NCBI RefSeq assembly: GCF_001192795.1
Contig: NZ_DF968179.1
Location: 124,001 to 188,000, forward strand
Direction of reading: 5' to 3'
Source of the DNA: Flexilinea flocculi
Lineage (GTDB): Bacteria; Chloroflexota; Anaerolineae; Anaerolineales; Anaerolineaceae
DNA: 64,000 bases
Shown here one piece after another: positions 1 through 64,000 of this stretch. The stretch's first letter is position 1. Every line of letters begins with the position of its first letter. The notes under the pieces are model-generated. The model was not told the DNA's origin, made no database searches, and was given only the letters and a program-made list of their open reading frames with translations. Both the position numbers and the translations under genes were made by a program.

Positions 1-22
1 CTCCTCATATTTCGAATTGATG
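1..22. repeat. end fragment of the dispersed MITE-like element
   Basis: The first 22 bases end in an ATTTCGAATT-type terminal repeat preceded by a CTCCTCAT stretch. This matches the ends of complete copies such as the one finishing at 11644. The rest of the copy would lie outside the window. Confidence 0.45.
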
Positions 23-98
23 ATATCAACAGATCTGTGATTCGGTTTTCATTTCATGGTGAATTTGTATATTTTTTGAAAGACGGCAAAGAAAATTG

Positions 99-2165
99 AT
101 GAAATCTTTCTGGCATCAGACGACGCTTAAAAAATGGCTTATCCTGGTTGCGATCAGTGTTGTTCTTGAATTTTTTCTCTTTAATATTCGTCATTTTGAG
201 CTGCTGACTTGTAAAAGTGAACCGCAGATATTTTCTTTTAATGCTGAAACTGTACAAATAATCGATGGCCCGGATCAAAAATCTAGTATTCGAATGGTCA
301 TCGATTCCGAGAATAATATTCCGGAGGATCTGAGAAATGTTAAGGTTGAATTCTCAGAACCTGTTCAATCCATTGTATCCGGGAGTGTCTATACCCAAGA
401 AACCGATTTTTTATCCGGCCATGTGCGAGAATTCAAAATTATCCCTGGTGTCCCACACAGCCAATCCATATATCTTTATCCAAGTAATCGTGTAGAAAAA
501 ATCACACTGGATATTTACGATGTAATTCCGCAGACAATACAACTTACAGTCAATCAAAGTCTGCCCATTGAAGTAAATTGGTTTCGTTTGATTTGTATTT
601 TCATGATCCTGACAATTATCGACTTCATCCGCCCGAATTCAGCGTCTTATAAGATTGCGTTACATCTTCAGCATGCCAATCAAAAAGCGATTCTCATTCT
701 GTTGATCGTTTTTCAAATATCTTTATTGTTTTTTTCAGTTTTTACTACATATACGAATTTAAACGAGGCTGTACAAAAGGGCAATATTCGAGAAGAAGAT
801 TATATTTTTAAACAACACTATCAATGGTTAACAGAAGCCCTTTTCCAAAAGTCGTTTTCAGTGTTGAAGGTACCTCCCGAACAATTGACGCAGGTGGATA
901 ATCCCTATGATCCACTGCAGCGGATCGATCAATTTCCGAAATATGAATGGGATATGTCGTATTACAAGAGTAGATATTACGTGTACTTTGGTGTGATTCC
1001 GGTATTCACTTTTTATATGCCTTACACATTACTTTTTCACGCGTATCCGCTGAACGATTTTGCAGTATTGTTCTTCGCAGTAATCAGCATTCTGGGATTT
1101 GCTTATTGTTACACCTGGTTCATCCGCCGTTTTTTCCCTAACATTCCCGCAGCTATTTTTTTCATGGGAATGATGCTCTTTTTGAATTCAACTTTTCTTA
1201 TCTGGTGCGTTCGACGCTCGTTCAGTTATGAGCTGGCACTTGTTTCTGGGGTTTGTTTTTCAATAACCGGATTGTCGTTCATTCTCAGCGCCATGCGAGA
1301 AGACAGAATTCAAAAATGGAAAATAGTTATTGGTTGTTTCCTGATGGCTTGTGCGGTGGGTTGCCGGCCAACTTCAATTCTGGTTTTGTTTTTAATGATT
1401 CCGCTTTTCTTTTTTATTTATATCCATTACTATCGAAATTCTCATGTCGCTGGTTTCTGGAAATTGATATTCATTGCAGCTGTTCCCTGCCTGATTGTCG
1501 GAAGTGGTCTTATTTTTTATAATCAGATGCGATTCGATTCAATTTTTGAATTTGGCAGAACCTATCAATTGAGTACGCAAGAAAGCAGTGCGTATATCAA
1601 TGGACTGCCGATCTCGAGTTTTTTGATTGGAATTATCAATTATGTCTTTGGAAATCCCGGGGTTCTGAAAGATTATTTCCCTTTTCTAAAAGCCGGAAAT
1701 GGTTTGTTTTTCAACTTTTTTGGTACGAAAGAATTTGAAAGTATCTTTCCGGTCAGTGCGGTTTGTCCATTGGCTTATCTGATTCTTTTCTTCCCTGTTT
1801 TTTGGAAAAAAATTTGCAATAAAGGATTCTTATTTTGGTCGTTTCTTCTCGTTCTGATCATCCTGGGATTTGTCCTCTCCGGAATAACTGGAATGATGGT
1901 CGGGACAATACAACGTTATTCTCTTGATTTTTCATGGATGCTCGTTTTGGCATCAATCCTTATCGCTTTCCTCATATGGGAAAACCTGCAGAATTCGTCC
2001 CAGCAAAAAGTTTTCTCCTTCTTCTTTGCAGGTTGCCTGCTGATAAGCGGATTTTATCTATTGCCACTTTTCTGTGGAGAATCATGGATGGGACGCAGTT
2101 GGTTCGAATTTATGAATCCAGTCTTATTTCACAAGATCGGATATTTCTTTGCCTTCTGGTTATAA
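99..2165 (+). CDS. large polytopic membrane protein, GT-C glycosyltransferase-like
   Basis: About 688 residues. One N-terminal membrane segment (about residues 12-28) is followed by a roughly 130-residue extracytoplasmic beta-rich stretch, then ten or more hydrophobic segments to the C-terminus. The layout matches polytopic lipid-linked sugar transferases or flippase-like proteins. A conserved-looking loop, WDMSYYKSRYYVYFG, precedes the main membrane block, as in many uncharacterised Firmicutes and Chloroflexota proteins. No catalytic residues can be assigned with certainty. A TTG at 96 is an alternative start, but ATG at 99 is preferred; no strong ribosome site is visible. It converges on prmA, with a hairpin terminator between them. 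Confidence 0.7.
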   Translation: MKSFWHQTTLKKWLILVAISVVLEFFLFNIRHFELLTCKSEPQIFSFNAETVQIIDGPDQKSSIRMVIDSENNIPEDLRNVKVEFSEPVQSIVSGSVYTQETDFLSGHVREFKIIPGVPHSQSIYLYPSNRVEKITLDIYDVIPQTIQLTVNQSLPIEVNWFRLICIFMILTIIDFIRPNSASYKIALHLQHANQKAILILLIVFQISLLFFSVFTTYTNLNEAVQKGNIREEDYIFKQHYQWLTEALFQKSFSVLKVPPEQLTQVDNPYDPLQRIDQFPKYEWDMSYYKSRYYVYFGVIPVFTFYMPYTLLFHAYPLNDFAVLFFAVISILGFAYCYTWFIRRFFPNIPAAIFFMGMMLFLNSTFLIWCVRRSFSYELALVSGVCFSITGLSFILSAMREDRIQKWKIVIGCFLMACAVGCRPTSILVLFLMIPLFFFIYIHYYRNSHVAGFWKLIFIAAVPCLIVGSGLIFYNQMRFDSIFEFGRTYQLSTQESSAYINGLPISSFLIGIINYVFGNPGVLKDYFPFLKAGNGLFFNFFGTKEFESIFPVSAVCPLAYLILFFPVFWKKICNKGFLFWSFLLVLIILGFVLSGITGMMVGTIQRYSLDFSWMLVLASILIAFLIWENLQNSSQQKVFSFFFAGCLLISGFYLLPLFCGESWMGRSWFEFMNPVLFHKIGYFFAFWL

Positions 2166-2200
2166 CCAAATCTGTATTCCCGAACACGGAGATGATTAAT

Positions 2201-2248
2201 AAAAAATGAGTTGTTTTTTGCGTTAAGCGAAAAACAACTCATTTTTTT
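2201..2248. terminator. bidirectional hairpin terminator
   Basis: A long inverted repeat has arms ATGAGTTGTTTTT and AAAAACAACTCAT, an A-tract before and seven Ts after. It lies between two convergent genes. Its arms resemble the central hairpin of the dispersed element, so it may derive from one. Confidence 0.7.
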
Positions 2249-2274
2249 GATAATCAACCTGCTGGATTTATCGT

Positions 2275-2336
2275 CAGCAATTTAAAATATGGATTAACTT
2301 TTCGAATAAAGAAACCAAATATTTTATTCGAATGTT
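2275..2336 (-). repeat. fragment of the dispersed MITE-like element
   Basis: CAGCAATTTAAAATATGG followed by a TTTTCGAATAAAGAAA stretch matches the left end of the reverse-oriented full copies, such as 46741-46863. It abuts the prmA stop codon. The central hairpin and the other end are missing or displaced. Confidence 0.6.
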
Positions 2337-3266
2337 TTAGATCAATAAATCCGGTTTGCGGAAAGCTAAAGCTACCCAATCATTGATGTGGCGCTGTTCA
2401 ATAAATTGCAGCCCGCAACTTTCTGCGACTTTTCGCACTTTTTCTTCCTGTTCATCCAGAATTCCGCTTAAAAGAATGACGCCGCCCGGTGTTATCAGGT
2501 CAGCCATTCCGCCATCAAAGAGGCGGATGATGATGGGTGCTAAAATATTCGCCAGAACAATCGGCGCTTGTTGAATCGAATACTCGCCAGCTCGAATTTC
2601 CGCCACAGATCCTTTATGAAGTTCCATCCGATCTAAAACGCCATTTCTTTCAGCATTTTCAGAGCTGCTTTGCATCGATTCATCGTCAATATCGACTGCC
2701 AACGCCCGATCCGCTCCGAGTAGCAGTGCCCCAATGGATAGAATTCCAGATCCGCAGCCAATATCAATGACGTGCTTTCCTGGAATCGTATAATCTTCGA
2801 CCATTGCAAGACATAGTTGTGTGGTAGGATGTGTGCCGGTTCCAAAAGCCATGCTCGGATCGATTTTTACCGCGATGCGACCAGGATTTTCATTCGGAAT
2901 CCAGGCTGGCAGAATCAACAATTTCTTACCGATTAGTATCGGCTTGTAGAATTTTTTCCAGGATGCCATCCAATCTTCATCCTGTATATATTTAAATTCC
3001 GGTTCAGGAACCGAAGTGATTTGTCCCAGATGCCATAGGCCTTCCTGAATGCGCTGGCGTTTTTCTTCCATTTCCTGATTTACCGGCAAATATCCGAAGA
3101 CTTTGCACGGACCGAACGGTGTGCCGACATCTTCGGCATCATTATATTCAATTCCACGTTCGACAACAACGCCATTTTCCGCATATCTGGATAAAACTTC
3201 TGCAACAGATTCAGCGATCTCGTCATCGACGATTACACAAATTTCAAGCCAGGATGGTTTATCCAT
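2337..3266 (-). CDS. prmA: ribosomal protein L11 methyltransferase PrmA
   Basis: 309 residues, normal for PrmA, a cytosolic SAM-dependent enzyme that trimethylates ribosomal protein L11. The family substrate-binding stretch [12 protein letters not shown] and the SAM motif [13 protein letters not shown] are both present, followed by an acidic ribose-binding motif (AVDIDD). The ATG overlaps the end of dnaJ by 8 bp, so the two are translationally coupled. dnaJ-prmA is a common order. It is the last gene of the heat-shock operon. Confidence 0.95.
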
Positions 3267-4401
3267 TAATTGCCTCTTTGATGCGATCCCAAAAACTCTT
3301 ATCCTGTGGTGTTACCTCAGTGCCCAATGTTGTAGATAATTGCTCGAGCAGATCCCGCTGTTCTGCGGTCAACGAGGTGGGTACTACGACATTGAGAATT
3401 ATCTTTTGATCACCGCGGCCGTTTCCGCGCAAATAAGGAACTCCTTTGCCCCTTAGCGTGAATACTTTTCCAGGCTGCGTTCCGGCAGGTATCTTGAGCT
3501 TCTCAGTTCCGTCAATCGTCGGAACAGTAATATCATCGCCGAGAGATGCTTGGGCAATGTTGATGTTTAAATCCAGTTGAATATCAAAATCATGTCGACG
3601 GAAGTATTTGTGCGGGTTCACCCGTACATCTACATATAAATCACCGTTGGGTCCATTGTTTTCTCCAGGTTGGCCTTCACCGGAAAGACGGATGCGAGTT
3701 CCGGTATCGACACCAGCAGGAACTGTTACCACTTTTTTCACGGTTTTCCGCTCCAAACCGCGGCCATGGCACTGCGTACAGGGTGTAGCAATGGTTTCTC
3801 CTTTACCACCACAGGTCGGACAGGCCGAAACCTGAACCATAGATCCAAACATGGTTTGACGATTGGTTTTTATCTCTCCGGTACCATTACAGGAAGAACA
3901 TCGCTGGGGATTGGTTCCGGGTTCTGCACCGGTTCCATGACATCTGGTGCATTTCTCATCTCTTGAAAACAAGATTTCCTTGTCGGCTCCGAAGCAGGCT
4001 TCTTCGAACTGCAATGTAACGGTTGTCTGCAGATCAGCTCCTCGACGCGGGGAATTCCGTTGATGCGATCGAGATCCTCCGAATCCACCAAAGCCGCTGA
4101 AACCACCAAAACCGAATAAATCGCCCAAAATATCCGACAGATCGACAGCGGAATAATCAAAACCATTACCCATCCCGCTGACACCTGCTTTTCCGTAGCG
4201 ATCGTACGCAGCCCTTTTATCCGGATCCGAAAGAACTTGATAGGCTTCGTTAATTTCTTTAAATTTTTCTTCTGCGTCTGGTTCTTTGTTGATATCCGGG
4301 TGATATTTTCTTGCCAGATTGCGGAATGCATTTTTCAATTGATCCGCATCTGCGTTCTTATTCACTCCAAGAATCTCATAATAATCGCGTTCTGATGCCA
4401 T
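3259..4401 (-). CDS. dnaJ: chaperone DnaJ (Hsp40)
   Basis: 380 residues, the full DnaJ length. The N-terminal J domain has the HPD motif at about residue 37 (KYHPDIN). A Gly/Phe-rich linker follows ([13 protein letters not shown]). Next come four CxxCxGxG zinc motifs ([32 protein letters not shown]) and two C-terminal beta domains for client binding. It stimulates the DnaK ATPase and delivers unfolded clients. It is separated from dnaK by 335 bp that contain a MITE-like insertion, so its co-transcription with dnaK is uncertain. Confidence 0.97.
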
Positions 4402-4538
4402 TAATTTTCGCTGCCACCTGTCTTATAAAATGAAAAAATTGAAAAAATTATCGGACGTTTCAGAAAACATTTTTTGGAAAATTTGTCGCTAAAATCGCTC
4501 AAAACGTTTGTTATTTCTTTTCAACTTTTAATAATAAC

Positions 4539-4712
4539 TCACTGTATCAGGTACTATTACCGTAATTCGAAATAAGGATTGACTTTTTGAATAAAGAAAG
4601 AAAATTTGTTGTTCTTACAATTTTGCGCTTTGCGCAAAACCGTAAGAACAACAATGGGTTCTTTTCAGATTTCGAATCACATGTACTATTATAAAAGAGC
4701 CTGATACAGTGA
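4539..4712 (-). repeat. dnaK-downstream stem-loop split by an insertion
   Basis: Two 13-bp arms, TCACTGTATCAGG (4539-4551) and CCTGATACAGTGA (4700-4712), are exact inverse complements, just after the dnaK stop. Removing the insertion and one 9-bp direct repeat brings them to a 13-bp stem with a 16-base loop. The ancestral site therefore looks like a terminator or mRNA-processing hairpin between dnaK and dnaJ. Confidence 0.75.
4560..4682 (-). mobile_element. complete MITE-like element with 9-bp target repeat
   Basis: A 123-bp copy with terminal repeats CCGTAATTCGAAAT and (inverse) ATGTGATTCGAAAT. It is flanked by perfect direct repeats GTACTATTA at 4551-4559 and 4683-4691. The central hairpin arms TTGTTGTTCTTAC and GTAAGAACAACAA enclose a TTTTGCGC/GCGCAAAA inner stem. 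It is inserted in the loop of the stem-loop downstream of dnaK. It carries no coding sequence. Confidence 0.85.
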
Positions 4713-4736
4713 TTGAAATATCAAATCTTTGTTTTA

Positions 4737-6656
4737 TTACATGCTGCGGAATTCACCATCCACAACATCGTCATTGCCGCCGCCTGGATTCTGAGAATTC
4801 CCGGAATCTCCGGAAGCTCCAGATGCTCCTGTTGTGTTCGGTCCAGCGCCTGGCTGCTGTTGGTACATTGAACTGCCCAACTGTTGCAGCAATGTATTCA
4901 ACTCCTCTGTCTTGGCTTTCATGCCTTCAAAATCAGTTCCATTCAACATGCCTTTTAACTCATTTGCTTTCGCTTCGACATTGGATTTAATATCAGCCGG
5001 AATTTTGTCACCATAATCGGCGACCATCTTCTCAACGGTGTAGACAGCATTATCCGCATTATTGCGAATTTCAATGCCTTCCTTCCGTTTACGGTCTTCT
5101 TCAGCATGAGCCTCAGCTTCTTTTTTCATTTTTTCAACTTCTTTGTCTGAGAGGCCTGATGAAGCAGTGATCGTGATGTTTTGGCTGCGATTGGTTGCTT
5201 TATCTACAGCTGTGACTTTCAGAATACCATTTGCGTCAATATCAAACGTCACTTCAATCTGCGGCACACCGCGCCGAGCTGGCGGAATTCCATCCAGGAT
5301 GAACTTACCCAGGCTCTTGTTGTCAGCAGCCATCGGACGTTCGCCTTGCAGAACATGAATCTCAACGGATGTCTGAGAATCTGCCGCAGTGGAGTAAATT
5401 TGGCTTTTCTTCGCCGGAATGGTTGTATTTCGTTCAATCATCGGCGTGGCTACTCCGCCCATGGTTTCGACGGATAATGTCAGCGGGGTAACATCGAGCA
5501 AAAGAATATCGTTGACTTCACCGCCTAACACGCCGGCCTGAATGGCTGCACCGACTGCGACGACTTCGTCTGGATTTACACTTTTATTGGGCTCTTTGCC
5601 GAATTCGCGGCGAACAGCTTCCTGAACGGCAGGCATACGGGTCATACCGCCGACCAACACAACTTCATTTATATCACTGGTCTTCAAGCCCGCATCCCGA
5701 AGTGCGTTACGTACCGGTTCCAAACTGCGTGAGATCAGATCCGATGTTAATTGTTCGATTTTTGCTCTTGTCAATGTCAACACCAGATGTTTCGGCCCGG
5801 TTGCATCAGCCGTGATATATGGCAGGTTAATCTCAGTCTGCATGGTTGTTGACAGTTCAATTTTTGCTTTTTCAGCGGCTTCTTTCAATCGCTGCAATGC
5901 CTGGCGATCCTGACGCAAATCCATTTGATTGCTTTTCTTGAATTCATCAATCAGATAATCCATGATACGCTGATCAAAATCATCACCGCCCAGGAATGTA
6001 TCACCGGATGTCGAACGAACCTGAAATACGCCGTCACCAACGTCCAAAATCGAGATATCAAATGTACCGCCGCCCAGGTCATAGACAGCAATCAATTCGT
6101 TCGCTTTCTTATCCAAACCGTAAGCCAGAGAGGACGCGGTCGGTTCATTAATGATGCGCAGCACTTCAAGACCTGCAATCTTTCCAGCATCTTTGGTAGC
6201 ATTTCGCTGGCTATCATTAAAATACGCAGGTACGGTAATCACTGCTTGAGTAATTTTTTCTCCTAAATAAGCTTCCGCGTCGGCTTTTAACTTTGCGAGA
6301 ATCATGGCAGATATTTCCGGAGCAGAGTATTCTTTTCCGTCCAGAATAACACGAACGTCGCCATTCGGGGCTTTTGTAACCTTATAGGGTACGCGGCTGA
6401 TTGTGCGCTGAACTTCCGGATCATCAAATTTGCGGCCCATAAAACGTTTAATCGAGAAAATTGTGTTTTCAGGATTGGTGATTGCCTGATTGCGTGCGAC
6501 ACGCCCAACCAGTCGTTCATGATTCTTATTTACCGCAACAACCGATGGACAAGTTCGTTCGCCTTCGGCAGTTGGAATCACAGTCGGTTCACCGCCAACC
6601 ATGACAGACATTGCAGAGTTTGTAGTACCTAAATCAATACCAAGAATTTTTCCCAT
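4737..6656 (-). CDS. dnaK: molecular chaperone DnaK (Hsp70)
   Basis: 639 residues, the full Hsp70 length. The nucleotide-binding domain begins [10 protein letters not shown] and carries the phosphate-2 motif [10 protein letters not shown]. The linker leads into the substrate-binding domain, which opens with [14 protein letters not shown]. The C-terminal lid ends in a Gly/Asn-rich tail and DDVVDGEF. It is an ATP-dependent cytosolic chaperone acting with DnaJ and GrpE. It follows grpE by 8 bp and belongs to the CIRCE/HrcA-controlled operon. Confidence 0.98.
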
Positions 6657-6664
6657 TTTGTCTC

Positions 6665-7291
6665 CTATTGAGCTACGCGGACCAACGCGGGGCGGATCAC
6701 ACGGTCTCCTAATTTATATCCACTTTGAATAACTTCAATAATTTTTCCTGATTCAACATCACTATGTTCTTCATACGATATAGCCTGATGCAGATTCGGA
6801 TCAAATTCATTACCTTCGCATTCCATTTTTTCCAAACCTTCATTTTCAAAAATAGAATGAAGCTTCCTGGCAATCAGTTCAATCCCCTCAACCCAGGAAT
6901 TATCTTCAGGGTGATTTTGCGGTTTATTGCGGATTGCCAAATCCAAATCATCCATTATCACCAGGTATTTTTTTAATAATTCAGCCTTATAATTTTGACC
7001 GTTTTGCGTTTGTTCCCGTTCGATTCGTTTTTTGTAATTTATAAAATCTGCCCGTTCTCTTTGCCAGGATTCCAGATTTTCCTGTTCCTTTTTCCTTGCT
7101 TTTTCGAGATTGTTCTTCAACTCATCAACTTCAGATTTGGTTAATAGCAGCACTTCTTCGCTGCCGTTTTCGGTTTCCGGTTGATTCTCCTGATCCTTTC
7201 CCGAATTTACTGGCTCAACATTTTCTTGATGATCCGATTTCTTTTCTTTTTTTGGTTCTTTATCGTCGATCCCTTTTTCTTTTTTTGCCAT
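6665..7291 (-). CDS. grpE: nucleotide exchange factor GrpE
   Basis: 208 residues. A Lys/Glu-rich N-terminus is followed by a long coiled coil (about residues 50-110). The compact C-terminal beta domain has the family pattern around [11 protein letters not shown] and the ending [18 protein letters not shown]. GrpE releases ADP from DnaK. It lies 8 bp before dnaK and about 50 bp after hrcA, within one operon. Confidence 0.96.
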
Positions 7292-7343
7292 AGCCTTTCA
7301 CCTTATTGTGTATTTTTAATACATCCCGAGTTCATCATTTTTT

Positions 7344-8393
7344 CTATTCTGCCAAAGCATCAGAAACCAGATCACTGAGCAGTCCGGCAACAAACCGGAC
7401 GGTCGGGATATTTCTGCTGTACGGCATTCTCATCGGTCCTAACACTCCGATTGTGCCTGTCACGATTCCTGGCATCCCATATCTGGCAAGCACGAGTGAA
7501 CAATTGCGGAAATTCTCCAATGTTCCTTCTCCGCCAATCAAGACTTGAATACCGCCAATTTTTTGTTCCAATGTTGTCCGCGAAAGAAAGCTCTGCAGCG
7601 CGGGTTTTTCTTCCAGAATTTTTAATGCTCTCCTGGCATCTTCGGATTCTGCAAATTCAGGTTCTGCAAGAACATTACTGAGTCCATCTGTAAAGACTTC
7701 TCCTGCTTGCATTGCGTCTGTTTCATACATCGCGTTTAGAACATTTTTCAGGATCGTATCAATCATGTCCGATTTGTTTTGATCTTTCGAAATTTCGCCA
7801 TGAATCTGTTCTGTGGTCAAACCCTTATATTTGAAATTAATGGCATTCGAAATCGCAATCAATTGCTCTTGTGTGATCTGTTCTTCCACATTAAAGAATC
7901 GCTGCTGCATCTGGCCACCTATTAATACGAGGACCATTAAAACTTGTTTTCCAGCGATGGATACCAATGCCAGATGTTTTAACTTAGTTCGCTGTGGCAG
8001 TGGAGCAGAGACAAGAGAAACGGCATGTGATAAAGACGCCAATATCGATGCGGACAACTTCATCCAGCCATCGATTCCCTGTTCCTGTTGTGTCTGATAA
8101 AACTGATGTTCTATCATTCTGCGCGTTGCTTCAGAAAGTTCCTGTGTTCGCATGAGAACTCCCACAAAGTAACGATAACCCAATTCGGTAGGTATTCTTC
8201 CTGCAGAGGTATGCGGTTGACGCAGGAAATTCATTTCAGTGAGCAAGGCAAGTTCATTCCGGACGGTAGCCGGACTCATTTCAAGCTGAAACTGGTTAAC
8301 CAGATTTTTTGACCCGACAGGTTGAGCTGTTCGGGTGTATTCATGGATCACCAGACTCAGAATAAATTTTTGCCTTTCACTTAAATTTTCCAT
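7344..8393 (-). CDS. hrcA: heat-inducible transcription repressor HrcA
   Basis: 349 residues from the ATG at 8393, normal for HrcA. The N-terminal winged helix begins NLSERQKFILSLVIHEY and includes the family stretch PATVRNELALL. The C-terminal part has the typical GGEGTLENF and GVLGPMRMPY motifs. It represses this operon by binding CIRCE, with activity depending on GroEL in the family. The open frame extends upstream to 8471, but that start would place CIRCE inside the gene. The ATG at 8393 has a GAGG ribosome site just after CIRCE and is preferred. Confidence 0.96.
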   Translation of the reverse strand: MENLSERQKFILSLVIHEYTRTAQPVGSKNLVNQFQLEMSPATVRNELALLTEMNFLRQPHTSAGRIPTELGYRYFVGVLMRTQELSEATRRMIEHQFYQTQQEQGIDGWMKLSASILASLSHAVSLVSAPLPQRTKLKHLALVSIAGKQVLMVLVLIGGQMQQRFFNVEEQITQEQLIAISNAINFKYKGLTTEQIHGEISKDQNKSDMIDTILKNVLNAMYETDAMQAGEVFTDGLSNVLAEPEFAESEDARRALKILEEKPALQSFLSRTTLEQKIGGIQVLIGGEGTLENFRNCSLVLARYGMPGIVTGTIGVLGPMRMPYSRNIPTVRFVAGLLSDLVSDALAE

Positions 8394-8404
8394 TTTTCCT
8401 CGTG

Positions 8405-8431
8405 TTAGCACTCTCGTTATCAGAGTGCTAA
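8405..8431 (-). promoter_or_regulatory. CIRCE operator (HrcA binding site)
   Basis: Perfect consensus: TTAGCACTC, a nine-base spacer, then GAGTGCTAA. It sits between the promoter and the hrcA ribosome site, where bound HrcA would block the operon. This makes hrcA autoregulated together with grpE and dnaK. Confidence 0.97.
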
Positions 8432-8442
8432 AATCTTTCATA

Positions 8443-8471
8443 ATATTACCACGCCAAAAAAAAGAGGTCAA
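8443..8471 (-). promoter_or_regulatory. sigma70-type promoter of the hrcA operon
   Basis: On the minus strand the -35 box TTGACC (8466-8471) is separated by exactly 17 bases from the -10 box TAATAT (8443-8448). CIRCE follows at the expected transcription start. Confidence 0.85.
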
Positions 8472-8585
8472 GTTTTCCAGAAGTTTTCTTACAAAACATT
8501 AACAAAATGAAAAGCAGAAAAAATTGCGTCTGAATTTGAAATAAAGCACCATTTCATAAAAACCGGAGGATAAATTTTCATGGAT

Positions 8586-8631
8586 AAAAAAAACAAGGCG
8601 ATCGAATTACTGAATGAAATTCAATCGCCTT
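8586..8631 (-). terminator. intrinsic terminator after or between genes
   Basis: The stem AAGGCGAT/ATCGCCTT, with further pairing inside, is followed on the minus strand by a run of eight Ts. It lies between the hrcA promoter and the 3' end of the dehydrogenase gene. Its T-tract side lies away from the dehydrogenase stop at 8653, so it would end that gene's transcript. Confidence 0.7.
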
Positions 8632-8652
8632 GCCGATGTTTTTTTATAAATT

Positions 8653-9948
8653 TTATAAACGCCAGAAGAGAGATCCGGATGGGAGCAATTGGGGATTGAT
8701 TGTATTTTTGGTGTCGACAATCACCGGATGGGATGCCATCCTGGTAATTCCCTGAACAGGATCGAATGCTTCATATAATCTGTTGAGAATCAATAACGCA
8801 TCTGCATCCTGGACTGCTTCTTTATAGGATTCAACTTTAAAAGAATAATGACTGCTGACATTGCAGTCATAGGCAGCAACAGTAGCTCCGGATTCTATCA
8901 GTTTCATGCAAATCTCAACTGCGGGACTCAGCCGATCGTCCGGCGAAAAATCTTTCATTGCCAGACCAACAACTGCAATTTTACAGTGACTCAGTTCCTT
9001 ACCGATTTGGCGAAGCAAGTCACTAGTTTTTTCACAGATCCATTGAGGAAGTTGGTCGTTTTGTTTTCTTGCCAACGCTAATAAAGGGAGCCGTAAACCC
9101 AATTCCTGCGCTCTGGCGTTCAGGTAGTGAAACGCGTTGGGAATACAGTAGCCGCCGACACCGGGACCCGGATTCAGGATATTGACGCGCTTATGTGTGT
9201 TAGCCAATTGAATCACTTCAAAAATATTCAAACCTGCAGCTTCCGAAAAACGAGCAAATTCTTGAGCAATCGCGATATTGGCATCACGCTGTAAGTTTTC
9301 AAGTACCTTGGAAGTTTCAACAGCGGTTGGCGAATCCGAAATAATAATTTCCGCTTTGGAGTTAATCTGAATAATTTCCGCTGCTTTTAGCTGACTGGTT
9401 TTATCTAAAGCGCCAATTAAGGTTGGCATCGTTTCAAATTCTTCAAATGCTTTTCCTTCCGCAATTCTTTCAGGAACATATGCGAGAAAAATATCCTCTC
9501 CGGTTTTGAATCCCGAAATTTTTTCCAGCAAGGATTTACAGCGATTTTCTGTAGTCCCCGGCACAACGGTGCTGCGGATCAGCACCAGACTTCCTTTAGT
9601 GATGTTTTCTGCGATCGTCTGACAGGCAGCATCAAAATAATCATAAAAAGGGAGACCGTCATGAACCGGTATGCCTACTGTGAGGATAATAGTGTCAGCC
9701 TGTTGTACCGCCGAAGCGCCATCCGAAGTAATGCGATAGGACCCATTTTCCAATTGTTCTTTTAATACACTCTGAATATTTAAGCCCTGATATTTTTCTG
9801 TCTGATGCGTTTTGCCTTGAGCAAGATTGCTGCACAGGTTTGAATCACTATCAACTCCAATCACGTTGCAGCCATGAATTGCGAAACTCAGTGACAAAGG
9901 CAGTCCGACATATCCCTGGCCAAATATGGTTATGGTTTTCTTCATCAT
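8653..9948 (-). CDS. UDP-sugar 6-dehydrogenase (UDP-ManNAc/GlcNAc type)
   Basis: 431 residues. An N-terminal Rossmann domain begins ITIFGQGYVGLPLSLSFA. The central dimerisation helix carries the catalytic-lysine motif ETSKVLEN (Lys214). The catalytic cysteine lies in GGYCIP (Cys268), and a C-terminal UDP-binding domain follows. These enzymes oxidise the C6 hydroxyl of a UDP-sugar with two NAD to make a uronic acid for surface polysaccharides. The family (WecC/TviB-like) is clear; the exact sugar is not. No nearby epimerase identifies the substrate. Confidence 0.88.
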   Translation of the reverse strand: MMKKTITIFGQGYVGLPLSLSFAIHGCNVIGVDSDSNLCSNLAQGKTHQTEKYQGLNIQSVLKEQLENGSYRITSDGASAVQQADTIILTVGIPVHDGLPFYDYFDAACQTIAENITKGSLVLIRSTVVPGTTENRCKSLLEKISGFKTGEDIFLAYVPERIAEGKAFEEFETMPTLIGALDKTSQLKAAEIIQINSKAEIIISDSPTAVETSKVLENLQRDANIAIAQEFARFSEAAGLNIFEVIQLANTHKRVNILNPGPGVGGYCIPNAFHYLNARAQELGLRLPLLALARKQNDQLPQWICEKTSDLLRQIGKELSHCKIAVVGLAMKDFSPDDRLSPAVEICMKLIESGATVAAYDCNVSSHYSFKVESYKEAVQDADALLILNRLYEAFDPVQGITRMASHPVIVDTKNTINPQLLPSGSLFWRL

Positions 9949-10269
9949 AAAAGCGTTATGACCTTATTATTCAAATTTTTTGAATTCTATCATGCAAGAT
10001 GGGCAAGCGGAAATTTAAGTTATCAGGAATCATCAATTTGAACTATGAGAGGATTCTTTGTTTTTGTAATGATTTTCTCGATCGATTCGAATAGCAAGTC
10101 TATTTTTCGAATTACTGTATCAGGAATCATCAACTTGGAATTTGAACCTGTTTCATGGATAGAGAGAAAAAAATTATCCCGTAAAATCTAAAACACAGAT
10201 CCGAAATACGCATACTGTTACCTTTCAGTATGCATTACAAAAAAATCGGGATATTTTTTATATTCAGGT
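9949..10269. other. 321-bp intergenic stretch with element remnant and hairpin
   Basis: It holds a hairpin-deleted copy of the dispersed element (10031-10117) and an 8-bp-stem hairpin, GCATACTG with CAGTATGC, near 10210-10240, which lacks a clear T-run. No gene or RNA was recognised. Confidence 0.6.
10031..10117 (+). mobile_element. internally deleted copy of the MITE-like element
   Basis: Ends CATCAATTTGAA and TTCGAATTACTG match the terminal repeats. GAGGATTCTTTG and GATTCGAATAGCAAGTC match the forward consensus, but the second hairpin arm is missing. A 16-bp direct repeat, TATCAGGAATCATCAA, occurs at 10021-10036 and 10118-10133. It is longer than the usual 9 bp, which suggests tandem insertion or recombination. 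Confidence 0.7.
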
Positions 10270-11553
10270 TTAAGATAACCCAATGCCAGTGAACGGAACC
10301 AGCATCTCTTCTCTGGAAACACCCCCATGCCGTGCATGCAGTTTGTCGGGGCGATTTGGCCACCAGAAATATGCGTCTTTTTGAGCGATGGCAATCAATT
10401 CTCCGACACGATTATTCAGGTCCGGATGCAGATGATCTTCTCCAAAGATTCCCTCCTGGATCATGTCCCGTGAAGAGACAAAGCGAAAATCATTCGGCCA
10501 TTTTTCTTCCACAAAACGAATAATGTCCTTTTCTTTTCCGCTTTTGGGGTAAAAGTAGGTAAAACGGTTTTCTCCGCAAGGCAAGATGGTCAGCTCATCA
10601 AGAAATCGAGGATATTTTTTCAGATCGCGATGGGGATCCGGAACATTCTTGATTTGACCATGATCAGCAGTGATCAGGATCAACGTATCTCCCAGGTTCA
10701 TTTTTGACAGGTGCTGATACGTTTTTTCCAATCCATAGAAAAATTGATCCAGGTCAAAATATACGCGTTCGTTATCAATTCCCATGAGATGACCGTAAGT
10801 ATCGATATCATTCCAGTAAATCGTCTCATAGGTCCTGCTTCCTTTGTCTCTTTCCAGATTTTCTTTCAGATTCGCCCATAAATCACCGAATCGTCGGTAA
10901 GGGATGACGGCGGATCCGGTCATTTGAGCTTTCGTCAAATTGGAGGCTGAAAGCATGGATGGCATGTAGGAGCGTGATATCACTTGATTTTCTGAGAGGA
11001 TTTGTCCCAGTGTCTGTGACGGGAACATGTTTTCCGGCGGAATTCCAGCCTCAGCAATCAACCCGCTTTTTCCCGACAGCGCAATCGGAGAATATGGCAG
11101 ATAGTTTACAACCATGCCCAGTTCTTTCAGCCACATTTCGTACCCGACAAGGCCATGACTTCCAGGGGCGCAGCCGGTCCAAATGGATGTCAGTGCTGCT
11201 ACCGTTGTACTGGGTATGACACTCGTGAGAGCGGAGGCTATTGCCTGTTCCTGGATTCGTTGTATCCAGGGATTCTCTTTTAATCGATCATAGACGGTTT
11301 CAGTTTGTAGTAATCCCAGCCCATCGATGACAATTAAAATGACGTGCCGGAAATGCAATCCGAATTCTTGTTCCAGCGCAATTCCAGGGAGCATCTCTCC
11401 GGTATCTGAATCCAGCCAATGGCAGATGCTGGAGGGAATGTTTGCTATTGAAAATCCGTCAAATACCGGGCGAATCGAATTTTCTCCAAAATTCAGACTG
11501 TTTTTCGATCGCAATTCGATTTGATCAATCACCTTTTCAATTAGATTCTTCAT
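10270..11553 (-). CDS. alkaline-phosphatase-superfamily phosphodiesterase/nucleotide pyrophosphatase
   Basis: 427 residues. Metal-site motif VIVIDGLG lies near residue 95. The nucleophile region STTVAALTSIWTG and the later motifs NDIDTYGHLMG and TADHGQ complete the two-metal centre typical of type I phosphodiesterases (PF01663). No signal peptide is visible, so it is probably cytosolic. Substrate unknown. The ATG at 11553 has GGGAG nine bases upstream. It stands alone between intergenic repeats. Confidence 0.82.
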   Translation of the reverse strand: MKNLIEKVIDQIELRSKNSLNFGENSIRPVFDGFSIANIPSSICHWLDSDTGEMLPGIALEQEFGLHFRHVILIVIDGLGLLQTETVYDRLKENPWIQRIQEQAIASALTSVIPSTTVAALTSIWTGCAPGSHGLVGYEMWLKELGMVVNYLPYSPIALSGKSGLIAEAGIPPENMFPSQTLGQILSENQVISRSYMPSMLSASNLTKAQMTGSAVIPYRRFGDLWANLKENLERDKGSRTYETIYWNDIDTYGHLMGIDNERVYFDLDQFFYGLEKTYQHLSKMNLGDTLILITADHGQIKNVPDPHRDLKKYPRFLDELTILPCGENRFTYFYPKSGKEKDIIRFVEEKWPNDFRFVSSRDMIQEGIFGEDHLHPDLNNRVGELIAIAQKDAYFWWPNRPDKLHARHGGVSREEMLVPFTGIGLS

Positions 11554-11614
11554 GTATTAATTCTCCCAATAGCATTGATTTTACTGGATAAATGCGTTTT
11601 GAAAGGCTGTCCAA

Positions 11615-11644
11615 CAGTAATTCTCCCCATATTTCGAATCGCTG
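11615..11644 (-). mobile_element. 30-bp minimal MITE derivative with perfect 9-bp target repeat
   Basis: Only the two ends remain: CAGTAATTC joined to TCCCCATATTTCGAATCGCTG. Perfect direct repeats GCTGTCCAA flank it at 11606-11614 and 11645-11653. Everything between the ends has been lost. Confidence 0.85.
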
Positions 11645-11741
11645 GCTGTCCAAGATTTCAAATAGCTGAAGAGGCTTCTTATATATGACAAAAAATGCCG
11701 GGCGGATGATGGAAAAATATTGCGATTATAATAAAAAAATC

Positions 11742-11864
11742 TAGCAATTTGAAATAAGGAGATTCTTTTCGATTAGCGAGAGAAAATATGTTGTTGTGGA
11801 GTTTTTGCGCGAAGCGCAAAAACTCCACAACAACAATTATTTTTTCCCATACTTCGAATCGCTG
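11742..11864 (-). mobile_element. complete MITE-like element
   Basis: A 123-bp copy with terminal repeats AGCAATTTGAAAT and CTTCGAATCGCTG. The central hairpin is perfect: TGTTGTTGTGGAGTTTTT paired with its complement around a GCGC-GAA-GCGC tip. Flanks AAAAAAATC and AAAAAAACC form an 8-of-9 target repeat, though low complexity weakens this. Confidence 0.8.
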
Positions 11865-12055
11865 AAAAAAACCGCAGAAATGCAGTGATTATTGAGGATC
11901 AGGTTTAAAACAAAAGTATTCTGCCATTCATTGAGGGTTTATTTGGCGGTCTGAACAATTATGGAATCTTCAAGAAGTGGCACAATCATGTAAAAAATCT
12001 GTAATGATTGAAACGATTTTTAAAAATCATGTAGCCCGGAGCATATTACATTTCC

Positions 12056-14260
12056 ATGAACAGCAGGCAGCATCAAATGAAAATGAGAGAGAAGCTGATT
12101 AGCCTCATTGTTCTAATCGGGATCTTGTCCTTGCTTTTGTATTCAGTCAATCAGGATGTTTTTGAATATGATGATGTTTTTCTGATCGGAAGAAATTTCT
12201 TGAAGAATACAGATGCAAAGGGAGATTATTTTCTATCCCCAAGCATGACATTAAAACCGGGCTTGTATGATATCGTGATCAAAGGCAGCACAGATGGTGA
12301 TTTCAACTCAATTTTGATTTCTGTGGACAATGTAATTCTTCAAAGAATAGAATTTCCAAAAGAAACGACAGAATTAAAAATCCAGTATACCGTTGAGAAA
12401 CCTTCTGAAACAATCAGGATCGGAAGTTATTTTGATCAATCTTCCGATAATTTTGCGATCGATGAAATTTCCATCCATTCAAGCAATGTCATTTACAAGA
12501 ATTCGGTTTTATTTCATATTGTGATCAGCCTGTTTTGGGTAGTGACAATTGTTTTTCTGGGATTTAGATTTATTTTTCCGACCTCCTATGAACGTTTGAT
12601 CGGACACCGTTTCTCATCTGCAACAAAACAAGCGTTCTGGATAATTTTGTTATTGACATTATTTATCAGTATCCCACTTTATAGTTCGGATTATATAAAG
12701 GGTGATGATTCAACCTTTCATATGTCCCGCATTGAAGGCATCAAAACGAGCCTGTCTTACGGATACTTCCCGACAAGAATCCATTTGTTTACTGTTTTTG
12801 ATTATGGATATGGGTCTGGCTTATTTTATCCGGATATTTTCTTATATTTTCCCGCAATTTTGAGATTGCTTGGGTTTGATTTTGTTCTGACCTATAAAAT
12901 TTTCATTTTCCTGTTGAATTTTCTGGCAATTGGGAGCGCTTATCTGGCTGCCAAAAATATCATGAATTCCCATGATGCAGGGATTGCTGCTGCAATTCTT
13001 TATGCTTTTGCTGCTTATCGGATCATCGATTTTTATAACCGGGGTGCTGTGGGGGAAGCATTGGCATTTGTTTTCATTCCATGGATAATCTGGGGATTTT
13101 ATGAAATATTTGATGGGAAACCTCATCATTGGCCGATTTTGGCTGTTGGGTTTATTGGTATAACCTGTTCTCATGTTATCACTTTGGCGATGGCTGGTTT
13201 TCTTTCCTTGTTATTTTTGATAGGATCCTTCCGGAAAATTTTGGAAAACAAAGAAATTTTTTTATCGATTATTAAAGCTTTTGCAGTTACCATTTGTGTG
13301 ACAGCTTTTTTTCTGCTGCCTCTTTTCGAACAACTGATTGAAAACAGTACCGGTTTGGTTTATACTGACAAAAATCCGATGCAAGGCGGTTTACCTTTCA
13401 GAACGATTTTTACCGCTTATGCGGATTGGTATGCTCCAGCTAAACCATCTGTTGGATACCCGCTTTTGATTGTCTCGATTTTCCCATTGATTTTCTACAA
13501 AAATCAGTCCGAAATCAAAAGAACCTTAAATGTGCTGGTTCTGTTTGGAATATTATCGGTATTGATGACTACAAAACTATTCCCATGGGATAAATTTGTC
13601 GGGATCAATCAAATTATTCAGTTTCCCTGGCGTTTTTTGACGATTGCAACACCTTTATTCGTAATCGCCGGCGGTGGATATATCAGCATCATTCCTCCGA
13701 TTAAATCAAAATCTCTGGTGTTGATGATGTTGGTGATGGCTTGTTCCTTATATACGATTCCGGCATTTTCTGCGATTCTGCAAAGTAACAGAATCAATGT
13801 CCGAGGATATCACCTGGAACAAAACCGTGTCGGGAATGGAGAATACCTGCCAAATGGAGCGGATATCAGTTTTATTGAGCACAATAAGAATCAGGTATTG
13901 TCCTCCGATCCGACATTTATCAATCACGAATTTGACAGAAAAGGTCTCGAGTTTTCTTTCCGTTTTTCGGTTTCAGACGATTCTGTCATTTTCGAAATAC
14001 CCCTCCTGTTCTACAAAGGATATCAGGCATTTGTAACGGATACCTCTGGAAAGACGCAAAAATTGACGGTTAACCCGGGAAAACATGGATTTACATCGGT
14101 CAGGGTGGACGAGATACGGGAAGGAAGTATTAAAATATTTTATGCCGGGACAGCGATTCAGAAAATCAGTGATGGAATCACCTCGATTTCAATCCTGCTA
14201 ATTCTATTTATGTTATTCTATAAAAAACACGCAAAAAGGACAATGCGGATACCTCGGTAA
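12056..14260 (+). CDS. large membrane protein, YfhO/PTPS-related GT-C type (copy A)
   Basis: 734 residues. A TM helix at about residues 14-30 is followed by an extracytoplasmic beta-rich region to about 150. Around ten membrane segments follow, then a C-terminal extracytoplasmic beta domain (about 570-690) and a last TM helix. The first loop carries DDSTFHMSRIEGI (from Asp217), typical of PTPS-related or YfhO-like membrane proteins, which are thought to transfer sugars from lipid carriers. It is paralogous to the gene at 17824 along its whole length. Substrate unknown. Confidence 0.75.
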   Translation: MNSRQHQMKMREKLISLIVLIGILSLLLYSVNQDVFEYDDVFLIGRNFLKNTDAKGDYFLSPSMTLKPGLYDIVIKGSTDGDFNSILISVDNVILQRIEFPKETTELKIQYTVEKPSETIRIGSYFDQSSDNFAIDEISIHSSNVIYKNSVLFHIVISLFWVVTIVFLGFRFIFPTSYERLIGHRFSSATKQAFWIILLLTLFISIPLYSSDYIKGDDSTFHMSRIEGIKTSLSYGYFPTRIHLFTVFDYGYGSGLFYPDIFLYFPAILRLLGFDFVLTYKIFIFLLNFLAIGSAYLAAKNIMNSHDAGIAAAILYAFAAYRIIDFYNRGAVGEALAFVFIPWIIWGFYEIFDGKPHHWPILAVGFIGITCSHVITLAMAGFLSLLFLIGSFRKILENKEIFLSIIKAFAVTICVTAFFLLPLFEQLIENSTGLVYTDKNPMQGGLPFRTIFTAYADWYAPAKPSVGYPLLIVSIFPLIFYKNQSEIKRTLNVLVLFGILSVLMTTKLFPWDKFVGINQIIQFPWRFLTIATPLFVIAGGGYISIIPPIKSKSLVLMMLVMACSLYTIPAFSAILQSNRINVRGYHLEQNRVGNGEYLPNGADISFIEHNKNQVLSSDPTFINHEFDRKGLEFSFRFSVSDDSVIFEIPLLFYKGYQAFVTDTSGKTQKLTVNPGKHGFTSVRVDEIREGSIKIFYAGTAIQKISDGITSISILLILFMLFYKKHAKRTMRIPR

Positions 14261-14344
14261 AAACCGGAATCTCTCTTTGGACCTTGTAATTTCTTTAAAT
14301 AACGAACTTTTTCGATCTGAAATGAATGGGAAAGGGATCATCTT

Positions 14345-15982
14345 TTGTCGATAAAACTGCTCAATAATAAAATCGTTTTTTACATACTGGTTGTTTTCTT
14401 TGCGGCCGTTGCTGTTGTTGTCCGTGTGCACGATTTTGGCAGCTATCCGGCAGATATTAACTGTGACGAATCAATGTCCGCAGTAGAAGCCATGGCGCTT
14501 GTCGATAACGGGACCGATCATCTTGGTACTTCTTATCCAGTTTATTTTGAAGCCTGGGGACGTGCTCAACAAAATGCATTATATCCATATCTTATTGCTG
14601 TTCTTGTTAAATTCTTGGGTATTAATACTGTAATAGTCCGGTTGCCGATGCTAATTTTTAGCTTATTGGGCATCGCATTGTTAACACTCATATCCGGATT
14701 TGTTTATTCAAAAAATTTTTCATTAATTGTTCTGGCATTAACAGCAATAAATCCTTGGCATATCATGCAAAGTCGATGGGGTTTGGAAAGTAATATATTC
14801 CCCCATTTTTTATTGCTTGGTTTGTTTTTTCTCCTTTATTCACTAAAATCCAGAAAAAGTGTATTTTTATATATCTCAATTATTTTCTATGGATTATCTT
14901 TATATGGATATGGTGTTGCTTATGCGTATATACCCTTTTTATTACTTTCGATATTTGTTATTCTGTTTTTTACTGAGATATTTCGATCTTTTACCTTATT
15001 GATTGCTACATTCCTATTTTTTTTGGTGTCATGGCCAATATTGTTGATGATTCCAATCAATTATTTTAAATTACCAACTTTTGCATTTGGGCCCATAACA
15101 ATGCAATTGTTTGAAAAGACTACCCGTCTAAGCGATTTTGTCTTTTTATCAAAAGATATTAATGATCAATTCTTTAATAATGTTCGTTATCTCTGGAATA
15201 TCATTATGCTGCAAAAGATGGATGTCTGGTGGAATCAGCTTCCTGCCATTGGAACGATGTATAAGATTTCATTACCGTTTTCAGTCATTGGAATTGTAAA
15301 AATTGCACAATTGGCAATGAATAAAAATGAAGAAGGAGAGACGAATTATCGAAAGATTTGCAGCGCCATTTTATTAATCAATTTAGCCGCATCGTTATTC
15401 ACTGGTCTCATCATTAACAACGTTAATGTAACCAGAATGAATCATATTTATTATCCGTTAATTCTGGTAACCGCTTATGGAATTTATTGGGTATTTTCAA
15501 AGAATCATTATTTCGGGATATTCATTTCTTTGAGTTACGGAGTCTATTTTAGTTTCTTTTGCTATCGCTATTTTTACAGCGAAGACCGGACGTTTATTAA
15601 CTATACGTACGATCAGGGACTGGAAAAGACTTTACAGCAGGCAAATTCTTATCAGAAAGAACTATGTATTTCCACACATCAATATCGTAATGATTTTAAG
15701 ATCACAGAGATCAATACGCTTTACTTATTAAAACTCCCGTATTCATATTATTCCGGAGAAATGAATGAGGATGAACTGAAATCTTCGAGTTATGGTTTGC
15801 CCTATCAAGAAAAGTTTCATTATTTTTCCGAACTGGAAGCTGCTATTAAAACATACGACGATCAATGTGTTTATGTAGTAAATATCCGTGACAGAGAAGT
15901 CTTTGATAAAAACCGGTTTATAATAAAAAACGAAGGGTATTTTAGCGTAGCAGTCCCAAATTCCTGGATACCGGTAGAATAA
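14345..15982 (+). CDS. GT39/PMT-like membrane glycosyltransferase (copy B)
   Basis: 545 residues with about a dozen membrane segments. The first extracytoplasmic loop has NCDES (Asp41-Glu42), the acidic pair expected of dolichyl-/polyprenyl-phosphate-sugar transferases. Conserved blocks SYPVYFEAWG and INPWHIMQSRWGLESN follow. It should transfer a sugar from a polyprenyl carrier outside the membrane. The start is TTG at 14345 with AAAGGGA eight bases upstream. It is closely paralogous to the next gene, B', but visibly more AT-rich. Confidence 0.78.
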   Translation: MSIKLLNNKIVFYILVVFFAAVAVVVRVHDFGSYPADINCDESMSAVEAMALVDNGTDHLGTSYPVYFEAWGRAQQNALYPYLIAVLVKFLGINTVIVRLPMLIFSLLGIALLTLISGFVYSKNFSLIVLALTAINPWHIMQSRWGLESNIFPHFLLLGLFFLLYSLKSRKSVFLYISIIFYGLSLYGYGVAYAYIPFLLLSIFVILFFTEIFRSFTLLIATFLFFLVSWPILLMIPINYFKLPTFAFGPITMQLFEKTTRLSDFVFLSKDINDQFFNNVRYLWNIIMLQKMDVWWNQLPAIGTMYKISLPFSVIGIVKIAQLAMNKNEEGETNYRKICSAILLINLAASLFTGLIINNVNVTRMNHIYYPLILVTAYGIYWVFSKNHYFGIFISLSYGVYFSFFCYRYFYSEDRTFINYTYDQGLEKTLQQANSYQKELCISTHQYRNDFKITEINTLYLLKLPYSYYSGEMNEDELKSSSYGLPYQEKFHYFSELEAAIKTYDDQCVYVVNIRDREVFDKNRFIIKNEGYFSVAVPNSWIPVE

Positions 15983-15996
15983 AAAAGTTGCCAATT

Positions 15997-17646
15997 ATGA
16001 AATTTATCCAAAACCATAAACAAAGCATTTTTTTTTACAGCAGTCTGATCCTTTTTGTAATGCTTGCTTTGGTTGTACGCTTGCATGATTTTGGTACATA
16101 TCCGGCGGATATCAATTGCGATGAAGCCATGGCTGCTGTTGAAGCTATGGCAATTATCGAAAATGGTACCGATCAATATGGTACATCTTATCCGGTTTAT
16201 TTTGAAGCCTGGGGACATGGACAGATGAATGCGCTGCTCATTTATCTCCTAGCAGGTGCGATGAAGCTGTTTGGTTCGGGAATGACTGTTGTGCGGCTTC
16301 CTATGTTGCTATTCAGCCTGGCAGGAATTGCAGCGATCACCTGGATTGCGTGGATGTTGTTTTCGAAGGAAGCAGCTTTATTTGTCCTTGCGTTTGCCGC
16401 AATCAATCCATGGCACATCATGCTCAGCCGATGGTCATTAGAGAGCAATTTGTTTCCGCATTGTCTGGTGATCGGATTGGCTTTGTTGATTTATTCAATG
16501 AAAAACAGAAAATTGTTCTTTTTTTGTCTATCAATGATCTGTTATGCGATTTCGCTCTACGCATATGGTGTTGCCTATGCTTTTGTGCCGGTATTTCTGG
16601 TTCTAACCTATATTTTTCTTTATAGAATAAAAATTTTCAATTTTTCAGCGCTGGTGATTGGCGGATTATGTTTTCTTTTATTCGCCTGGCCGATTATCTT
16701 GATGATGATCATCAATTTTTTCCATCTGAAAACGATATTAATTGGTCCAATTTCGATCCAATTATTTGAAAAGACTACCCGAACAACCGATTTGATTTTT
16801 TCCTCCGATAATTTCCCTGTTCAATTACTGAATAATTTGAGACATTTTTTTGACATTGTGATTCTGCAAAAGATGGATTTCTGGTGGAATCAACTGCCGA
16901 AAATTGGGCCGATGTACAAGATTACTCTGCCATTTTTTCTGATTGGTTGTGTCATTTCAATCAAAGGAATATGGCTCAATAGAAAAACAGAGCAACAAGA
17001 TTTTCAAAAAAAGGGGATTTGGGTTTTGGTGATCCATTTATTTTCTTCTTTTATTTCCGGATTGATTATCAACAATGTGAATGTGAACCGGATCAACAGT
17101 ATTTTTTATATCCTCATCCTTTTTAGCGCTGTTGGAATTTATGGAATAACTTTAAAAAAGCGCCCTGTCGGCGGCATCATAGCAGTGCTTTATGGTTTTT
17201 GTTTCCTGTTTTTTTGTTATCGTTATTTTTACAGCGAAGATCGTTATTATCTCAACTATGCCTATGACAAGGGATTTGAAAAAATCATTTTACAAACATC
17301 AGATTTTCATTCGGAACCCGTTTGTATCTCAATAAGATCACATCGACCTCGACACAAGATCATTGATGTCTATTTAAAGTATTTCCTGCACCTTCCATAT
17401 CGCTACTATTCGGGGATGATGGACCATGACGAATTGATACAAAGTGGATATGCATTACCATATACTGAAAAATATTATATTTTTGATAATCTTGAAAAAA
17501 CCTATTCGGATTTTTCGGATCGTTGTATCTATGTGATTAATATGCGCGATCGGGATTACTTTGATCGCAATCTTTTTACTGTGGAGACCGAGGATTTTTT
17601 CAGTATTGCGATACCAACCTCTCTCATAAATTCAGAAAATCAGTAA
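15997..17646 (+). CDS. GT39/PMT-like membrane glycosyltransferase (copy B')
   Basis: 549 residues from the ATG at 15997 (TTG at 15988 is an alternative). It is collinear with the upstream gene B and shares long identical blocks: SYPVYFEAWG, VRLPML, INPWHIM, FEKTTR, FWWNQLP, INNVNV and CYRYFYSEDR. The acidic pair is Asp42-Glu43. It is therefore a tandem duplicate with the same predicted role. The last codon and stop (CAG TAA, 17641-17646) lie within the terminal repeat of a MITE-like element, so the C-terminus was set by that insertion. Confidence 0.78.
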   Translation: MKFIQNHKQSIFFYSSLILFVMLALVVRLHDFGTYPADINCDEAMAAVEAMAIIENGTDQYGTSYPVYFEAWGHGQMNALLIYLLAGAMKLFGSGMTVVRLPMLLFSLAGIAAITWIAWMLFSKEAALFVLAFAAINPWHIMLSRWSLESNLFPHCLVIGLALLIYSMKNRKLFFFCLSMICYAISLYAYGVAYAFVPVFLVLTYIFLYRIKIFNFSALVIGGLCFLLFAWPIILMMIINFFHLKTILIGPISIQLFEKTTRTTDLIFSSDNFPVQLLNNLRHFFDIVILQKMDFWWNQLPKIGPMYKITLPFFLIGCVISIKGIWLNRKTEQQDFQKKGIWVLVIHLFSSFISGLIINNVNVNRINSIFYILILFSAVGIYGITLKKRPVGGIIAVLYGFCFLFFCYRYFYSEDRYYLNYAYDKGFEKIILQTSDFHSEPVCISIRSHRPRHKIIDVYLKYFLHLPYRYYSGMMDHDELIQSGYALPYTEKYYIFDNLEKTYSDFSDRCIYVINMRDRDYFDRNLFTVETEDFFSIAIPTSLINSENQ

Positions 17647-17720
17647 TTCGAATTTTTGAAAACCCTTTTGATCAAAAATAAATCAACAACAAATAATCCC
17701 TCTCATAATTCGAATCGCTG
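17641..17720 (-). mobile_element. hairpin-deleted MITE copy overlapping a stop codon
   Basis: Ends CAGTAATTCGAA and TTCGAATCGCTG frame 80 bp with one remaining arm, CAACAACAAATAATCC. No 9-bp target repeat is recognisable. The left terminal repeat provides the last Gln codon and the TAA stop of the upstream gene. Confidence 0.75.
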
Positions 17721-17823
17721 CTGCCAAATAAAAGAAGGCTGTAAAAAAAATTGATCGATGAATTCAGAATTGAGAAGATTCAATGAGGAATTCAATTATG
17801 GCGAAAACCACTGACAGAAAAAT

Positions 17824-20037
17824 ATGAAACAAAAACGAATTGCGTGCATCCTATTCTTCTTTTGTTTGATGGTTGCAGCATTATTCTTAGTGAATTGGGA
17901 TGTCTTTCATTTTTCAGAAATCTTTCAAATCAGCAGGACTTTTTCAGGAGAGATCGATGATAAGGGAGAAAAAATTCTGATTGATGATCTTGTGTTAAAA
18001 ACAGGGTCATATATGGTGACGCTCACGGGAGAAAGCACGGGTCCTGAAAATGTGTACATAATTCGTCAGGATGATAATTCAGTTATTTCTGATCGAATTC
18101 CTGAGGGCAAATTTGCTATCCGGGAGATCATAGAAATAAAGGATACCATTGATCGAATTCAGACGCTTGTCGATTTCGCTTCCGGTTCATCCTCCCTGAC
18201 AATCGACCAAATTGATTTTAAATCCGGGCACGCAGTCTATAAAGAATCCATACTCCGACATGCGGTGATCAGTCTGTTGCTCATCCTTGCTTTTTTGATA
18301 ATCTTCCTCAGAATCTTTTACAGAGCGCTTTATTGCCGTATTTTCAAAAACCTTTCTCAACCTGAAGCTGAAAGGGTTCTGCTGTTTTTGATCTTATTAA
18401 CCATCCTGGTCAGTATTCCTTTTTTCAACCAAAATTATGTTTTCACCAATGATGGCTATTATCACATGATCCGAATTGAGGGAATCAAGGAAAGCCTGAG
18501 TGCCGGACAAATTCCGGCCTGGATTCATCTGTTTGTGTTGAATGATTACGGGTATGGAGAGGGTTTCTATTATCCGGATCTGTTTCTGTATTTGCCGGCT
18601 GTCATTCGACTTTTGGGTTTCAGTGTTCTGACGACCTATAAGCTCTTTATTGCAATCTGTAATTTTCTCAGTTTCCTGAGCATGTATTTTGCTGTCCGCG
18701 GCATGACAAAATCACTTTATGCGGGTCTGCTCTCTGCTATGCTATATGCATTTGCAGCATACAGGCTGATTGATATCTATTATCGCGGTGCTGTCGGAGA
18801 GGTCCTGTCCTTCATATTTATTCCATTTGTTTTTTGGGGGATTTATGAGATTTATCGGGGAGATTGCCGAAAATGGTGGCTTATAACCATCGGATATACC
18901 GGACTGATATTCTCTCACATGATCAGCCTGGCTATTGCGGGTGCCGCTACGCTCGTTTTTGTATTGCTCCATATTTCCAGAACATTGAAAAACAGGCAAA
19001 TTCGAATCGCCTGGTTGAAAGCTTTCATGGCATCCATGGCGCTTTCGGCAATTTTTTGGCTTCCCATGATCGAACAGTTAATAAAAAACGACGTGATCGG
19101 GGATGTCCTTTATTCGACGGTATCCTATACCATCGATTCTGAACGATTATTGTCAGTTTCGGATTTATTTGTCGGATTTGCTCCATGGGATCGCGTGAAG
19201 CCGTTTCTGGGATATCCGTTGTTATTTGTGATTTTTATTGGGATTGGCGCCCGGTTGGTCGAAATTCGAAGAAAATCAACCGATCTTCATTTGTCAAATT
19301 ACCTGTTTTTCTTCGGACTCCTGGCTGCTTTCATGTCTACTGCACTCTTCCCATGGCAATGGTTTGCCTGGTTCTACAACAGAATCCAATTTCCGTGGCG
19401 TATGCTGGTTCTGGCAACACCCTTGCTGGCTGCATCCGGAGGTATTCTGTATGACAGTATATTTGAGAAAAACGAGCGCACAATATTTCTTGCAGCATTG
19501 TTTTGTTTCTGCGCAGCGGTTACCATTCCATTTTTTCATGAGGTTTTGACCAATCGTATCTTTCAAGGCAGCGGGTTTCGATTGGAAAACAACCGTATCA
19601 TGGGAGCGAAGTATCTGCCAATTCGCGCTGATAAAGAGTTTGTTGACAAAAACCGCAACACTGTTTTATCAAGCGATTCATCTTTCCATAACGAGCAATA
19701 TGACCGGTCCGGACTCAATTTTTCAGTGGATTTTCTTATGAGTCCCGCCGATGACCAGAAAGTCACTGTTGAAATTCCACTTCTTTATTATTACGGATAT
19801 CAGGCGAAATTGACCAATTCCGATGGAAAAGAAATCCCTTTGGAAGTTTATCAGGGACCGCATGGATTGACGACAGTGGACATCCAGGGAGTAAATGAAG
19901 GAAAAATCCAGGTTTTCTATGAAAAAACGATACTGCAAAAAATTGCGGAAGGAATCACTTTTCTGTCTGTTGTCTTCATACTTGCAGCAGTTATCCGTAA
20001 AAAAAAATCTGACGAGAGAACGATCGAAAAAGATTGA
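17824..20037 (+). CDS. large membrane protein, YfhO/PTPS-related GT-C type (copy A')
   Basis: 737 residues, a full-length paralogue of the gene at 12056. It has an N-terminal TM helix, a beta-rich exodomain, about ten TM segments, a C-terminal beta domain and a final TM helix. The first-loop motif is NDGYYHMIRIEGI (from Asn209), followed by DYGYGEGFYYPDLFLYLPA-like text shared with copy A. The acidic pair DD of copy A is ND here, which may alter catalysis. Role in surface-glycan assembly is inferred. Confidence 0.75.
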   Translation: MKQKRIACILFFFCLMVAALFLVNWDVFHFSEIFQISRTFSGEIDDKGEKILIDDLVLKTGSYMVTLTGESTGPENVYIIRQDDNSVISDRIPEGKFAIREIIEIKDTIDRIQTLVDFASGSSSLTIDQIDFKSGHAVYKESILRHAVISLLLILAFLIIFLRIFYRALYCRIFKNLSQPEAERVLLFLILLTILVSIPFFNQNYVFTNDGYYHMIRIEGIKESLSAGQIPAWIHLFVLNDYGYGEGFYYPDLFLYLPAVIRLLGFSVLTTYKLFIAICNFLSFLSMYFAVRGMTKSLYAGLLSAMLYAFAAYRLIDIYYRGAVGEVLSFIFIPFVFWGIYEIYRGDCRKWWLITIGYTGLIFSHMISLAIAGAATLVFVLLHISRTLKNRQIRIAWLKAFMASMALSAIFWLPMIEQLIKNDVIGDVLYSTVSYTIDSERLLSVSDLFVGFAPWDRVKPFLGYPLLFVIFIGIGARLVEIRRKSTDLHLSNYLFFFGLLAAFMSTALFPWQWFAWFYNRIQFPWRMLVLATPLLAASGGILYDSIFEKNERTIFLAALFCFCAAVTIPFFHEVLTNRIFQGSGFRLENNRIMGAKYLPIRADKEFVDKNRNTVLSSDSSFHNEQYDRSGLNFSVDFLMSPADDQKVTVEIPLLYYYGYQAKLTNSDGKEIPLEVYQGPHGLTTVDIQGVNEGKIQVFYEKTILQKIAEGITFLSVVFILAAVIRKKKSDERTIEKD

Positions 20038-20072
20038 TCAGAGACTTTCTTAAATACTTGAAAGATTGAACA

Positions 20073-20100
20073 GCGAATCTCTGATTCTGGCTTTTTATTT
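20073..20100 (+). terminator. probable intrinsic terminator
   Basis: A short stem, GAATC/GATTC extended by AGC/GCT with a bulge, is followed by TTTTTATTTT 35 bases after the membrane-protein stop. Confidence 0.5.
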
Positions 20101-20164
20101 TAATGCAATATTTTTATATAATGGATGAAAGAAATAACGACTTGGATAGTATTTCGTACATAAC

Positions 20165-20288
20165 CAGCAATTCAAAAAATGGAGAAGATTCTTTGTTGTT
20201 GTGATGTTTTTTTGTGAAGCGCAAAAACATCACAACAACAAGTTATTTCCGATTGATTCAAATACCAAGTTGATATTTCGAATTACTG
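20165..20288 (+). mobile_element. complete MITE-like element, type copy
   Basis: 124 bp with ends CAGCAATTCAAAA and ATTTCGAATTACTG. Perfect direct repeats GTACATAAC flank it at 20156-20164 and 20289-20297. The hairpin arms TTGTTGTTGTGATGTTTTT and the exact complement enclose a short tip. This is the cleanest forward copy. Confidence 0.9.
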
Positions 20289-20319
20289 GTACATAACATG
20301 GTGAGGAAAAATCATATCT

Positions 20320-21507
20320 ATGACAAATAAAAAATACCGAACCGCTGCAATCATCTGTATCGCGATTCTTATAGTTTATGATGGCTTGCAACTCTATCAG
20401 GCTCCATTAGATACCTATACCTGGACAGAATTGCTGATCAATTATGCTGCAGGCTTCATCCGCCGCGGTCTGATCGGAAAAATCGCCTACTGGGTTTCGC
20501 CTTACATTTCCGTGAAATTCTTTTTGTCTGCTTTGATCACCATATCGTATCTTCTCCATTTGTTTATTTATGCAAAAATCACACGTAAAATTGACACTTT
20601 CATTTGGATGTCTTTTCTATTATCTCCGGCAGCTTTTTTGTTCCCGATCTATGATTTTGCTGCATTTGGCAGAAAAGATGTTTTTCTAATTCTGATATTT
20701 TTTCTGTCGATCCTCCTGATTCTTAAAAGAGTCAATTTGCTGCTGACGTTGGCATTAGTGCTGATTCTTAATGAGATCGGTGTTCTGATCCATGAATATG
20801 CATTGTTTTTCTTCCCATTTGTCCTCGTTCTGATTCTGATCGGTTATCGAGATCAGTCACCGAAATTATTGCTGCTGACGGTTGTGCTTGGAGTCGTTTT
20901 CATGATCGGGAATCTTGCCGGTTTATATGCCTTATCCAGACAATACTATTCGTTGGATCTGATCGCTGAGTCGTGGCAGGGATTAATCAAAGACTACGAT
21001 CTCACACCGCAAAGCGGCGCTTTTGGCTGGATGGGTGTTCCGCTGAAGGAAGGTTTACAGCCGGAATTCGACAAGCTTTCATTTCCGCGGACATTTTTCT
21101 CTTATGCAGCTGGGTTTCTCCTTTCCTTGATTCCCGCATTCTTGCTGAACGAACGCTATCAGATTCTGAATATCGTGGAAAAGGCATATGCGGACCAAAA
21201 ATGGAAATTTACCGGTTTTGGATTGCTCCTTTTATCTTCTGCTGCGGTCTTTGTTTTCAGTTCGGATTGGGGCAGGCTGATGTATTTATTCACATTCCAT
21301 CTATTTATCAGCCTGATTGTGCTCAAGGAATTATTCGGATGTGAAGACACCATAACAGAAAATGCTTCCCATAGCTCCTATGCGAAAATTATTTTAATTG
21401 TGTTCATTTTTTTGTATGCTTCAACCTGGTATGTCAAACATTATGTGGACGGTGATCACATTGCGTTGCAGCAGGGGCTGTTATTCCGGATATTTGAATG
21501 GTTGTAA
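20320..21507 (+). CDS. polytopic membrane protein of unknown function
   Basis: 395 residues with about ten hydrophobic segments and short loops. The first loop holds NYAAGFIRRGLIG, a motif recurring in uncharacterised membrane proteins near polysaccharide genes. The ATG has GAGGAAAA upstream. It probably takes part in surface-glycan assembly like its neighbours, by context only. No catalytic residues were recognised. Confidence 0.65.
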   Translation: MTNKKYRTAAIICIAILIVYDGLQLYQAPLDTYTWTELLINYAAGFIRRGLIGKIAYWVSPYISVKFFLSALITISYLLHLFIYAKITRKIDTFIWMSFLLSPAAFLFPIYDFAAFGRKDVFLILIFFLSILLILKRVNLLLTLALVLILNEIGVLIHEYALFFFPFVLVLILIGYRDQSPKLLLLTVVLGVVFMIGNLAGLYALSRQYYSLDLIAESWQGLIKDYDLTPQSGAFGWMGVPLKEGLQPEFDKLSFPRTFFSYAAGFLLSLIPAFLLNERYQILNIVEKAYADQKWKFTGFGLLLLSSAAVFVFSSDWGRLMYLFTFHLFISLIVLKELFGCEDTITENASHSSYAKIILIVFIFLYASTWYVKHYVDGDHIALQQGLLFRIFEWL

Positions 21508-21531
21508 TTTGAGCGAATTGATAATAAAGCA

Positions 21532-23085
21532 TCACTCTATTAATGAATAGACAGTTTTGATGTGGGGACTTTCCAAGCTTTTCAATTCATAGTTTTCGCT
21601 GATATACGTCAAAAACTCTTCGATAGAATCTTCAACATGTTCACAGCCAATATAATAAGGCTTTTCACCAGTTGGTAAACCATAATTACTCGTTTCAAGA
21701 ATAAGTTTGGGCTTTCTTTCCTTAACGCCTGATACAAATTCTTGCCACATTTCTTTTGTTACAAAATCACATTGAGTTAAAGGAAACATATAAGTATAAC
21801 GAGTCGGACTTTTTCTACCGGATGTGACATAATATTGTGCTGCTGCTCCCCATACTAAGATTGTGTCATTTTGATCAGAGTTTTCGATAATAAATTTTGT
21901 TTCAGGAGAAATATAGGTTTGTTTAAAAAAACTAAGATTATAAATTTTTGACCAATTATCTTTTATGATGTTCAATTGATTTTGGGTCGTTGCTCCAAAA
22001 AGTAAAATAAAACAGAAAAGCATTACACTACTTGAAAAGATTCCAATATGTAAGTGTTTTCTCCATTTCCCGATTAAGTAATTAATAACAAAAATGATAA
22101 TCATCATAAAATATACAGGTAGTATTCCGAGATAATATGGATTTTCTCTTCCAGATAAGCTGGAAAATAATAATTCAATTGGAAATGATATTGCTAATAT
22201 CTTGTAACAAGAAAATATTTCACTATTATCAATTGTGTCAACTTTTATTTCTTCTAACAAAAAGGCTGAAAGTATAAACCCTGAAAAAATAATTATAAGC
22301 AGCGGTATTCCAAAACTATTTGTCAGATTGTTACAGAGGCTAATTCCCATCAGAAATGGATTATGAGTTCCTGACGAGTAAAAAAAATTGTAATGAAAAA
22401 ATTGTTCAAAAAAATCAGATAATGCCTTTTTTTGAACAAGATAAATTAGGGAAACCGCTATGGGTACGATTGCTCCAAAGGTAAAAAAGATAATATTTTT
22501 AGTTATTTTTTTATTTTGAAAACATTCGATTAGTAAACTAATTAATAAAACGACCCAATAAATGGTGTTATTAGGCCGCATGAGAAAAACAATAGCAAAA
22601 AGTACTCCAATAAATCCAAAAGGTAATGGTTTCTTTTTCTTTTTTCCAATCAGAAAAAGTGCAATACTTATCATAAGGAAAAAAGAAGTAAACAGTTCAG
22701 TTCGATTTCCATATAATACTTTATTTTCTGTAAGTAAGAAAATCAGAAATCCAGCACTGATAGCAGTAAGCGGAATATCTTTTGATAAGATCCAAAATAG
22801 AAATAAGATAGAAGAAGCCAATAAGAAAGTCAGTAAATAGAATAATCCCCAAAGGGTTGAAGGATGAATTAATATGGCTAATTCATTTAAGAAATATATA
22901 AAAGGACCTTTATGATCCCATGAGTCGATATACGGGGCTCCCCCTTCAATCATCTCGTTTGCAGTATAAAGAAAAACTGCAGAATCTTGTCCAAGTTCGT
23001 AATTATTTGGATTTATTTTCAGCATAAAAATAATTGAAAACAAAACAAATATGAGCAGAAAAAGAATTTTTATAATTTTTTGCAT
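21532..23085 (-). CDS. GT39/ArnT-like membrane glycosyltransferase
   Basis: About 517 residues from the ATG at 23085. The open frame extends to a TTG at 23166, inside a repeat fragment, which is less likely. The first loop has YELGQDSAVFLYTANEM and DSWDHKGPFIYFLN, the acidic and DHKGP features of the GT39 superfamily. About eleven TM segments and a C-terminal extracytoplasmic domain follow. It converges on the preceding gene and is strikingly AT-rich compared with its neighbours, which suggests separate acquisition. Confidence 0.75.
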   Translation of the reverse strand: MQKIIKILFLLIFVLFSIIFMLKINPNNYELGQDSAVFLYTANEMIEGGAPYIDSWDHKGPFIYFLNELAILIHPSTLWGLFYLLTFLLASSILFLFWILSKDIPLTAISAGFLIFLLTENKVLYGNRTELFTSFFLMISIALFLIGKKKKKPLPFGFIGVLFAIVFLMRPNNTIYWVVLLISLLIECFQNKKITKNIIFFTFGAIVPIAVSLIYLVQKKALSDFFEQFFHYNFFYSSGTHNPFLMGISLCNNLTNSFGIPLLIIIFSGFILSAFLLEEIKVDTIDNSEIFSCYKILAISFPIELLFSSLSGRENPYYLGILPVYFMMIIIFVINYLIGKWRKHLHIGIFSSSVMLFCFILLFGATTQNQLNIIKDNWSKIYNLSFFKQTYISPETKFIIENSDQNDTILVWGAAAQYYVTSGRKSPTRYTYMFPLTQCDFVTKEMWQEFVSGVKERKPKLILETSNYGLPTGEKPYYIGCEHVEDSIEEFLTYISENYELKSLESPHIKTVYSLIE

Positions 23086-23160
23086 CGTTTTATAACATTC
23101 GTGGATGAGATCTACTAATGTATGAATTGTAATACTATTATTTTGACTTAGTATTGTTTT

Positions 23161-23250
23161 CAGCAATTCAAAATATGGAATGGATTAAAAGTTTTTGTTT
23201 TTTTATTGATTTGTTCCGTTATTTAAGGATTTACTAATTCACATGCTGTC
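23161..23250 (+). repeat. degraded fragment of the dispersed element
   Basis: CAGCAATTCAAAATATGG followed by a GGATTAAAAG stretch resembles the left end of the full copies. The hairpin and right end are not recognisable. Confidence 0.4.
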
Positions 23251-23320
23251 ATCGATCGAAATCAATGCTTTCAGATTCTTAACCCGAAAATTAGTATTCA
23301 TGATAAAATAACGCCGATAT

Positions 23321-23393
23321 GCCTCCATCGTCTAGCGGCCCAGGACGTGGCCCTCTCAAGGCCAAAACGAGGATTCGAATTCCTCTGGAGGCG
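23321..23393 (+). tRNA. tRNA-Glu (CUC)
   Basis: The acceptor stem GCCTCCA/TGGAGGC, D arm GTCT/GGAC, anticodon stem TGGCC/GGCCA with loop CTCTCAA (anticodon CUC) and T arm GAGGA-TTCGAAT-TCCTC all fold. The 3' CCA is not encoded. A hairpin terminator follows. Confidence 0.93.
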
Positions 23394-23412
23394 CCTTCTC
23401 AATCAATATGGT

Positions 23413-23444
23413 AAAAAAAAAGGAATCGCGCATTCCTTTTTTTG
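23413..23444. terminator. bidirectional terminator after tRNA-Glu and the LysE-type gene
   Basis: AAAAAAAGGAAT and ATTCCTTTTTTT pair around a short CGCGC loop. T-runs on both strands suit the tRNA on plus and the exporter gene on minus. Confidence 0.8.
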
Positions 23445-23479
23445 TTGCCTTTTTTTATTTTTGGTATCGTCTATCCCGA

Positions 23480-24058
23480 TTACAGGAAAAGCGAAACAGC
23501 ACAGTAGATCAACAGGATTGCCAAAATCCCGTTGATGAGTTTTGCGTGATTTTTAAAAAGCTGCGCGAACACAGATCCAAAAATTGCCCAGCAGAGCGTG
23601 CTGGAAAATCCAACAAATGCAAGCAGCACGGCAAAACCGGTCAATACCGGCAGTGAGCTGTAGGACGGCAGAAAATAGGTCGACATGGATGTGATCCCGT
23701 AAATATAAATTTTTGGATTGATGAACTGTAACAAAAAACCGGAGAGGAACGTGGCGTCCTTTCCGTTCCGCGCACTGATTTCCGAAGAACTTTTCCATGT
23801 CTTCCAGGCAAGCCACAGAATATATCCGGCTCCAAGGATCAGCATCAGCGGTTTGATTCTCGGAATCAGACGCAGCATTGTGGCGCTGAACAGCGTACAG
23901 AGAATCATGACGATGGAGAACCCGCAGAAGATCCCCAGATTGTACGGGTAACTTTTTCGAAGGCCATAGCGGCTCGCGTTGCTCATGGAGATGATATTGT
24001 TGGGACCAGGGGTGAACGCTGTGACAAACATGTAAGTGAAGAAAGCATAGATGTTCAT
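23480..24058 (-). CDS. LysE/RhtB family exporter
   Basis: 192 residues with six predicted TM helices. The family signature GPNNIISMSNASRYGLRKS lies after the first helix, and a Pro-containing NPKIYIYG stretch lies in the second half. These proteins export amino acids or related metabolites through the cytoplasmic membrane. Substrate cannot be read from the sequence. It is divergent from the ROK operon that follows. Confidence 0.85.
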   Translation of the reverse strand: MNIYAFFTYMFVTAFTPGPNNIISMSNASRYGLRKSYPYNLGIFCGFSIVMILCTLFSATMLRLIPRIKPLMLILGAGYILWLAWKTWKSSSEISARNGKDATFLSGFLLQFINPKIYIYGITSMSTYFLPSYSSLPVLTGFAVLLAFVGFSSTLCWAIFGSVFAQLFKNHAKLINGILAILLIYCAVSLFL

Positions 24059-24202
24059 GATGACCGAATTTTAAATGAAATTAATGAATTTTCTCTTATT
24101 TCAAAGAAGTCCTTTCCAAATTTTGAATTGGAAATTTATCAGTCAGGAGTAATGTCATTTTTTATTGATGATGTTCTGCTATTTTATTTTTTAAATATTC
24201 GA

Positions 24203-24234
24203 TACAATATTAGTTAATAAAGTTTATTAACTAA
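24203..24234 (+). promoter_or_regulatory. promoter -10 and palindromic operator of the ROK operon
   Basis: A perfect 25-bp palindrome (24210-24234) has 12-bp arms beginning TTAGTTAA around a single central G. It begins two bases after a TACAAT -10 box (24203-24208) and lies 18 bp upstream of the ROK gene. Known ROK repressors of the XylR type bind palindromes with TTAGTTT-like half-sites. Autoregulation is inferred. Confidence 0.75.
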
Positions 24235-24252
24235 TTAGGGAGGAGTATTCTC

Positions 24253-25359
24253 TTGAAAAGCGGCAACCCGCAATTGATCCGACAATACAACCAGGATACG
24301 ATCAAGAATCTGATCTTTGAGAAAGGTCCGATCACAAAGACTATGATCGCCAATCTGACGAGTTTGAGTGTTCCGACTGTCAATAAAATTGTTGATGATT
24401 TGGAGGCTTCGGGATTGGTGTGTCAGGATGCGGAAATCGAAGGAAATATCGGAAGAAAAGCCAAGTCTTATAAGATCAACAAGGATGCTGAAAACTTTAT
24501 TGTGTTTTTCTTTCTGCGCGGCTGTTTTAATGCCATGCTGACAGATTATTTTGGCAACAAGATTGCAGAAAAGAAGATCGAGATTTTTGACAGCAAGTCT
24601 TCATTCAAAGAGTCTTTTGGCGCAGTTTGCCAGGCTATCGATGAGTTTCTAAAGATACGGCCTATTGAGAAGATCAGCGCAATTGGATTGGGTATTCCTG
24701 GTATAGTCAACGAGGCTGGTGTCGTCTCACAAATTCCCTCCATTCCATCCTGGGATGGGATTATCTTGAAAGATCAGCTTTCAGAACGCTATCCTGTACC
24801 GGTATACGTAGAAAATGATGTAAAGCTCATGACGGTTGGTTATTTTCATAAAGAGTTAATCAGTCGATATGAGAATATGGTCTTGCTATATATTTCTGAA
24901 GGTCTGGGTGCTGGAATCATAATCAACCGTAAACTGTATAAAGGATTTAAATGTTTTGCGGGAGAATACGGTTACATGTTAATCGATGGCAGCTACACAC
25001 AAAAAACGCTTAGCAGCTATGGCAGCCTTGAAATCACCCTCAAGCGATATGTAGAAAAGTTTGAAAAAGGCCAAATTCTTACTGAAGCGGAAAAAGACGA
25101 ATATTATAACCTGATCGCGGCTATCATTACGAATTTCAGCGTTGTCTTAAATCCTGAAGCAATTGCTATACGTGGTTCTGCAGTAGACAGGGCAGCAATC
25201 GGCCTGATCAGAGAAAAAGTTGAAAGAATGATTCCAAAGGTTTGTGTACCAGAAATGGTACTTTTAACAAATGATGATTATGGATTCAATGGCGTGATTA
25301 ATTTCTGTCAAGCCAGTGTTACCTCAAAGATCAGCGTTGTCGATCAGAAAGGTATTTGA
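24253..25359 (+). CDS. ROK-family transcriptional repressor
   Basis: 368 residues. An N-terminal winged helix (about 15-70) includes the recognition stretch SLSVPTVNKIVDDLEASG. The ROK sugar-kinase fold follows with GLGIPGIVN and the GLGAGIIINRKLYKG-type loop. The zinc-binding CxCGxxGC cluster of ROK kinases is absent (only SSYGSLE remains), as in some ROK regulators. The start is TTG at 24253 with an excellent GGGAGGAG site. It should sense a sugar and repress the operon through the adjacent palindrome. Confidence 0.88.
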   Translation: MKSGNPQLIRQYNQDTIKNLIFEKGPITKTMIANLTSLSVPTVNKIVDDLEASGLVCQDAEIEGNIGRKAKSYKINKDAENFIVFFFLRGCFNAMLTDYFGNKIAEKKIEIFDSKSSFKESFGAVCQAIDEFLKIRPIEKISAIGLGIPGIVNEAGVVSQIPSIPSWDGIILKDQLSERYPVPVYVENDVKLMTVGYFHKELISRYENMVLLYISEGLGAGIIINRKLYKGFKCFAGEYGYMLIDGSYTQKTLSSYGSLEITLKRYVEKFEKGQILTEAEKDEYYNLIAAIITNFSVVLNPEAIAIRGSAVDRAAIGLIREKVERMIPKVCVPEMVLLTNDDYGFNGVINFCQASVTSKISVVDQKGI

Positions 25360-25362
25360 AGC

Positions 25363-26358
25363 ATGACAGATACAACTCATCAAGCAGATAATCGACATTT
25401 TCTTATCTCTGTTGACGGAGGCGGAACCAAGACTGAGATTTGCATCTATGATCTTTTGACGGAGAAGAGTGTCAGCAGTTTCTGGGGCGGTGCGAATTAT
25501 AAAGTCCTTGGCATAGAGACTGTGCGCAGCAACCTGGCAGAAGGATTGACAGGAGTTTGCAAGGATCTAGGTATCGTGTTAGATGATATTGCACTTTGTC
25601 TGTTGGGTGTCTCGGGCTATGACACGGAAGAGGACAAAGATATTTATGAAACGATGATGGTGAATTTTGGTTTTGATACCTCACGCATTGTGATCTGTAA
25701 TGATTCGGAATTGATCTTTCGCGGGCTCGTTGATGAGCCTGGACTTTGTATCGTTGCGGGTACTGGATCGATCGTTTTTGGCTTTTCAGATGATGGCAGG
25801 AAGATACGGGCAGGCGGCTGGGGTGCACCGCTTAGCGATCAGGGGTCAGGTTATTGGATCGGTGCAGAGATTTTCAGACGATATTTGGATTGGTTTGACG
25901 GAATTGAAAAATGGAATGAGATCTTTTTTGAGATCGAACAGCTCTATGGCAGACAGGATCCGCAAAACATCGCTGCGAAACTCGCCTGTATGGATTATTC
26001 TGAGGTGGCATCGTTTGCAAGAATCGTCATGGACACGGCGAACCGTGGAAATCAACTTTGCTGTGAAATCGTCAGTAATGCGGCAGAAATCATTTCAAAA
26101 TTGGTTATTTCGGTTTATTCCAGACTCTCTTTGAAAAAAATCGATCAGGTCAGTATCGTTGAAGTAGGAAGTTTGTTTCGCGACCAATACTTCGAGGGAA
26201 AAATACAGCAGAATATTCTGTCATTTATCAGTCCGATTAGAGTGCGCTTTTTGAAAAGCGCCAGCACACCAGCCGAAAGTGGTATCCAATATGCAAAAAG
26301 ACTCTATCACGAACGGTTTGGAAAAAATGGTAAGAAAGAGCAGAAAATATTTGGTTAG
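25363..26358 (+). CDS. BadF/BadG family kinase, N-acetylglucosamine-kinase-like
   Basis: 331 residues of the ASKHA fold. Phosphate-1 motif SVDGGGTKTEICIYD is at residues 15-29, followed by LLGVSGYDTEEDK and the adenosine region VAGTGSIVFG. GGWGAPLSDQGSGYWIG is the typical BadF/GlcNAc-kinase signature. It probably phosphorylates an imported (amino)sugar. It starts 3 bp after the repressor stop, clearly co-transcribed. Confidence 0.85.
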   Translation: MTDTTHQADNRHFLISVDGGGTKTEICIYDLLTEKSVSSFWGGANYKVLGIETVRSNLAEGLTGVCKDLGIVLDDIALCLLGVSGYDTEEDKDIYETMMVNFGFDTSRIVICNDSELIFRGLVDEPGLCIVAGTGSIVFGFSDDGRKIRAGGWGAPLSDQGSGYWIGAEIFRRYLDWFDGIEKWNEIFFEIEQLYGRQDPQNIAAKLACMDYSEVASFARIVMDTANRGNQLCCEIVSNAAEIISKLVISVYSRLSLKKIDQVSIVEVGSLFRDQYFEGKIQQNILSFISPIRVRFLKSASTPAESGIQYAKRLYHERFGKNGKKEQKIFG

Positions 26359-26399
26359 ATGGATTATGTCTGCTTTGAAAATAAAAAAAGGAGTGAAAG

Positions 26400-27341
26400 A
26401 TGAAAAAGTCGTTTGTTTATATTTTGCTGATTATTGTGATCAGCATGTTTGCCAGTGTTTTTTCAGTCTCAGCTGCTGATAAACCTGTCACTGTCGGTTT
26501 TGCCGCTGCAAGTTCCGGATGGCCGTGGTATGCAACCTTTATTCAGCATGTTGAAGACCGCTGTGCAAAAAATGGATGGGAATCCATTATTCTCAGTGCG
26601 GATGCTGATGTTGCTACACAACTGAACCAGGTCCTCGATCTGATCGAAAAGAAAGTCGATTACATCATTATTGGACCATTGGATGCTAAGGCTTCTATTC
26701 CTGCGATAAAGAAGGCTCATGAGGCAAATATACCTGTCATCGTTATTGGCAATGACCTTGATAAAGAATACTGGGATTATGTTGCAGCTATCCGCGTTAT
26801 CGATGACCGTGACCTTGGCCGTAACAGTGCTGAGATCATGGCTGAAGTCCTGAAAGATAGTCCCAGTAAGAAGATCTTTGTCGTGGACGGTCTTGCAGGG
26901 CAGCCGGCTGTAACGCTGCGTTGGGAAGAAATGAAACCTGTATTTGAAAAGAACGGTATCGAAGTTGTTGCTTCAGAATATGCGGATTGGGACATGGTGA
27001 AGGCTATTACCGTTACGGAAGATATGATCACCCGCTTCCCTGACATTGATGCGATCTTCTCAATGGATGGTTCAATGACTCCTGGTATTGTTCAGGTACT
27101 GGAAGAATCCGGTATGGAAGATATCCCGGTTGTAGGTCTGGGCGGTACAGCCACCGAACTTGAACTGGTCAAAGAAGGCAAAGTTGTGGGTACAGCCTGC
27201 CAGTCACCTGGCATGAACGCTGAAGATGCAATGGATGCCATCGAAGCTCTTGAAGCTGGTGAAACGATCGAGAAACGGATGACTGTTAATACCCCGAAGA
27301 CATTTGCTGCTAATGCAGATGACTGCCCGGGCGACTGGTAG
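26400..27341 (+). CDS. sugar ABC transporter substrate-binding protein
   Basis: 313 residues. The signal peptide MKKSFVYILLIIVISMFA ends near AAD. The mature protein is a type I periplasmic-binding fold (Peripla_BP_4, RbsB-like): AAASSGWPWYATF, QVLDLIEKKVDYIIIGPLD and IPVVGLGGTATELE. The start has a strong AAAGGAG site. It binds the sugar for the downstream RbsA/RbsC-type parts. No lipobox cysteine is visible. Confidence 0.9.
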   Translation: MKKSFVYILLIIVISMFASVFSVSAADKPVTVGFAAASSGWPWYATFIQHVEDRCAKNGWESIILSADADVATQLNQVLDLIEKKVDYIIIGPLDAKASIPAIKKAHEANIPVIVIGNDLDKEYWDYVAAIRVIDDRDLGRNSAEIMAEVLKDSPSKKIFVVDGLAGQPAVTLRWEEMKPVFEKNGIEVVASEYADWDMVKAITVTEDMITRFPDIDAIFSMDGSMTPGIVQVLEESGMEDIPVVGLGGTATELELVKEGKVVGTACQSPGMNAEDAMDAIEALEAGETIEKRMTVNTPKTFAANADDCPGDW

Positions 27342-27357
27342 AATCAGACATAAATTT

Positions 27358-27394
27358 ATGGTCAGTCTGCAGATTTATTCCGCAGACTGACCAT
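27358..27394 (+). promoter_or_regulatory. stem-loop after the sugar-binding-protein gene
   Basis: Perfect 13-bp arms ATGGTCAGTCTGC and GCAGACTGACCAT enclose an 11-base loop, with no T-run. Such structures often stabilise the abundant binding-protein message and lower downstream expression. Confidence 0.75.
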
Positions 27395-27409
27395 CTGAGA
27401 GGCATACCT

Positions 27410-28636
27410 ATGCAAAAGGATTTTAAATTTTTTTCTCAGATCTCAACATCCCATTCGTCCATTGAAAGTCTAAATCCTGTTATATTACGCGAAGCACTCG
27501 CTAAGGTGCAGTCGGTACTGCCCTTATCAGGGTTGATTGTGGGCAGTCTTGAAAATGCTGCTGTCTTTGATGAATTGACTTGCAACAAACGAAAAGATGA
27601 TCCCGAGATCTATCTCTGGTATAACCTGTTGTCTGATTATCCCGGACAAAGTGAAGAAGAAACGATTGTTGATTATCATGGAAAGCGTTGCAAAAATTGG
27701 TTCGGATGGAGTACCGATGCTCAAGAAGAAATCAGCGAGAGATTCCTTTTTTCCTGTCCCAATGATCCTCTTACTGCACAAAAAACGTTAAAAGTTTTAT
27801 CCAATCTTCTGGAGAAGTATTCATTTGACGGGGTTTTCCTCGACAAATTTCGGTTTCCCTCTCCTGCAAGTGGATTGGATCAGACTTTTAGTTGTTTTTG
27901 TCCTCATTGTTTCGAGAAAGCCGCTTCACAGGGATTAGACCTGGAAGAAGTCCGGATGGCTTTGACCAGATGGCATGCAGATGAACTGAAAGGTTCTTAT
28001 GACAGTAATGCCTGGTTGGAAGCTGTGATCAGGAATAAACCGTTACTGCAGAAGTTTCTGCAATTTCGTATCGATTCCATCTGTGACCTGGTCAAAGAAG
28101 TCCGTAAATTGACTGATTCCTTGGGAATCAAGCTTGGACTTGACTTGTTCACGCCTTCTTTTGCTGATTTCGTCGGAGAATCATATAAAGCACTTGCTCC
28201 CTACGCTGATTGGGTAAAACCCATGACTTATCAATATGCGATGGGTCCGGCTGGCATTCGCCTTGAAACAATAAACCTGATCAAAGGGTTGGAAGCTATA
28301 TATGGCGTTACGGAAGATGACGTATTCAACTGGACGCGTATGAATCTACCATGGTTCACTCGAGAAGCATATACGCAATTAATGGATTGCTGCGTTCCGA
28401 TGGAATGGATTAACCGTGAAATGCGCGAAGCAGTTCATTTGATGCCCTCCGTTCCGATATATATGGGACTCGAATGTGTTTCCTTTCCAGGTGTAATTGA
28501 TATTCGTCCCGAAATGGCAGTTGCGTTGTATAAAGCCGCAATCGAAAATGGCGCGGATGGTGCTGTTCTTTCCTGGGATCTGATGCATATGCCACTGGAG
28601 AACTTGCAGGCATTAAAGGATCATTATGAGAAATGA
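27410..28636 (+). CDS. glycoside-hydrolase-like TIM-barrel protein
   Basis: 408 residues without a signal peptide. Barrel-strand motifs include YSFDGVFLDKFRFPSPASG (about residue 139), a CFCPHCFEKA metal- or disulfide-type motif, GIKLGLDLFTPSFADFVG and YADWVKPMTY. These resemble uncharacterised glycosyl-hydrolase-like families found in sugar operons. The acidic residues in DGVFLDKF and GLDLF are candidate catalytic residues. Its place between the binding protein and the ATPase suggests action on the imported sugar inside the cell. Activity is unproven. Confidence 0.6.
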   Translation: MQKDFKFFSQISTSHSSIESLNPVILREALAKVQSVLPLSGLIVGSLENAAVFDELTCNKRKDDPEIYLWYNLLSDYPGQSEEETIVDYHGKRCKNWFGWSTDAQEEISERFLFSCPNDPLTAQKTLKVLSNLLEKYSFDGVFLDKFRFPSPASGLDQTFSCFCPHCFEKAASQGLDLEEVRMALTRWHADELKGSYDSNAWLEAVIRNKPLLQKFLQFRIDSICDLVKEVRKLTDSLGIKLGLDLFTPSFADFVGESYKALAPYADWVKPMTYQYAMGPAGIRLETINLIKGLEAIYGVTEDDVFNWTRMNLPWFTREAYTQLMDCCVPMEWINREMREAVHLMPSVPIYMGLECVSFPGVIDIRPEMAVALYKAAIENGADGAVLSWDLMHMPLENLQALKDHYEK

Positions 28637-30161
28637 AAATAATCCGGTAATTATTGAAATGCACAGGATATCGAAGTTTTATCCGGGTGTAATTGCCCTG
28701 GATAGCGTTGATTTCTGTATTCGGAAAGGTGAGATTCATGCATTAGCAGGAAAAAATGGCGCTGGAAAATCTACGCTGATCAAGATTCTGGGCGGATCAA
28801 CACAACCGGACGATGGGCAGATCATGCTTAAAGGAAAAGAGATTGTGCTGCATTCACCGCATGATGCGATTGCGAACGGAATCGCCATTATCAGCCAGGA
28901 ATTAATGCTGATCCAGGAATTGAGCGTAATGGAAAACATCCTGATCGGTCGATTACCGCATAATGCAGCAGGTTTTGTAGATTGGGAAGCGGCAAAGACA
29001 GTTGCAGCTGAACCATTGAAACAGCTTGGTCTTGAGCTGGATTTGAGTGCACCTGTGAAAACGTTGAGTACTGCTCAGCAGCAGGCTGTTGAAATTGCTA
29101 AAGCGCTATCTCGTCATGCAGAAGTGATCATCATGGATGAACCGACTTCTTCGTTGCCCAATCGTGAGGTGGATCATCTGCTTTCTACCGTACGGCGTTT
29201 GCGTGATCAAGGGATCACGATAGTCTATATCACGCATAAATTGAAGGAAATTTTTGCCATTTCCGATAGTATTACAGTATTGCGTGACGGAAAGAATATT
29301 GCCACTTTGTCGACATCTGAAACAAATCAGGCGAAAATTGTTGAGTTAATGACCGGGCAAAGTGCTGATTCGATGTTCGAAAAAGGGAATTCTTCCAGTT
29401 CTGATATTCCTGTGCTGGAAGTAAGAGATATCTCACGTAAAAATGCATTTTCACACATCAGTTTTACCCTTTATAAAGGTGAAATACTTGGCTTTGCAGG
29501 TTTACTCGGCTCAGGGCGTACGGAGATATTACGGGCGATCTTCGGTTGTGATGCTTTTGACAGCGGGAGCATTCTGATTGATGGGAAAGAAATCAAAGAA
29601 TTCTCAGTGAAAGAAATGATCAGGCGTGGCATTGCGCTCGCTCCGGAAGATCGAAAGCTCCAAGGTCTGGTATTATCGATGAATATTTCCGATAACATCA
29701 ATCTGGCGACAATGAGCTCAGCGATTCGTAATATGGGGAAAGAAAAGAAAACAGCCATCAAACTGTTCGACAGCATGGGAGTAAAGGCGCCATCAATCAA
29801 AGCACTGGTTTCCTCCCTTTCAGGCGGTAATCAGCAAAAGATTGTAATTTCGAAATGGCTGGCAACAGAACCAAAAGTTGTTCTGTTGGATGAGCCGACC
29901 CGTGGTATCGACATTGGTGCAAAATCAGATATTTATACACTGGTCGAGAAATTGGCTGGTGAAGGCGTGTCAGTGATCATAGTCTCGTCTGAATTCCCGG
30001 AATTATTGCGTGTTTGTGATCGTATCCTGACGTTGCATGATGGGGAGATCAACGGTGAATTTTTACACAATGCTGTTGATGAAGAAACCCTGGTAGCATA
30101 TGCATCTGGTAGTGTTGCTCAGTATTCCGTAGAGCCCATATCTAAGAGTGAGGTGAAGTAA
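28626..30161 (+). CDS. sugar ABC transporter ATPase, RbsA/MglA type
   Basis: 511 residues with two fused ABC domains. The first has Walker A GKNGAGKSTLIK, ABC-type LSTAQQQAVEIAKAL and Walker B VIIMDEPTSSL. The second has the degenerate Walker A GLLGSGRTEILRA and signature LSGGNQQKIVISKWL. This tandem plan is typical of the carbohydrate uptake CUT2 family. Its start overlaps the upstream gene by 11 bp. Confidence 0.93.
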   Translation: MRNENNPVIIEMHRISKFYPGVIALDSVDFCIRKGEIHALAGKNGAGKSTLIKILGGSTQPDDGQIMLKGKEIVLHSPHDAIANGIAIISQELMLIQELSVMENILIGRLPHNAAGFVDWEAAKTVAAEPLKQLGLELDLSAPVKTLSTAQQQAVEIAKALSRHAEVIIMDEPTSSLPNREVDHLLSTVRRLRDQGITIVYITHKLKEIFAISDSITVLRDGKNIATLSTSETNQAKIVELMTGQSADSMFEKGNSSSSDIPVLEVRDISRKNAFSHISFTLYKGEILGFAGLLGSGRTEILRAIFGCDAFDSGSILIDGKEIKEFSVKEMIRRGIALAPEDRKLQGLVLSMNISDNINLATMSSAIRNMGKEKKTAIKLFDSMGVKAPSIKALVSSLSGGNQQKIVISKWLATEPKVVLLDEPTRGIDIGAKSDIYTLVEKLAGEGVSVIIVSSEFPELLRVCDRILTLHDGEINGEFLHNAVDEETLVAYASGSVAQYSVEPISKSEVK

Positions 30162-30162
30162 C

Positions 30163-31140
30163 ATGGACATAACTTCTCGCAAAAAATCGGGCAGCGGTAA
30201 AGTCACTCTAATACTGAAAGAAAATGTTCCGTGGATTATGCTTTTGGTATTTTCAGCATTTTTTGCCATTCTATTCCCGCAGTTTTTGACTTTCAGAAAT
30301 ATTACCAATGTTTTACGGAACTCGGCAATGATCGGCACCATTGCAATTGGCATGACATTCGCCATGATTGCCGGGACTTTCGATCTGTCGGTAGGTTCCA
30401 CGATGGGGCTGGCAGCGATTATTACCATCAAAATGCAGCCACAGACAGGTGGGACAGCTTTGGCGGCAGTTGTCATTGCGCTCATTATGGGGGCTATGGT
30501 AGGACTGATTAATGGTCTGGTGGTTGGGCGTTATCGGATTAATTCGATTATCACAACAATCGGAATTGAGTATGTGATTCTTGGAATTACCTTAGTTTAT
30601 TCGAAAGGTCAGCATGTTTGGGTGGAGGATATGTACAAACCTCTTGAATTTGTTGGAAAAGGCAAACTCGGTACTTTCCCCTTTCCGATCATTATATTCC
30701 TTGTCGCTGCAGCGATAGGGCAGCTTCTCCTTTCAAAAACGCGCTTTGGATGCCAGTTATATGCAACTGGAGGAAACCCGATTGCGGCAGAGCTTTCAGG
30801 TATAAACATAGGAAAAGTCCGCGTTATCGCATATATGATCTCCGGTTTTACAGCCGCAGTGGCAGGAATTATGATCGCAGCCAGGACTCAAAATCTTGAT
30901 CCATCCTTTGGTTTCGGACAGGAGACTGATGTGTTAACCTGTGTTTTGCTGGGTGGGGTCAGCCTGTACGGTGGAAAGGGTTCAATTTTTGGAACATTGG
31001 CAGGCGTTTTGATTTTGTATATTGTATCCAACGCAATGACACTATCTGGGGCATCCTATGAATTACAGTTGATCTGTAAAGGATTGATTTTCCTCATTAC
31101 TGTAGCTGCATCGGTTAGCTGGCAGAAAAAAGGTAAGTGA
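30163..31140 (+). CDS. sugar ABC transporter permease, RbsC type (first)
   Basis: 325 residues, about eight to ten TM helices. Family blocks GMTFAMIAGTFDLSVGS, GLINGLVVGRYRINSIITT and VLLGGVSLYGGKGSIFGTLAG identify a CUT2 permease (BPD_transp_2). It begins 1 bp after the ATPase stop. Confidence 0.92.
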   Translation: MDITSRKKSGSGKVTLILKENVPWIMLLVFSAFFAILFPQFLTFRNITNVLRNSAMIGTIAIGMTFAMIAGTFDLSVGSTMGLAAIITIKMQPQTGGTALAAVVIALIMGAMVGLINGLVVGRYRINSIITTIGIEYVILGITLVYSKGQHVWVEDMYKPLEFVGKGKLGTFPFPIIIFLVAAAIGQLLLSKTRFGCQLYATGGNPIAAELSGINIGKVRVIAYMISGFTAAVAGIMIAARTQNLDPSFGFGQETDVLTCVLLGGVSLYGGKGSIFGTLAGVLILYIVSNAMTLSGASYELQLICKGLIFLITVAASVSWQKKGK

Positions 31141-31142
31141 TC

Positions 31143-32084
31143 ATGAAAAAGAACAGCTTTTTTCAATTTTTACTGAATAAACGTTCACTGGTCATACTTG
31201 GATTTTTGTTGGTGTGCGCTGGTGTCTTTACAAGAGAGTTTTTTACTGTGAGTAATCTCACGAATGTAATGCTGCAGATAGCAACCGATGGAATCATTGC
31301 AGTTGGGGCGACATTTGTGATCATTTCCGGCGGCATTGATCTTTCAGTAGGCTCATTAGTCGCGCTTGTTTCAGTCATAACGATTATTTTGCAAACAAAG
31401 TTCAACACTCCGATCGGGATTATTGTCTCGATCGCTGCCGGAATCTCAGTCGGTCTGTTAAACGGACTTCTGATCACACGGGTTGGGATCAGTCCTTTTG
31501 TAACAACACTCGGGATGATGACGCTGATCAAGGGTATCGCATTGGCAGTCTCAGATAGCCATTCGCATAGCGGAATCGACCCTAATTTTGCCCGTCTGGC
31601 TGATTATCCAATTTTTGGGATTCCGTTTGCGGCAATCATTTTTCTGCTCTTTGTTCTGGCTGCCAATGCCTTCTTGGTCAAGACTTCCATAGGTCGCGGC
31701 TATTATGCCGTGGGCGGGAATCCCGAGGCAAGTTGGCTGGCAGGGTTAAATACAAATCGCTATATTTTAATGGCATATGTATTCTGTTCCTTCTGCACAG
31801 CAATCGGTGGTATCCTTTTAACATCCCGTATTAACACTGGCTCTCCAATCATTGCCGGAGATACTGGCACAACAGTTGTTTCAGCTGTCTTGTTGGGCGG
31901 TACAAGTATGGCTGGTGGAATCGGAACAGTGTATGGGACTTTTATCGGTGTGCTGATTTTGGGCGTATTAAAAAATATGATGAACCTGATGGGCATAGGC
32001 GGTTACTACCAGACGATCTTTTTAGGATTACTGTTGGTAATCACTGTTCTTGCAGATCGCACACATTTTAATCAGCACAAATAA
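31143..32084 (+). CDS. sugar ABC transporter permease, RbsC type (second)
   Basis: 313 residues. The blocks ATFVIISGGIDLSVGSLVA, GLLNGLLITRVGISPFVTT and VLLGGTSMAGGIGTVYGT mark a CUT2 permease partner of the preceding gene. ATG at 31143 is preferred over GTG at 31137, with AAGGTAAG upstream. Two different permeases imply a heterodimeric channel. Last gene of the operon. Confidence 0.92.
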   Translation: MKKNSFFQFLLNKRSLVILGFLLVCAGVFTREFFTVSNLTNVMLQIATDGIIAVGATFVIISGGIDLSVGSLVALVSVITIILQTKFNTPIGIIVSIAAGISVGLLNGLLITRVGISPFVTTLGMMTLIKGIALAVSDSHSHSGIDPNFARLADYPIFGIPFAAIIFLLFVLAANAFLVKTSIGRGYYAVGGNPEASWLAGLNTNRYILMAYVFCSFCTAIGGILLTSRINTGSPIIAGDTGTTVVSAVLLGGTSMAGGIGTVYGTFIGVLILGVLKNMMNLMGIGGYYQTIFLGLLLVITVLADRTHFNQHK

Positions 32085-32147
32085 GACTTAAATCAATTAC
32101 GTTGTTTTGTGTTGGATGATAAACAACGAATCATTGGAATGAAAACC

Positions 32148-32182
32148 AAACTGGAAAAAGCAACTCTTTTTCCAGTTTTTTA
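32148..32182 (+). terminator. intrinsic terminator of the sugar operon
   Basis: AAACTGGAAAAAG and CTTTTTCCAGTTT form a 13-bp stem around CAACT, followed by TTTTA, 64 bp after the last permease. Confidence 0.9.
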
Positions 32183-32316
32183 TCTTAATGGAAGCTATCA
32201 CTCATCTGAATCAGCAAGATAATCATCCAAAAGCTGTGAACTTTGAACAGATCAGAAATGTTTGGTTATCCTTAATTTTTAATTATGGTTGTGAGAATCG
32301 TTGCAGAAATATGTAA

Positions 32317-32392
32317 GTGCCCCGGGAGGGACTCGAACTCTCAACCTAAGCGTTAGGAGTGCTTTGCTCTATCCTATTGAGCTACCGAGGCA
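32317..32392 (-). tRNA. tRNA-Arg (CCU)
   Basis: On the minus strand the acceptor TGCCTCG/CGGGGCA, D arm GCTC/GAGC, anticodon loop CTCCTAA (anticodon CCU) and T arm with GTTCGAGTC fold. The last anticodon-stem pair is an A-C mismatch. A TATAAT box lies upstream at 32403-32408, and a MITE-like element is inserted just beyond it. Confidence 0.9.
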
Positions 32393-32433
32393 TAACGAAA
32401 ATATTATACCATGAAGGAAAATGATCCCAGTCT

Positions 32434-32557
32434 CAGTGATTCGAAAAATGGGGAGGATTCTTTGTTGTTGTGATGTCTTTGCGCGTCGCGCAAAAACATC
32501 ACAACAACAAGTTTTTCCTTCATCATTCGCATAGCAAGTCTATATTTCGAATTGCTG
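32434..32557 (+). mobile_element. complete MITE-like element
   Basis: 124 bp, the same length as the type copy. Ends CAGTGATTCGAAAA and ATTTCGAATTGCTG. Flanks TCCCAGTCT (32425-32433) and TCCCAGCCT (32558-32566) match in 8 of 9. Hairpin arms TTGTTGTTGTGATG and complement surround a GCGC-GTC-GCGC tip. It separates the tRNA-Arg promoter from ogt. Confidence 0.87.
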
Positions 32558-32616
32558 TCCCAGCCTTGGCTGTAAAATCCGATGTAGAATTAATGAGCAC
32601 AGAAAAAGGAGACCCT

Positions 32617-33084
32617 ATGCGCTATTCCTGTTCCTATTCAACACTGCTCGGACCGATCTGCATCACGCAGGAAGATTCCGCGATCATCCGAATCAGTCTG
32701 CAGAATGAGAAAATTCCTGAAGATTCAACAAAAGCTGAAACAGAGCTGCTTCAGCTTGCTTTTCGGCAGATTGCAGAATACCTGGATGGCAAACGGAAGG
32801 TTTTTGATCTGCCACTGAGGTTATCCGGTACTCCGTTCTTGCAGCAAGTTTGGAGACAGCTCCAGCAAATCCCATATGGAACGACGGTTTCCTATAAAGA
32901 CATTGCAGCAGCGATCGGGAATCCAAAAGCCACGCGAGCGGTCGGACAAGCCAACCATCGCAACCCGATTGTGATTGTGGTTCCGTGTCACCGTGTGATC
33001 AGTGCGGACGGTTCGCTGGGCGGCTATGGCGGCGGATTGCCGATGAAGCGTTTTCTGCTGGATCTTGAAAAGCGCTTTGCCTGA
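32617..33084 (+). CDS. ogt: methylated-DNA--protein-cysteine methyltransferase
   Basis: 155 residues. The active-site motif is VVPCHRVI with Cys124, preceded by the DNA-binding helix region YKDIAAAIGNPKATRAVGQAN and followed by GSLGGYGGG. It repairs O6-alkylguanine by transferring the alkyl group to its own cysteine. The frame continues upstream to 32470 inside a MITE-like element. The ATG at 32617 has AAGGAG at the right distance and gives the family length. Confidence 0.93.
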   Translation: MRYSCSYSTLLGPICITQEDSAIIRISLQNEKIPEDSTKAETELLQLAFRQIAEYLDGKRKVFDLPLRLSGTPFLQQVWRQLQQIPYGTTVSYKDIAAAIGNPKATRAVGQANHRNPIVIVVPCHRVISADGSLGGYGGGLPMKRFLLDLEKRFA

Positions 33085-33092
33085 GGGTTTTT

Positions 33093-34250
33093 ATGCAGAA
33101 CGAACATAGAATCATTTTTTTTGGCTCACAAATCACAACGGGTGGCGCACAGCGCGTGCTTTTGGATCAGGCATCCTGGTTCCATGCGAAAGGCTGGCGT
33201 GTGCTGGTCATCTTTTATTATGATAAAGACGGCAAACGGTCCGAATGGCAGGCGCAGTATCCGTTTCCGATTGAAGTTTTGTCCACATATACGCGGGGAG
33301 GCGGCGCTTTTAAGAATCTTTCCGGTTTACTTTCTGGATTGCTGCGTTTGGATAAAGCGATTCGCGAGTTCAAGCCGCAGGCGATTGAATGTTTTACACA
33401 CGATGCCAATCTGATCGGTATTCCGATCGCCTGGCTGTGCGGTGTGCCAATTCGTGTGGGAACCCATCACGGGCAATTTGTCAATTTCTCCAAACTGCGT
33501 TCCAGGCTCCATACTGCCATCATTAATTCTTCCATGACGACGCATTTTGTCTGCGTCTCATCCCGTGCCAGAAAGCAGGCGTTGCAGGAGGGCATCCGCG
33601 ATGAAAAAATCCGAACCATCTTTAATGGAGTTCGTCCCGTTGTTATGGATGTATCGCTTCGTGCCGAAACACGTGCTGATCTGGGACTGCAGGCTGAAGA
33701 TAAAATGGTCATTAATGTCGGGCGGCTGGTGCCGGAAAAAGCGCAGCGTTTGCTGATCGATGCGGCGGCAATTGTCCGCAAGTACAGATCGGATGTGCGC
33801 TTTTTTATTGCCGGAGAAGGTCCGCTGCGGGACAGCCTGACCAGGCTGATTCAGAAGCATGGACTGGAGGATGTTTTTTGCCTGTTGGGAAATCGCTCAG
33901 ATATTGCAGCATTACTGAATGCGGCAGATTTGTTCGTTCTATATTCCGAAACGGAAGGAATGCCGGTATCGTTAATGGAAGCGATGAGCGTCGGATTGCC
34001 GGTCATTGCCAGTGATCTGGAAGGAGTGGCTGAAATAGTCAACAGACCGGATGTCGGCACGTTGATCCCGTTTGGCGACAGCAGCCTTTTAGCGAATCAA
34101 ATCATCGAGCGATTGGCGCAAACGCAACAATCTGAAAAGCAAGGCAGAAACGGCCAAAAGCGAATTCTGGAGGATTTTTCTTTGGATCGGTCCTGTACCC
34201 AATATCAGGAAATGATCACAGCATCGGGTGTTCAAGCATCAGGATCGTGA
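33093..34250 (+). CDS. family 4 glycosyltransferase
   Basis: 385 residues, a GT-B fold. The N-terminal domain has ITTGGAQRVLLDQASWF. The C-terminal nucleotide-sugar domain has NVGRLVPEKAQRLLIDA, FIAGEGPLRDSLTRLI and the EX7E-type stretch ETEGMPVSLMEAMSVGLPVIASDL. No TM helices: cytosolic or membrane-associated. It begins 8 bp after ogt. The sugar and acceptor are unknown; it belongs to surface-glycan synthesis by context. Confidence 0.87.
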   Translation: MQNEHRIIFFGSQITTGGAQRVLLDQASWFHAKGWRVLVIFYYDKDGKRSEWQAQYPFPIEVLSTYTRGGGAFKNLSGLLSGLLRLDKAIREFKPQAIECFTHDANLIGIPIAWLCGVPIRVGTHHGQFVNFSKLRSRLHTAIINSSMTTHFVCVSSRARKQALQEGIRDEKIRTIFNGVRPVVMDVSLRAETRADLGLQAEDKMVINVGRLVPEKAQRLLIDAAAIVRKYRSDVRFFIAGEGPLRDSLTRLIQKHGLEDVFCLLGNRSDIAALLNAADLFVLYSETEGMPVSLMEAMSVGLPVIASDLEGVAEIVNRPDVGTLIPFGDSSLLANQIIERLAQTQQSEKQGRNGQKRILEDFSLDRSCTQYQEMITASGVQASGS

Positions 34251-34275
34251 TCAATTAATTTCAACAATCACAACG

Positions 34276-34390
34276 ATTCAGGTTTTGATGTATCTTTCGA
34301 AAGGAAAATAAAAATTGGTTGTTCGATTGTTTTTACGCAAAGCGCAAAAACAATCGAACAACCAATAATCCTTATCCTATTTCTGTCCGT
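34276..34390 (-). mobile_element. diverged MITE-like element with intact hairpin
   Basis: The hairpin (34315-34365) has arms TTGGTTGTTCGATTGTTTTT and the exact complement around a GCAAAGC tip. The outer ends (TATCTTTCGAAAGG and CCTATTTCTG) are diverged. It may also terminate transcription between these convergent genes. Confidence 0.65.
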
Positions 34391-34394
34391 TGAT

Positions 34395-35756
34395 CTAATT
34401 GATACCCGGGGTGGCTGTCCGCAGGAGTGATTGTGACACCCAGCCTTCTGATCCATCATTTGTTCGCACATGAATCCAGGATATACCGTCTGCTACTTGA
34501 GTCTCTTCTCCGATAATTTCAAGCAGAGAACCATTATTCTGGCTTTTCATTACAATGGAGCCAAAACCAGGCCGTTCACGAACCAGCAGTCCGACGTCAT
34601 TCGGTACATAGACGATTCCGTAAATTATGGTCGGCGAGGGGGTAAATGTAATCGTCGGTGTTTTACTGGGGCGCAGCGTGCGGGTTGGCGTGGATGTTTT
34701 GGTCGGTGTGTTGGTTACTGTGGCTGTGGAAGTAGGCGGAATAGGTGTCAGGGTATGGGTCGGAGTGGATGAATTGGTCGGTGTATGTGTTGTCGTGGGT
34801 GTCTTTGTTGGCGGAATGGGTGTCAGGGTATTTGTCGGGGTGGAGGTTGCGGTATAGGTAGCAGTTTGCGTCAGCGTTGAAGTAAGCGTTGGCGTTAAAG
34901 TTGGCGTGTCAGTCGGTTTGACAACCAGCGCAATGAAACTTTCCTTTGCCGTCTGAAATCTCTTTGAAAAATCGACCTGGATGATTTGGAAGAAATCCAG
35001 GAGAAAAATTGTACAGGTGGCAAAAACCAGGCAGGTCAGTATCAAAGACGTGGCTTTCGGCAGAAACAGGCTTCGCAAACAAAAAGCCAGGGTCGCAGCG
35101 GATAATCCGATCAGCGCGTAAATCAGAGAACATTGAAGACTGGGAAGCAGCGGCGCTGTCATGCGCAGGCTCAGACTGTATCCTGCCATCCCGAGCGGGA
35201 GCAGCACACCGAACATAGCTCCGTTGGAAAGAGCCTGCGGGATTTGCTGCGGAGCGTTCGAGATATAAAAAACTGCCAGAAATGCGCAAATAGCAGTGAT
35301 GATCAGGATCATGACCTGGACAGAAGAAAAATATTGAATTGTTTCAGTAGACAATCGGTTATAAACCTGTCCGATTCCCCCGACGCCAAACGCGCTAAGA
35401 ACGAACAATGCGGCTGCAAGCAGAAATTTTAAGAAGGATTTCCAGAGGAACGAAAATGATCCGGCTGTAAAGGAAAGCGAAATGCCAAAGAAAGGTCCCA
35501 TAAATGGGATTAATGCCAGCGTCAGGACGATCAATTCTTTCGAATTCAGCATGAACGCTACACCACAGGCTAAGCCGGAGATAATTGCAAAAATGTAAAA
35601 GCTCAGCGAAGGTATCAGGCGATGGGATAAATCGTTGAAATAGAGCTTTCTGGCATTATCGGGATTTGAGAATATTCCTCTCTTGAGGTATCGCATTCGT
35701 GCGCGATTGTCATTGTCTGTATTGTTCACGTTACCCTCGTTGATTCCAAAAATCAC
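34395..35756 (-). CDS. membrane protein with Thr/Pro-rich linker and SH3b domain
   Basis: 453 residues. About eight TM helices (residues 45-275) are followed by a roughly 95-residue Thr/Pro linker (TPTLTPTLTSTLTQT and similar). A C-terminal bacterial SH3 domain carries VYVPNDVGLLVRERPGFGS and WIHVRTNDGSEGWVSQSLL. The SH3b part should lie outside and may bind cell-wall material. The start is GTG at 35756. The linker DNA has internal direct repeats. Precise function unknown. Confidence 0.7.
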   Translation of the reverse strand: MIFGINEGNVNNTDNDNRARMRYLKRGIFSNPDNARKLYFNDLSHRLIPSLSFYIFAIISGLACGVAFMLNSKELIVLTLALIPFMGPFFGISLSFTAGSFSFLWKSFLKFLLAAALFVLSAFGVGGIGQVYNRLSTETIQYFSSVQVMILIITAICAFLAVFYISNAPQQIPQALSNGAMFGVLLPLGMAGYSLSLRMTAPLLPSLQCSLIYALIGLSAATLAFCLRSLFLPKATSLILTCLVFATCTIFLLDFFQIIQVDFSKRFQTAKESFIALVVKPTDTPTLTPTLTSTLTQTATYTATSTPTNTLTPIPPTKTPTTTHTPTNSSTPTHTLTPIPPTSTATVTNTPTKTSTPTRTLRPSKTPTITFTPSPTIIYGIVYVPNDVGLLVRERPGFGSIVMKSQNNGSLLEIIGEETQVADGISWIHVRTNDGSEGWVSQSLLRTATPGIN

Positions 35757-35773
35757 TTTTTCTCGTTCCAGTT

Positions 35774-35895
35774 CAACAATTTGACATATGGAAAGATTTT
35801 CTGAAAATAGACAGCAGTTTTTTGTTCAGTTGCTTTTAAGCGGAACGTAAAAGCAATCCAATAACAATTAATTTGTCCCTTTATTCAAATCGTTG
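35774..35895. mobile_element. diverged full-length MITE-like element
   Basis: About 122 bp with ends CAACAATTTGACAT and ATTCAAATCGTTG. The hairpin is reduced to TTGCTTTTA/TAAAAGCAA. Flanks GTTCCAGTT and ATTTCAGTT match in 7 of 9, consistent with an old insertion. Confidence 0.55.
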
Positions 35896-36289
35896 ATTTC
35901 AGTTCGTCTTCCTGTTCCGGTATATAATCGAAAGGATTTGCTTTGAGTAAAAACGTCCGATTATTTGAGATTGCTGGTTTTTTCTTCAGACAGGAATAAT
36001 ATTCTCTGTCGGCGTATGACATCAAGGCTCACTGTCCAGTAAAAATATGGTATTTTGGTTATTTAATGTTCTTTTTATTATAATACATTATGATTTGAGG
36101 TTTTTTCCAGCAAATCGAAACATGGAGATTAGGAGATACGGATAAAAATTTTCAAAAATGAAATAAAGACTCTTGCCTCAATGAATGATGATCTATATGA
36201 AATTATTTGATAACCAGTCAAATGGAATGGATGAAATCTGTCATTGTTATAACATTGAAGGGGTGAAGCGATTTCCTGCCATATGCGAA

Positions 36290-36335
36290 AAAAGATTGCT
36301 TCGTTGTGTGGACGCCCTCCTCGCAATGACGGATT
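36290..36335. repeat. TCATTGCGAGGA...CGAAGCAATC palindromic repeat
   Basis: Read on the minus strand, GTCATTGCGAGGAGG is followed about ten bases later by ACGAAGCAATC. This pattern resembles a widespread bacterial intergenic palindromic repeat and is unrelated to the 124-bp element. Confidence 0.5.
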
Positions 36336-36359
36336 CATCCATGAATGATTCTTCAAAAA

Positions 36360-36442
36360 AGTCTTTGACGCAAAGCCCAAAAACATCACAAGGACAAGTT
36401 TTTCCGATTATTTCGAATAGTACGTCAATATTTTGGGTTACT
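36360..36442 (+). repeat. right-half fragment of the dispersed element
   Basis: GACGCAAAGCCCAAAAACATCACA, broken here for length into GCAAAGC and AAAACATCACA, then CAAGTTTTTCCGATTATTTCGAATAG-type text, matches the right half of the forward copies. The left half is absent. Confidence 0.6.
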
Positions 36443-36456
36443 TTTGCCAATTTCTC

Positions 36457-36520
36457 ATCAATTCGGAATTTGGAAAAGCTTTCTGAAAAAAGAGAAAAAA
36501 TATATTGTTGCGCTATATGA
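36457..36520 (-). repeat. left-half fragment of the dispersed element
   Basis: CATCAATTCGGAATTTGG followed by GAGAAAAAATATATTGTTG resembles the left half of reverse-oriented copies such as 43330-43455. The second arm is lost. Confidence 0.45.
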
Positions 36521-36558
36521 TGAATAAAAAGGAAAAAAGAATAAAGGCATAAATCATC

Positions 36559-36624
36559 CAGTAATTTGAAATCAAGAAATGATTTCATTCTTAATTATAA
36601 AATTGGTTTGCATTTCGAATTGCC
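36559..36624. repeat. short copy of the dispersed element
   Basis: Ends CAGTAATTTGAAAT and CATTTCGAATTGCC frame 66 bp with no hairpin. Flanks TAAATCATC and TAAAAATCG agree in only 6 of 9. Confidence 0.5.
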
Positions 36625-36642
36625 TTAAAAATCGATAGAATT

Positions 36643-37722
36643 ATGCAAAAAAAAACTGAACTGAGAAAAAATTGGTATTGTCTGATCCTCTTGTGTTGGT
36701 TGCTGATGATCGGATTGTCCGGATGCAATATTCCAAAAACACCGCAACAGCCTTTTTCACCGACACAGGACATTTCTCAGCTTGCCGCAACGGCGACAGC
36801 AGAAATTGTACCCACCTCAACACCAATTCCGGATCCTGAAAAAGTGCTGTTGGTTGCTGCTGCGGATGCAAATCCAGGAATTCTCGAACTGATCCGCTCC
36901 GGAATTCAATCTCTGCCGGAAGGTCAGGCGGAACTCAACGAAACAACTTCTTTTTCGGCAGAAGAAATCTCCAGTGAAATCGATGCGGTGATTCTTACGA
37001 AAACGCCGGAGAACCTGATCGATATTGCCGGTAGATTTCCTGAAATAAAATTCATCACCATCGACAAGACCCTTCTATCTCTTCCAAATGTCTGGACGAT
37101 TCGGTACGATTCGGCTTTTGAGACTTTTTTGGCCGGCTACGCTGTTGCGCTGTGCGCCTATGACTGGCGTGGCGCTGGCTTGCTTCCCAATGATTCGCTG
37201 CTTTTGGGTGCCCGTGCGCAGGAAATCTTTCAGAATGGAGCACAATACTTTTGTGGAACCTGTGTATCCAGCATTGCGCCTTTTGTTGCATTCCCGCTGT
37301 CTGTTTCACTGCCAACAACAGCCGGACCTCAGGAATGGATTGCCGGTATGGATCAGATTCAATCGAATTATATCTATACTTATTTTGTCTCCAGAGAAGC
37401 TGCCAGTGAAGCTGTATATCAAAAACTATTATCGCTGGATGTCAACGTGATCGGGGTGGATGATCCGCCTGCAGGTCTTGAAAGCAAATGGCTGGCAGGG
37501 ATTCGGATCAATTTAGGTGCTGCAGTAAATCAGATTATCACAGCTGATCCGACTGTCCAGCCTGCCGGATTGGTGATTCCTGAATTGGATATCCGTGTTG
37601 GAAGTATTGCCGGGACTTTTAATGAAGGGAAAAAGACTGACTTGCAAAAGTTATATGCGGATTTGATCTCCGGCATGGTTTCCCCGTATGATCCACAACC
37701 GGCTGATGCATATACGAAATGA
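36643..37722 (+). CDS. BMP/PBP1-like substrate-binding lipoprotein
   Basis: 359 residues. A lipoprotein signal ends in LSGC (Cys near residue 28). A short Thr/Pro linker (TSTPIPDPEK) follows, then a type I periplasmic-binding fold with KFITIDKTLLSLPNVWTIRYDS, FLAGYAVALCA and VNVIGVDD, as in basic-membrane-protein receptors. Family members bind nucleosides or related compounds. No transporter genes are adjacent, so it may be a solitary receptor. Fold assignment is moderate. Confidence 0.65.
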   Translation: MQKKTELRKNWYCLILLCWLLMIGLSGCNIPKTPQQPFSPTQDISQLAATATAEIVPTSTPIPDPEKVLLVAAADANPGILELIRSGIQSLPEGQAELNETTSFSAEEISSEIDAVILTKTPENLIDIAGRFPEIKFITIDKTLLSLPNVWTIRYDSAFETFLAGYAVALCAYDWRGAGLLPNDSLLLGARAQEIFQNGAQYFCGTCVSSIAPFVAFPLSVSLPTTAGPQEWIAGMDQIQSNYIYTYFVSREAASEAVYQKLLSLDVNVIGVDDPPAGLESKWLAGIRINLGAAVNQIITADPTVQPAGLVIPELDIRVGSIAGTFNEGKKTDLQKLYADLISGMVSPYDPQPADAYTK

Positions 37723-37768
37723 TGATTCCTCGTTCGTAAGAATGCTCCCTTTCAGTTGGACGCGGATG

Positions 37769-37796
37769 ATACGAAAGACGGGTTTGTCTTTCGTAT
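37769..37796. terminator. hairpin between convergent genes
   Basis: Perfect 11-bp arms ATACGAAAGAC and GTCTTTCGTAT around GGGTTT. There is no T-run, so terminator activity is uncertain. Confidence 0.45.
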
Positions 37797-37803
37797 TGCT
37801 GGC

Positions 37804-38421
37804 TTATTGCGGATGATTCGAACCCTGGAATTCTTCCATCGTCGCTTGATTTTTGGCTGAAATACCTTCCCGTTTCAGCACTTTAAAGACGGTCATAATT
37901 AGAATTTTTAAATCAAGCCATATAGACCAGTGATCCACATACCATACGTCCAGAGCGAATTTTTCTTCCCAACTGATCGCATTGCGACCATTGACTTGTG
38001 CCCAGCCAGTGATTCCTGGTAAAACAAGATGCCTGCGATGTTGTTCTTTTGAATAACGATCCAGGTATTGCATTAAGAGCGGACGCGGACCGACCCAGCT
38101 CATTTCTCCTTTTAGGACGCAGAATAGTTCCGGAAGTTCATCCAGGCTGGTTGTGCGCAAAATTCGGCCAAAACGTGTCAACCGCTGATCATCCGGCAAA
38201 AGCTTCCCCTTTTCGTCAAATGCATCTCGCATCGTCCGAAATTTATAGATCGTAAAAATCTTCTCATGAAAACCCGGCCTTGGCTGTTTGAAGAGAACAG
38301 GTGTTCCAATTTTTATCCAGACAAGCAGTGCGATAACAGCCATAACCGGAAGGGCAACAATCATCGCAATCAGCGTCAGGGTGAGATCAAGAATTCTCTT
38401 TATAATGGGCACATTTGACAT
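37804..38421 (-). CDS. undecaprenyl-phosphate sugar-phosphate transferase
   Basis: 205 residues, the catalytic-domain-only form of the bacterial sugar transferase family (PF02397). One N-terminal re-entrant or TM helix (about 10-33) is followed by [30 protein letters not shown] and [13 protein letters not shown]. It starts lipid-linked glycan synthesis by moving a sugar-1-phosphate from a nucleotide sugar to undecaprenyl phosphate. The sugar is not determinable. Confidence 0.92.
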
Positions 38422-38673
38422 TTTTGCTGTTAACCAGAAGCGTTTATTTCGATTGATCTAATTTGAAATTTGTATTGCCTTCTCAACATAGAGAAAGTAC
38501 TTATGATTGTCTTGTTGTGTATATTGAACAAAAATAACCTGATAATCAATAATTCTTCCAATTTTTCGTATCGAATAGTCCCTTTATTTCATATTACAAT
38601 TAGGGGAAACAGGATACATCGATGATTTTTATGACATCGTTAAACATTCTACAGGATAAGGATTTTTTTTACA

Positions 38674-39675
38674 ATGGAGAACAAAAAAGGTCTCGTTTTT
38701 TCCGGAGCACGTCCGACAGGACGGCAACACTTGGGGAATCTACTCGGGGCAATTCAAAATTATGTCGGATTGCAACAAGATTATGATTGTATTTATTCCA
38801 TCGTTGATATTCATGCATTAACTACAGTTGAGACAACTGTTGACTTAAAACAAAATTGTCTTGAAATGGCTTTGGATTGGCTGGCTGCAGGAATTAATCC
38901 GGATCAATCGATTATGTTCGTTCAATCGCATGTTCCGCAGGTTATGGAGCTTCATACAATTCTTTCCATGATGGTTTCATTAGGAAAACTGACGGATTTA
39001 CCGACATTTAAAGAAAAAGTCCGCATGCATCCAAACAACGTAAATTACGGTCTTGTCGGATATCCCGTATTAATGAGTGCGGATATTCTGCTCTATAAAG
39101 CCAATGCCGTTCCGGTCGGAATTGATCAGGCGCCGCATCTTGAATTTACGCGGGAAGTGGTTCGAACCTTCAATTATCGTGTTGGCAAACAGGTGCTGGT
39201 CGAGCCTCAGATGAAAGTCACACAGTTTACAAAAGTGATGGGGCTGGATGGTGTGAATAAGATGAGCAAAAGTTTGGATAATGAGATTGAAATCGCGGCG
39301 GATGCGGAAACAACCCGTAAGCGCGTCATGACAATGGTCACGGATACGCAGCGAATTCGCCGCACTGATCCTGGCAATCCGGATGTCTGTAATGTGTTTT
39401 CTTTCCACAAGATGTTTTCATCACAGGCTGAGGTGGACACGATTGAGCAGGAATGCCGTTCTGCTGGAATTGGATGTGTGGATTGCAAGAAAAAATTAGC
39501 TGTCAATCTCAATAATTCCTTGGAACCACTGCGCAGCAGACGTCATGAGTTTGAGAGCAAACCCGATCAGGTTTGGGAAATTCTCTATGACGGCGCTGAT
39601 CGAGCGCGCAAAATTGCTGACCAGACGATGCTTGAAGTACGGGAAGCGGTCGGTCTGGCTTTATATCGGCAATAG
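38674..39675 (+). CDS. trpS: tryptophan--tRNA ligase
   Basis: 333 residues, the normal bacterial length. Class I signatures are PTGRQHLGN (residues 14-22, HIGH-like) and KMSKS (196-200). The stretches SIVDIHALTT and GLVGYPVLMSADILLYKA are typical of TrpS. It charges tRNA-Trp in the cytosol. No T-box leader was found in the 252 bp upstream. Confidence 0.97.
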   Translation: MENKKGLVFSGARPTGRQHLGNLLGAIQNYVGLQQDYDCIYSIVDIHALTTVETTVDLKQNCLEMALDWLAAGINPDQSIMFVQSHVPQVMELHTILSMMVSLGKLTDLPTFKEKVRMHPNNVNYGLVGYPVLMSADILLYKANAVPVGIDQAPHLEFTREVVRTFNYRVGKQVLVEPQMKVTQFTKVMGLDGVNKMSKSLDNEIEIAADAETTRKRVMTMVTDTQRIRRTDPGNPDVCNVFSFHKMFSSQAEVDTIEQECRSAGIGCVDCKKKLAVNLNNSLEPLRSRRHEFESKPDQVWEILYDGADRARKIADQTMLEVREAVGLALYRQ

Positions 39676-39700
39676 AAAAATCGGGGATGGACAGAAACCT

Positions 39701-39823
39701 CAACAACGTGAAATATAGGGAGGATTCTTTATTGCTGTGATGGCTTTTCACGGAGTGCAAAACCATCACAATGACAAATCTTTCCTCTTTTCTTAAAGAG
39801 TTTTTCCAAAATTCGAATTACTG
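39701..39823 (+). mobile_element. diverged MITE-like element
   Basis: GGGAGGATTCTTTATTGCTGTGATGG and the downstream arm CCATCACA, each side of a CAC-GGA-GTG tip, match the forward consensus (quoted in parts: GAGGATTCTTT, GTGATGG). The right end is AATTCGAATTACTG; the left end is altered (CAACGTGAAAT). No 9-bp target repeat is visible. Confidence 0.7.
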
Positions 39824-39843
39824 ATCCGGATCATCGGATCAAT

Positions 39844-39890
39844 AAAAAAAAACGGGGACTTCAATAATCGGAAGCACCCGTTTTTTTTAT
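39844..39890. terminator. bidirectional terminator between trpS and a WD40-like gene
   Basis: An A9 tract, stem AACGGG/CCCGTT with inner TTC/GAA pairs, and a T8 tract fit termination on both strands. Confidence 0.85.
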
Positions 39891-39916
39891 TTTCTATAGA
39901 ATTGCAGATAAAAATT

Positions 39917-40912
39917 TCACTTTGTATCGAACTGAATTAATGAAACTTTCCCTTGATTGGTCAGTACTCCCAGATAGATGCCATCTGGAGAGAATGAAAT
40001 CTGTTGGATGCGTTCTGCCTGGTTTGTATCCGTATCATTGGATAGCGGGAACGATTCCTTGCTGCTGATTTTGAAATCGGTAAGATTGACTGTATATAGA
40101 TTGGAATCATCAGCAATTAATACCCGTTGATGATCCGGTTGAAAAGTAATAGCCTGAGCAGGTTGGTCTTGCAGAATTATACGGCTGATTTCTTCTCCGC
40201 TTTCGGTATTCCAAAAAATAACTGCATTTTGCATCGTATCTTCTGTGGAAATTGCAGTGGTCAGGATTTTTGAATCGGGTGAGAGCGCATAAACATCCAC
40301 AAAATCCCAAAGGTCAATTCTTTTCCAGAGTTGTCCATCTTCAATTTTCTGAAGCTGGAAAGAAGCTCTGGCGTGCCACAAAATTGCAGCATTGTCTGGA
40401 GAAAACGTAACATTATAAACGGGAGCAGCCGTGGAAAAACCGGAAAGGGTTTTTCGCAGTTCCCCGTTTTGGGAGTCCCAAATGGAAGCAGAAATTTCAT
40501 CCGCTGAATAAATCAGGACGGAGGATCCGTCAGGAGAACAAGATCCGCCATAGGCATGGAAAGGAATCGGGATACTTCTGATTGTCTCAGCATTAGTGGC
40601 ATCATAGAACTCGATTTTTTGTTCGTCTTCGATGACGGCTGCGGTTTGATTGATCGCGCAAAATCCGATGATGATCTGATTTCCCTGATTTGTTTCGAAT
40701 CGTACCAGTGGATTTAATTGAGGAATCGGATATCGCAGAATTGCGGATTGATTGATTTGCAGTATATTTCTGGCATCCGGTGTCCAGGCGAGATAGCCGG
40801 CTTGAAAAAATGCAGGTTCATTCTGTTCGACTGGAGAGAAGCCGCAGGAAAGGATCAGGAATATCGCAAAGAGGACTGTAATTCGATTTATCCGCAAGAA
40901 AGCTTTTTTCAT
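39917..40912 (-). CDS. WD40-like beta-propeller lipoprotein
   Basis: 331 residues. The signal peptide ends in the lipobox LILSC (Cys about 23). Repeated WD40-type units follow, for example FSPDNAAILWHARA, LSPDSKILTTAIS, FQPDHQRVLIADD and FSPDGIYLGVLTN. It is probably an extracytoplasmic scaffold or sensor; no enzyme motif is seen. It follows the LapA-like gene by 11 bp, so the two are co-transcribed. Confidence 0.75.
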   Translation of the reverse strand: MKKAFLRINRITVLFAIFLILSCGFSPVEQNEPAFFQAGYLAWTPDARNILQINQSAILRYPIPQLNPLVRFETNQGNQIIIGFCAINQTAAVIEDEQKIEFYDATNAETIRSIPIPFHAYGGSCSPDGSSVLIYSADEISASIWDSQNGELRKTLSGFSTAAPVYNVTFSPDNAAILWHARASFQLQKIEDGQLWKRIDLWDFVDVYALSPDSKILTTAISTEDTMQNAVIFWNTESGEEISRIILQDQPAQAITFQPDHQRVLIADDSNLYTVNLTDFKISSKESFPLSNDTDTNQAERIQQISFSPDGIYLGVLTNQGKVSLIQFDTK

Positions 40913-40923
40913 AGAATTGCCAA

Positions 40924-41682
40924 TTATTTCACCGAATCAGAAAATTCGTCTTTTTCTTCTTTTTTTTTATCTTCATCGTCCTGGATATCGACTGTCTCCG
41001 GAGAAGGAACAACCGCAGATGCTTCCGGAATATCCGGATTGATATCGACGGGGAGTTCTACCGACGTGACAGGTTGTGATTCAGGAATTTGATTCCAATG
41101 AGATTCTTCTGGCATTGGATTTGGGACATCCTGTGTTTGCAAGTCTTCAGCAGGTTCCTGATTTTTGAATAATGGAGAGGATAGTTTTGCTTCCATTTCC
41201 AGCAATGCTGCATCCATCTCGTTTCGGGCAGCGATTGCTTCTTTCTTTGCCTGTTCCGCTTCTGCAAGCGTCAAGTTCGCATTACCAAGCGCATTCTGTA
41301 AATCATTAATCTCGCGTTTGGTTTCCTGATACGTTCTTTCAAGATTCTGTTTTGTTTCTTCTAATTCCAGGATTCTCTGGCGCAAATCTTTATTTTTGTT
41401 TTGTGTGTCGATCAGATCGGTGCGATATTTTGCCAGACTGTCTTCCAATTCAACAACTTCTTTGTGATGGCGGCTGTTTGTTTTCTTGGATCGAAACCAG
41501 CCGGGAATCGTTAATAGCGTAGTCAGAATTGCTCCTATCGTTAATGCAATCAGCATTAATACTGCCAATGGACTATGAAATTCCCAGATAAAAAATTTTA
41601 ATAAAACAGTCTCTGTGTTTTGCATTGAAAACATCACAGCCAGGACTGCGACTGCTAAAGAAAAGATCATAACAAATTGCAT
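40924..41682 (-). CDS. LapA-domain membrane protein with coiled coil
   Basis: 252 residues. Two N-terminal TM helices contain the LapA/DUF1049 pattern (FSMQNTETVLLKFFIWEF and IGAILTTLLTIPGWF). A coiled coil spans about residues 70-165, followed by an acidic Pro-rich tail ending in KKKEEKDEF. The ATG has AGGAGG. LapA proteins help assemble envelope components; the exact role here is unknown. Confidence 0.75.
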   Translation of the reverse strand: MQFVMIFSLAVAVLAVMFSMQNTETVLLKFFIWEFHSPLAVLMLIALTIGAILTTLLTIPGWFRSKKTNSRHHKEVVELEDSLAKYRTDLIDTQNKNKDLRQRILELEETKQNLERTYQETKREINDLQNALGNANLTLAEAEQAKKEAIAARNEMDAALLEMEAKLSSPLFKNQEPAEDLQTQDVPNPMPEESHWNQIPESQPVTSVELPVDINPDIPEASAVVPSPETVDIQDDEDKKKEEKDEFSDSVK

Positions 41683-41744
41683 AAGTCCCTCCTTTTTCTT
41701 GTATCTTCAATTGTATAGGATTTTTTTAACTTTGCGTGAAAAAT

Positions 41745-41820
41745 CAGTAACTCGAAATATTTCCTTGCTATTCGAATCAATCATAACAACAAAGAATCCT
41801 CCCCATATTCCGAATCGCTG
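41745..41820 (-). mobile_element. hairpin-deleted MITE copy
   Basis: Ends CAGTAACTCGAAAT and TTCCGAATCGCTG frame 76 bp. It keeps one hairpin arm (ATAACAACAAAGAATCC) and the TATTCGAATCAAT stretch, the same deletion class as 10031-10117. It lies 41 bp upstream of radA. Confidence 0.7.
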
Positions 41821-41861
41821 TTTTGGAAAATTCTGTGCAAAAATAAGAATATAATTATCTC

Positions 41862-43274
41862 ATGGGAAAATCATACACGCAATATGTTTGCCAACAGTGC
41901 GGCCGGATTAATCCGAAGTTTCTGGGACGTTGTCCGAGCTGCGGCGGGTATGGTACGATGGTTGAGGAAATCATTCAGGATCTTCCAGTTTCAAAAATCA
42001 TAACATCGAGCAGCGGACAGAAACTCCATCCTTCCGAACCGACCCGGATGAACGCCATTGATATGAAAAATGAACAACGGATTGACACGGGGATCGCCGA
42101 ATTGACACAGGTTCTGGGCGGCGGAATTGTTCCTGGTTCTGTCATTTTAATCGGAGGGGATCCCGGCATTGGTAAGTCAACGTTGCTCCTGCAGACTGCC
42201 ATAAAAATCGCTGAAAGAGGGACCGTATTGTATGTTTCCGGGGAAGAATCCGAACATCAGATTAAGATGCGGGCATCCCGGATTCAGGATTTTTCCAAAG
42301 GCGATTCGAAAATTCCAGAAGAACTTTATCTCCTGACAGAAACAGATATGGATTCAATTTTGGATCAAACGCAAAAAATTAATCCGCAATTTCTGATCAT
42401 TGATTCGATCCAAACTGTTCAACTTTCTGAATTGAATTCGACAGCGGGTTCTATCAGCCAGGTACGGGAATGTGCAGGACGTCTGCGTGAACTGGCAAAA
42501 AATCGTGGCATTACCGTTTTTTTAATTGGCCATGTTACTAAAGAAGGCATGATTGCCGGACCACGCGTTTTGGAACATATCGTCGATACCGTGTTATATC
42601 TGGAAGGCGACCGTTTTCAGTCGCTCCGTCTGCTGCGATCTGTCAAGAATCGCTATGGGCCGACATCTGAAGTTGGTGTTTTTGAAATGATCGAACGAGG
42701 ATTGGTCGAGGTAAGCAATCCTTCGGAAGTGTTTCTGGCAGAACGCATGGTCAATGCGCCCGGATCGGCAATTGTCGTTACAATGGAAGGGACAAGGCCG
42801 ATTCTGGTAGAAATTCAGGGTCTCACCAACATTACACCTTTTGGAAATCCGCGGCGCACGCCAGTCGGTATTGATATAAATCGGCTTTTTTTGATTACAG
42901 CTGTGATCACTCGGAGACTTGGAGTCCGATTAAGCGAACAGGATGTTTTCGTCAATGTCGTAGGCGGATTAAAAATCTCAGAACCGGCGGCCGATCTTTC
43001 AATTGCCGCGGCTATTGTTTCATCGGTAAAAAACCAGCCAATTCGTGCTGATTGTGTGTTGATCGGAGAGATTGGACTATCTGGCGAAATTCGGGGAGTG
43101 AGCAAAACTTCTGCCCGGTTAAAAGAAGCTGCGAAACTCGGTTTTACTACAGCCGTTATTCCCCATGCACTGCGACGGAATGAAACGTTTCCCAGCGGTA
43201 TGCAAGTGATTGAAGCCCGATCTTTGCGGGAAGCGATCCAGACAGTTTTGCTGCCCCCGATTAAAGAAGAGTAA
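41862..43274 (+). CDS. radA: DNA repair protein RadA (Sms)
   Basis: 470 residues. N-terminal zinc finger Cys10-x2-Cys13...Cys24-x2-Cys27, RecA-like ATPase with Walker A GDPGIGKST (99-107), the RadA-specific KNRYG motif (about 260) and a Lon-like C-terminal domain. RadA is a DNA-branch-migration helicase acting in recombination. It stands upstream of a DUF6391-like gene and holA. Confidence 0.97.
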   Translation: MGKSYTQYVCQQCGRINPKFLGRCPSCGGYGTMVEEIIQDLPVSKIITSSSGQKLHPSEPTRMNAIDMKNEQRIDTGIAELTQVLGGGIVPGSVILIGGDPGIGKSTLLLQTAIKIAERGTVLYVSGEESEHQIKMRASRIQDFSKGDSKIPEELYLLTETDMDSILDQTQKINPQFLIIDSIQTVQLSELNSTAGSISQVRECAGRLRELAKNRGITVFLIGHVTKEGMIAGPRVLEHIVDTVLYLEGDRFQSLRLLRSVKNRYGPTSEVGVFEMIERGLVEVSNPSEVFLAERMVNAPGSAIVVTMEGTRPILVEIQGLTNITPFGNPRRTPVGIDINRLFLITAVITRRLGVRLSEQDVFVNVVGGLKISEPAADLSIAAAIVSSVKNQPIRADCVLIGEIGLSGEIRGVSKTSARLKEAAKLGFTTAVIPHALRRNETFPSGMQVIEARSLREAIQTVLLPPIKEE

Positions 43275-43329
43275 CTCCGACTGATGATTTTCAGATTCAT
43301 TGATTGGGATTTGATTTTTTGGAAATACG

Positions 43330-43455
43330 CAGTAATTCGAAATTTGGAAAAACCTTTTGAGGAAAGAGAAAAATAGTTGTTGTGTTGTTTTGTGTTTTAA
43401 AAAAATTAGACAACAACAATTATTCCTTTCCATACTTTGAAACTTCGAATTGCCG
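43330..43455 (-). mobile_element. complete MITE-like element next to a ribosome site
   Basis: 126 bp with ends CAGTAATTCGAAAT and CTTCGAATTGCCG. Flanks GGAAATACG (43321-43329) and GGAAATAAG (43456-43464) match in 8 of 9. The hairpin is partly decayed (TTGTTGT/ACAACAA outer arms only). The right target repeat runs into the ribosome site of the next gene. Confidence 0.82.
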
Positions 43456-43471
43456 GGAAATAAGAGGAATG

Positions 43472-44020
43472 ATGGAAAATAATGGATTAAAAACAAGGCT
43501 GAAAACTCCAATTGAAACGATGGTGATTCAAATACGAAAGAATCATGCATTGGAACATGCTTCGATTCATGTCCTCGAGACAAAATACCAAAAAAAATGT
43601 CTCTCTGGATATTCGATTTATAACGGATTCTTTCTGATGGGAAACCTAACGATTCAAGAAGCTAAAGATGCGGCAGATTTAGCTTTGGCAAGGCTGCAGC
43701 ATGGCGAGAAACAACTGGCAATCCATCCGGGATGCGGCACAAATTTAGCTGTAACCGGATTTTGCACGGCAGTTGGAGCGATGATCACACTATCCGGTGC
43801 AAATTCCAGAAAAGAACGGTGGAATCGGTTTTCAACATTGGTTTCCATGAGCAGCCTTATGGTGATGATTTCAAAACCTTTGGGGATTAATGCTCAGAAA
43901 TATATTACAACCGATGCGGAAGTTTCCGGATTGCGGATTATGGGAATCAGTGCAAGTGAATTGTTTGGAAAACCGTGTTTTTTTGTTGAGACGAGTCTGA
44001 CATTTCAGGAATTTCATTAA
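43472..44020 (+). CDS. DUF6391-like protein of unknown function
   Basis: About 182 residues. Conserved-looking blocks are NHALEHASIHVLE, SGYSIYNGFFLMGNL and HPGCGTNLAVTGFCTAVGAM. Two hydrophobic segments lie in the middle. The frame extends into a MITE-like element up to 43382. The tandem ATGs at 43469 and 43472, with AAGAGGA directly upstream, mark the start; the second ATG gives better spacing. It lies between radA and holA, 1 bp from holA. Function unknown; the family name is from memory. Confidence 0.65.
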   Translation: MENNGLKTRLKTPIETMVIQIRKNHALEHASIHVLETKYQKKCLSGYSIYNGFFLMGNLTIQEAKDAADLALARLQHGEKQLAIHPGCGTNLAVTGFCTAVGAMITLSGANSRKERWNRFSTLVSMSSLMVMISKPLGINAQKYITTDAEVSGLRIMGISASELFGKPCFFVETSLTFQEFH

Positions 44021-44021
44021 G

Positions 44022-45029
44022 ATGGATGGCGCTTCAAATATTTGCATCCTGCATGGAGACGATGAAGAAGCAATCGAACTGGAACTCAAAAAAATTGAAA
44101 AGCTTTCGATTGATTCTGGCTTAGGTGATTTGAATTTTCAGGAACTGGATGGAAAAGCTCTCTCCGGTGATGATTTTTCGAATGCAATATTTGCTCTCCC
44201 GTTTCTGGCGGATAAACGAACGGTCATCTTAAAAAACCCATTGCAATTAGCAGGCGGCAGAGATGGAAATCAGCGGTTTCTGAAACTGCTGGAATCGATT
44301 CCATCTTCAACGTTGCTTTACCTGGTGATTCCAGACATGATTGAAAGAAAAGACTGGGCAACGCTGGGTAAGACTTCATTTTTGCGTAAATGGGTCGAAA
44401 AGAACTCCGATCGGGCTGCCATCATGGAATACAAACTGCCTTCCATTCAGGCGATGCGAGACTGGATTATTAAGAAAGCTGCTTTTCTAGGAGGACAGAT
44501 TGAAGGTCCGGCAGCGCAGGCTCTGGTTACCAGTGTGGGAAATGATACCAGAGCGGCAATGTTTGAATTGGAAAAGCTGTTGTTATATGTCGATTATCAG
44601 CGTCCTGTTGATATTACTGATGTGCAGGATCTTGTTTCCGGTTCCATGCCAGTCAGCGTTTTCGATATGGTCGATTTTCTGGTATCCGGAAATGCGCGTG
44701 ACGCTTTACGGACGCTGCATAGGCTGTATGATGATCAGGAAATTCCTGTGCTTTTTTCGATGATTGTACGCCAGTTCCGTCTGTTGGTTCAAACCAAAGA
44801 AATCATGGATGAACATGGCGCTTCCGACAGTGTTCAAAGAGAATTAAACCAGATCCAGTATGTTGCTGATAAATTAATGCGTCAAGCGTCCAATTTCACA
44901 ACGGATCAGATTAAGAGAATTTATACAAAATTGGTTGATCTGGATTTTGAATTCAAAACCAGTCAGACAGATATGAAAGCAGCGCTGGATACTTTTGTCA
45001 TGGATGTGGCGAAAATGCTTCAAAAATAA
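44022..45029 (+). CDS. holA: DNA polymerase III subunit delta
   Basis: 335 residues. The N-terminal region begins ICILHGDDEEAIELELKKI, the family's xLxGxDxxL pattern. The middle has WIIKKAAFLGGQIEGPAAQALV and MFELEKLLLYV. The C-terminal helical collar has VPVLFSMIVRQFRLLVQTKE. Delta opens the beta clamp within the clamp loader. It is translationally linked to the preceding gene. Confidence 0.92.
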   Translation: MDGASNICILHGDDEEAIELELKKIEKLSIDSGLGDLNFQELDGKALSGDDFSNAIFALPFLADKRTVILKNPLQLAGGRDGNQRFLKLLESIPSSTLLYLVIPDMIERKDWATLGKTSFLRKWVEKNSDRAAIMEYKLPSIQAMRDWIIKKAAFLGGQIEGPAAQALVTSVGNDTRAAMFELEKLLLYVDYQRPVDITDVQDLVSGSMPVSVFDMVDFLVSGNARDALRTLHRLYDDQEIPVLFSMIVRQFRLLVQTKEIMDEHGASDSVQRELNQIQYVADKLMRQASNFTTDQIKRIYTKLVDLDFEFKTSQTDMKAALDTFVMDVAKMLQK

Positions 45030-45031
45030 AT

Positions 45032-45155
45032 CGGCATTTCGAAATTTGCGAAAACAATTAATAACGAAGAAAGAAAAATAGATGTTGTGTTGTTTTTGCA
45101 TTTTGGGCAAAAACAACACAACATCAAATTATTCTCTCTATATTTCAAATAGCTC
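45032..45155 (-). mobile_element. complete MITE-like element between convergent genes
   Basis: 124 bp with ends CGGCATTTCGAAAT and ATTTCAAATAGCTC. Perfect 19-bp hairpin arms run from GATGTTGTGTTG to TTTTTGC, with exact complement around ATTTTGG. No clear target repeat. The hairpin may serve as a terminator for holA and the DUF3048 gene. Confidence 0.75.
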
Positions 45156-45161
45156 AATTTG

Positions 45162-46571
45162 TTATTTTGTTACTTGCAGAATTTCAACCAATTCTTTGTT
45201 TTCAGAAAGTGCAATTTCTTTTTCTTCCGGTTTTACCGAAATATAGGGAATTTTCCAGAAACCGGTTCCCTGGGATACTTCATTACCGAGTGCTGTGGAT
45301 GTTTCATAATATGGATTGCCGGTTGAAATGATATGGACCCAGCTTTGCCCCGGTTTTAATGGAAAAGCATTCCCTGCCTCATCGATAAAACGGATCGGGC
45401 GCATTCTTTCCGTTTCTCTTTCATAAGCTTCTGATTTTGTTGTCCAGTACACCTGATACATAATACCGTCACGGAAGATAATCGCCGGATTCTTTTCCAC
45501 ATAATTGAAATTGACTGTAAAATTGCCTTCTGTTCCAACGAGCGTGTGCGATGCAAAGAGAACGATCAGATTTTGGACTGCTATAGGCCGATCATTGAGA
45601 ATATCCACATCCTCAACAATCTCCGGATTTGAAGAAGAATTTTGTGATCGATGATAAAGGCCATCTTTTGCATCAAACTGCCATAGTATCTGATTAAAAC
45701 TGGCATAACGCATAAATAGGGATTGACCGTGTTTTCCTTCTTTTACAACACCAATGGAAAATGGAATTGTTAAACCCTCGATATCTGGTATTACCAGTCT
45801 TTTTTTCCATTTTTCCAGGTAATTTTGAATGTGCGCAACCGGAATGTCCGGATATTTTTCATCACCTGCCAATCCGAACCATTTTTCATTATTCAAAATA
45901 CCGGCATCCTCAACATATTGTGGATTGCCGGTTGTCAGGAGTAAGGCTTGATATTGTTTCCGCAGGGATTCAAGTCCCAGTAGTGCTCCAGACATTGCTC
46001 CGACATATGGTTCCATCGCTTTCGTAGTTTCCGGCAAGGATCCATAGAAAAGCGCAATGGGTCGGGATTCGCCTGTGTTTGCATACATTTCAAATACCCA
46101 AGGCGCCTGGCTTAAACCGGCAGATGGGCGATTGCCGTCCGGATATCGAGATATCGGAATTAAAACCGGAGGATAGGTCAGATAATCCGGATTACTGATA
46201 GACTGTCCGGTCAGCGGATTGACAAGCGGCAATGTCCCTGGAGAAGCGGGGATGGCAGTTGCAGCGGCGACTGTCGGTGATTTGCTGCTTTCCACTGTTG
46301 CTTCGACTGTGTTTTCCGGATTTTCAGTACTTTCCGCAGGGACAATTTCTGTCTCTGCCATGGTATTGACAGGAGCGGGCATTGTTTCAATTGGGGATGC
46401 GGTATCAGTTTCGGTGATTTGTTCCGCTGATTCTGTCTGAACCGGTTCAGTTATTGGAGGCTGGTTCGTTGCCATATCTCCGTCATTTACCTGGTAGGCA
46501 CGCATCGCGGATGACAGGAGAAAAACTGCGATCATCCCAATAAGTAATTTGAAAAGGATATTTTTTTTCAT
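45162..46571 (-). CDS. DUF3048 (YerB-like) exported protein
   Basis: 469 residues. An N-terminal TM or signal anchor (about 7-24) is followed by a low-complexity Thr/Glu/Ala/Pro linker to about residue 115. The DUF3048 core begins PLVNPLTGQSI and carries RPSAGLSQAPWVFEMYANTG, then SLRKQYQALLLTTG. The C-terminal DUF3048_C-like part has IIFRDGIMYQVYWT and GQSWVHIIS. Located outside the membrane. No biochemical role is known for the family. Confidence 0.82.
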   Translation of the reverse strand: MKKNILFKLLIGMIAVFLLSSAMRAYQVNDGDMATNQPPITEPVQTESAEQITETDTASPIETMPAPVNTMAETEIVPAESTENPENTVEATVESSKSPTVAAATAIPASPGTLPLVNPLTGQSISNPDYLTYPPVLIPISRYPDGNRPSAGLSQAPWVFEMYANTGESRPIALFYGSLPETTKAMEPYVGAMSGALLGLESLRKQYQALLLTTGNPQYVEDAGILNNEKWFGLAGDEKYPDIPVAHIQNYLEKWKKRLVIPDIEGLTIPFSIGVVKEGKHGQSLFMRYASFNQILWQFDAKDGLYHRSQNSSSNPEIVEDVDILNDRPIAVQNLIVLFASHTLVGTEGNFTVNFNYVEKNPAIIFRDGIMYQVYWTTKSEAYERETERMRPIRFIDEAGNAFPLKPGQSWVHIISTGNPYYETSTALGNEVSQGTGFWKIPYISVKPEEKEIALSENKELVEILQVTK

Positions 46572-47005
46572 AATCCGCCTTCATGACTGATGTTATTACT
46601 ATAGCAGTGCTTTGATTCACAAGGAGCTGAATCATTCCGTGTCAATTTTTACAATTTGTCATCTGTGAAGTGTTATTCTGTTTTCTGCAGCCCATTTCAG
46701 CGCAGGTCTACTCCTATTTTACAACAGAAGTGTTCTGCAGCAGCAATTCGAAATAAGGATTGATTTTTCGAATAAAGAAAGAAAATTAGTTGTTGTGAAG
46801 TTTTTGCGCGAAGCGCAAAAATAAATGATTAATAAATAATTCTTTCCATAATTCGAATTTCTGGAAATATTGCACAATACTCTTTCGATAATAATTTCAA
46901 TTTCTACTGAATTCCTGAGTATTCAATATGCAAATGCACATTTTAGCTTTCTTGTTTTTTTCTATAATTCATATAAGTCAGGGAATCAAAAAGAAAGGAA
47001 AGAAA
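46572..47005. other. 434-bp intergenic stretch
   Basis: It holds one element copy (46741-46863). A TATAAT box at 46963-46968 could be the -10 of the transporter operon, but no good -35 is seen. Nothing recognisable lies in 46572-46740. Confidence 0.5.
46741..46863 (-). mobile_element. MITE-like element with one decayed hairpin arm
   Basis: 123 bp with ends CAGCAATTCGAAAT and ATTCGAATTTCTG. The first arm TTGTTGTGAAGTTTTTGCGC is intact, but the second has degenerated to AAATAAATGATTAATAAATAA-type text after GCGCAAAA. No target repeat was found. Confidence 0.75.
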
Positions 47006-48274
47006 ATGAAGAAGAATATTATCCCTATTTTTATGCTTGTAGTAATTTTTACAAGCGTGTGTTTCAGCAGTGGAATTGCAGCAGATGATACTGTAAAAAT
47101 CGGTGTTGTTTATCCACTCTCAGGAAATCAGGCGTTGACTGGATTTGAATATCGTGCCGGTTGTGAATTGGCAGAAGAAATCATCAATAATGAACATCCT
47201 GAATGGGCTCCGTTAAAATTTGCCGAGACTGCCGGTATTCCAGCACTTAACGGCAAAAAGATCGAAATTGTCTATGGTGACTCTCAAGCTACTCCTGAAC
47301 GCGGACAAAATGAAGCAGAACGGTTGATCACACAAGAAGGTGTTGTGGCTTTGATAGGTGCATTCAACAGTTCCGTTTCAACCACAGCCAGCCAGGTTGC
47401 CGAACGTTATGGAATTCCATTTATCTGCGATTCTGCCAGTTCCCCAACTTTAACATCTCGCGGTTTCCAATATTTCTTCCGCGTCTTTGGTAACGATGCA
47501 ATTTTTGTTGAAAACCTGTTCACCGCAATGCGGGAAGAAGCGGATAAAGACACCAGCAGAGAATATAAAACTGTCATGGTTCTTAATGAAAACTCCCTTT
47601 GGGGTTCCGATGTCGCGGATATCGCAAAATTAGTAGCGCCAAAATATGGATTTGAGGTGATTGATCAGATCTCCTATCCTTCTACAACGACACAGGTCAA
47701 CTCAGAAGTTCAGCGGGTTATAGCCAAGGACCCGGATATTCTCTTCCAGGCGTCCTATGTTGCGGATGCAATGCTTTTCATGCGCACGTTCAAGGAACAA
47801 AAATATACTCCGAAGATGTACGTTTATGCAGATGGGAAACCATTGAACTTTTCCTATCGAGAAACACTCGGACCTGATGGCTGGTGGACAGTCTTCCGTA
47901 CTGTATATTCAAAGAAAGATGCACCATTTGTAAAACCGATTACAGAAGATTATTTTGCGGAACATTATCCTGATCTAAAATTTAATGAGAATCAAGGGAG
48001 TGTAATTACTTCCGTTCAGGTATTGGTTGATGCAATTAATCGTGCAGGAACTACCGATCCGGAAAAATTACGTGAGGCTTTGACCCAGACTGATATTAAA
48101 GGTGAAGAAATTATTCTTCCATTTGCTGGTGTTCAATTTGATGAAACCGGACAGAATATTTTAGCTCGAGCCATTGTTGTTCAGGCTCAGGAAGATTTCA
48201 AATTTGTAAATCTGTGGCCTTCTGAAATGAAAAATGGCGACTATGTACCTTATCCTTCGTGGGAAGAAAGATAA
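47006..48274 (+). CDS. branched-chain-amino-acid-type ABC substrate-binding protein
   Basis: 422 residues from the ATG at 47006, which has AAAGGAAAG upstream; the frame begins earlier at 46928. Signal peptide MKKNIIPIFMLVVIFTSVCF with cleavage near GIAADD. The mature Peripla_BP_6 fold has KIGVVYPLSGNQALTGFEY, YGDSQATPERGQNEAERLI and the motif GAFNSSVSTTASQVAERY. It feeds the LivHMGF-type parts that follow. Ligand unknown; the neighbouring amidohydrolase suggests a nucleobase or amide rather than an amino acid. Confidence 0.88.
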   Translation: MKKNIIPIFMLVVIFTSVCFSSGIAADDTVKIGVVYPLSGNQALTGFEYRAGCELAEEIINNEHPEWAPLKFAETAGIPALNGKKIEIVYGDSQATPERGQNEAERLITQEGVVALIGAFNSSVSTTASQVAERYGIPFICDSASSPTLTSRGFQYFFRVFGNDAIFVENLFTAMREEADKDTSREYKTVMVLNENSLWGSDVADIAKLVAPKYGFEVIDQISYPSTTTQVNSEVQRVIAKDPDILFQASYVADAMLFMRTFKEQKYTPKMYVYADGKPLNFSYRETLGPDGWWTVFRTVYSKKDAPFVKPITEDYFAEHYPDLKFNENQGSVITSVQVLVDAINRAGTTDPEKLREALTQTDIKGEEIILPFAGVQFDETGQNILARAIVVQAQEDFKFVNLWPSEMKNGDYVPYPSWEER

Positions 48275-48293
48275 ATAATAATCATAATCATAA

Positions 48294-48327
48294 TCAGTCT
48301 GCTGTTGTTTTTGTAGCAGCAGACTGA
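48294..48327 (+). promoter_or_regulatory. stem-loop after the binding-protein gene
   Basis: Perfect 11-bp arms TCAGTCTGCTG and CAGCAGACTGA. It lies 20 bp after the stop, with an A-rich tract after. Its core resembles the hairpin after the sugar-binding gene at 27358-27394. Confidence 0.75.
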
Positions 48328-48368
48328 GTTTATAAAAAAAAAAAACAGAAAAACTAAACCTTGTGATC

Positions 48369-48425
48369 GAAGGAAGCGTAAGGTTAGAGATTTTTTGTAA
48401 AATTTTTTACCTAACTTTTCCTTCC
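48369..48425. repeat. long imperfect inverted repeat upstream of livH
   Basis: GAAGGAA and AAGGTTAG on the left pair with CTAACTTT and TTCCTTC on the right around an AT-rich loop. It is 40 bp before livH and could shape translation or processing of the message. Confidence 0.5.
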
Positions 48426-48464
48426 TCAATTTTTTTTTACAGATGAAATAGAAAGAAGCAGCGC

Positions 48465-49343
48465 ATGACAGGATTAGATTTGAATACCTTTCTTCAGATT
48501 TTGATTTCAGGATTGTTAATGGGTGCTCTCTATGCTCTGGTTGCCTCAGGCTTAAGCTTGATTCAGGGATTGATGAATATCATCAATTTTTGTCACGGTG
48601 ATCTTGTAACAATTTCTATGTATACTTCGTTCCTCTTATGGTCAGTTTTCAAAATGGATCCTTTAGTTAGCATTCCAGTGTGCATTATCGTTTCAACACT
48701 GGTCGGTATCGCTACACATAAACTGATCATTTCTCAGGTTTTACGAAGTCCATCCAGTTTTGGACAAATGTTTTCAACCTATGGATTAGGTATCTTGATT
48801 GCTTCAACATTGCAATTCGTTTTTACACCAAATTATCGGAGTGTTCTAAATCCATTTGTTGAAGGTTCCATTTCAATTGGAGCCATTAATATCAGCAAGC
48901 CGCTACTTTTTGGAGCTGTTGGAGCTTTACTGGCTTATGGGCTCTGCTACTGGTTTATTCGACGTACACCCGAAGGGCAGGCGCTGCAGGCGACTGAACA
49001 GGATATTGATGCGGCGAAAATGATGGGTATTGACACTGAAAAAATGTTTTTGCTTGGGTGGACGATTTCCGGGTTCTGTGTTGGGACTGCAGGAGCGTTG
49101 TTAACAAATTTTTACTACATCCATCCATATGTCGGTGAGACTTTTTCCAATATTTCCTTTGTTGTCGTAACTTTAGGAGGATATGGAAGTTTTGAAGGAT
49201 CGCTAATTGCCGGTTTAATTGTCGGAGTTGTTGAAACCATATCAGGATATGTGATAGGTCCCCAATATAAATTAATTCCGGTTTACCTGACCTACCTAAT
49301 TGTATTAATGTTCCGCCCTCGCGGATTAATGGGCAGACGATAG
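48465..49343 (+). CDS. livH: LivH-type ABC permease
   Basis: 292 residues, about eight TM helices. It starts LQILISGLLMGALYALVASG and carries QGLMNIINFCHGDLV, typical of LivH, and ends in GLIVGVVETISGY and FRPRGLMG. It forms a heterodimeric channel with the next gene. Name is by family, not by proven substrate. Confidence 0.9.
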   Translation: MTGLDLNTFLQILISGLLMGALYALVASGLSLIQGLMNIINFCHGDLVTISMYTSFLLWSVFKMDPLVSIPVCIIVSTLVGIATHKLIISQVLRSPSSFGQMFSTYGLGILIASTLQFVFTPNYRSVLNPFVEGSISIGAINISKPLLFGAVGALLAYGLCYWFIRRTPEGQALQATEQDIDAAKMMGIDTEKMFLLGWTISGFCVGTAGALLTNFYYIHPYVGETFSNISFVVVTLGGYGSFEGSLIAGLIVGVVETISGYVIGPQYKLIPVYLTYLIVLMFRPRGLMGRR

Positions 49344-49364
49344 AAACGGAAAGGAGCATTAATC

Positions 49365-50435
49365 ATGAAAGATAATGGAAAGCAATTAATGAACGACACA
49401 CGAAAAATCTCACGAGGTATGGTTTTTCGAGTGATTGGCGGATTATGTTTAGCGATATTTTTATTATCATTTCCTCATATTTTTACCTCAAACTATCTTC
49501 GAAATTTGGCAATTCTCACCTGCATGTGGGCAATCGGTGGTCAGGCATGGAATGTCTTGAGTGGATATGGATCGAGATACTCAATGGGACACGCGATCTT
49601 TTTTGGACTTGGGGCTTATTCCTCAGCAGTTTTATTTACAAAATATGGCATATCTCCCTGGATCGGCATGATAATAGGAATGCTGGTCTCATCATCCATA
49701 TCGGTAATAGTCGGTTTCCCCACCTTCAAACTTACTCCCGCCTATTACGGAATGGCAACTCTGGGTTTCACTTTTACGCTTCAGGCAGTTTTTTTGAATT
49801 GGCGTTGGGTTGGGGATTCACGAGGAGTCTTCATGCCTCTGCTTCGTAAATCGTCAATATTAGATTTCCAATTTGCTAATAATAAGACACAATACTATTA
49901 CATTGTTTTGTTTTTACTCGTTCTGAGTTATCTCCTGGTTTATAAGGTTTCTAAGTCAAAATTAGGCTTTTATATTCGGGCAATGAAAGAAGATGAATTA
50001 GCAGCACAAAGTCTTGGTGTCGATGTGATGAAAAATCTCCAGATTGTCGGAATCATCAGCGCTTCTTTGGCATCGGTTGCCGGTACTTTTTATGCGCAAT
50101 ACATGTTATACGTTGACCCTATGAGTGTTTACAACAGTATTACATCCAATAACTTTATATTAAGCGCCACATTAGGTGGTATAGCTACCATTGCTGGCCC
50201 GTTGATTGGTGCGATTATTTTCATACCAACCGGTGAATTAATTCGCGGCTGGATCGGTGGATCGGGAAAAGCATTTGATCAGATGCTTTGGGGATTTGTG
50301 ATTATTCTAATTGCGATCTATCGGCCAAGCGGTATTCTTGGCTGGTTCAAAGAACATGCTAAGTTTTTTTCTGGAATTTCAAAATGGATGAAAGAGCCTA
50401 TTGTTAGGAGCAATCATGACAATTCTCGAATGTAA
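49365..50435 (+). CDS. livM: LivM-type ABC permease
   Basis: 356 residues. Family blocks are WNVLSGYGSRYSMGHAIFFG, FPTFKLTPAYYGMATLGF, YIRAMKEDELAAQSLGVDV and a C-terminal YRPSGILG. About nine TM helices. GGAG precedes the ATG. Its end overlaps livG by 20 bp. Confidence 0.9.
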   Translation: MKDNGKQLMNDTRKISRGMVFRVIGGLCLAIFLLSFPHIFTSNYLRNLAILTCMWAIGGQAWNVLSGYGSRYSMGHAIFFGLGAYSSAVLFTKYGISPWIGMIIGMLVSSSISVIVGFPTFKLTPAYYGMATLGFTFTLQAVFLNWRWVGDSRGVFMPLLRKSSILDFQFANNKTQYYYIVLFLLVLSYLLVYKVSKSKLGFYIRAMKEDELAAQSLGVDVMKNLQIVGIISASLASVAGTFYAQYMLYVDPMSVYNSITSNNFILSATLGGIATIAGPLIGAIIFIPTGELIRGWIGGSGKAFDQMLWGFVIILIAIYRPSGILGWFKEHAKFFSGISKWMKEPIVRSNHDNSRM

Positions 50436-51129
50436 GCATATTTACAAGAAATTTGGCGGCATTACTGCGAATAATGATGTCAATATCTCGATTGATGAAG
50501 GGGAGATGGTTGGATTAATCGGACCCAATGGATCCGGTAAGACAACGTTATTCAATTGTATATCCGGTGTTTACAAAATAGATTCTGGCGAAATCATTTT
50601 TCGTGGAAATGCCATTCAAAAATTGCCCCCACATCGGAGAACTCCTTTAGGAATTGCCAGAACTTTCCAAATCGTGAGACCTTTTAAAGCTTTGACGGTT
50701 TTAGAAAACGTAATGATCGGCTCTCTCTTAAAATCCAAGTCACCGTTGGAAGCGGAAGAAAAAGCCCGTGAAATCATCGAATTCCTTGGAATGACTAAAT
50801 ATATCGATTACACAGGAGCCCATTTGACACTGGCTTATAAGAAACGCCTGGAAATTGCGCGGGCATTGGCAACGGAACCCTATATATTAATGTTGGATGA
50901 AGCGATGGCTGGTCTTAACGCTGCTGAAACCAAGGAAGCGGTTGAATTTGTTCGGAAAATAAATGACCGAGGCACTTCAATCATTCTGGTAGAACACGTT
51001 ATGGAGGTTGTAATGCCATTATCTGACAGGGTTTATGTTCTTGAGAATGGAAAAGTTATTTCCCAAGGACTACCTTCAGAAGTATCCAAAGATCCATTGG
51101 TGATTGAGGCTTACCTGGGGGGTGAATGA
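50416..51129 (+). CDS. livG: LivG-type ABC ATPase
   Basis: 237 residues from the ATG at 50416, with TTAGGAG upstream; a TTG at 50401 is less likely. Walker A is GPNGSGKTTLFN, the signature is TLAYKKRLEIARAL (degenerate, as usual in LivG), and Walker B is ILMLDEAMAGL. LivG-specific GIARTFQIVRPF is present. Confidence 0.92.
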   Translation: MTILECKHIYKKFGGITANNDVNISIDEGEMVGLIGPNGSGKTTLFNCISGVYKIDSGEIIFRGNAIQKLPPHRRTPLGIARTFQIVRPFKALTVLENVMIGSLLKSKSPLEAEEKAREIIEFLGMTKYIDYTGAHLTLAYKKRLEIARALATEPYILMLDEAMAGLNAAETKEAVEFVRKINDRGTSIILVEHVMEVVMPLSDRVYVLENGKVISQGLPSEVSKDPLVIEAYLGGE

Positions 51130-51839
51130 TGTTATTGGAATTGAAATCAATTCGCGTTCAATACTCAGAGATTATTGCTCTGCATGAAGTGTCTTTGCAC
51201 ATTAATGAAGGAGAACTGGTTGCTGTGATCGGCTCGAATGGTGCAGGCAAGTCAACCATGCTGAGGGCTATTTGCGGGATAAATCGGCTTTCATCAGGTG
51301 AAATTTGGTTTGATGGAAAAAAAATCAGTTCCATGAAAGCATTCAAGACGGTTGAGATGGGTATTTCTCATGTTCCGGAAGGAAGACGTCTTTTTCCAAG
51401 GATGACAGTTTATGAAAATTTAACCTTGGGCGCATGGACTAAAAGGAAGGATACGATATATATTCAGCAGCAGATTGAAAAAGTCTATCATCTTTTCCCG
51501 ATTTTAAAAGAACGCGCTTCACAAAAAGCAGAAACTTTATCCGGCGGACAAGCGCAGCAATGTGCTATTGGCAGAGCATTAATGTGCAGCCCAAGAATGA
51601 TTATGTTTGATGAGCCTTCTCTGGGCGTGCAACCGAATATTGTTGCCCGAATATTTGAAAATATTCAACAAATTAATCAGCAGGGAATTACTGTATTACT
51701 GGTGGAACAAAATGTAAAACGGGCGCTTGATTTGGCGGACCGCGCTTATGTTTTGCAAACTGGAAATATTGTTTTAGAAGGAACCGGAACAGAACTCATG
51801 AAATCTGTAATGGTTCAAAAAGCATATTTAGGAATATAA
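51126..51839 (+). CDS. livF: LivF-type ABC ATPase
   Basis: 237 residues. Walker A GSNGAGKSTMLRAI, LivF-type MGISHVPEGRRLFPRMTVYENL, signature LSGGQAQQCAIGRALM and Walker B MIMFDEPSLG. The ATG overlaps the livG stop (ATGA). It partners LivG as the ATPase pair. Confidence 0.93.
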   Translation: MMLLELKSIRVQYSEIIALHEVSLHINEGELVAVIGSNGAGKSTMLRAICGINRLSSGEIWFDGKKISSMKAFKTVEMGISHVPEGRRLFPRMTVYENLTLGAWTKRKDTIYIQQQIEKVYHLFPILKERASQKAETLSGGQAQQCAIGRALMCSPRMIMFDEPSLGVQPNIVARIFENIQQINQQGITVLLVEQNVKRALDLADRAYVLQTGNIVLEGTGTELMKSVMVQKAYLGI

Positions 51840-51852
51840 GCGAGCAAATCTT

Positions 51853-53250
51853 ATGACTTCTACATTAATCAAGAATGCAATGATTGCTTTATTTGACAGG
51901 GAAAGAACATTTATCGAACGAGGCTGGATATTTATTCAAAATGATCGAATCAGACAGATTGGTTATGATAATCAAAACCAACCAGAAGCTGATTTTGTTT
52001 ACGATCTTGAGCATCACCTGGTTATGCCGGGATTTGTCAATATTCATGCGCATCTTCAGCAATATTTCCGAGGATTGTATGAGTTAATAGGGGATTTCTA
52101 TCAGGTAAATCTTCCTCTTGAAGGTTATCGATTAGATGAGGATATGGAAACACTCGGTTTGGCTTCCGCTGCCGAATTTGTTTATGGCGGATGCACAACT
52201 TCGCTTGTCATTTACACATACCCGGAGGGATTCGCAAAAGCGGTGAAAAAGACAGGAAATCGTGTCTATCTGGCATCTGATATTGAAGAGGTTGATCTGA
52301 AAGAAATGCAGAAAGGCAAGTATTCCTTTCTTCCAGAAAAAGGGAAGGTTGCTTTTAATCGAGCAGTCCATTTATATGAGGATTGGGAAGGAGCTGCTGA
52401 AGGAAGAATTCGGACATTGATGTGCCCAAAAGCGACCGACTTAGTTCTACCTGAAACATATCAGAAAGTAAAGGAATTTGCAAAAGAACGGAATTTGCGT
52501 ATTACGACTCATTTAGCACAGTCGGTTAGAGAGTATCAGCAAGTCATGAAACTATATGATTTGTCGCCAACAGAGTATTTAGCAAATCTAGGAATATTGG
52601 ATAATCAACTGATTGCCGCACATTGTGTTTATACCTCCGCACAGGATGAAATGATGATTTTAGATAGCGGTGCTTCGATTGCACAAAGCACTTTTATCTC
52701 TGCACCATTTATGCGGTGGAAGGACATGGGAATTCCTGTAGGATTGGGTACGGATGATATGTTCCATGACATACTGCAGATGCTTCGTTCTACACGGCAA
52801 GCACAACAACATCGGTCCAGTGCTGTGATCGGAATTGATCAAATGCTTGCTTCTGACAGGTTTACAAGCCGGCTGTCACCGTATGAATTATTGGAGATGG
52901 CGACGATCGGGAGTGCCAAAGCGATTGGAATGGACTCTGATATTGGATCTCTTGAGACAAAAAAGAAAGCAGACTTAATTGCTGTTGACTTTAACAATCC
53001 ACTATTATCTCCGACTTCGGATCCGATTACCAGCCTGTTGTTATACGGCAATTCTGGAAACATAGATTATGTAATGGTAGATGGAAAAATGATCAAAGAT
53101 CCTTCCGGGATGATAAATTTTGATTTACCAATTGCATTGGAGCAGGCGCAAAATCGTGTAAATCTGATTGTTGATAAATTCTTTTTCGATTTTCCAGAAC
53201 AAAAAAAACGATGGCAAAAGAAGCTTTCATATAAAGAGGGAGAGGCATAA
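51853..53250 (+). CDS. amidohydrolase / deaminase family metalloenzyme
   Basis: 465 residues, amidohydrolase superfamily (chlorohydrolase/deaminase group). Metal ligands fit NIHAHLQ (His65, His67), TTHLAQS (His220), AAHCVY (His257) and GLGTDD (Asp301). Family members deaminate guanine, cytosine, adenosine derivatives or related compounds in the cytosol. Its position 13 bp after livF suggests it acts on the imported compound. The exact substrate cannot be read. Confidence 0.85.
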   Translation: MTSTLIKNAMIALFDRERTFIERGWIFIQNDRIRQIGYDNQNQPEADFVYDLEHHLVMPGFVNIHAHLQQYFRGLYELIGDFYQVNLPLEGYRLDEDMETLGLASAAEFVYGGCTTSLVIYTYPEGFAKAVKKTGNRVYLASDIEEVDLKEMQKGKYSFLPEKGKVAFNRAVHLYEDWEGAAEGRIRTLMCPKATDLVLPETYQKVKEFAKERNLRITTHLAQSVREYQQVMKLYDLSPTEYLANLGILDNQLIAAHCVYTSAQDEMMILDSGASIAQSTFISAPFMRWKDMGIPVGLGTDDMFHDILQMLRSTRQAQQHRSSAVIGIDQMLASDRFTSRLSPYELLEMATIGSAKAIGMDSDIGSLETKKKADLIAVDFNNPLLSPTSDPITSLLLYGNSGNIDYVMVDGKMIKDPSGMINFDLPIALEQAQNRVNLIVDKFFFDFPEQKKRWQKKLSYKEGEA

Positions 53251-53254
53251 GAAA

Positions 53255-54352
53255 ATGGAAAATACAAAAAATAAGCCAGTTGCAAAGATTGGTTTTGGAC
53301 TTCCATATGATACACCGCATGATGCGACGGGATATTGTGCAGCTGAATTAGCAATTCTTGAAGCAAACGAAAGAGATGACCTGCCGTTTTTTCTTGAATT
53401 GAAACTTGTCAACGACGAAAGAAATGTTGATCGGGCTCTTGTGGTTTCGAAAGAATTTTGTGAGGATCCGGCTGCAGTAGGTATGTTGGGACCATTAAAC
53501 AGTCCAATGTCACATGCTTCACAACATGTCTATCATCAATATGGGATGGCTCAAATTTCCTCAGAACCGATAAGTCCCGGTTTAACTGAAAAAGGCTATG
53601 AGAATTATTTTCGTTTGTTATGTAAAGGTGATGTCTATGCAAGATTGCAAGCTCGTGTAGCTGTGGAGTATATTGGCGCAAAGCGTATTGTTGTTATAAA
53701 TGATGGCGATCCTAATCGATACGACCCGTTGGGAATTGCTTTTTTCGATGAAGCAAAAAAACTTGGCTGTGAACCATTACTCATGTGGAAATTTGGTGAT
53801 TCAGACAGACAGCTCAATTTTGACCCGCTTGTTGAAACAGTTAAATCACAGAATCCTGATCTGGTTTACTTTGCTGTTTATTGGAATCCTTCTCATATTA
53901 TTGCCCACCAGCTTCGATATAAAAAATGTTCGGGAGTATTTCTGGGCACCGATGCATTAAAACACATTCCTTATTTGGAGGTATATGGTTTAGATCCTGA
54001 ACCTCCGTATCATACTTTTAATGGTGTGGATGTTCGACTGGCACCTTCTTGCAGAGAATTTTTTAAAAAATTTGCAGTACTCTATCCTCATACATTGGTC
54101 AATCTCCAATATGCACCGGAAGGATATGACATGACCAACATGATGATAGAAGCAATCAGACGAGCTGGCGTGATTGACAGAACAGCTGTTCTTCATGAAA
54201 TTCAAAAAATGGGACAAAACGGTTTTGATGGTCTAATTGGGAAAATTCGATTTGATGAAAATGGCGATTTGATTGATCCTGAAGTAGGTTTATACCGATG
54301 TGTAGAAAGTCTGCGTCATTATATCGGACCTGTAAAAGAGTTATTGAAATAA
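53255..54352 (+). CDS. leaderless Peripla_BP_6 protein, possible cytosolic sensor
   Basis: 365 residues from the ATG at 53255, preceded by GAGGGAGAGG. It has the LivK-type binding fold: KIGFGLPYDTPHDATGYCAAELAILEA, GMLGPLNSPMSHASQHVYHQ, APEGYDMTNMMIEAIRRAG and GKIRFDENGDL. No signal peptide or lipobox is present, unlike the binding protein at 47006. Upstream in-frame sequence (from 53168) is also not a signal peptide. It may be a cytosolic ligand sensor, as AmiC is for amides. That role is inference. Confidence 0.78.
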   Translation: MENTKNKPVAKIGFGLPYDTPHDATGYCAAELAILEANERDDLPFFLELKLVNDERNVDRALVVSKEFCEDPAAVGMLGPLNSPMSHASQHVYHQYGMAQISSEPISPGLTEKGYENYFRLLCKGDVYARLQARVAVEYIGAKRIVVINDGDPNRYDPLGIAFFDEAKKLGCEPLLMWKFGDSDRQLNFDPLVETVKSQNPDLVYFAVYWNPSHIIAHQLRYKKCSGVFLGTDALKHIPYLEVYGLDPEPPYHTFNGVDVRLAPSCREFFKKFAVLYPHTLVNLQYAPEGYDMTNMMIEAIRRAGVIDRTAVLHEIQKMGQNGFDGLIGKIRFDENGDLIDPEVGLYRCVESLRHYIGPVKELLK

Positions 54353-54362
54353 AGGGGGGAAC

Positions 54363-54818
54363 ATGCTGTATTTTTCCTATGGATCGTTTATGAGCATGGA
54401 CGTACTAAAACAACATTGTCCATCTGCTAAAAAAATTTCAACTGCCGTTCTTCCGAATTTTGAAGTTGTTTTTAATTATTACTCAAAAAATTACAAAGGA
54501 GGATGCACTGGAGCTGAATTTGTCCCAGGGAAAATTGCTTATGGTGTTTTATATGATATTTCTGAAGAAGAAATGCTTCATCTAGACCAGGTTGAAGGTG
54601 TTTACTCAGCAAAATATTTTCGACAGGAAGTCGTCATTATTACCGAAGAGGGCAGATTGGAGAAAGCTTTCATTTATCGAACAACTAATCCATCCGGCCC
54701 TCACGAAACTACTCGGGCTTATTTGGGAAAACTTCTTGTAGGAGCCAAAGAAAATCATCTTCCGGATGAATATGTAGAAAAACTTCAAAGACATTTTGAT
54801 TCTTTACCGGAATCATGA
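54363..54818 (+). CDS. gamma-glutamylcyclotransferase-like protein
   Basis: 151 residues. The substrate-loop motif YFSYGSFMS at the N-terminus and the catalytic-glutamate stretch LDQVEGVYSAKY (Glu about 79) match the GGCT/AIG2 fold. Family members release 5-oxoproline from gamma-glutamyl amines or peptides. It is 10 bp after the previous gene with AAGGGGGG, so it is part of the operon. Cytosolic. Confidence 0.82.
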   Translation: MLYFSYGSFMSMDVLKQHCPSAKKISTAVLPNFEVVFNYYSKNYKGGCTGAEFVPGKIAYGVLYDISEEEMLHLDQVEGVYSAKYFRQEVVIITEEGRLEKAFIYRTTNPSGPHETTRAYLGKLLVGAKENHLPDEYVEKLQRHFDSLPES

Positions 54819-54931
54819 AAAGGTTAAAGTATTTAATAATATCGATTCAATAAGAAATTCAGAAAATTATTCTTCATTTCTTTCTTATTATTAATCATTT
54901 TGGCATAGAAAGGAAATGAGTACTGATCCAA

Positions 54932-54950
54932 CATCATTTAACAAATGATG
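54932..54950. promoter_or_regulatory. small palindrome upstream of the EamA gene
   Basis: CATCATTT and AAATGATG flank a three-base spacer, 31 bp before the exporter ATG. A regulator site is possible but unsupported by any second copy. Confidence 0.3.
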
Positions 54951-54981
54951 CTAAGTATTTTGTTGCATTAAACAGGACATA

Positions 54982-55905
54982 ATGAAAATATTAGCACAAC
55001 CAACGGAAAAACCTACAGCAATATCTTCGAATGGATATTTGTTCGCATTATTGTCAACCGTAGTGTGGTCATCTACTGGAATCTTTGTCAGCCATTTGCA
55101 GACTGACTATGGAATGAAAGCCATTACTGTTGCATTCTGGAGAGATTTTTTAGCAGCTTTTTTTCTGTTGATCATTATTGTCTGTTTTTCACGTGTTTCA
55201 TTAAAACAAATTTTTGCAAATGCACTTTTTTCATTGTTTTTTGGTGTAGTTACCGCTTTTTTTAATTATTTTTGGACAACCTCAATAAAACTTAATGGTG
55301 TGTCTGTCTCAGCCGTTTTGACGTATTGTTCTCCTGCTTTTACTGCTTTGCTGTCTTTTATCTTTTTGAGAGAACATTTAAAACCTATAAAAGTGCTTTA
55401 CATCCTGGTTGGGATATTAGGTGCGGCGATGGTTTCAGGTGCAATCTATCCGAGTGCATGGCAGAGTAATGCAATCGGAATTGGCACAGGCCTCCTTTCC
55501 GGATTGTTTTTTTCCATTTACAGTATTATGGGAAGACTTGCTGCAAATCGGGGTATGAATGCATTCTCATCGATGTTTGGTTCTTTCTTTTTTGCTGCAA
55601 TCATTCTGTTATTCTTAAATATTCCTGATTCAGAATCGTTATTCAGTTTAAAAAATTCTCTTAATGGCTGGATGACTTTAGTATTGTTAGTTCTTGGACC
55701 GACAATAAGCGGTTATGGTCTTTACATGCTCAGTCTGACAATGATTCCGGCAACGATTGCAAATTTGATCTCTACTTTAGAACCTTTTTTCACCATTCTC
55801 CTTGCATATTTATTATTAGCAGAAAAAATGACCTTTATACAATGGATTGGAGGAGCAATGATTGTATTATGTGTTTTACTGATTCAGTTTACGCGCGATT
55901 TCTGA
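54982..55905 (+). CDS. EamA family (DMT) transporter
   Basis: 307 residues with ten predicted TM helices in two EamA repeats. Typical stretches are STVVWSSTGIFVSHL, VLTYCSPAFTALLSFIFLREHLKP, and in the second half ANLISTLEPFFTILLAYLLLAEK. DMT proteins export metabolites by proton exchange. Substrate unknown. It converges with, and overlaps by 17 bp, the PucR HTH fragment. Confidence 0.88.
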   Translation: MKILAQPTEKPTAISSNGYLFALLSTVVWSSTGIFVSHLQTDYGMKAITVAFWRDFLAAFFLLIIIVCFSRVSLKQIFANALFSLFFGVVTAFFNYFWTTSIKLNGVSVSAVLTYCSPAFTALLSFIFLREHLKPIKVLYILVGILGAAMVSGAIYPSAWQSNAIGIGTGLLSGLFFSIYSIMGRLAANRGMNAFSSMFGSFFFAAIILLFLNIPDSESLFSLKNSLNGWMTLVLLVLGPTISGYGLYMLSLTMIPATIANLISTLEPFFTILLAYLLLAEKMTFIQWIGGAMIVLCVLLIQFTRDF

Positions 55906-56179
55906 GATTTCCTTGGTCATTCTTTAAGTCGGAAGAATAGAAAGAGCAAACCAGAGTACTCTTTATCGCTATTAACAGGTTGATCATCGAAATTGAATCG
56001 GAAAAATCAATATCCCAATCTGATATTATTTTTTGTATTCTTTGTCGAAGCGTATTCCGATGAATAAATAATTCTCCGGATGTTTTTTTCGCATCCATCA
56101 TATTTTCCAGATATACTGTCACCGTTTTTAAATATTCTGTCTTGTGTTGTATATCATAAGTTTCGATTTGTTTGATCAT
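55889..56179 (-). pseudogene. C-terminal HTH part of a frameshifted PucR-type regulator
   Basis: 96 residues carrying YLENMMDAKKTSGELFIHRN and TLRQRIQKI, the PucR C-terminal helix-turn-helix (HTH_30). It lacks its sensory part, which is encoded in another frame just upstream on the minus strand (56202-57563). Dropping one A from the A6 run near 56217-56222 would join the two frames into one protein of normal size. Confidence 0.75.
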
Positions 56180-56201
56180 TTCACAATAGTGGTTTTTTTC
56201 A

Positions 56202-57563
56202 TCAAACTGGTTCCCTTTTTTCAGAATTGGATAGAAAAAACCCTAACCGATCAAGCGACCATGTTGCTGGTTTTGATCGATACATTGCCTGACCAATTTG
56301 AAGTGATTCAATCGCTTCCTCAAGAAAAAATTTAAAATCCTGAATGTTACTCGCAACTCTGCTGATTCCAGCTACAATTTTGATTTTCCGTATTTCAGCT
56401 TCGCGAAATAAAAAATCAACGGTTTTTTCTGCCGGACTCTGAAGTATATTGGTCAGTATTACAACAACATAATTGCCATATTCAAACACTGTCCCTGGAA
56501 CATTATTTTCTTTAATTTTATAATCAACAAACGAATAAATATATCCTTGCTGGTACTCAAAAAAGGGGAGATTTTTAATGATTAAAACTTGATACTGTTC
56601 TTTAAGACCCAGTTTTTTTGCAGTCTCATACCATTCACTGCTATTCTGTTCAGTAAAATCATTTGTCATTAAACTTTCAAATATTTCTCTTTTTCCTCTG
56701 AGCTCGGCATTGTGAATTGCTAAATCTCGGCTTGCTATTAATGCAGCAATGGTGGTCCCCTGTTCCATCACTGCATAATCGAATTCTGATATCTGCTTGT
56801 CTGTTCCAAGAATCCAAATATATCCGAATACCTGATCGGAAATATAAATTGGAGAAAGTAACATTTCAAAATTGATATTTTTATGAGTATCTTTTTTTAT
56901 ATATCTGATGGTTGGGTTAATTCTGGAAAAATATAACAAACCTATTGATTTAATCGCTTTTTTTTCTTCGACGGAGAAGAAACTCTCCTGATTAAGGCTT
57001 TTATATTGATAATGATAACTGACCAGGACTTCCTGATTTCTATCGCAAATTTCGACTGAATTGCCGACGAGATTTGATAATCTTTCCGCTAATAAAGTAA
57101 GTCCACCATTGTCGATGACTAATTGCGTTAGTTCTTTTTGAATTGGAATTGAATCTTCTACGGATGAGATTTGTTCCCGGATAATTCTACCGTTGATGGC
57201 ATATGTTATGTCTACATAAGGAATATTCCACGGACAACGAATTAATGGAAAGTTCAAACGGTCTGCTTCTTCAATCATTGCGTCTGGAATTTCTTCAAAA
57301 TATTTTCCAATTGAAATGATCATTCCTGCTAAACCGGTTTCAGATAAAATCTGAATAATTCTTTTTTGACTCTCAACTTCTTGCGATATTCCAAAAGCAG
57401 TCGAAAGCAGCAGCATACCCGGACGAACAAATGGAATCATATCTGGCTGATCAACGATATGTGTCCAATTAATTACATTATTGATGCCTTTATGTCCGGC
57501 TACTATTTCTAAAGTAGATAGGATAGGCAATTCTGCCATTGCAGTTTTTATGGTTAATGTCAT
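56202..57563 (-). CDS. PucR-type regulator, sensory part without HTH (frameshifted)
   Basis: 453 residues. The N-terminal PucR domain (about 5-125) begins TIKTAMAELPILSTLEIVAG and contains the LLLSTAFGIS and GMIISIGKYFEEIP blocks. A middle CdaR/GGDEF-like region ends at FLSNSEKREPV, just short of where the HTH should start. The missing HTH follows in the other frame (55889-56179). PucR proteins activate purine or amide catabolism genes in response to metabolites. It likely controlled the convergent transport operon. As read, it could not bind DNA by itself. Confidence 0.8.
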   Translation of the reverse strand: MTLTIKTAMAELPILSTLEIVAGHKGINNVINWTHIVDQPDMIPFVRPGMLLLSTAFGISQEVESQKRIIQILSETGLAGMIISIGKYFEEIPDAMIEEADRLNFPLIRCPWNIPYVDITYAINGRIIREQISSVEDSIPIQKELTQLVIDNGGLTLLAERLSNLVGNSVEICDRNQEVLVSYHYQYKSLNQESFFSVEEKKAIKSIGLLYFSRINPTIRYIKKDTHKNINFEMLLSPIYISDQVFGYIWILGTDKQISEFDYAVMEQGTTIAALIASRDLAIHNAELRGKREIFESLMTNDFTEQNSSEWYETAKKLGLKEQYQVLIIKNLPFFEYQQGYIYSFVDYKIKENNVPGTVFEYGNYVVVILTNILQSPAEKTVDFLFREAEIRKIKIVAGISRVASNIQDFKFFLEEAIESLQIGQAMYRSKPATWSLDRLGFFLSNSEKREPV

Positions 57564-57666
57564 GATGAATCAGTAAAAAAATTTCCAGGAAAAGGTGTGA
57601 ATAAAAAGTTTTCAGATAACCTAAAACTTATTATAACGGAATTATTTGGTTTGGGTGAGAATGAAT

Positions 57667-57731
57667 CACCAATTCGAAATTTGAAAAGAAACTTTGTTAT
57701 TCGGTAAGTCAATCCATATTTCGAATTGCCG
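57667..57731. mobile_element. 65-bp hairpinless MITE derivative with target repeat
   Basis: Ends CACCAATTCGAAAT and ATTTCGAATTGCCG. Flanks AGAATGAAT (57658-57666) and AGAAGGAAT (57732-57740) match in 8 of 9. The whole central hairpin is gone. Confidence 0.78.
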
Positions 57732-57835
57732 AGAAGGAATCCATGCATTTGATAGATTGTTAAAAATGTATTTTTTTAGTATTTCTTTTTTGTGTTCCTA
57801 AAACTTGAATCTTTTCTGATTATCGAACCGAAATT

Positions 57836-57871
57836 ATAAAAAGCGTCCTGAATTTAATTTCAGGACGCTTT
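57836..57871 (-). terminator. terminator of tRNA-Asn
   Basis: On the minus strand AAAGCGTCCTGAA and TTCAGGACGCTTT form a 13-bp stem with a six-base loop, followed by a T-rich tract. Confidence 0.88.
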
Positions 57872-57878
57872 CCTTTTG

Positions 57879-57950
57879 CTCCTCGACCTGGATTCGAACC
57901 GGGAACCTAGCGGTTAACAGCCGCCCGCTCTGCCGTTGAGCTATCGAGGA
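57879..57950 (-). tRNA. tRNA-Asn (GUU)
   Basis: On the minus strand the acceptor TCCTCGA/TCGAGGA, D arm GCTC/GAGC, anticodon loop CTGTTAA (anticodon GUU) and T loop GGTTCGAATCC fold. No encoded CCA. A consensus promoter and a terminator flank it. Confidence 0.94.
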
Positions 57951-57962
57951 TCAACTCATAAA

Positions 57963-57990
57963 ATTATATGCTCTTTTGTTTTTCTGTCAA
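57963..57990 (-). promoter_or_regulatory. consensus promoter of tRNA-Asn
   Basis: The -35 box TTGACA (57985-57990) and the -10 box TATAAT (57963-57968) are both perfect, with a 16-base spacer on the minus strand, ending 13 bp upstream of the tRNA. Confidence 0.88.
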
Positions 57991-58220
57991 GCAATACGTT
58001 ATTTTTGAAATATGAAATGTGACTGACGTGAATTGACAAAGTAAATGCAACCAAAGCATAAATAAAGGAATACTCGATCATACAGATATCCGAATTGGCG
58101 GGTTCGCATCTCGCTTCATTTAAAACACGTTATGAAATCATGGTTGGCACAGGACTTGCACAATATTGAATGAACCTTTGGATACAGAATTATGTATACA
58201 GCGGAAAAGGATGATGACAA

Positions 58221-60104
58221 ATGAAAACAAATTCTAAATACCTGCTTTGGATAATAATCACCATCTGTGTTCTGATGGTTTTCCCTGTATCAGCACAAGA
58301 TGATCAAACAATAATACCTTCGGATGTCGCGCTGCCATTGGATAATCCTGTCGCCATCGATGACATCGATGAACCTGGTGCGGATGGTGAAATTGGTCTG
58401 GCTTATCTTTCTTACAACACGACCGTAGGTACTTATGCTAAATGTTCCACAGATGCGTTTTTCTATATGTTACTGGTAAACGAATCATCGGAAAGCGCTT
58501 CAGTGGTTCTGCCGCGAAGAGCAAAAGTTCAAAATCAATATTATTATGTTGAGAACAGTGCCTATACATGCAAAGATGTCAATTATACGACATGGACTCA
58601 GGATAATTATGCGGATGCCAACGGAGGATCAGCTTGCGTTTTAGATGATAATGTTCTGGATTTGCCAGCCCATTCGGTGATTTCTGTCAGAGGGAAAGTG
58701 GTCAATTTTTCACATGAAATCAGCAGAGAGAACAAGACTGATTCGCTGTTGTATCAATTCGATATTCAAATTAATAACAAACGGAAAAATTCAGCAGGTG
58801 CGTTATATGAAGAAAGCGCCATCTGCAAAGCTTTGGAATTTTTGGAAGTTTCTGAAAATAATCGGATTGAAGGCGGATATTTTATTGATCCGACGGCAAG
58901 TAAATCATGTTCGATGAATTATTTTTTCATTGTTGAAAATAGTGATTTAATGTATTCCAATGTTGTCGAACTCCCACGTTGGATCGATTTGAATAACAAC
59001 CGTTGGAGTGTTGGCTGCAGTTATCTATACGACGGTTGTAAAATCTCCGGATTCCGCCATTATGCGTGGGCAATTCTCGAGGATGGCGCTGATTATCACA
59101 ATTTGAATTATCAGTTTTGTGATCAAGATCGTGCCTTTGGCAATAACTGCTACGAAGAAAACACACTCTGGTGGCTGCGCATTCCTCCACAGACAAAAAT
59201 TGCTGTTCGCGGTATGGTGAACAACCTTTGCGGTGATGCAGCTACGTATCCCTTCTTTGAAAATTATGTTCATGCGAGCTTTGAGATTAGTGATGCAGGC
59301 TCCAATAAATGGTGGGTTGATGGCGAAATTGCAGGGACTCCTCTCTCCAGCGCTGCTTCCAATTTAGAGGTAACTGCACCGCTCTATTCACAAATTTCCG
59401 ATCGTGACCCGGACGAGGAAGTCACTCGTTATCTTTTTGAAGATCCTTCATTAGGGCAAGATGAGCCGGTTTCAAACGAAACCGATGCAGTAAACCAGAC
59501 GGCTGTATCTTCACCGGCAGATATTGATCCGTTGTCCCGGAATGACGAGAGCTGGTATCGAATTGGTGATCCTGAATGCGATCATTTCTTCTGTCATGAT
59601 TTTCATCTGCCTCCAACCGGTTTCCCTGCAAATCGGATGACGTTATTGAATCAACAGCCAACAGAGCTTGCGTATAAGGATTTGGGTAATTACCAAATTG
59701 AAATTCCAGCTCTGGATGTAATATCGTCGATTGTGGGTGTTCCACAGCAGGGTGATACCTGGGCAGTTCAATGGCTGGGTGAGAATTCCGGCCTTTTGGA
59801 GGGATCTGAATTACCGGGTGAAGGATTGAGTGTCATCGCAGCGCATAACCATATTGATACCGGAACGGCAGGACCGTTTGCCATGCTGAGTACGATGGAA
59901 GAAAATGACCGTATCTTTATTCGTAAACCAGGCGGTGATCTGATGCAATATGCGGTTTCACAGAACCTTTTACTGAAACCGGAAGCGTTTTCTGATTTGA
60001 AAAATGTCGTTACGGAGAATTCTCTGGTTCTAATCACTTGCGAAAATGAATCCGTGGATGGCGGATATCTGAACCGTCGCATAATTATTGCCAATCCTTC
60101 CTGA
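58221..60104 (+). CDS. secreted protein with C-terminal sortase domain
   Basis: 627 residues. A signal peptide (MKTNSKYLLWIIITICVLMV to about SAQ) is followed by a large Cys-rich region (about 45-400, some ten cysteines) of unknown fold, a linker, and a sortase-like domain (about 485-627). Catalytic candidates are His542 in AAHNHID, Cys607 in LVLITCEN and Arg619/Arg620 in YLNRRIIIA. Sortases are transpeptidases on the outer face of the membrane. No LPxTG-type substrate is encoded nearby. Confidence 0.78.
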   Translation: MKTNSKYLLWIIITICVLMVFPVSAQDDQTIIPSDVALPLDNPVAIDDIDEPGADGEIGLAYLSYNTTVGTYAKCSTDAFFYMLLVNESSESASVVLPRRAKVQNQYYYVENSAYTCKDVNYTTWTQDNYADANGGSACVLDDNVLDLPAHSVISVRGKVVNFSHEISRENKTDSLLYQFDIQINNKRKNSAGALYEESAICKALEFLEVSENNRIEGGYFIDPTASKSCSMNYFFIVENSDLMYSNVVELPRWIDLNNNRWSVGCSYLYDGCKISGFRHYAWAILEDGADYHNLNYQFCDQDRAFGNNCYEENTLWWLRIPPQTKIAVRGMVNNLCGDAATYPFFENYVHASFEISDAGSNKWWVDGEIAGTPLSSAASNLEVTAPLYSQISDRDPDEEVTRYLFEDPSLGQDEPVSNETDAVNQTAVSSPADIDPLSRNDESWYRIGDPECDHFFCHDFHLPPTGFPANRMTLLNQQPTELAYKDLGNYQIEIPALDVISSIVGVPQQGDTWAVQWLGENSGLLEGSELPGEGLSVIAAHNHIDTGTAGPFAMLSTMEENDRIFIRKPGGDLMQYAVSQNLLLKPEAFSDLKNVVTENSLVLITCENESVDGGYLNRRIIIANPS

Positions 60105-60122
60105 ATACGAATGGCGATTGCA

Positions 60123-60167
60123 CAGTAACTCGAAATTGAAAAAGTCAATCCCTATTTCGAATTGATA
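60123..60167. repeat. very short derivative of the dispersed element
   Basis: CAGTAACTCGAAAT and CTATTTCGAATTGATA are nearly adjacent, about 45 bp in all. Flanking 9-mers agree only loosely (GCGATTGCA versus GCGGTTTCC). Confidence 0.5.
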
Positions 60168-60223
60168 GCGGTTTCCTCGAGTAAAACGGGAAAAACCAGC
60201 ACGAAACAGAATATATAGACAAA

Positions 60224-60269
60224 AAAGACCAGAATGAACTCAGAGAAGAGATTTCATTCTGATCTTTTT
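60224..60269 (+). terminator. intrinsic terminator of the sortase gene
   Basis: AAAGACCAGAATGAA pairs with TTCATTCTGATCTTT, apart from one mismatch, and ends in TTTTT. Confidence 0.85.
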
Positions 60270-60365
60270 ATAAATTGTTTTTTTCGAAATTCTGATTTTG
60301 GACTATGGAATTTTCCCCCTAAGTTTTAAAGGCCACTCATTATTTAAAATTTCTATTTCCAAATT

Positions 60366-60448
60366 CCGTAATTCGGACGATATGGAAGAAAAAAGAACAT
60401 AGTATTTTTCCTTTCATACAGAAAACCGTTCTATGCATCGAATTACTG
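60366..60448. repeat. short diverged copy of the dispersed element
   Basis: Ends CCGTAATTCGGACG and ATCGAATTACTG frame 83 bp. The middle has no hairpin arm resembling the consensus, and no target repeat is seen. Confidence 0.5.
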
Positions 60449-60502
60449 AGGGAGAACCCTTTTAATGTGAAGACTTTTTAGAAATATGGTACTATCTATC
60501 GC

Positions 60503-61330
60503 ATGAAAAGGGTAAAAAACAGAGCCGTTTTCCTCCTTATTCTTGTTGTCTTCCTCTTGACTGCATGGGATGATGCTACACAAATATATGAAGTTGAAAA
60601 AGGAGACACACTTTCGGAAATTGCCTTTCAGTTTGGTTTGAGCATGGAACAGATTCAGGCAGCAAATCCGAAAGTTGATTTTTCACTGTTAAAGATTGGT
60701 GATGAATTGGTGATTCCGCCAGCTAATGCTGAGGAATATGACGCATTTATTCAGAGTATGTATTCGAAATATATTCAGTACAACGGTTCGGAATGCATTT
60801 CTCAGCTTTTTCATCAAATCAGTTGTTTGTCACGAATTAAAAATTCGGGGGATCAACCCGTAATCAATCTCCAAATGCAATTAGAGGTAGCGGACAGCAG
60901 CGGGAATAAATTGCTTTTATCTTCAGGTTCACCGTTGATTCAACTTTCACCTGGTGAAGAAATTCCCGTGTTGTTTACAGGGTTCAATTCGGAGTTATCT
61001 GCGCCTTTCGAAACACGATTTCAGGTCAAGAATCTGGATGTGGCTGACTATCGTGAAAATTCTTTTCGCATTGCAGCAGATTCGATGGGCAATTCTTATG
61101 AAATCTCTCCCGATGGTTTGTGTGCGAAAATACAAATCCGTTTTGCATCGGATCTTGATATTCATGCTTTCAACCGGAACATTAAGATCGTGGCTGCTGT
61201 ATATCGAAAGGATGGGACTCCAGCCGGTATTCGAACATGGATTGGAAATGTCGCATCTGAAATCAACATGAGCGTTTATTCACTTTCCGGTAAAATCGAG
61301 TCGGTGAAAATTTGGGCAGAATATTATTAG
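60503..61330 (+). CDS. LysM-domain exported protein
   Basis: 275 residues. An N-terminal hydrophobic segment (about 8-22), either signal peptide or anchor, is followed by a LysM domain (about 28-74): YEVEKGDTLSEIAFQFGLS, AANPKVD and KIGDELVIP. The C-terminal 190 residues look like an immunoglobulin-type beta domain with no recognised family. LysM binds peptidoglycan or chitin-like sugars, so it probably sits in the cell wall. Confidence 0.8.
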   Translation: MKRVKNRAVFLLILVVFLLTAWDDATQIYEVEKGDTLSEIAFQFGLSMEQIQAANPKVDFSLLKIGDELVIPPANAEEYDAFIQSMYSKYIQYNGSECISQLFHQISCLSRIKNSGDQPVINLQMQLEVADSSGNKLLLSSGSPLIQLSPGEEIPVLFTGFNSELSAPFETRFQVKNLDVADYRENSFRIAADSMGNSYEISPDGLCAKIQIRFASDLDIHAFNRNIKIVAAVYRKDGTPAGIRTWIGNVASEINMSVYSLSGKIESVKIWAEYY

Positions 61331-61334
61331 CAAG

Positions 61335-61468
61335 CAGCCATTCGAAGACGATGGTTCGAAATATGTTGAGGGTTCTTTATGGTTGTGATGGCTTCATGCA
61401 AAGCCATCACAACAAAAAGTATTTTCTGATTAATTCGAAGAATAACAAGTCTATTTTTCGAATTACTG
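61335..61468 (+). mobile_element. MITE-like element with altered left end
   Basis: The right end CTATTTTTCGAATTACTG and the hairpin GTTGTGATGGCTT/AAGCCATCACAAC are intact. The left end has two TTCGAA motifs close together, as if partly duplicated, giving about 134 bp. No target repeat is visible. Confidence 0.72.
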
Positions 61469-61496
61469 ATGAAAGGATTTCGGGACACAAGGTAGT

Positions 61497-62492
61497 ATGA
61501 AAGCATTGGTGACTGGAGCTACGGGTTTTATCGGATCTGCATTATGTCGAAGACTTTGTGAAAATGGATATCAGGTGACTGCATTTCATCGGTCAACCAG
61601 TATTATTCGGCAGATCGAAGATCTTCCTGTGCGACATGTCATTGGTGATTTGTGCGATGATATTTCGGTTGAAAACGCTTTTGCGGATAAACCGGAAATC
61701 GTATTTCATTTAGGAGCTCAAACGGCTTCTGGAAAAATTCGAAAGCGAATTCTGGATGTGAATATTGGCGGGACCAGACGTGTTCTCCAATCCGCTTTGC
61801 GAAATAAAGTTGATCGAGTAATCTTCCTCAGCTCATCGTTTGCGATGGGGATCCCGGAAAAAAATCATACCAGGCAAGCAAAACCGGCTTTGATTTCTGA
61901 AGATCATACCTGGAATTTCTCCGCGGCGAAATGGCCTTATGCCTGGTCGAAGTATTTAGCAGAAAAAGAAATTCAATTGGCATCCGCCTATGGTATGGAT
62001 ACAGTGATTCTCAGTCCTTGTATTGTGATTGGACCTGGTGACCATTATCGAAAATCGAATTCATTCTTGGTACAGTTTCATGACCATCCTCCGTTATTTC
62101 ATGTTGATGGCGGAATTAATTTAATCCATGTGCAGGATGTTGTGGAAGGATTGATACAATCCGTCACGTATGGGGAAAGAGGAGAACGATATCTTCTAAG
62201 CGGAACGAACGTTTCTTTCCAGAAATTATTTCTTCTGATGTCCGATGTCCTAAACTTCACATCTCCGAAATTAGCGTTATCGAATCGTTTCTCCAGAATC
62301 TTGTTTCAATTTATAAATGGAGAAAAAAATCCATCCAACGTCGGAAATATTGAAAATGATCTGTTTCATTTTGCAGGATATTATTTTTTTTATGAATCAA
62401 GAAAAGCTCGCATACAGCTCCGGCTTTCTCCTCCGAGGAATCTGACTGATTCATTAAAAGAATCCTGGAATTGGTTTAAAGGAATGCAGTAA
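61497..62492 (+). CDS. NAD-dependent epimerase/dehydratase (extended SDR)
   Basis: 331 residues. The NAD motif TGATGFIG is at residues 6-13. The catalytic YxxxK is YAWSKYLAEK (Tyr about 153, Lys about 157), and FLSSSFAMG provides the serine. A GPGDHY loop precedes the substrate region. It acts on nucleotide sugars or related ketones in the cytosol. It is directly coupled to the next glycosyltransferase gene, so a role in glycan synthesis is likely. Confidence 0.87.
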   Translation: MKALVTGATGFIGSALCRRLCENGYQVTAFHRSTSIIRQIEDLPVRHVIGDLCDDISVENAFADKPEIVFHLGAQTASGKIRKRILDVNIGGTRRVLQSALRNKVDRVIFLSSSFAMGIPEKNHTRQAKPALISEDHTWNFSAAKWPYAWSKYLAEKEIQLASAYGMDTVILSPCIVIGPGDHYRKSNSFLVQFHDHPPLFHVDGGINLIHVQDVVEGLIQSVTYGERGERYLLSGTNVSFQKLFLLMSDVLNFTSPKLALSNRFSRILFQFINGEKNPSNVGNIENDLFHFAGYYFFYESRKARIQLRLSPPRNLTDSLKESWNWFKGMQ

Positions 62493-63530
62493 ATGGAAAA
62501 AAAGACAATTTGTATGTTGCCTGAAATTACTTCTTTGGGCGGTCCGGGGACGTTTCAGAAGAAATTTCAAGAAGAAGCTGCAAAATCGGGCATTGAAGTG
62601 CATTTTAATCCCGAAAGGAAGGATATCGGTGCCTTTCTCATCATTGGAGCTCCGCGCCGTTATATTCCATATCTCCTTCGGGCTCGTCTATGCAATATTC
62701 CCGTGATTCAGCGCCTGAACGGGATGAATTGGATTCATCAGGTTGTGGATTCAGGATTGAAGTATTATCTTCATTCGGAATTCGACAATCTTTCCATCGC
62801 ATTTGTACGAAGATGGATTGCTTCCGGCATTATCTATCAAAGCCCATTTTGTGAAGAAAGATGGAACAAAAAATTTGGAGTATTAAAGAAACCAGTAAAA
62901 ATTATTTATAACGGTGTCAATCTGGATGATTTTAAACCTTCTGAAACGACACCGGATTCACACTCAATTCAAATTATGATGGTTGAAGGGAATCTTGAAC
63001 ACGGAAGTGAGTACGGTATTGAAATTGCTATCCGAATGATTCTGGGTTTGTCAGAAATATTTCCTTGTTCGATCGTTCTTCAAATTGCCGGAAATGTCAA
63101 TCCGCAATCCAGGGAACGAATTCAAGCGACTTTCAATGCATTACCATCTCATGTTCAAGTAAATTTTCTCGGAGTTCTTCCAAAACAGGAGATTGCTGCA
63201 TTGGAATCACAGTCAACATTTTTCTATTCTGCTGAAATACTGACTGCATGTCCAAATTCCGTGATCGAAGCTCTGGCTTGCGGTTTGCCAGTGTTGGGTT
63301 TTGATACCGGATCACTGAAAGATGTTGTCGGAGATGGTGGTATCGTGATTTCTTATGGCGCTGATTATTTAAAACTGGAGGAACCGGATATAAAAGGGCT
63401 AATTCAGGCAGCAGAAACAATTGTTCGTGATAATTTGAAGTACCGTATCCGAGCAAGAAAACGAGCGGAAAACGTCTTCCCTTTGGATCAAATGACTCTG
63501 GACTATATTCGATTTTGTTTAAAAGATTGA
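62493..63530 (+). CDS. family 4 glycosyltransferase
   Basis: 345 residues, GT-B fold. It starts LPEITSLGGPGTFQKKF. The C-terminal domain has IYNGVNLDDFKP, VEGNLEHGSEYGIEIAI, LQIAGNVNPQSRERI and NSVIEALACGLPVLGFDTGSL with the conserved glutamate. The ATG directly abuts the stop of the epimerase gene. Substrate unknown. Confidence 0.87.
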   Translation: MEKKTICMLPEITSLGGPGTFQKKFQEEAAKSGIEVHFNPERKDIGAFLIIGAPRRYIPYLLRARLCNIPVIQRLNGMNWIHQVVDSGLKYYLHSEFDNLSIAFVRRWIASGIIYQSPFCEERWNKKFGVLKKPVKIIYNGVNLDDFKPSETTPDSHSIQIMMVEGNLEHGSEYGIEIAIRMILGLSEIFPCSIVLQIAGNVNPQSRERIQATFNALPSHVQVNFLGVLPKQEIAALESQSTFFYSAEILTACPNSVIEALACGLPVLGFDTGSLKDVVGDGGIVISYGADYLKLEEPDIKGLIQAAETIVRDNLKYRIRARKRAENVFPLDQMTLDYIRFCLKD

Positions 63531-63593
63531 TTGAAAATAATCGTAAAAGCGAATTTTTCAAATCTTAAACAGCGACTCGAAAAGCATCTCAAG

Positions 63594-64000
63594 TCAGATG
63601 ATTTTCGGTTCATGGTTTGTAACGGTTAAGAACTTTTCAATCCCCTGATGTTTAAGAATCAATGTGGCAGTGTTAACAAGCGGATGACAGAAAATTCGAT
63701 CCGCTTCCCAGGCTTCTCTTAAAAAAATGGTTTGCACTTGCCGGCTGGTATCATTGATGACTGCCAACGGGGTGACCGAGCCAGGTGTAATTCCCAAAAG
63801 CTTCTGCATCTTTTCTTCACTGCCAAACCGCAGTTTCGATTCATTCAATTGTTCACCCAGCGTTTTCAAATCCGTTTTCATGTCCGAACGGGTGATAAGC
63901 AAGAAAAAACGGTTCCCTTTGTGATTTGACAAAAACAGATTTTTTGCGGAAAAACCGTTTAGGTGATTGGTATAAAGATCTGCTTGCTCATTGGTATATA
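63594..64000 (-). CDS. ProX/YbaK-type prolyl-tRNA deacylase (partial)
   Basis: The 5' part lies beyond the window edge. At least 134 codons are visible up to 64000. In-frame text above the first possible start reads YTNHLNGFSAKNLFL, a typical ProX stretch, so the TTG at 63932 is not the real start. Later motifs are RFGSEEKMQKLLGITPGSVTP, AVINDTSRQV and FHPLVNTATL-like CHPLVNTATL. Family members hydrolyse Ala- or Cys-tRNA(Pro) in trans. Confidence 0.87.
   Translation of the reverse strand, partial: YTNEQADLYTNHLNGFSAKNLFLSNHKGNRFFLLITRSDMKTDLKTLGEQLNESKLRFGSEEKMQKLLGITPGSVTPLAVINDTSRQVQTIFLREAWEADRIFCHPLVNTATLILKHQGIEKFLTVTNHEPKII

Follow-up and report, generated by a model that had tools for sequence, protein, structure and literature searches.

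Co-varying hairpin arms in a decaying MITE family of Flexilinea flocculi and their probable homogenisation by short template switches

Introduction

The Correia elements (NEMIS) of Neisseria are MITEs of approximately 100–150 nt that have inverted ends and lie in intergenic regions; their ends differ from those of the family described here, and we know of no comparable central hairpin with co-varying arms within them. Another class of short, dispersed elements comprises the REPINs and REP sequences, which the relevant parts of the published accounts describe as intergenic, palindromic and mobile, with compensatory changes in their stems (PMC3116915; PMC3733652). These properties are shared by the family reported here, whereas its consensus lacks, by inspection, the GTAG/CGTC tag and its copies are accompanied by 9-bp target duplications.

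The correction of imperfect palindromes by template switching is also already known (PMC8794818; PMC7202029; PMC8604942; PMC3820800). In this process, the two arms are made complementary by copying, the loop can be inverted and a G·U intermediate is unneeded, features that recur in the present data; the cases described concern RNA genes, reporters and coding genes, whereas the present case is a dispersed transposon with parallel, apparently non-functional copies. Natural examples of this mutational process, known as quasipalindrome correction, that involve multiple copies are few, and a natural, multi-copy record of arm homogenisation is a variant of interest. No description of the MITE family was found among the listed open-access PMC papers on MITEs (those of Chloroflexi included), REPs, quasipalindromes and Flexilinea, and, as far as these literature searches reach, it is a new family of a known element type.

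The hairpins of the window

The window is a stretch of 64,000 nt from Flexilinea flocculi (contig NZ_DF968179.1, positions 124,001–188,000), in which a sequence-only reading had described a family of dispersed hairpins with arms that vary between copies and stay complementary within each copy. The focal hairpin was confirmed at 34314–34366, and the remaining named copies are also present (Table 1); of the coordinates that had been quoted for the copies, 4560, 11742, 20165, 32434, 39701 and 45032 mark where the elements, and not the hairpins, begin, and 61335 is corrected to 61349. The assertion that the opposite arm carries the exact complement holds for the quoted box in 8 of the 8 named copies and fails for adjacent stem bases, where two A·C mispairs lie beside the CTTAC box of the 4560 copy, a C·A mispair is present in the 32434 copy and mismatches occur at the apex of the 20165 copy. 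More-decayed copies with broken stems, which that reading did not mention, are numerous. The focal copy combines a near-perfect stem with ends of only 10/18 identity and is a favourable case, not a typical old one. An RNA family search of the window returned only three tRNAs at gathering scores, and the hairpins match no known family. A de novo hairpin search (score ≥14) of 400 kb of the F. flocculi genome returned 70 hairpins, or 52 after removal of 18 N runs, some of which come from outside the family, compared with 15 in an approximate control consisting of one second-order Markov sequence derived from the same DNA with N runs included.

Table 1. Elements and hairpins located in the window.
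Feature	Position	Strand	Remarks
Full element, box CTTAC	4560..4682	-	target duplication GTACTATTA 9/9
Full element, box GGAG, perfect 22-bp stem	11742..11864	-	target duplication 8/9
Element without hairpin, end-to-end gap 44	17641..17720	.	gap-44 element listed at the syntenic place in G010
Full element, box GATG	20165..20288	+	target duplication GTACATAAC 9/9
Full element, box GATG	32434..32557	+	target duplication 8/9
Focal element, eroded, ~122 nt	34271..34392	-	frame from spacing; each end 10/18 to consensus; no target duplication left
Focal hairpin	34314..34366	.	25-nt arms, 3-nt loop aaa, box CGATTG, one A·C mispair
Older full-length element	35774..35895	-	target duplication 7/9
Full-length element, box GATGG, decayed stem	39701..39823	+	no target duplication
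Element without hairpin, gap 40	41745..41820	.	
Full element, gap 90, poor stem	43330..43455	-	target duplication 8/9
Full element, box GTTG	45032..45155	-	no clear target duplication (3/9)
Full-length element with largely broken stem	46741..46863	-	no clear target duplication (3/9)
Element without hairpin, gap 29	57667..57731	.	
Full element, gap 84, box GATGG	61349..61468	+	target duplication unclear (5/9)

A MITE family with 9-bp target duplications

Each hairpin forms the palindromic core of a member of a family of non-autonomous transposons (MITEs) of ~123 nt that generate 9-bp target duplications, a surrounding element that was absent from the sequence-only reading and was recognised from the flanks of family-like hairpins in the 400-kb search. 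The element consists of the end CAGYRATTCGAAATATGG, a short spacer of ~10 nt, a hairpin of ~49 nt, a long spacer of ~28 nt and the end CCATATTTCGAATYRCTG; the inverted ends are 18 nt long, and the unequal spacers give the element an orientation. Genome-wide matches to the end pattern (≤2 mismatches) number 399 in the forward and 467 in the reverse direction, and a backwards control gave 0 and 0. Among inward-facing pairs of ends less than 400 nt apart (864 kb), the gap peaks sharply at 87 (33 pairs) and 88 (18 pairs), and a second, broader class with gaps of ~25–46 is missing the hairpin. In 1.144 Mb of the F. flocculi genome, 184 full-length candidates were found, 145 of which pass stricter limits on the ends and retain 12 or more of the 20 stem pairs; by extrapolation from these 1.144 Mb, the family is estimated at several hundred copies in the whole genome.

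The duplications were examined in 94 full-length elements, in which the left and right 9-bp flanks are identical at a fraction of 0.585, compared with 0.287 ± 0.015 upon random re-pairing, and seven perfect duplications are present where 0.06 are expected. The signal at other lengths from 2 to 12 is far weaker, the runner-up of 8 bp (0.340 vs. 0.285 ± 0.016) overlapping the 9-bp signal. The ten window elements examined besides the focal one score 9/9 (two), 8/9 (three), 7/9 (one) and 0–5/9 (four). Empty sites with a single copy of the target were found in the relative Flexilinea sp. MAG MO118 (hereafter G010) for the elements at C2:52282 and C2:99914 of F. flocculi, both of which are shortened copies with gaps of 41 and 71 instead of 87. 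The family has the features of a MITE, namely terminal inverted repeats, a target-site duplication, the lack of a gene and an autonomous relative with the same ends (see below). Identity with integron attC sites was rejected on the argument that the copies are dispersed and carry 9-bp duplications.

Distribution in relatives

A scan of named genomes, which may leave out the records of the window genome itself, returned 39 stretches, 38 of them in G010 and one in a contig labelled Verrucomicrobia UBA1412. The latter (L093:7537-7654; DBPU01000094.1) is a single well-preserved element, the placement of which may reflect a binning error or a transfer. A covariance model, with scoring limited to 58 per genome, gave matches at or next to this number in three genomes (at least 58 in G000, at least 58 in G010 and at least 57 in G003), nine in G008, one in G002 and no match in the remaining 56 of the 61 genomes. 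G028, which belongs to another genus of the same family, shows 44 matches to the end pattern and no match to the full-element model, and might harbour another element that shares these ends. G010 is syntenic with the F. flocculi genome, the longer matches being mostly 74–91% identical. Around the MITEs at C2:13550, C3:842558, C3:1164500 and C1:135742 of F. flocculi, the flanks match C11, C9, C2 and C64 of G010 at 91.5–100%, which, amid the lower identity of most longer matches, suggests recent exchange of those segments.

A putative driver insertion sequence

A 1,632-bp insertion sequence with an ISNCY-like transposase, located through a DDE-family search at C1:421509-423140 of the F. flocculi genome (L166:821-2452), is the likely driver of the MITE, as judged from ends shared with the MITE, a perfect 9-bp duplication (GCATTCTGT) and an uninterrupted ORF of 452 aa. 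The sequence common to the MITE and this putative driver is only approximately the outer 18 nt. In Pfam, the 452-aa protein matched DDE_Tnp_1_assoc and DDE_Tnp_1, both below threshold; it had no match in NCBIfam and no relative in the PDB (best E 0.42). A tblastn search returned 13 plasmid records, and one homologue, WP_013335080.1 from a Gloeothece plasmid (36.6% identity over 93% of the query), is annotated as ISNCY family. Three further cyanobacterial plasmid homologues (38.9–39.6% identity) have the ends CAGCAATTC and perfect 9-bp duplications (three of the four examined), whereas no such ends or duplication were found around the Gloeothece copy that bears the ISNCY label. Compared with the ISNCY-annotated insertion sequences, the transposase is homologous and three of four homologues share the start of the ends and the duplication length, whereas the MITE itself is gene-less. 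The transposase gene is single-copy in F. flocculi and was not found in the incomplete assembly of G010, where the MITE may by now have lost nearly all mobility. An earlier search for long elements with the MITE ends, restricted to stretches that had been sampled and to matches of the duplication, yielded a single weak candidate per genome; no transposase was recognised in the best 40 of 365 long-element candidates, and nothing convincing was found in a search for inverted ends around a 42%-identical homologue in G059.

Joint change of the two arms

For comparison of the arms, 293 full-length elements from F. flocculi and G010 were used, of which 267 keep 12 or more of their 20 stem pairs. The effect of ancestry was reduced by choosing disjoint nearest-neighbour pairs on non-hairpin sequence only, and the main set comprises 66 pairs with an outer distance >0 and ≤0.2. 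In these contrasts, both arms differ at 96 stem positions, 85 of which are Watson–Crick in both copies, compared with an expectation of 15.8, and one arm alone differs at 58; without the stem filter (68 pairs), joint changes number 96 and one-arm changes 74. Among 63 F. flocculi copies selected from 97 references, 91.4% of stem cells pair, a figure somewhat inflated, like the other pairing figures, by a stem register chosen for maximal pairing. In a standard covariation count on the same 63 copies, double-change cells number 178, compared with 50.7 ± 5.5 in shuffled alignments and 19–40 when the partner column is slid. The arms co-vary beyond phylogeny.

Pairing declines with the decay of the ends. 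Over successive end-decay bins the paired fraction is 0.983, 0.899, 0.882, 0.815 and 0.650, where independent decay predicts 0.956, 0.863, 0.768, 0.689 and 0.621, and the oldest bin (eight elements) is near independence; this fall indicates that correction is partial.

Rewriting at shared insertion sites

By their flanks, 176 of 328 F. flocculi elements were mapped to G010; both flank matches lie within 30 nt of the element at 50 sites, and a candidate G010 element lies between the flanks at 21 of these. The element at C3:486088 was missed by the list and found by alignment. Alignments were inspected in two groups (25 and 19), only sites with both flanks reaching the element were kept (those with one poorly aligned flank, such as C2:29259, C2:72181 and C2:510570, were left out), and five informative sites were chosen by eye. 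Two shared sites, C2:13550, at which the element and 45 nt on each side are identical, and C3:842558, with flanks at 100%, are uninformative. Differences at shared sites were read without an outgroup and are unpolarised.

At C2:20172 (flanks 149/150 and 142/150), the right arm of the G010 copy is the perfect complement of the left, even at a base where the left arms of the two genomes differ, and the right arm of the F. flocculi copy is mispaired. The copies at C3:486088 read CCC/GGG in F. flocculi and TGT/ACA in G010, a block difference of several bases (CCC for TGT), and the inner stem of the G010 copy is broken. The entire box differs at C2:49002, where each copy is largely self-complementary, and an A-T pair is exchanged for T-A between the genomes at C2:77876. 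At C3:1164500 (flanks 299/300), 8 of 122 element positions differ and pairing is poor in both copies. Change in the element exceeds change in the flanks at p < 0.05 in four of the five sites (C3:1164500, p = 0.0003; C2:20172, p = 0.046; C3:486088, p = 0.00004; C2:49002, p = 0.013; C2:77876, p = 0.089). In-place rewriting of the hairpins, with complementary outcomes at four of the shared sites and not at C3:1164500, is directly observed, as is the joint change of the arms between copies.

Whole palindromes have also been lost. The window copy at 11742 is intact, and the syntenic site in G010 is without 77 nt including the hairpin; the ~55 nt shown on each side are identical, and the flanks overall match at 92.5% and 100%. 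Another such loss was found at C2:154009.

An origin of the variation in a few subfamilies, with ectopic gene conversion swapping whole hairpins between copies and no copying from arm to arm, would accord with the association of box type and flank type seen on inspection, and subfamily ancestry does explain part of the variation between copies; it leaves unexplained how new self-complementary boxes originate, and isolated single double changes are present between close copies. The self-complementary forms at C3:486088 (F. flocculi), C2:49002, C2:20172 and C2:77876 (G010) have no other match in the 2.37 Mb sampled, approximately one third of each of the two genomes. The absence of a second match for one form at four of the five shared sites argues, within this sampled third, against conversion from another copy. 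For the F. flocculi form at C2:49002, the pattern also occurs near C2:566114, and several other places match when the pattern is relaxed (GCATCG...CGATGC). We regard this explanation as unlikely.

Selection might instead act at transposition, if movement is limited to copies with good folding as single-stranded DNA, in the manner of REPINs or IS200, and live lineages thereby keep perfect stems. The best-preserved ends do go with the best stems, and in REPINs compensatory changes are common and a capacity to form hairpins has been invoked in the relevant part of that account (PMC3116915). The shared sites bear directly on this explanation, as the changes there arise in place. In addition, the matches of the linked transposase are weak and of DDE type, and the MITE family makes 9-bp duplications. 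To our knowledge, DDE-type transposases would not be expected to need a single-stranded hairpin. RAYT (Y1_Tnp, PF01797) was matched in none of the four genomes tested, a control being positive in 5 of 14; selection at transposition is about as improbable as an origin by conversion.

Mispairs, substitution spectra, rates and placement

Selection on an RNA structure tolerates G·U and not A·C pairs, and compensation through G·U yields transitions. Over the elements, G·T (173) and A·C (153) mispairs occur at similar frequency; for the 151 copies in tandem locations, G·U and A·C in the transcript frame number 99:84 (p = 0.30). Compensated changes are rich in transversions, with a transition:transversion ratio of 30:55 compared with 308:287 outside the stem (p = 0.005) and with 29:29 among one-arm changes (p = 0.087). 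The arms diverge as fast as their surroundings (0.126 vs. 0.137 for the outer sequence in the 66 contrasts; 0.146 vs. 0.148 for the ends and 0.162 for the spacers in a set of 83 contrasts), which is predicted by arm-to-arm copying and not by slow compensation through double mutants.

Placement was assessed with simple ORFs of at least 300 nt as gene calls, without a gene finder. Elements in tandem (94), convergent (15) and divergent (48) gaps are close to the numbers expected from intergenic length (97.0, 18.5 and 41.5, respectively). When expectation is based on gap counts, there is an excess in divergent gaps (48 vs. 30.8) and a deficit in convergent gaps (15 vs. 25.7), the opposite of what a terminator would predict. 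Orientation is random (49:45). A terminator role, considered since some window copies follow stop codons, was rejected on placement and orientation.

The explanation of every hairpin as a selected RNA structure (a terminator, stabiliser or processing site), with arms that covary by ordinary compensatory mutation, draws on the strong covariation in a standard test, the mostly intergenic location of the copies (only 13 of 159 lie more than 50% within a called ORF) and the stop codons upstream of several window copies, and is the least probable of those considered, given the lack of a clear G·U excess, the transversion-rich double changes, the divergence of the arms at the rate of the flanks, a placement that tracks intergenic length with random orientation, and a patchy presence in the genus.

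Possible footprints of template switching

The frequency of each loop trinucleotide is correlated with that of its reverse complement (r = 0.83), as against 0.03 for the reversed and 0.00 for the complemented loop, among the 126 of 293 elements with a GC-NNN-GC apex, and close pairs show a modest excess of reverse-complement loops (8 of 39 vs. 3.6 ± 1.7). Template switches often rewrite several bases at once. In the main set, adjacent compensated changes are not significantly clustered (11 vs. 8.2 ± 2.4; 0 vs. 0.8 ± 0.8 in the closest pairs), and some subsets tend towards clustering, those with at least 16 stem pairs numbering 11 vs. 5.6 ± 1.9 in F. flocculi and 13 vs. 8.7 ± 2.3 in G010. A first clustering figure (224 adjacent vs. 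204.7 ± 7.5) was discarded, as it was inflated by register shifts. Inversion of the loop is a footprint described for template switching in the relevant part of an earlier account (PMC8794818).

Proposed origin of the covariation

Taken together, the hairpins are probably best explained as the palindromic core of a decaying MITE that is homogenised in situ by short template switches, i.e., by quasipalindrome correction. Copies insert, putatively moved by the 452-aa transposase, and then decay; during replication, the nascent strand would fold back and copy the opposite arm, a mechanism that we infer from the pattern of change, such that any mutation confined to one arm is either lost or passed on to its partner. 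The arms would thereby drift at about the neutral rate with complementarity kept. Palindromes are also deleted, apparently by slippage at short repeats, which yields the copies without a hairpin. Of the two options in the sequence-only reading, copying of one arm from the other is favoured, in place at fixed insertion sites and with no need of transposition, and a selected fold is disfavoured by the mispair and substitution spectra, the rate of divergence and the genomic placement.

Covariation is standard evidence for a functional RNA fold, and here it is of textbook strength on decaying copies of a transposon in which the tests made reveal no selection on RNA and the rate and spectrum of substitution point to copying between arms. 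The MITE hence offers a concrete negative control when bacterial RNAs are sought by covariation. The many natural copies allow the rate, tract length and polarity of template switches to be measured. More generally, it is possible, as a tentative suggestion, that the covariation of dispersed bacterial hairpins (those of this MITE, and perhaps of REPINs and similar elements) is mainly mutational, arising by templated copying from arm to arm at a nearly neutral rate. If so, covariation alone would be no proof of a selected RNA, and a genome with hundreds of parallel copies would amount to a natural mutation-accumulation experiment. The suggestion bears on REPINs, the common compensatory stem changes of which were read as selection for hairpin formation.

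Additional repeats and genes

A stretch of ~105 nt in G010 (L059:6316-6420) recurs at no fewer than six places in the F. flocculi genome with 77–81% identity, and may be a variant of the MITE or a second repeat family. In the window, a terminator-like inverted repeat with a terminal T run (AAAAAAACGGG...CCCGTTTTTTT), unlike the MITE hairpins, lies at ~39842-39890, just past the 39701 element. A protein of 627 aa is encoded at 58221-60104 of the window, in this Chloroflexota genome, and its C-terminal part gives a sortase-like match of 36.2 bits, below the cut-off of 39.35.
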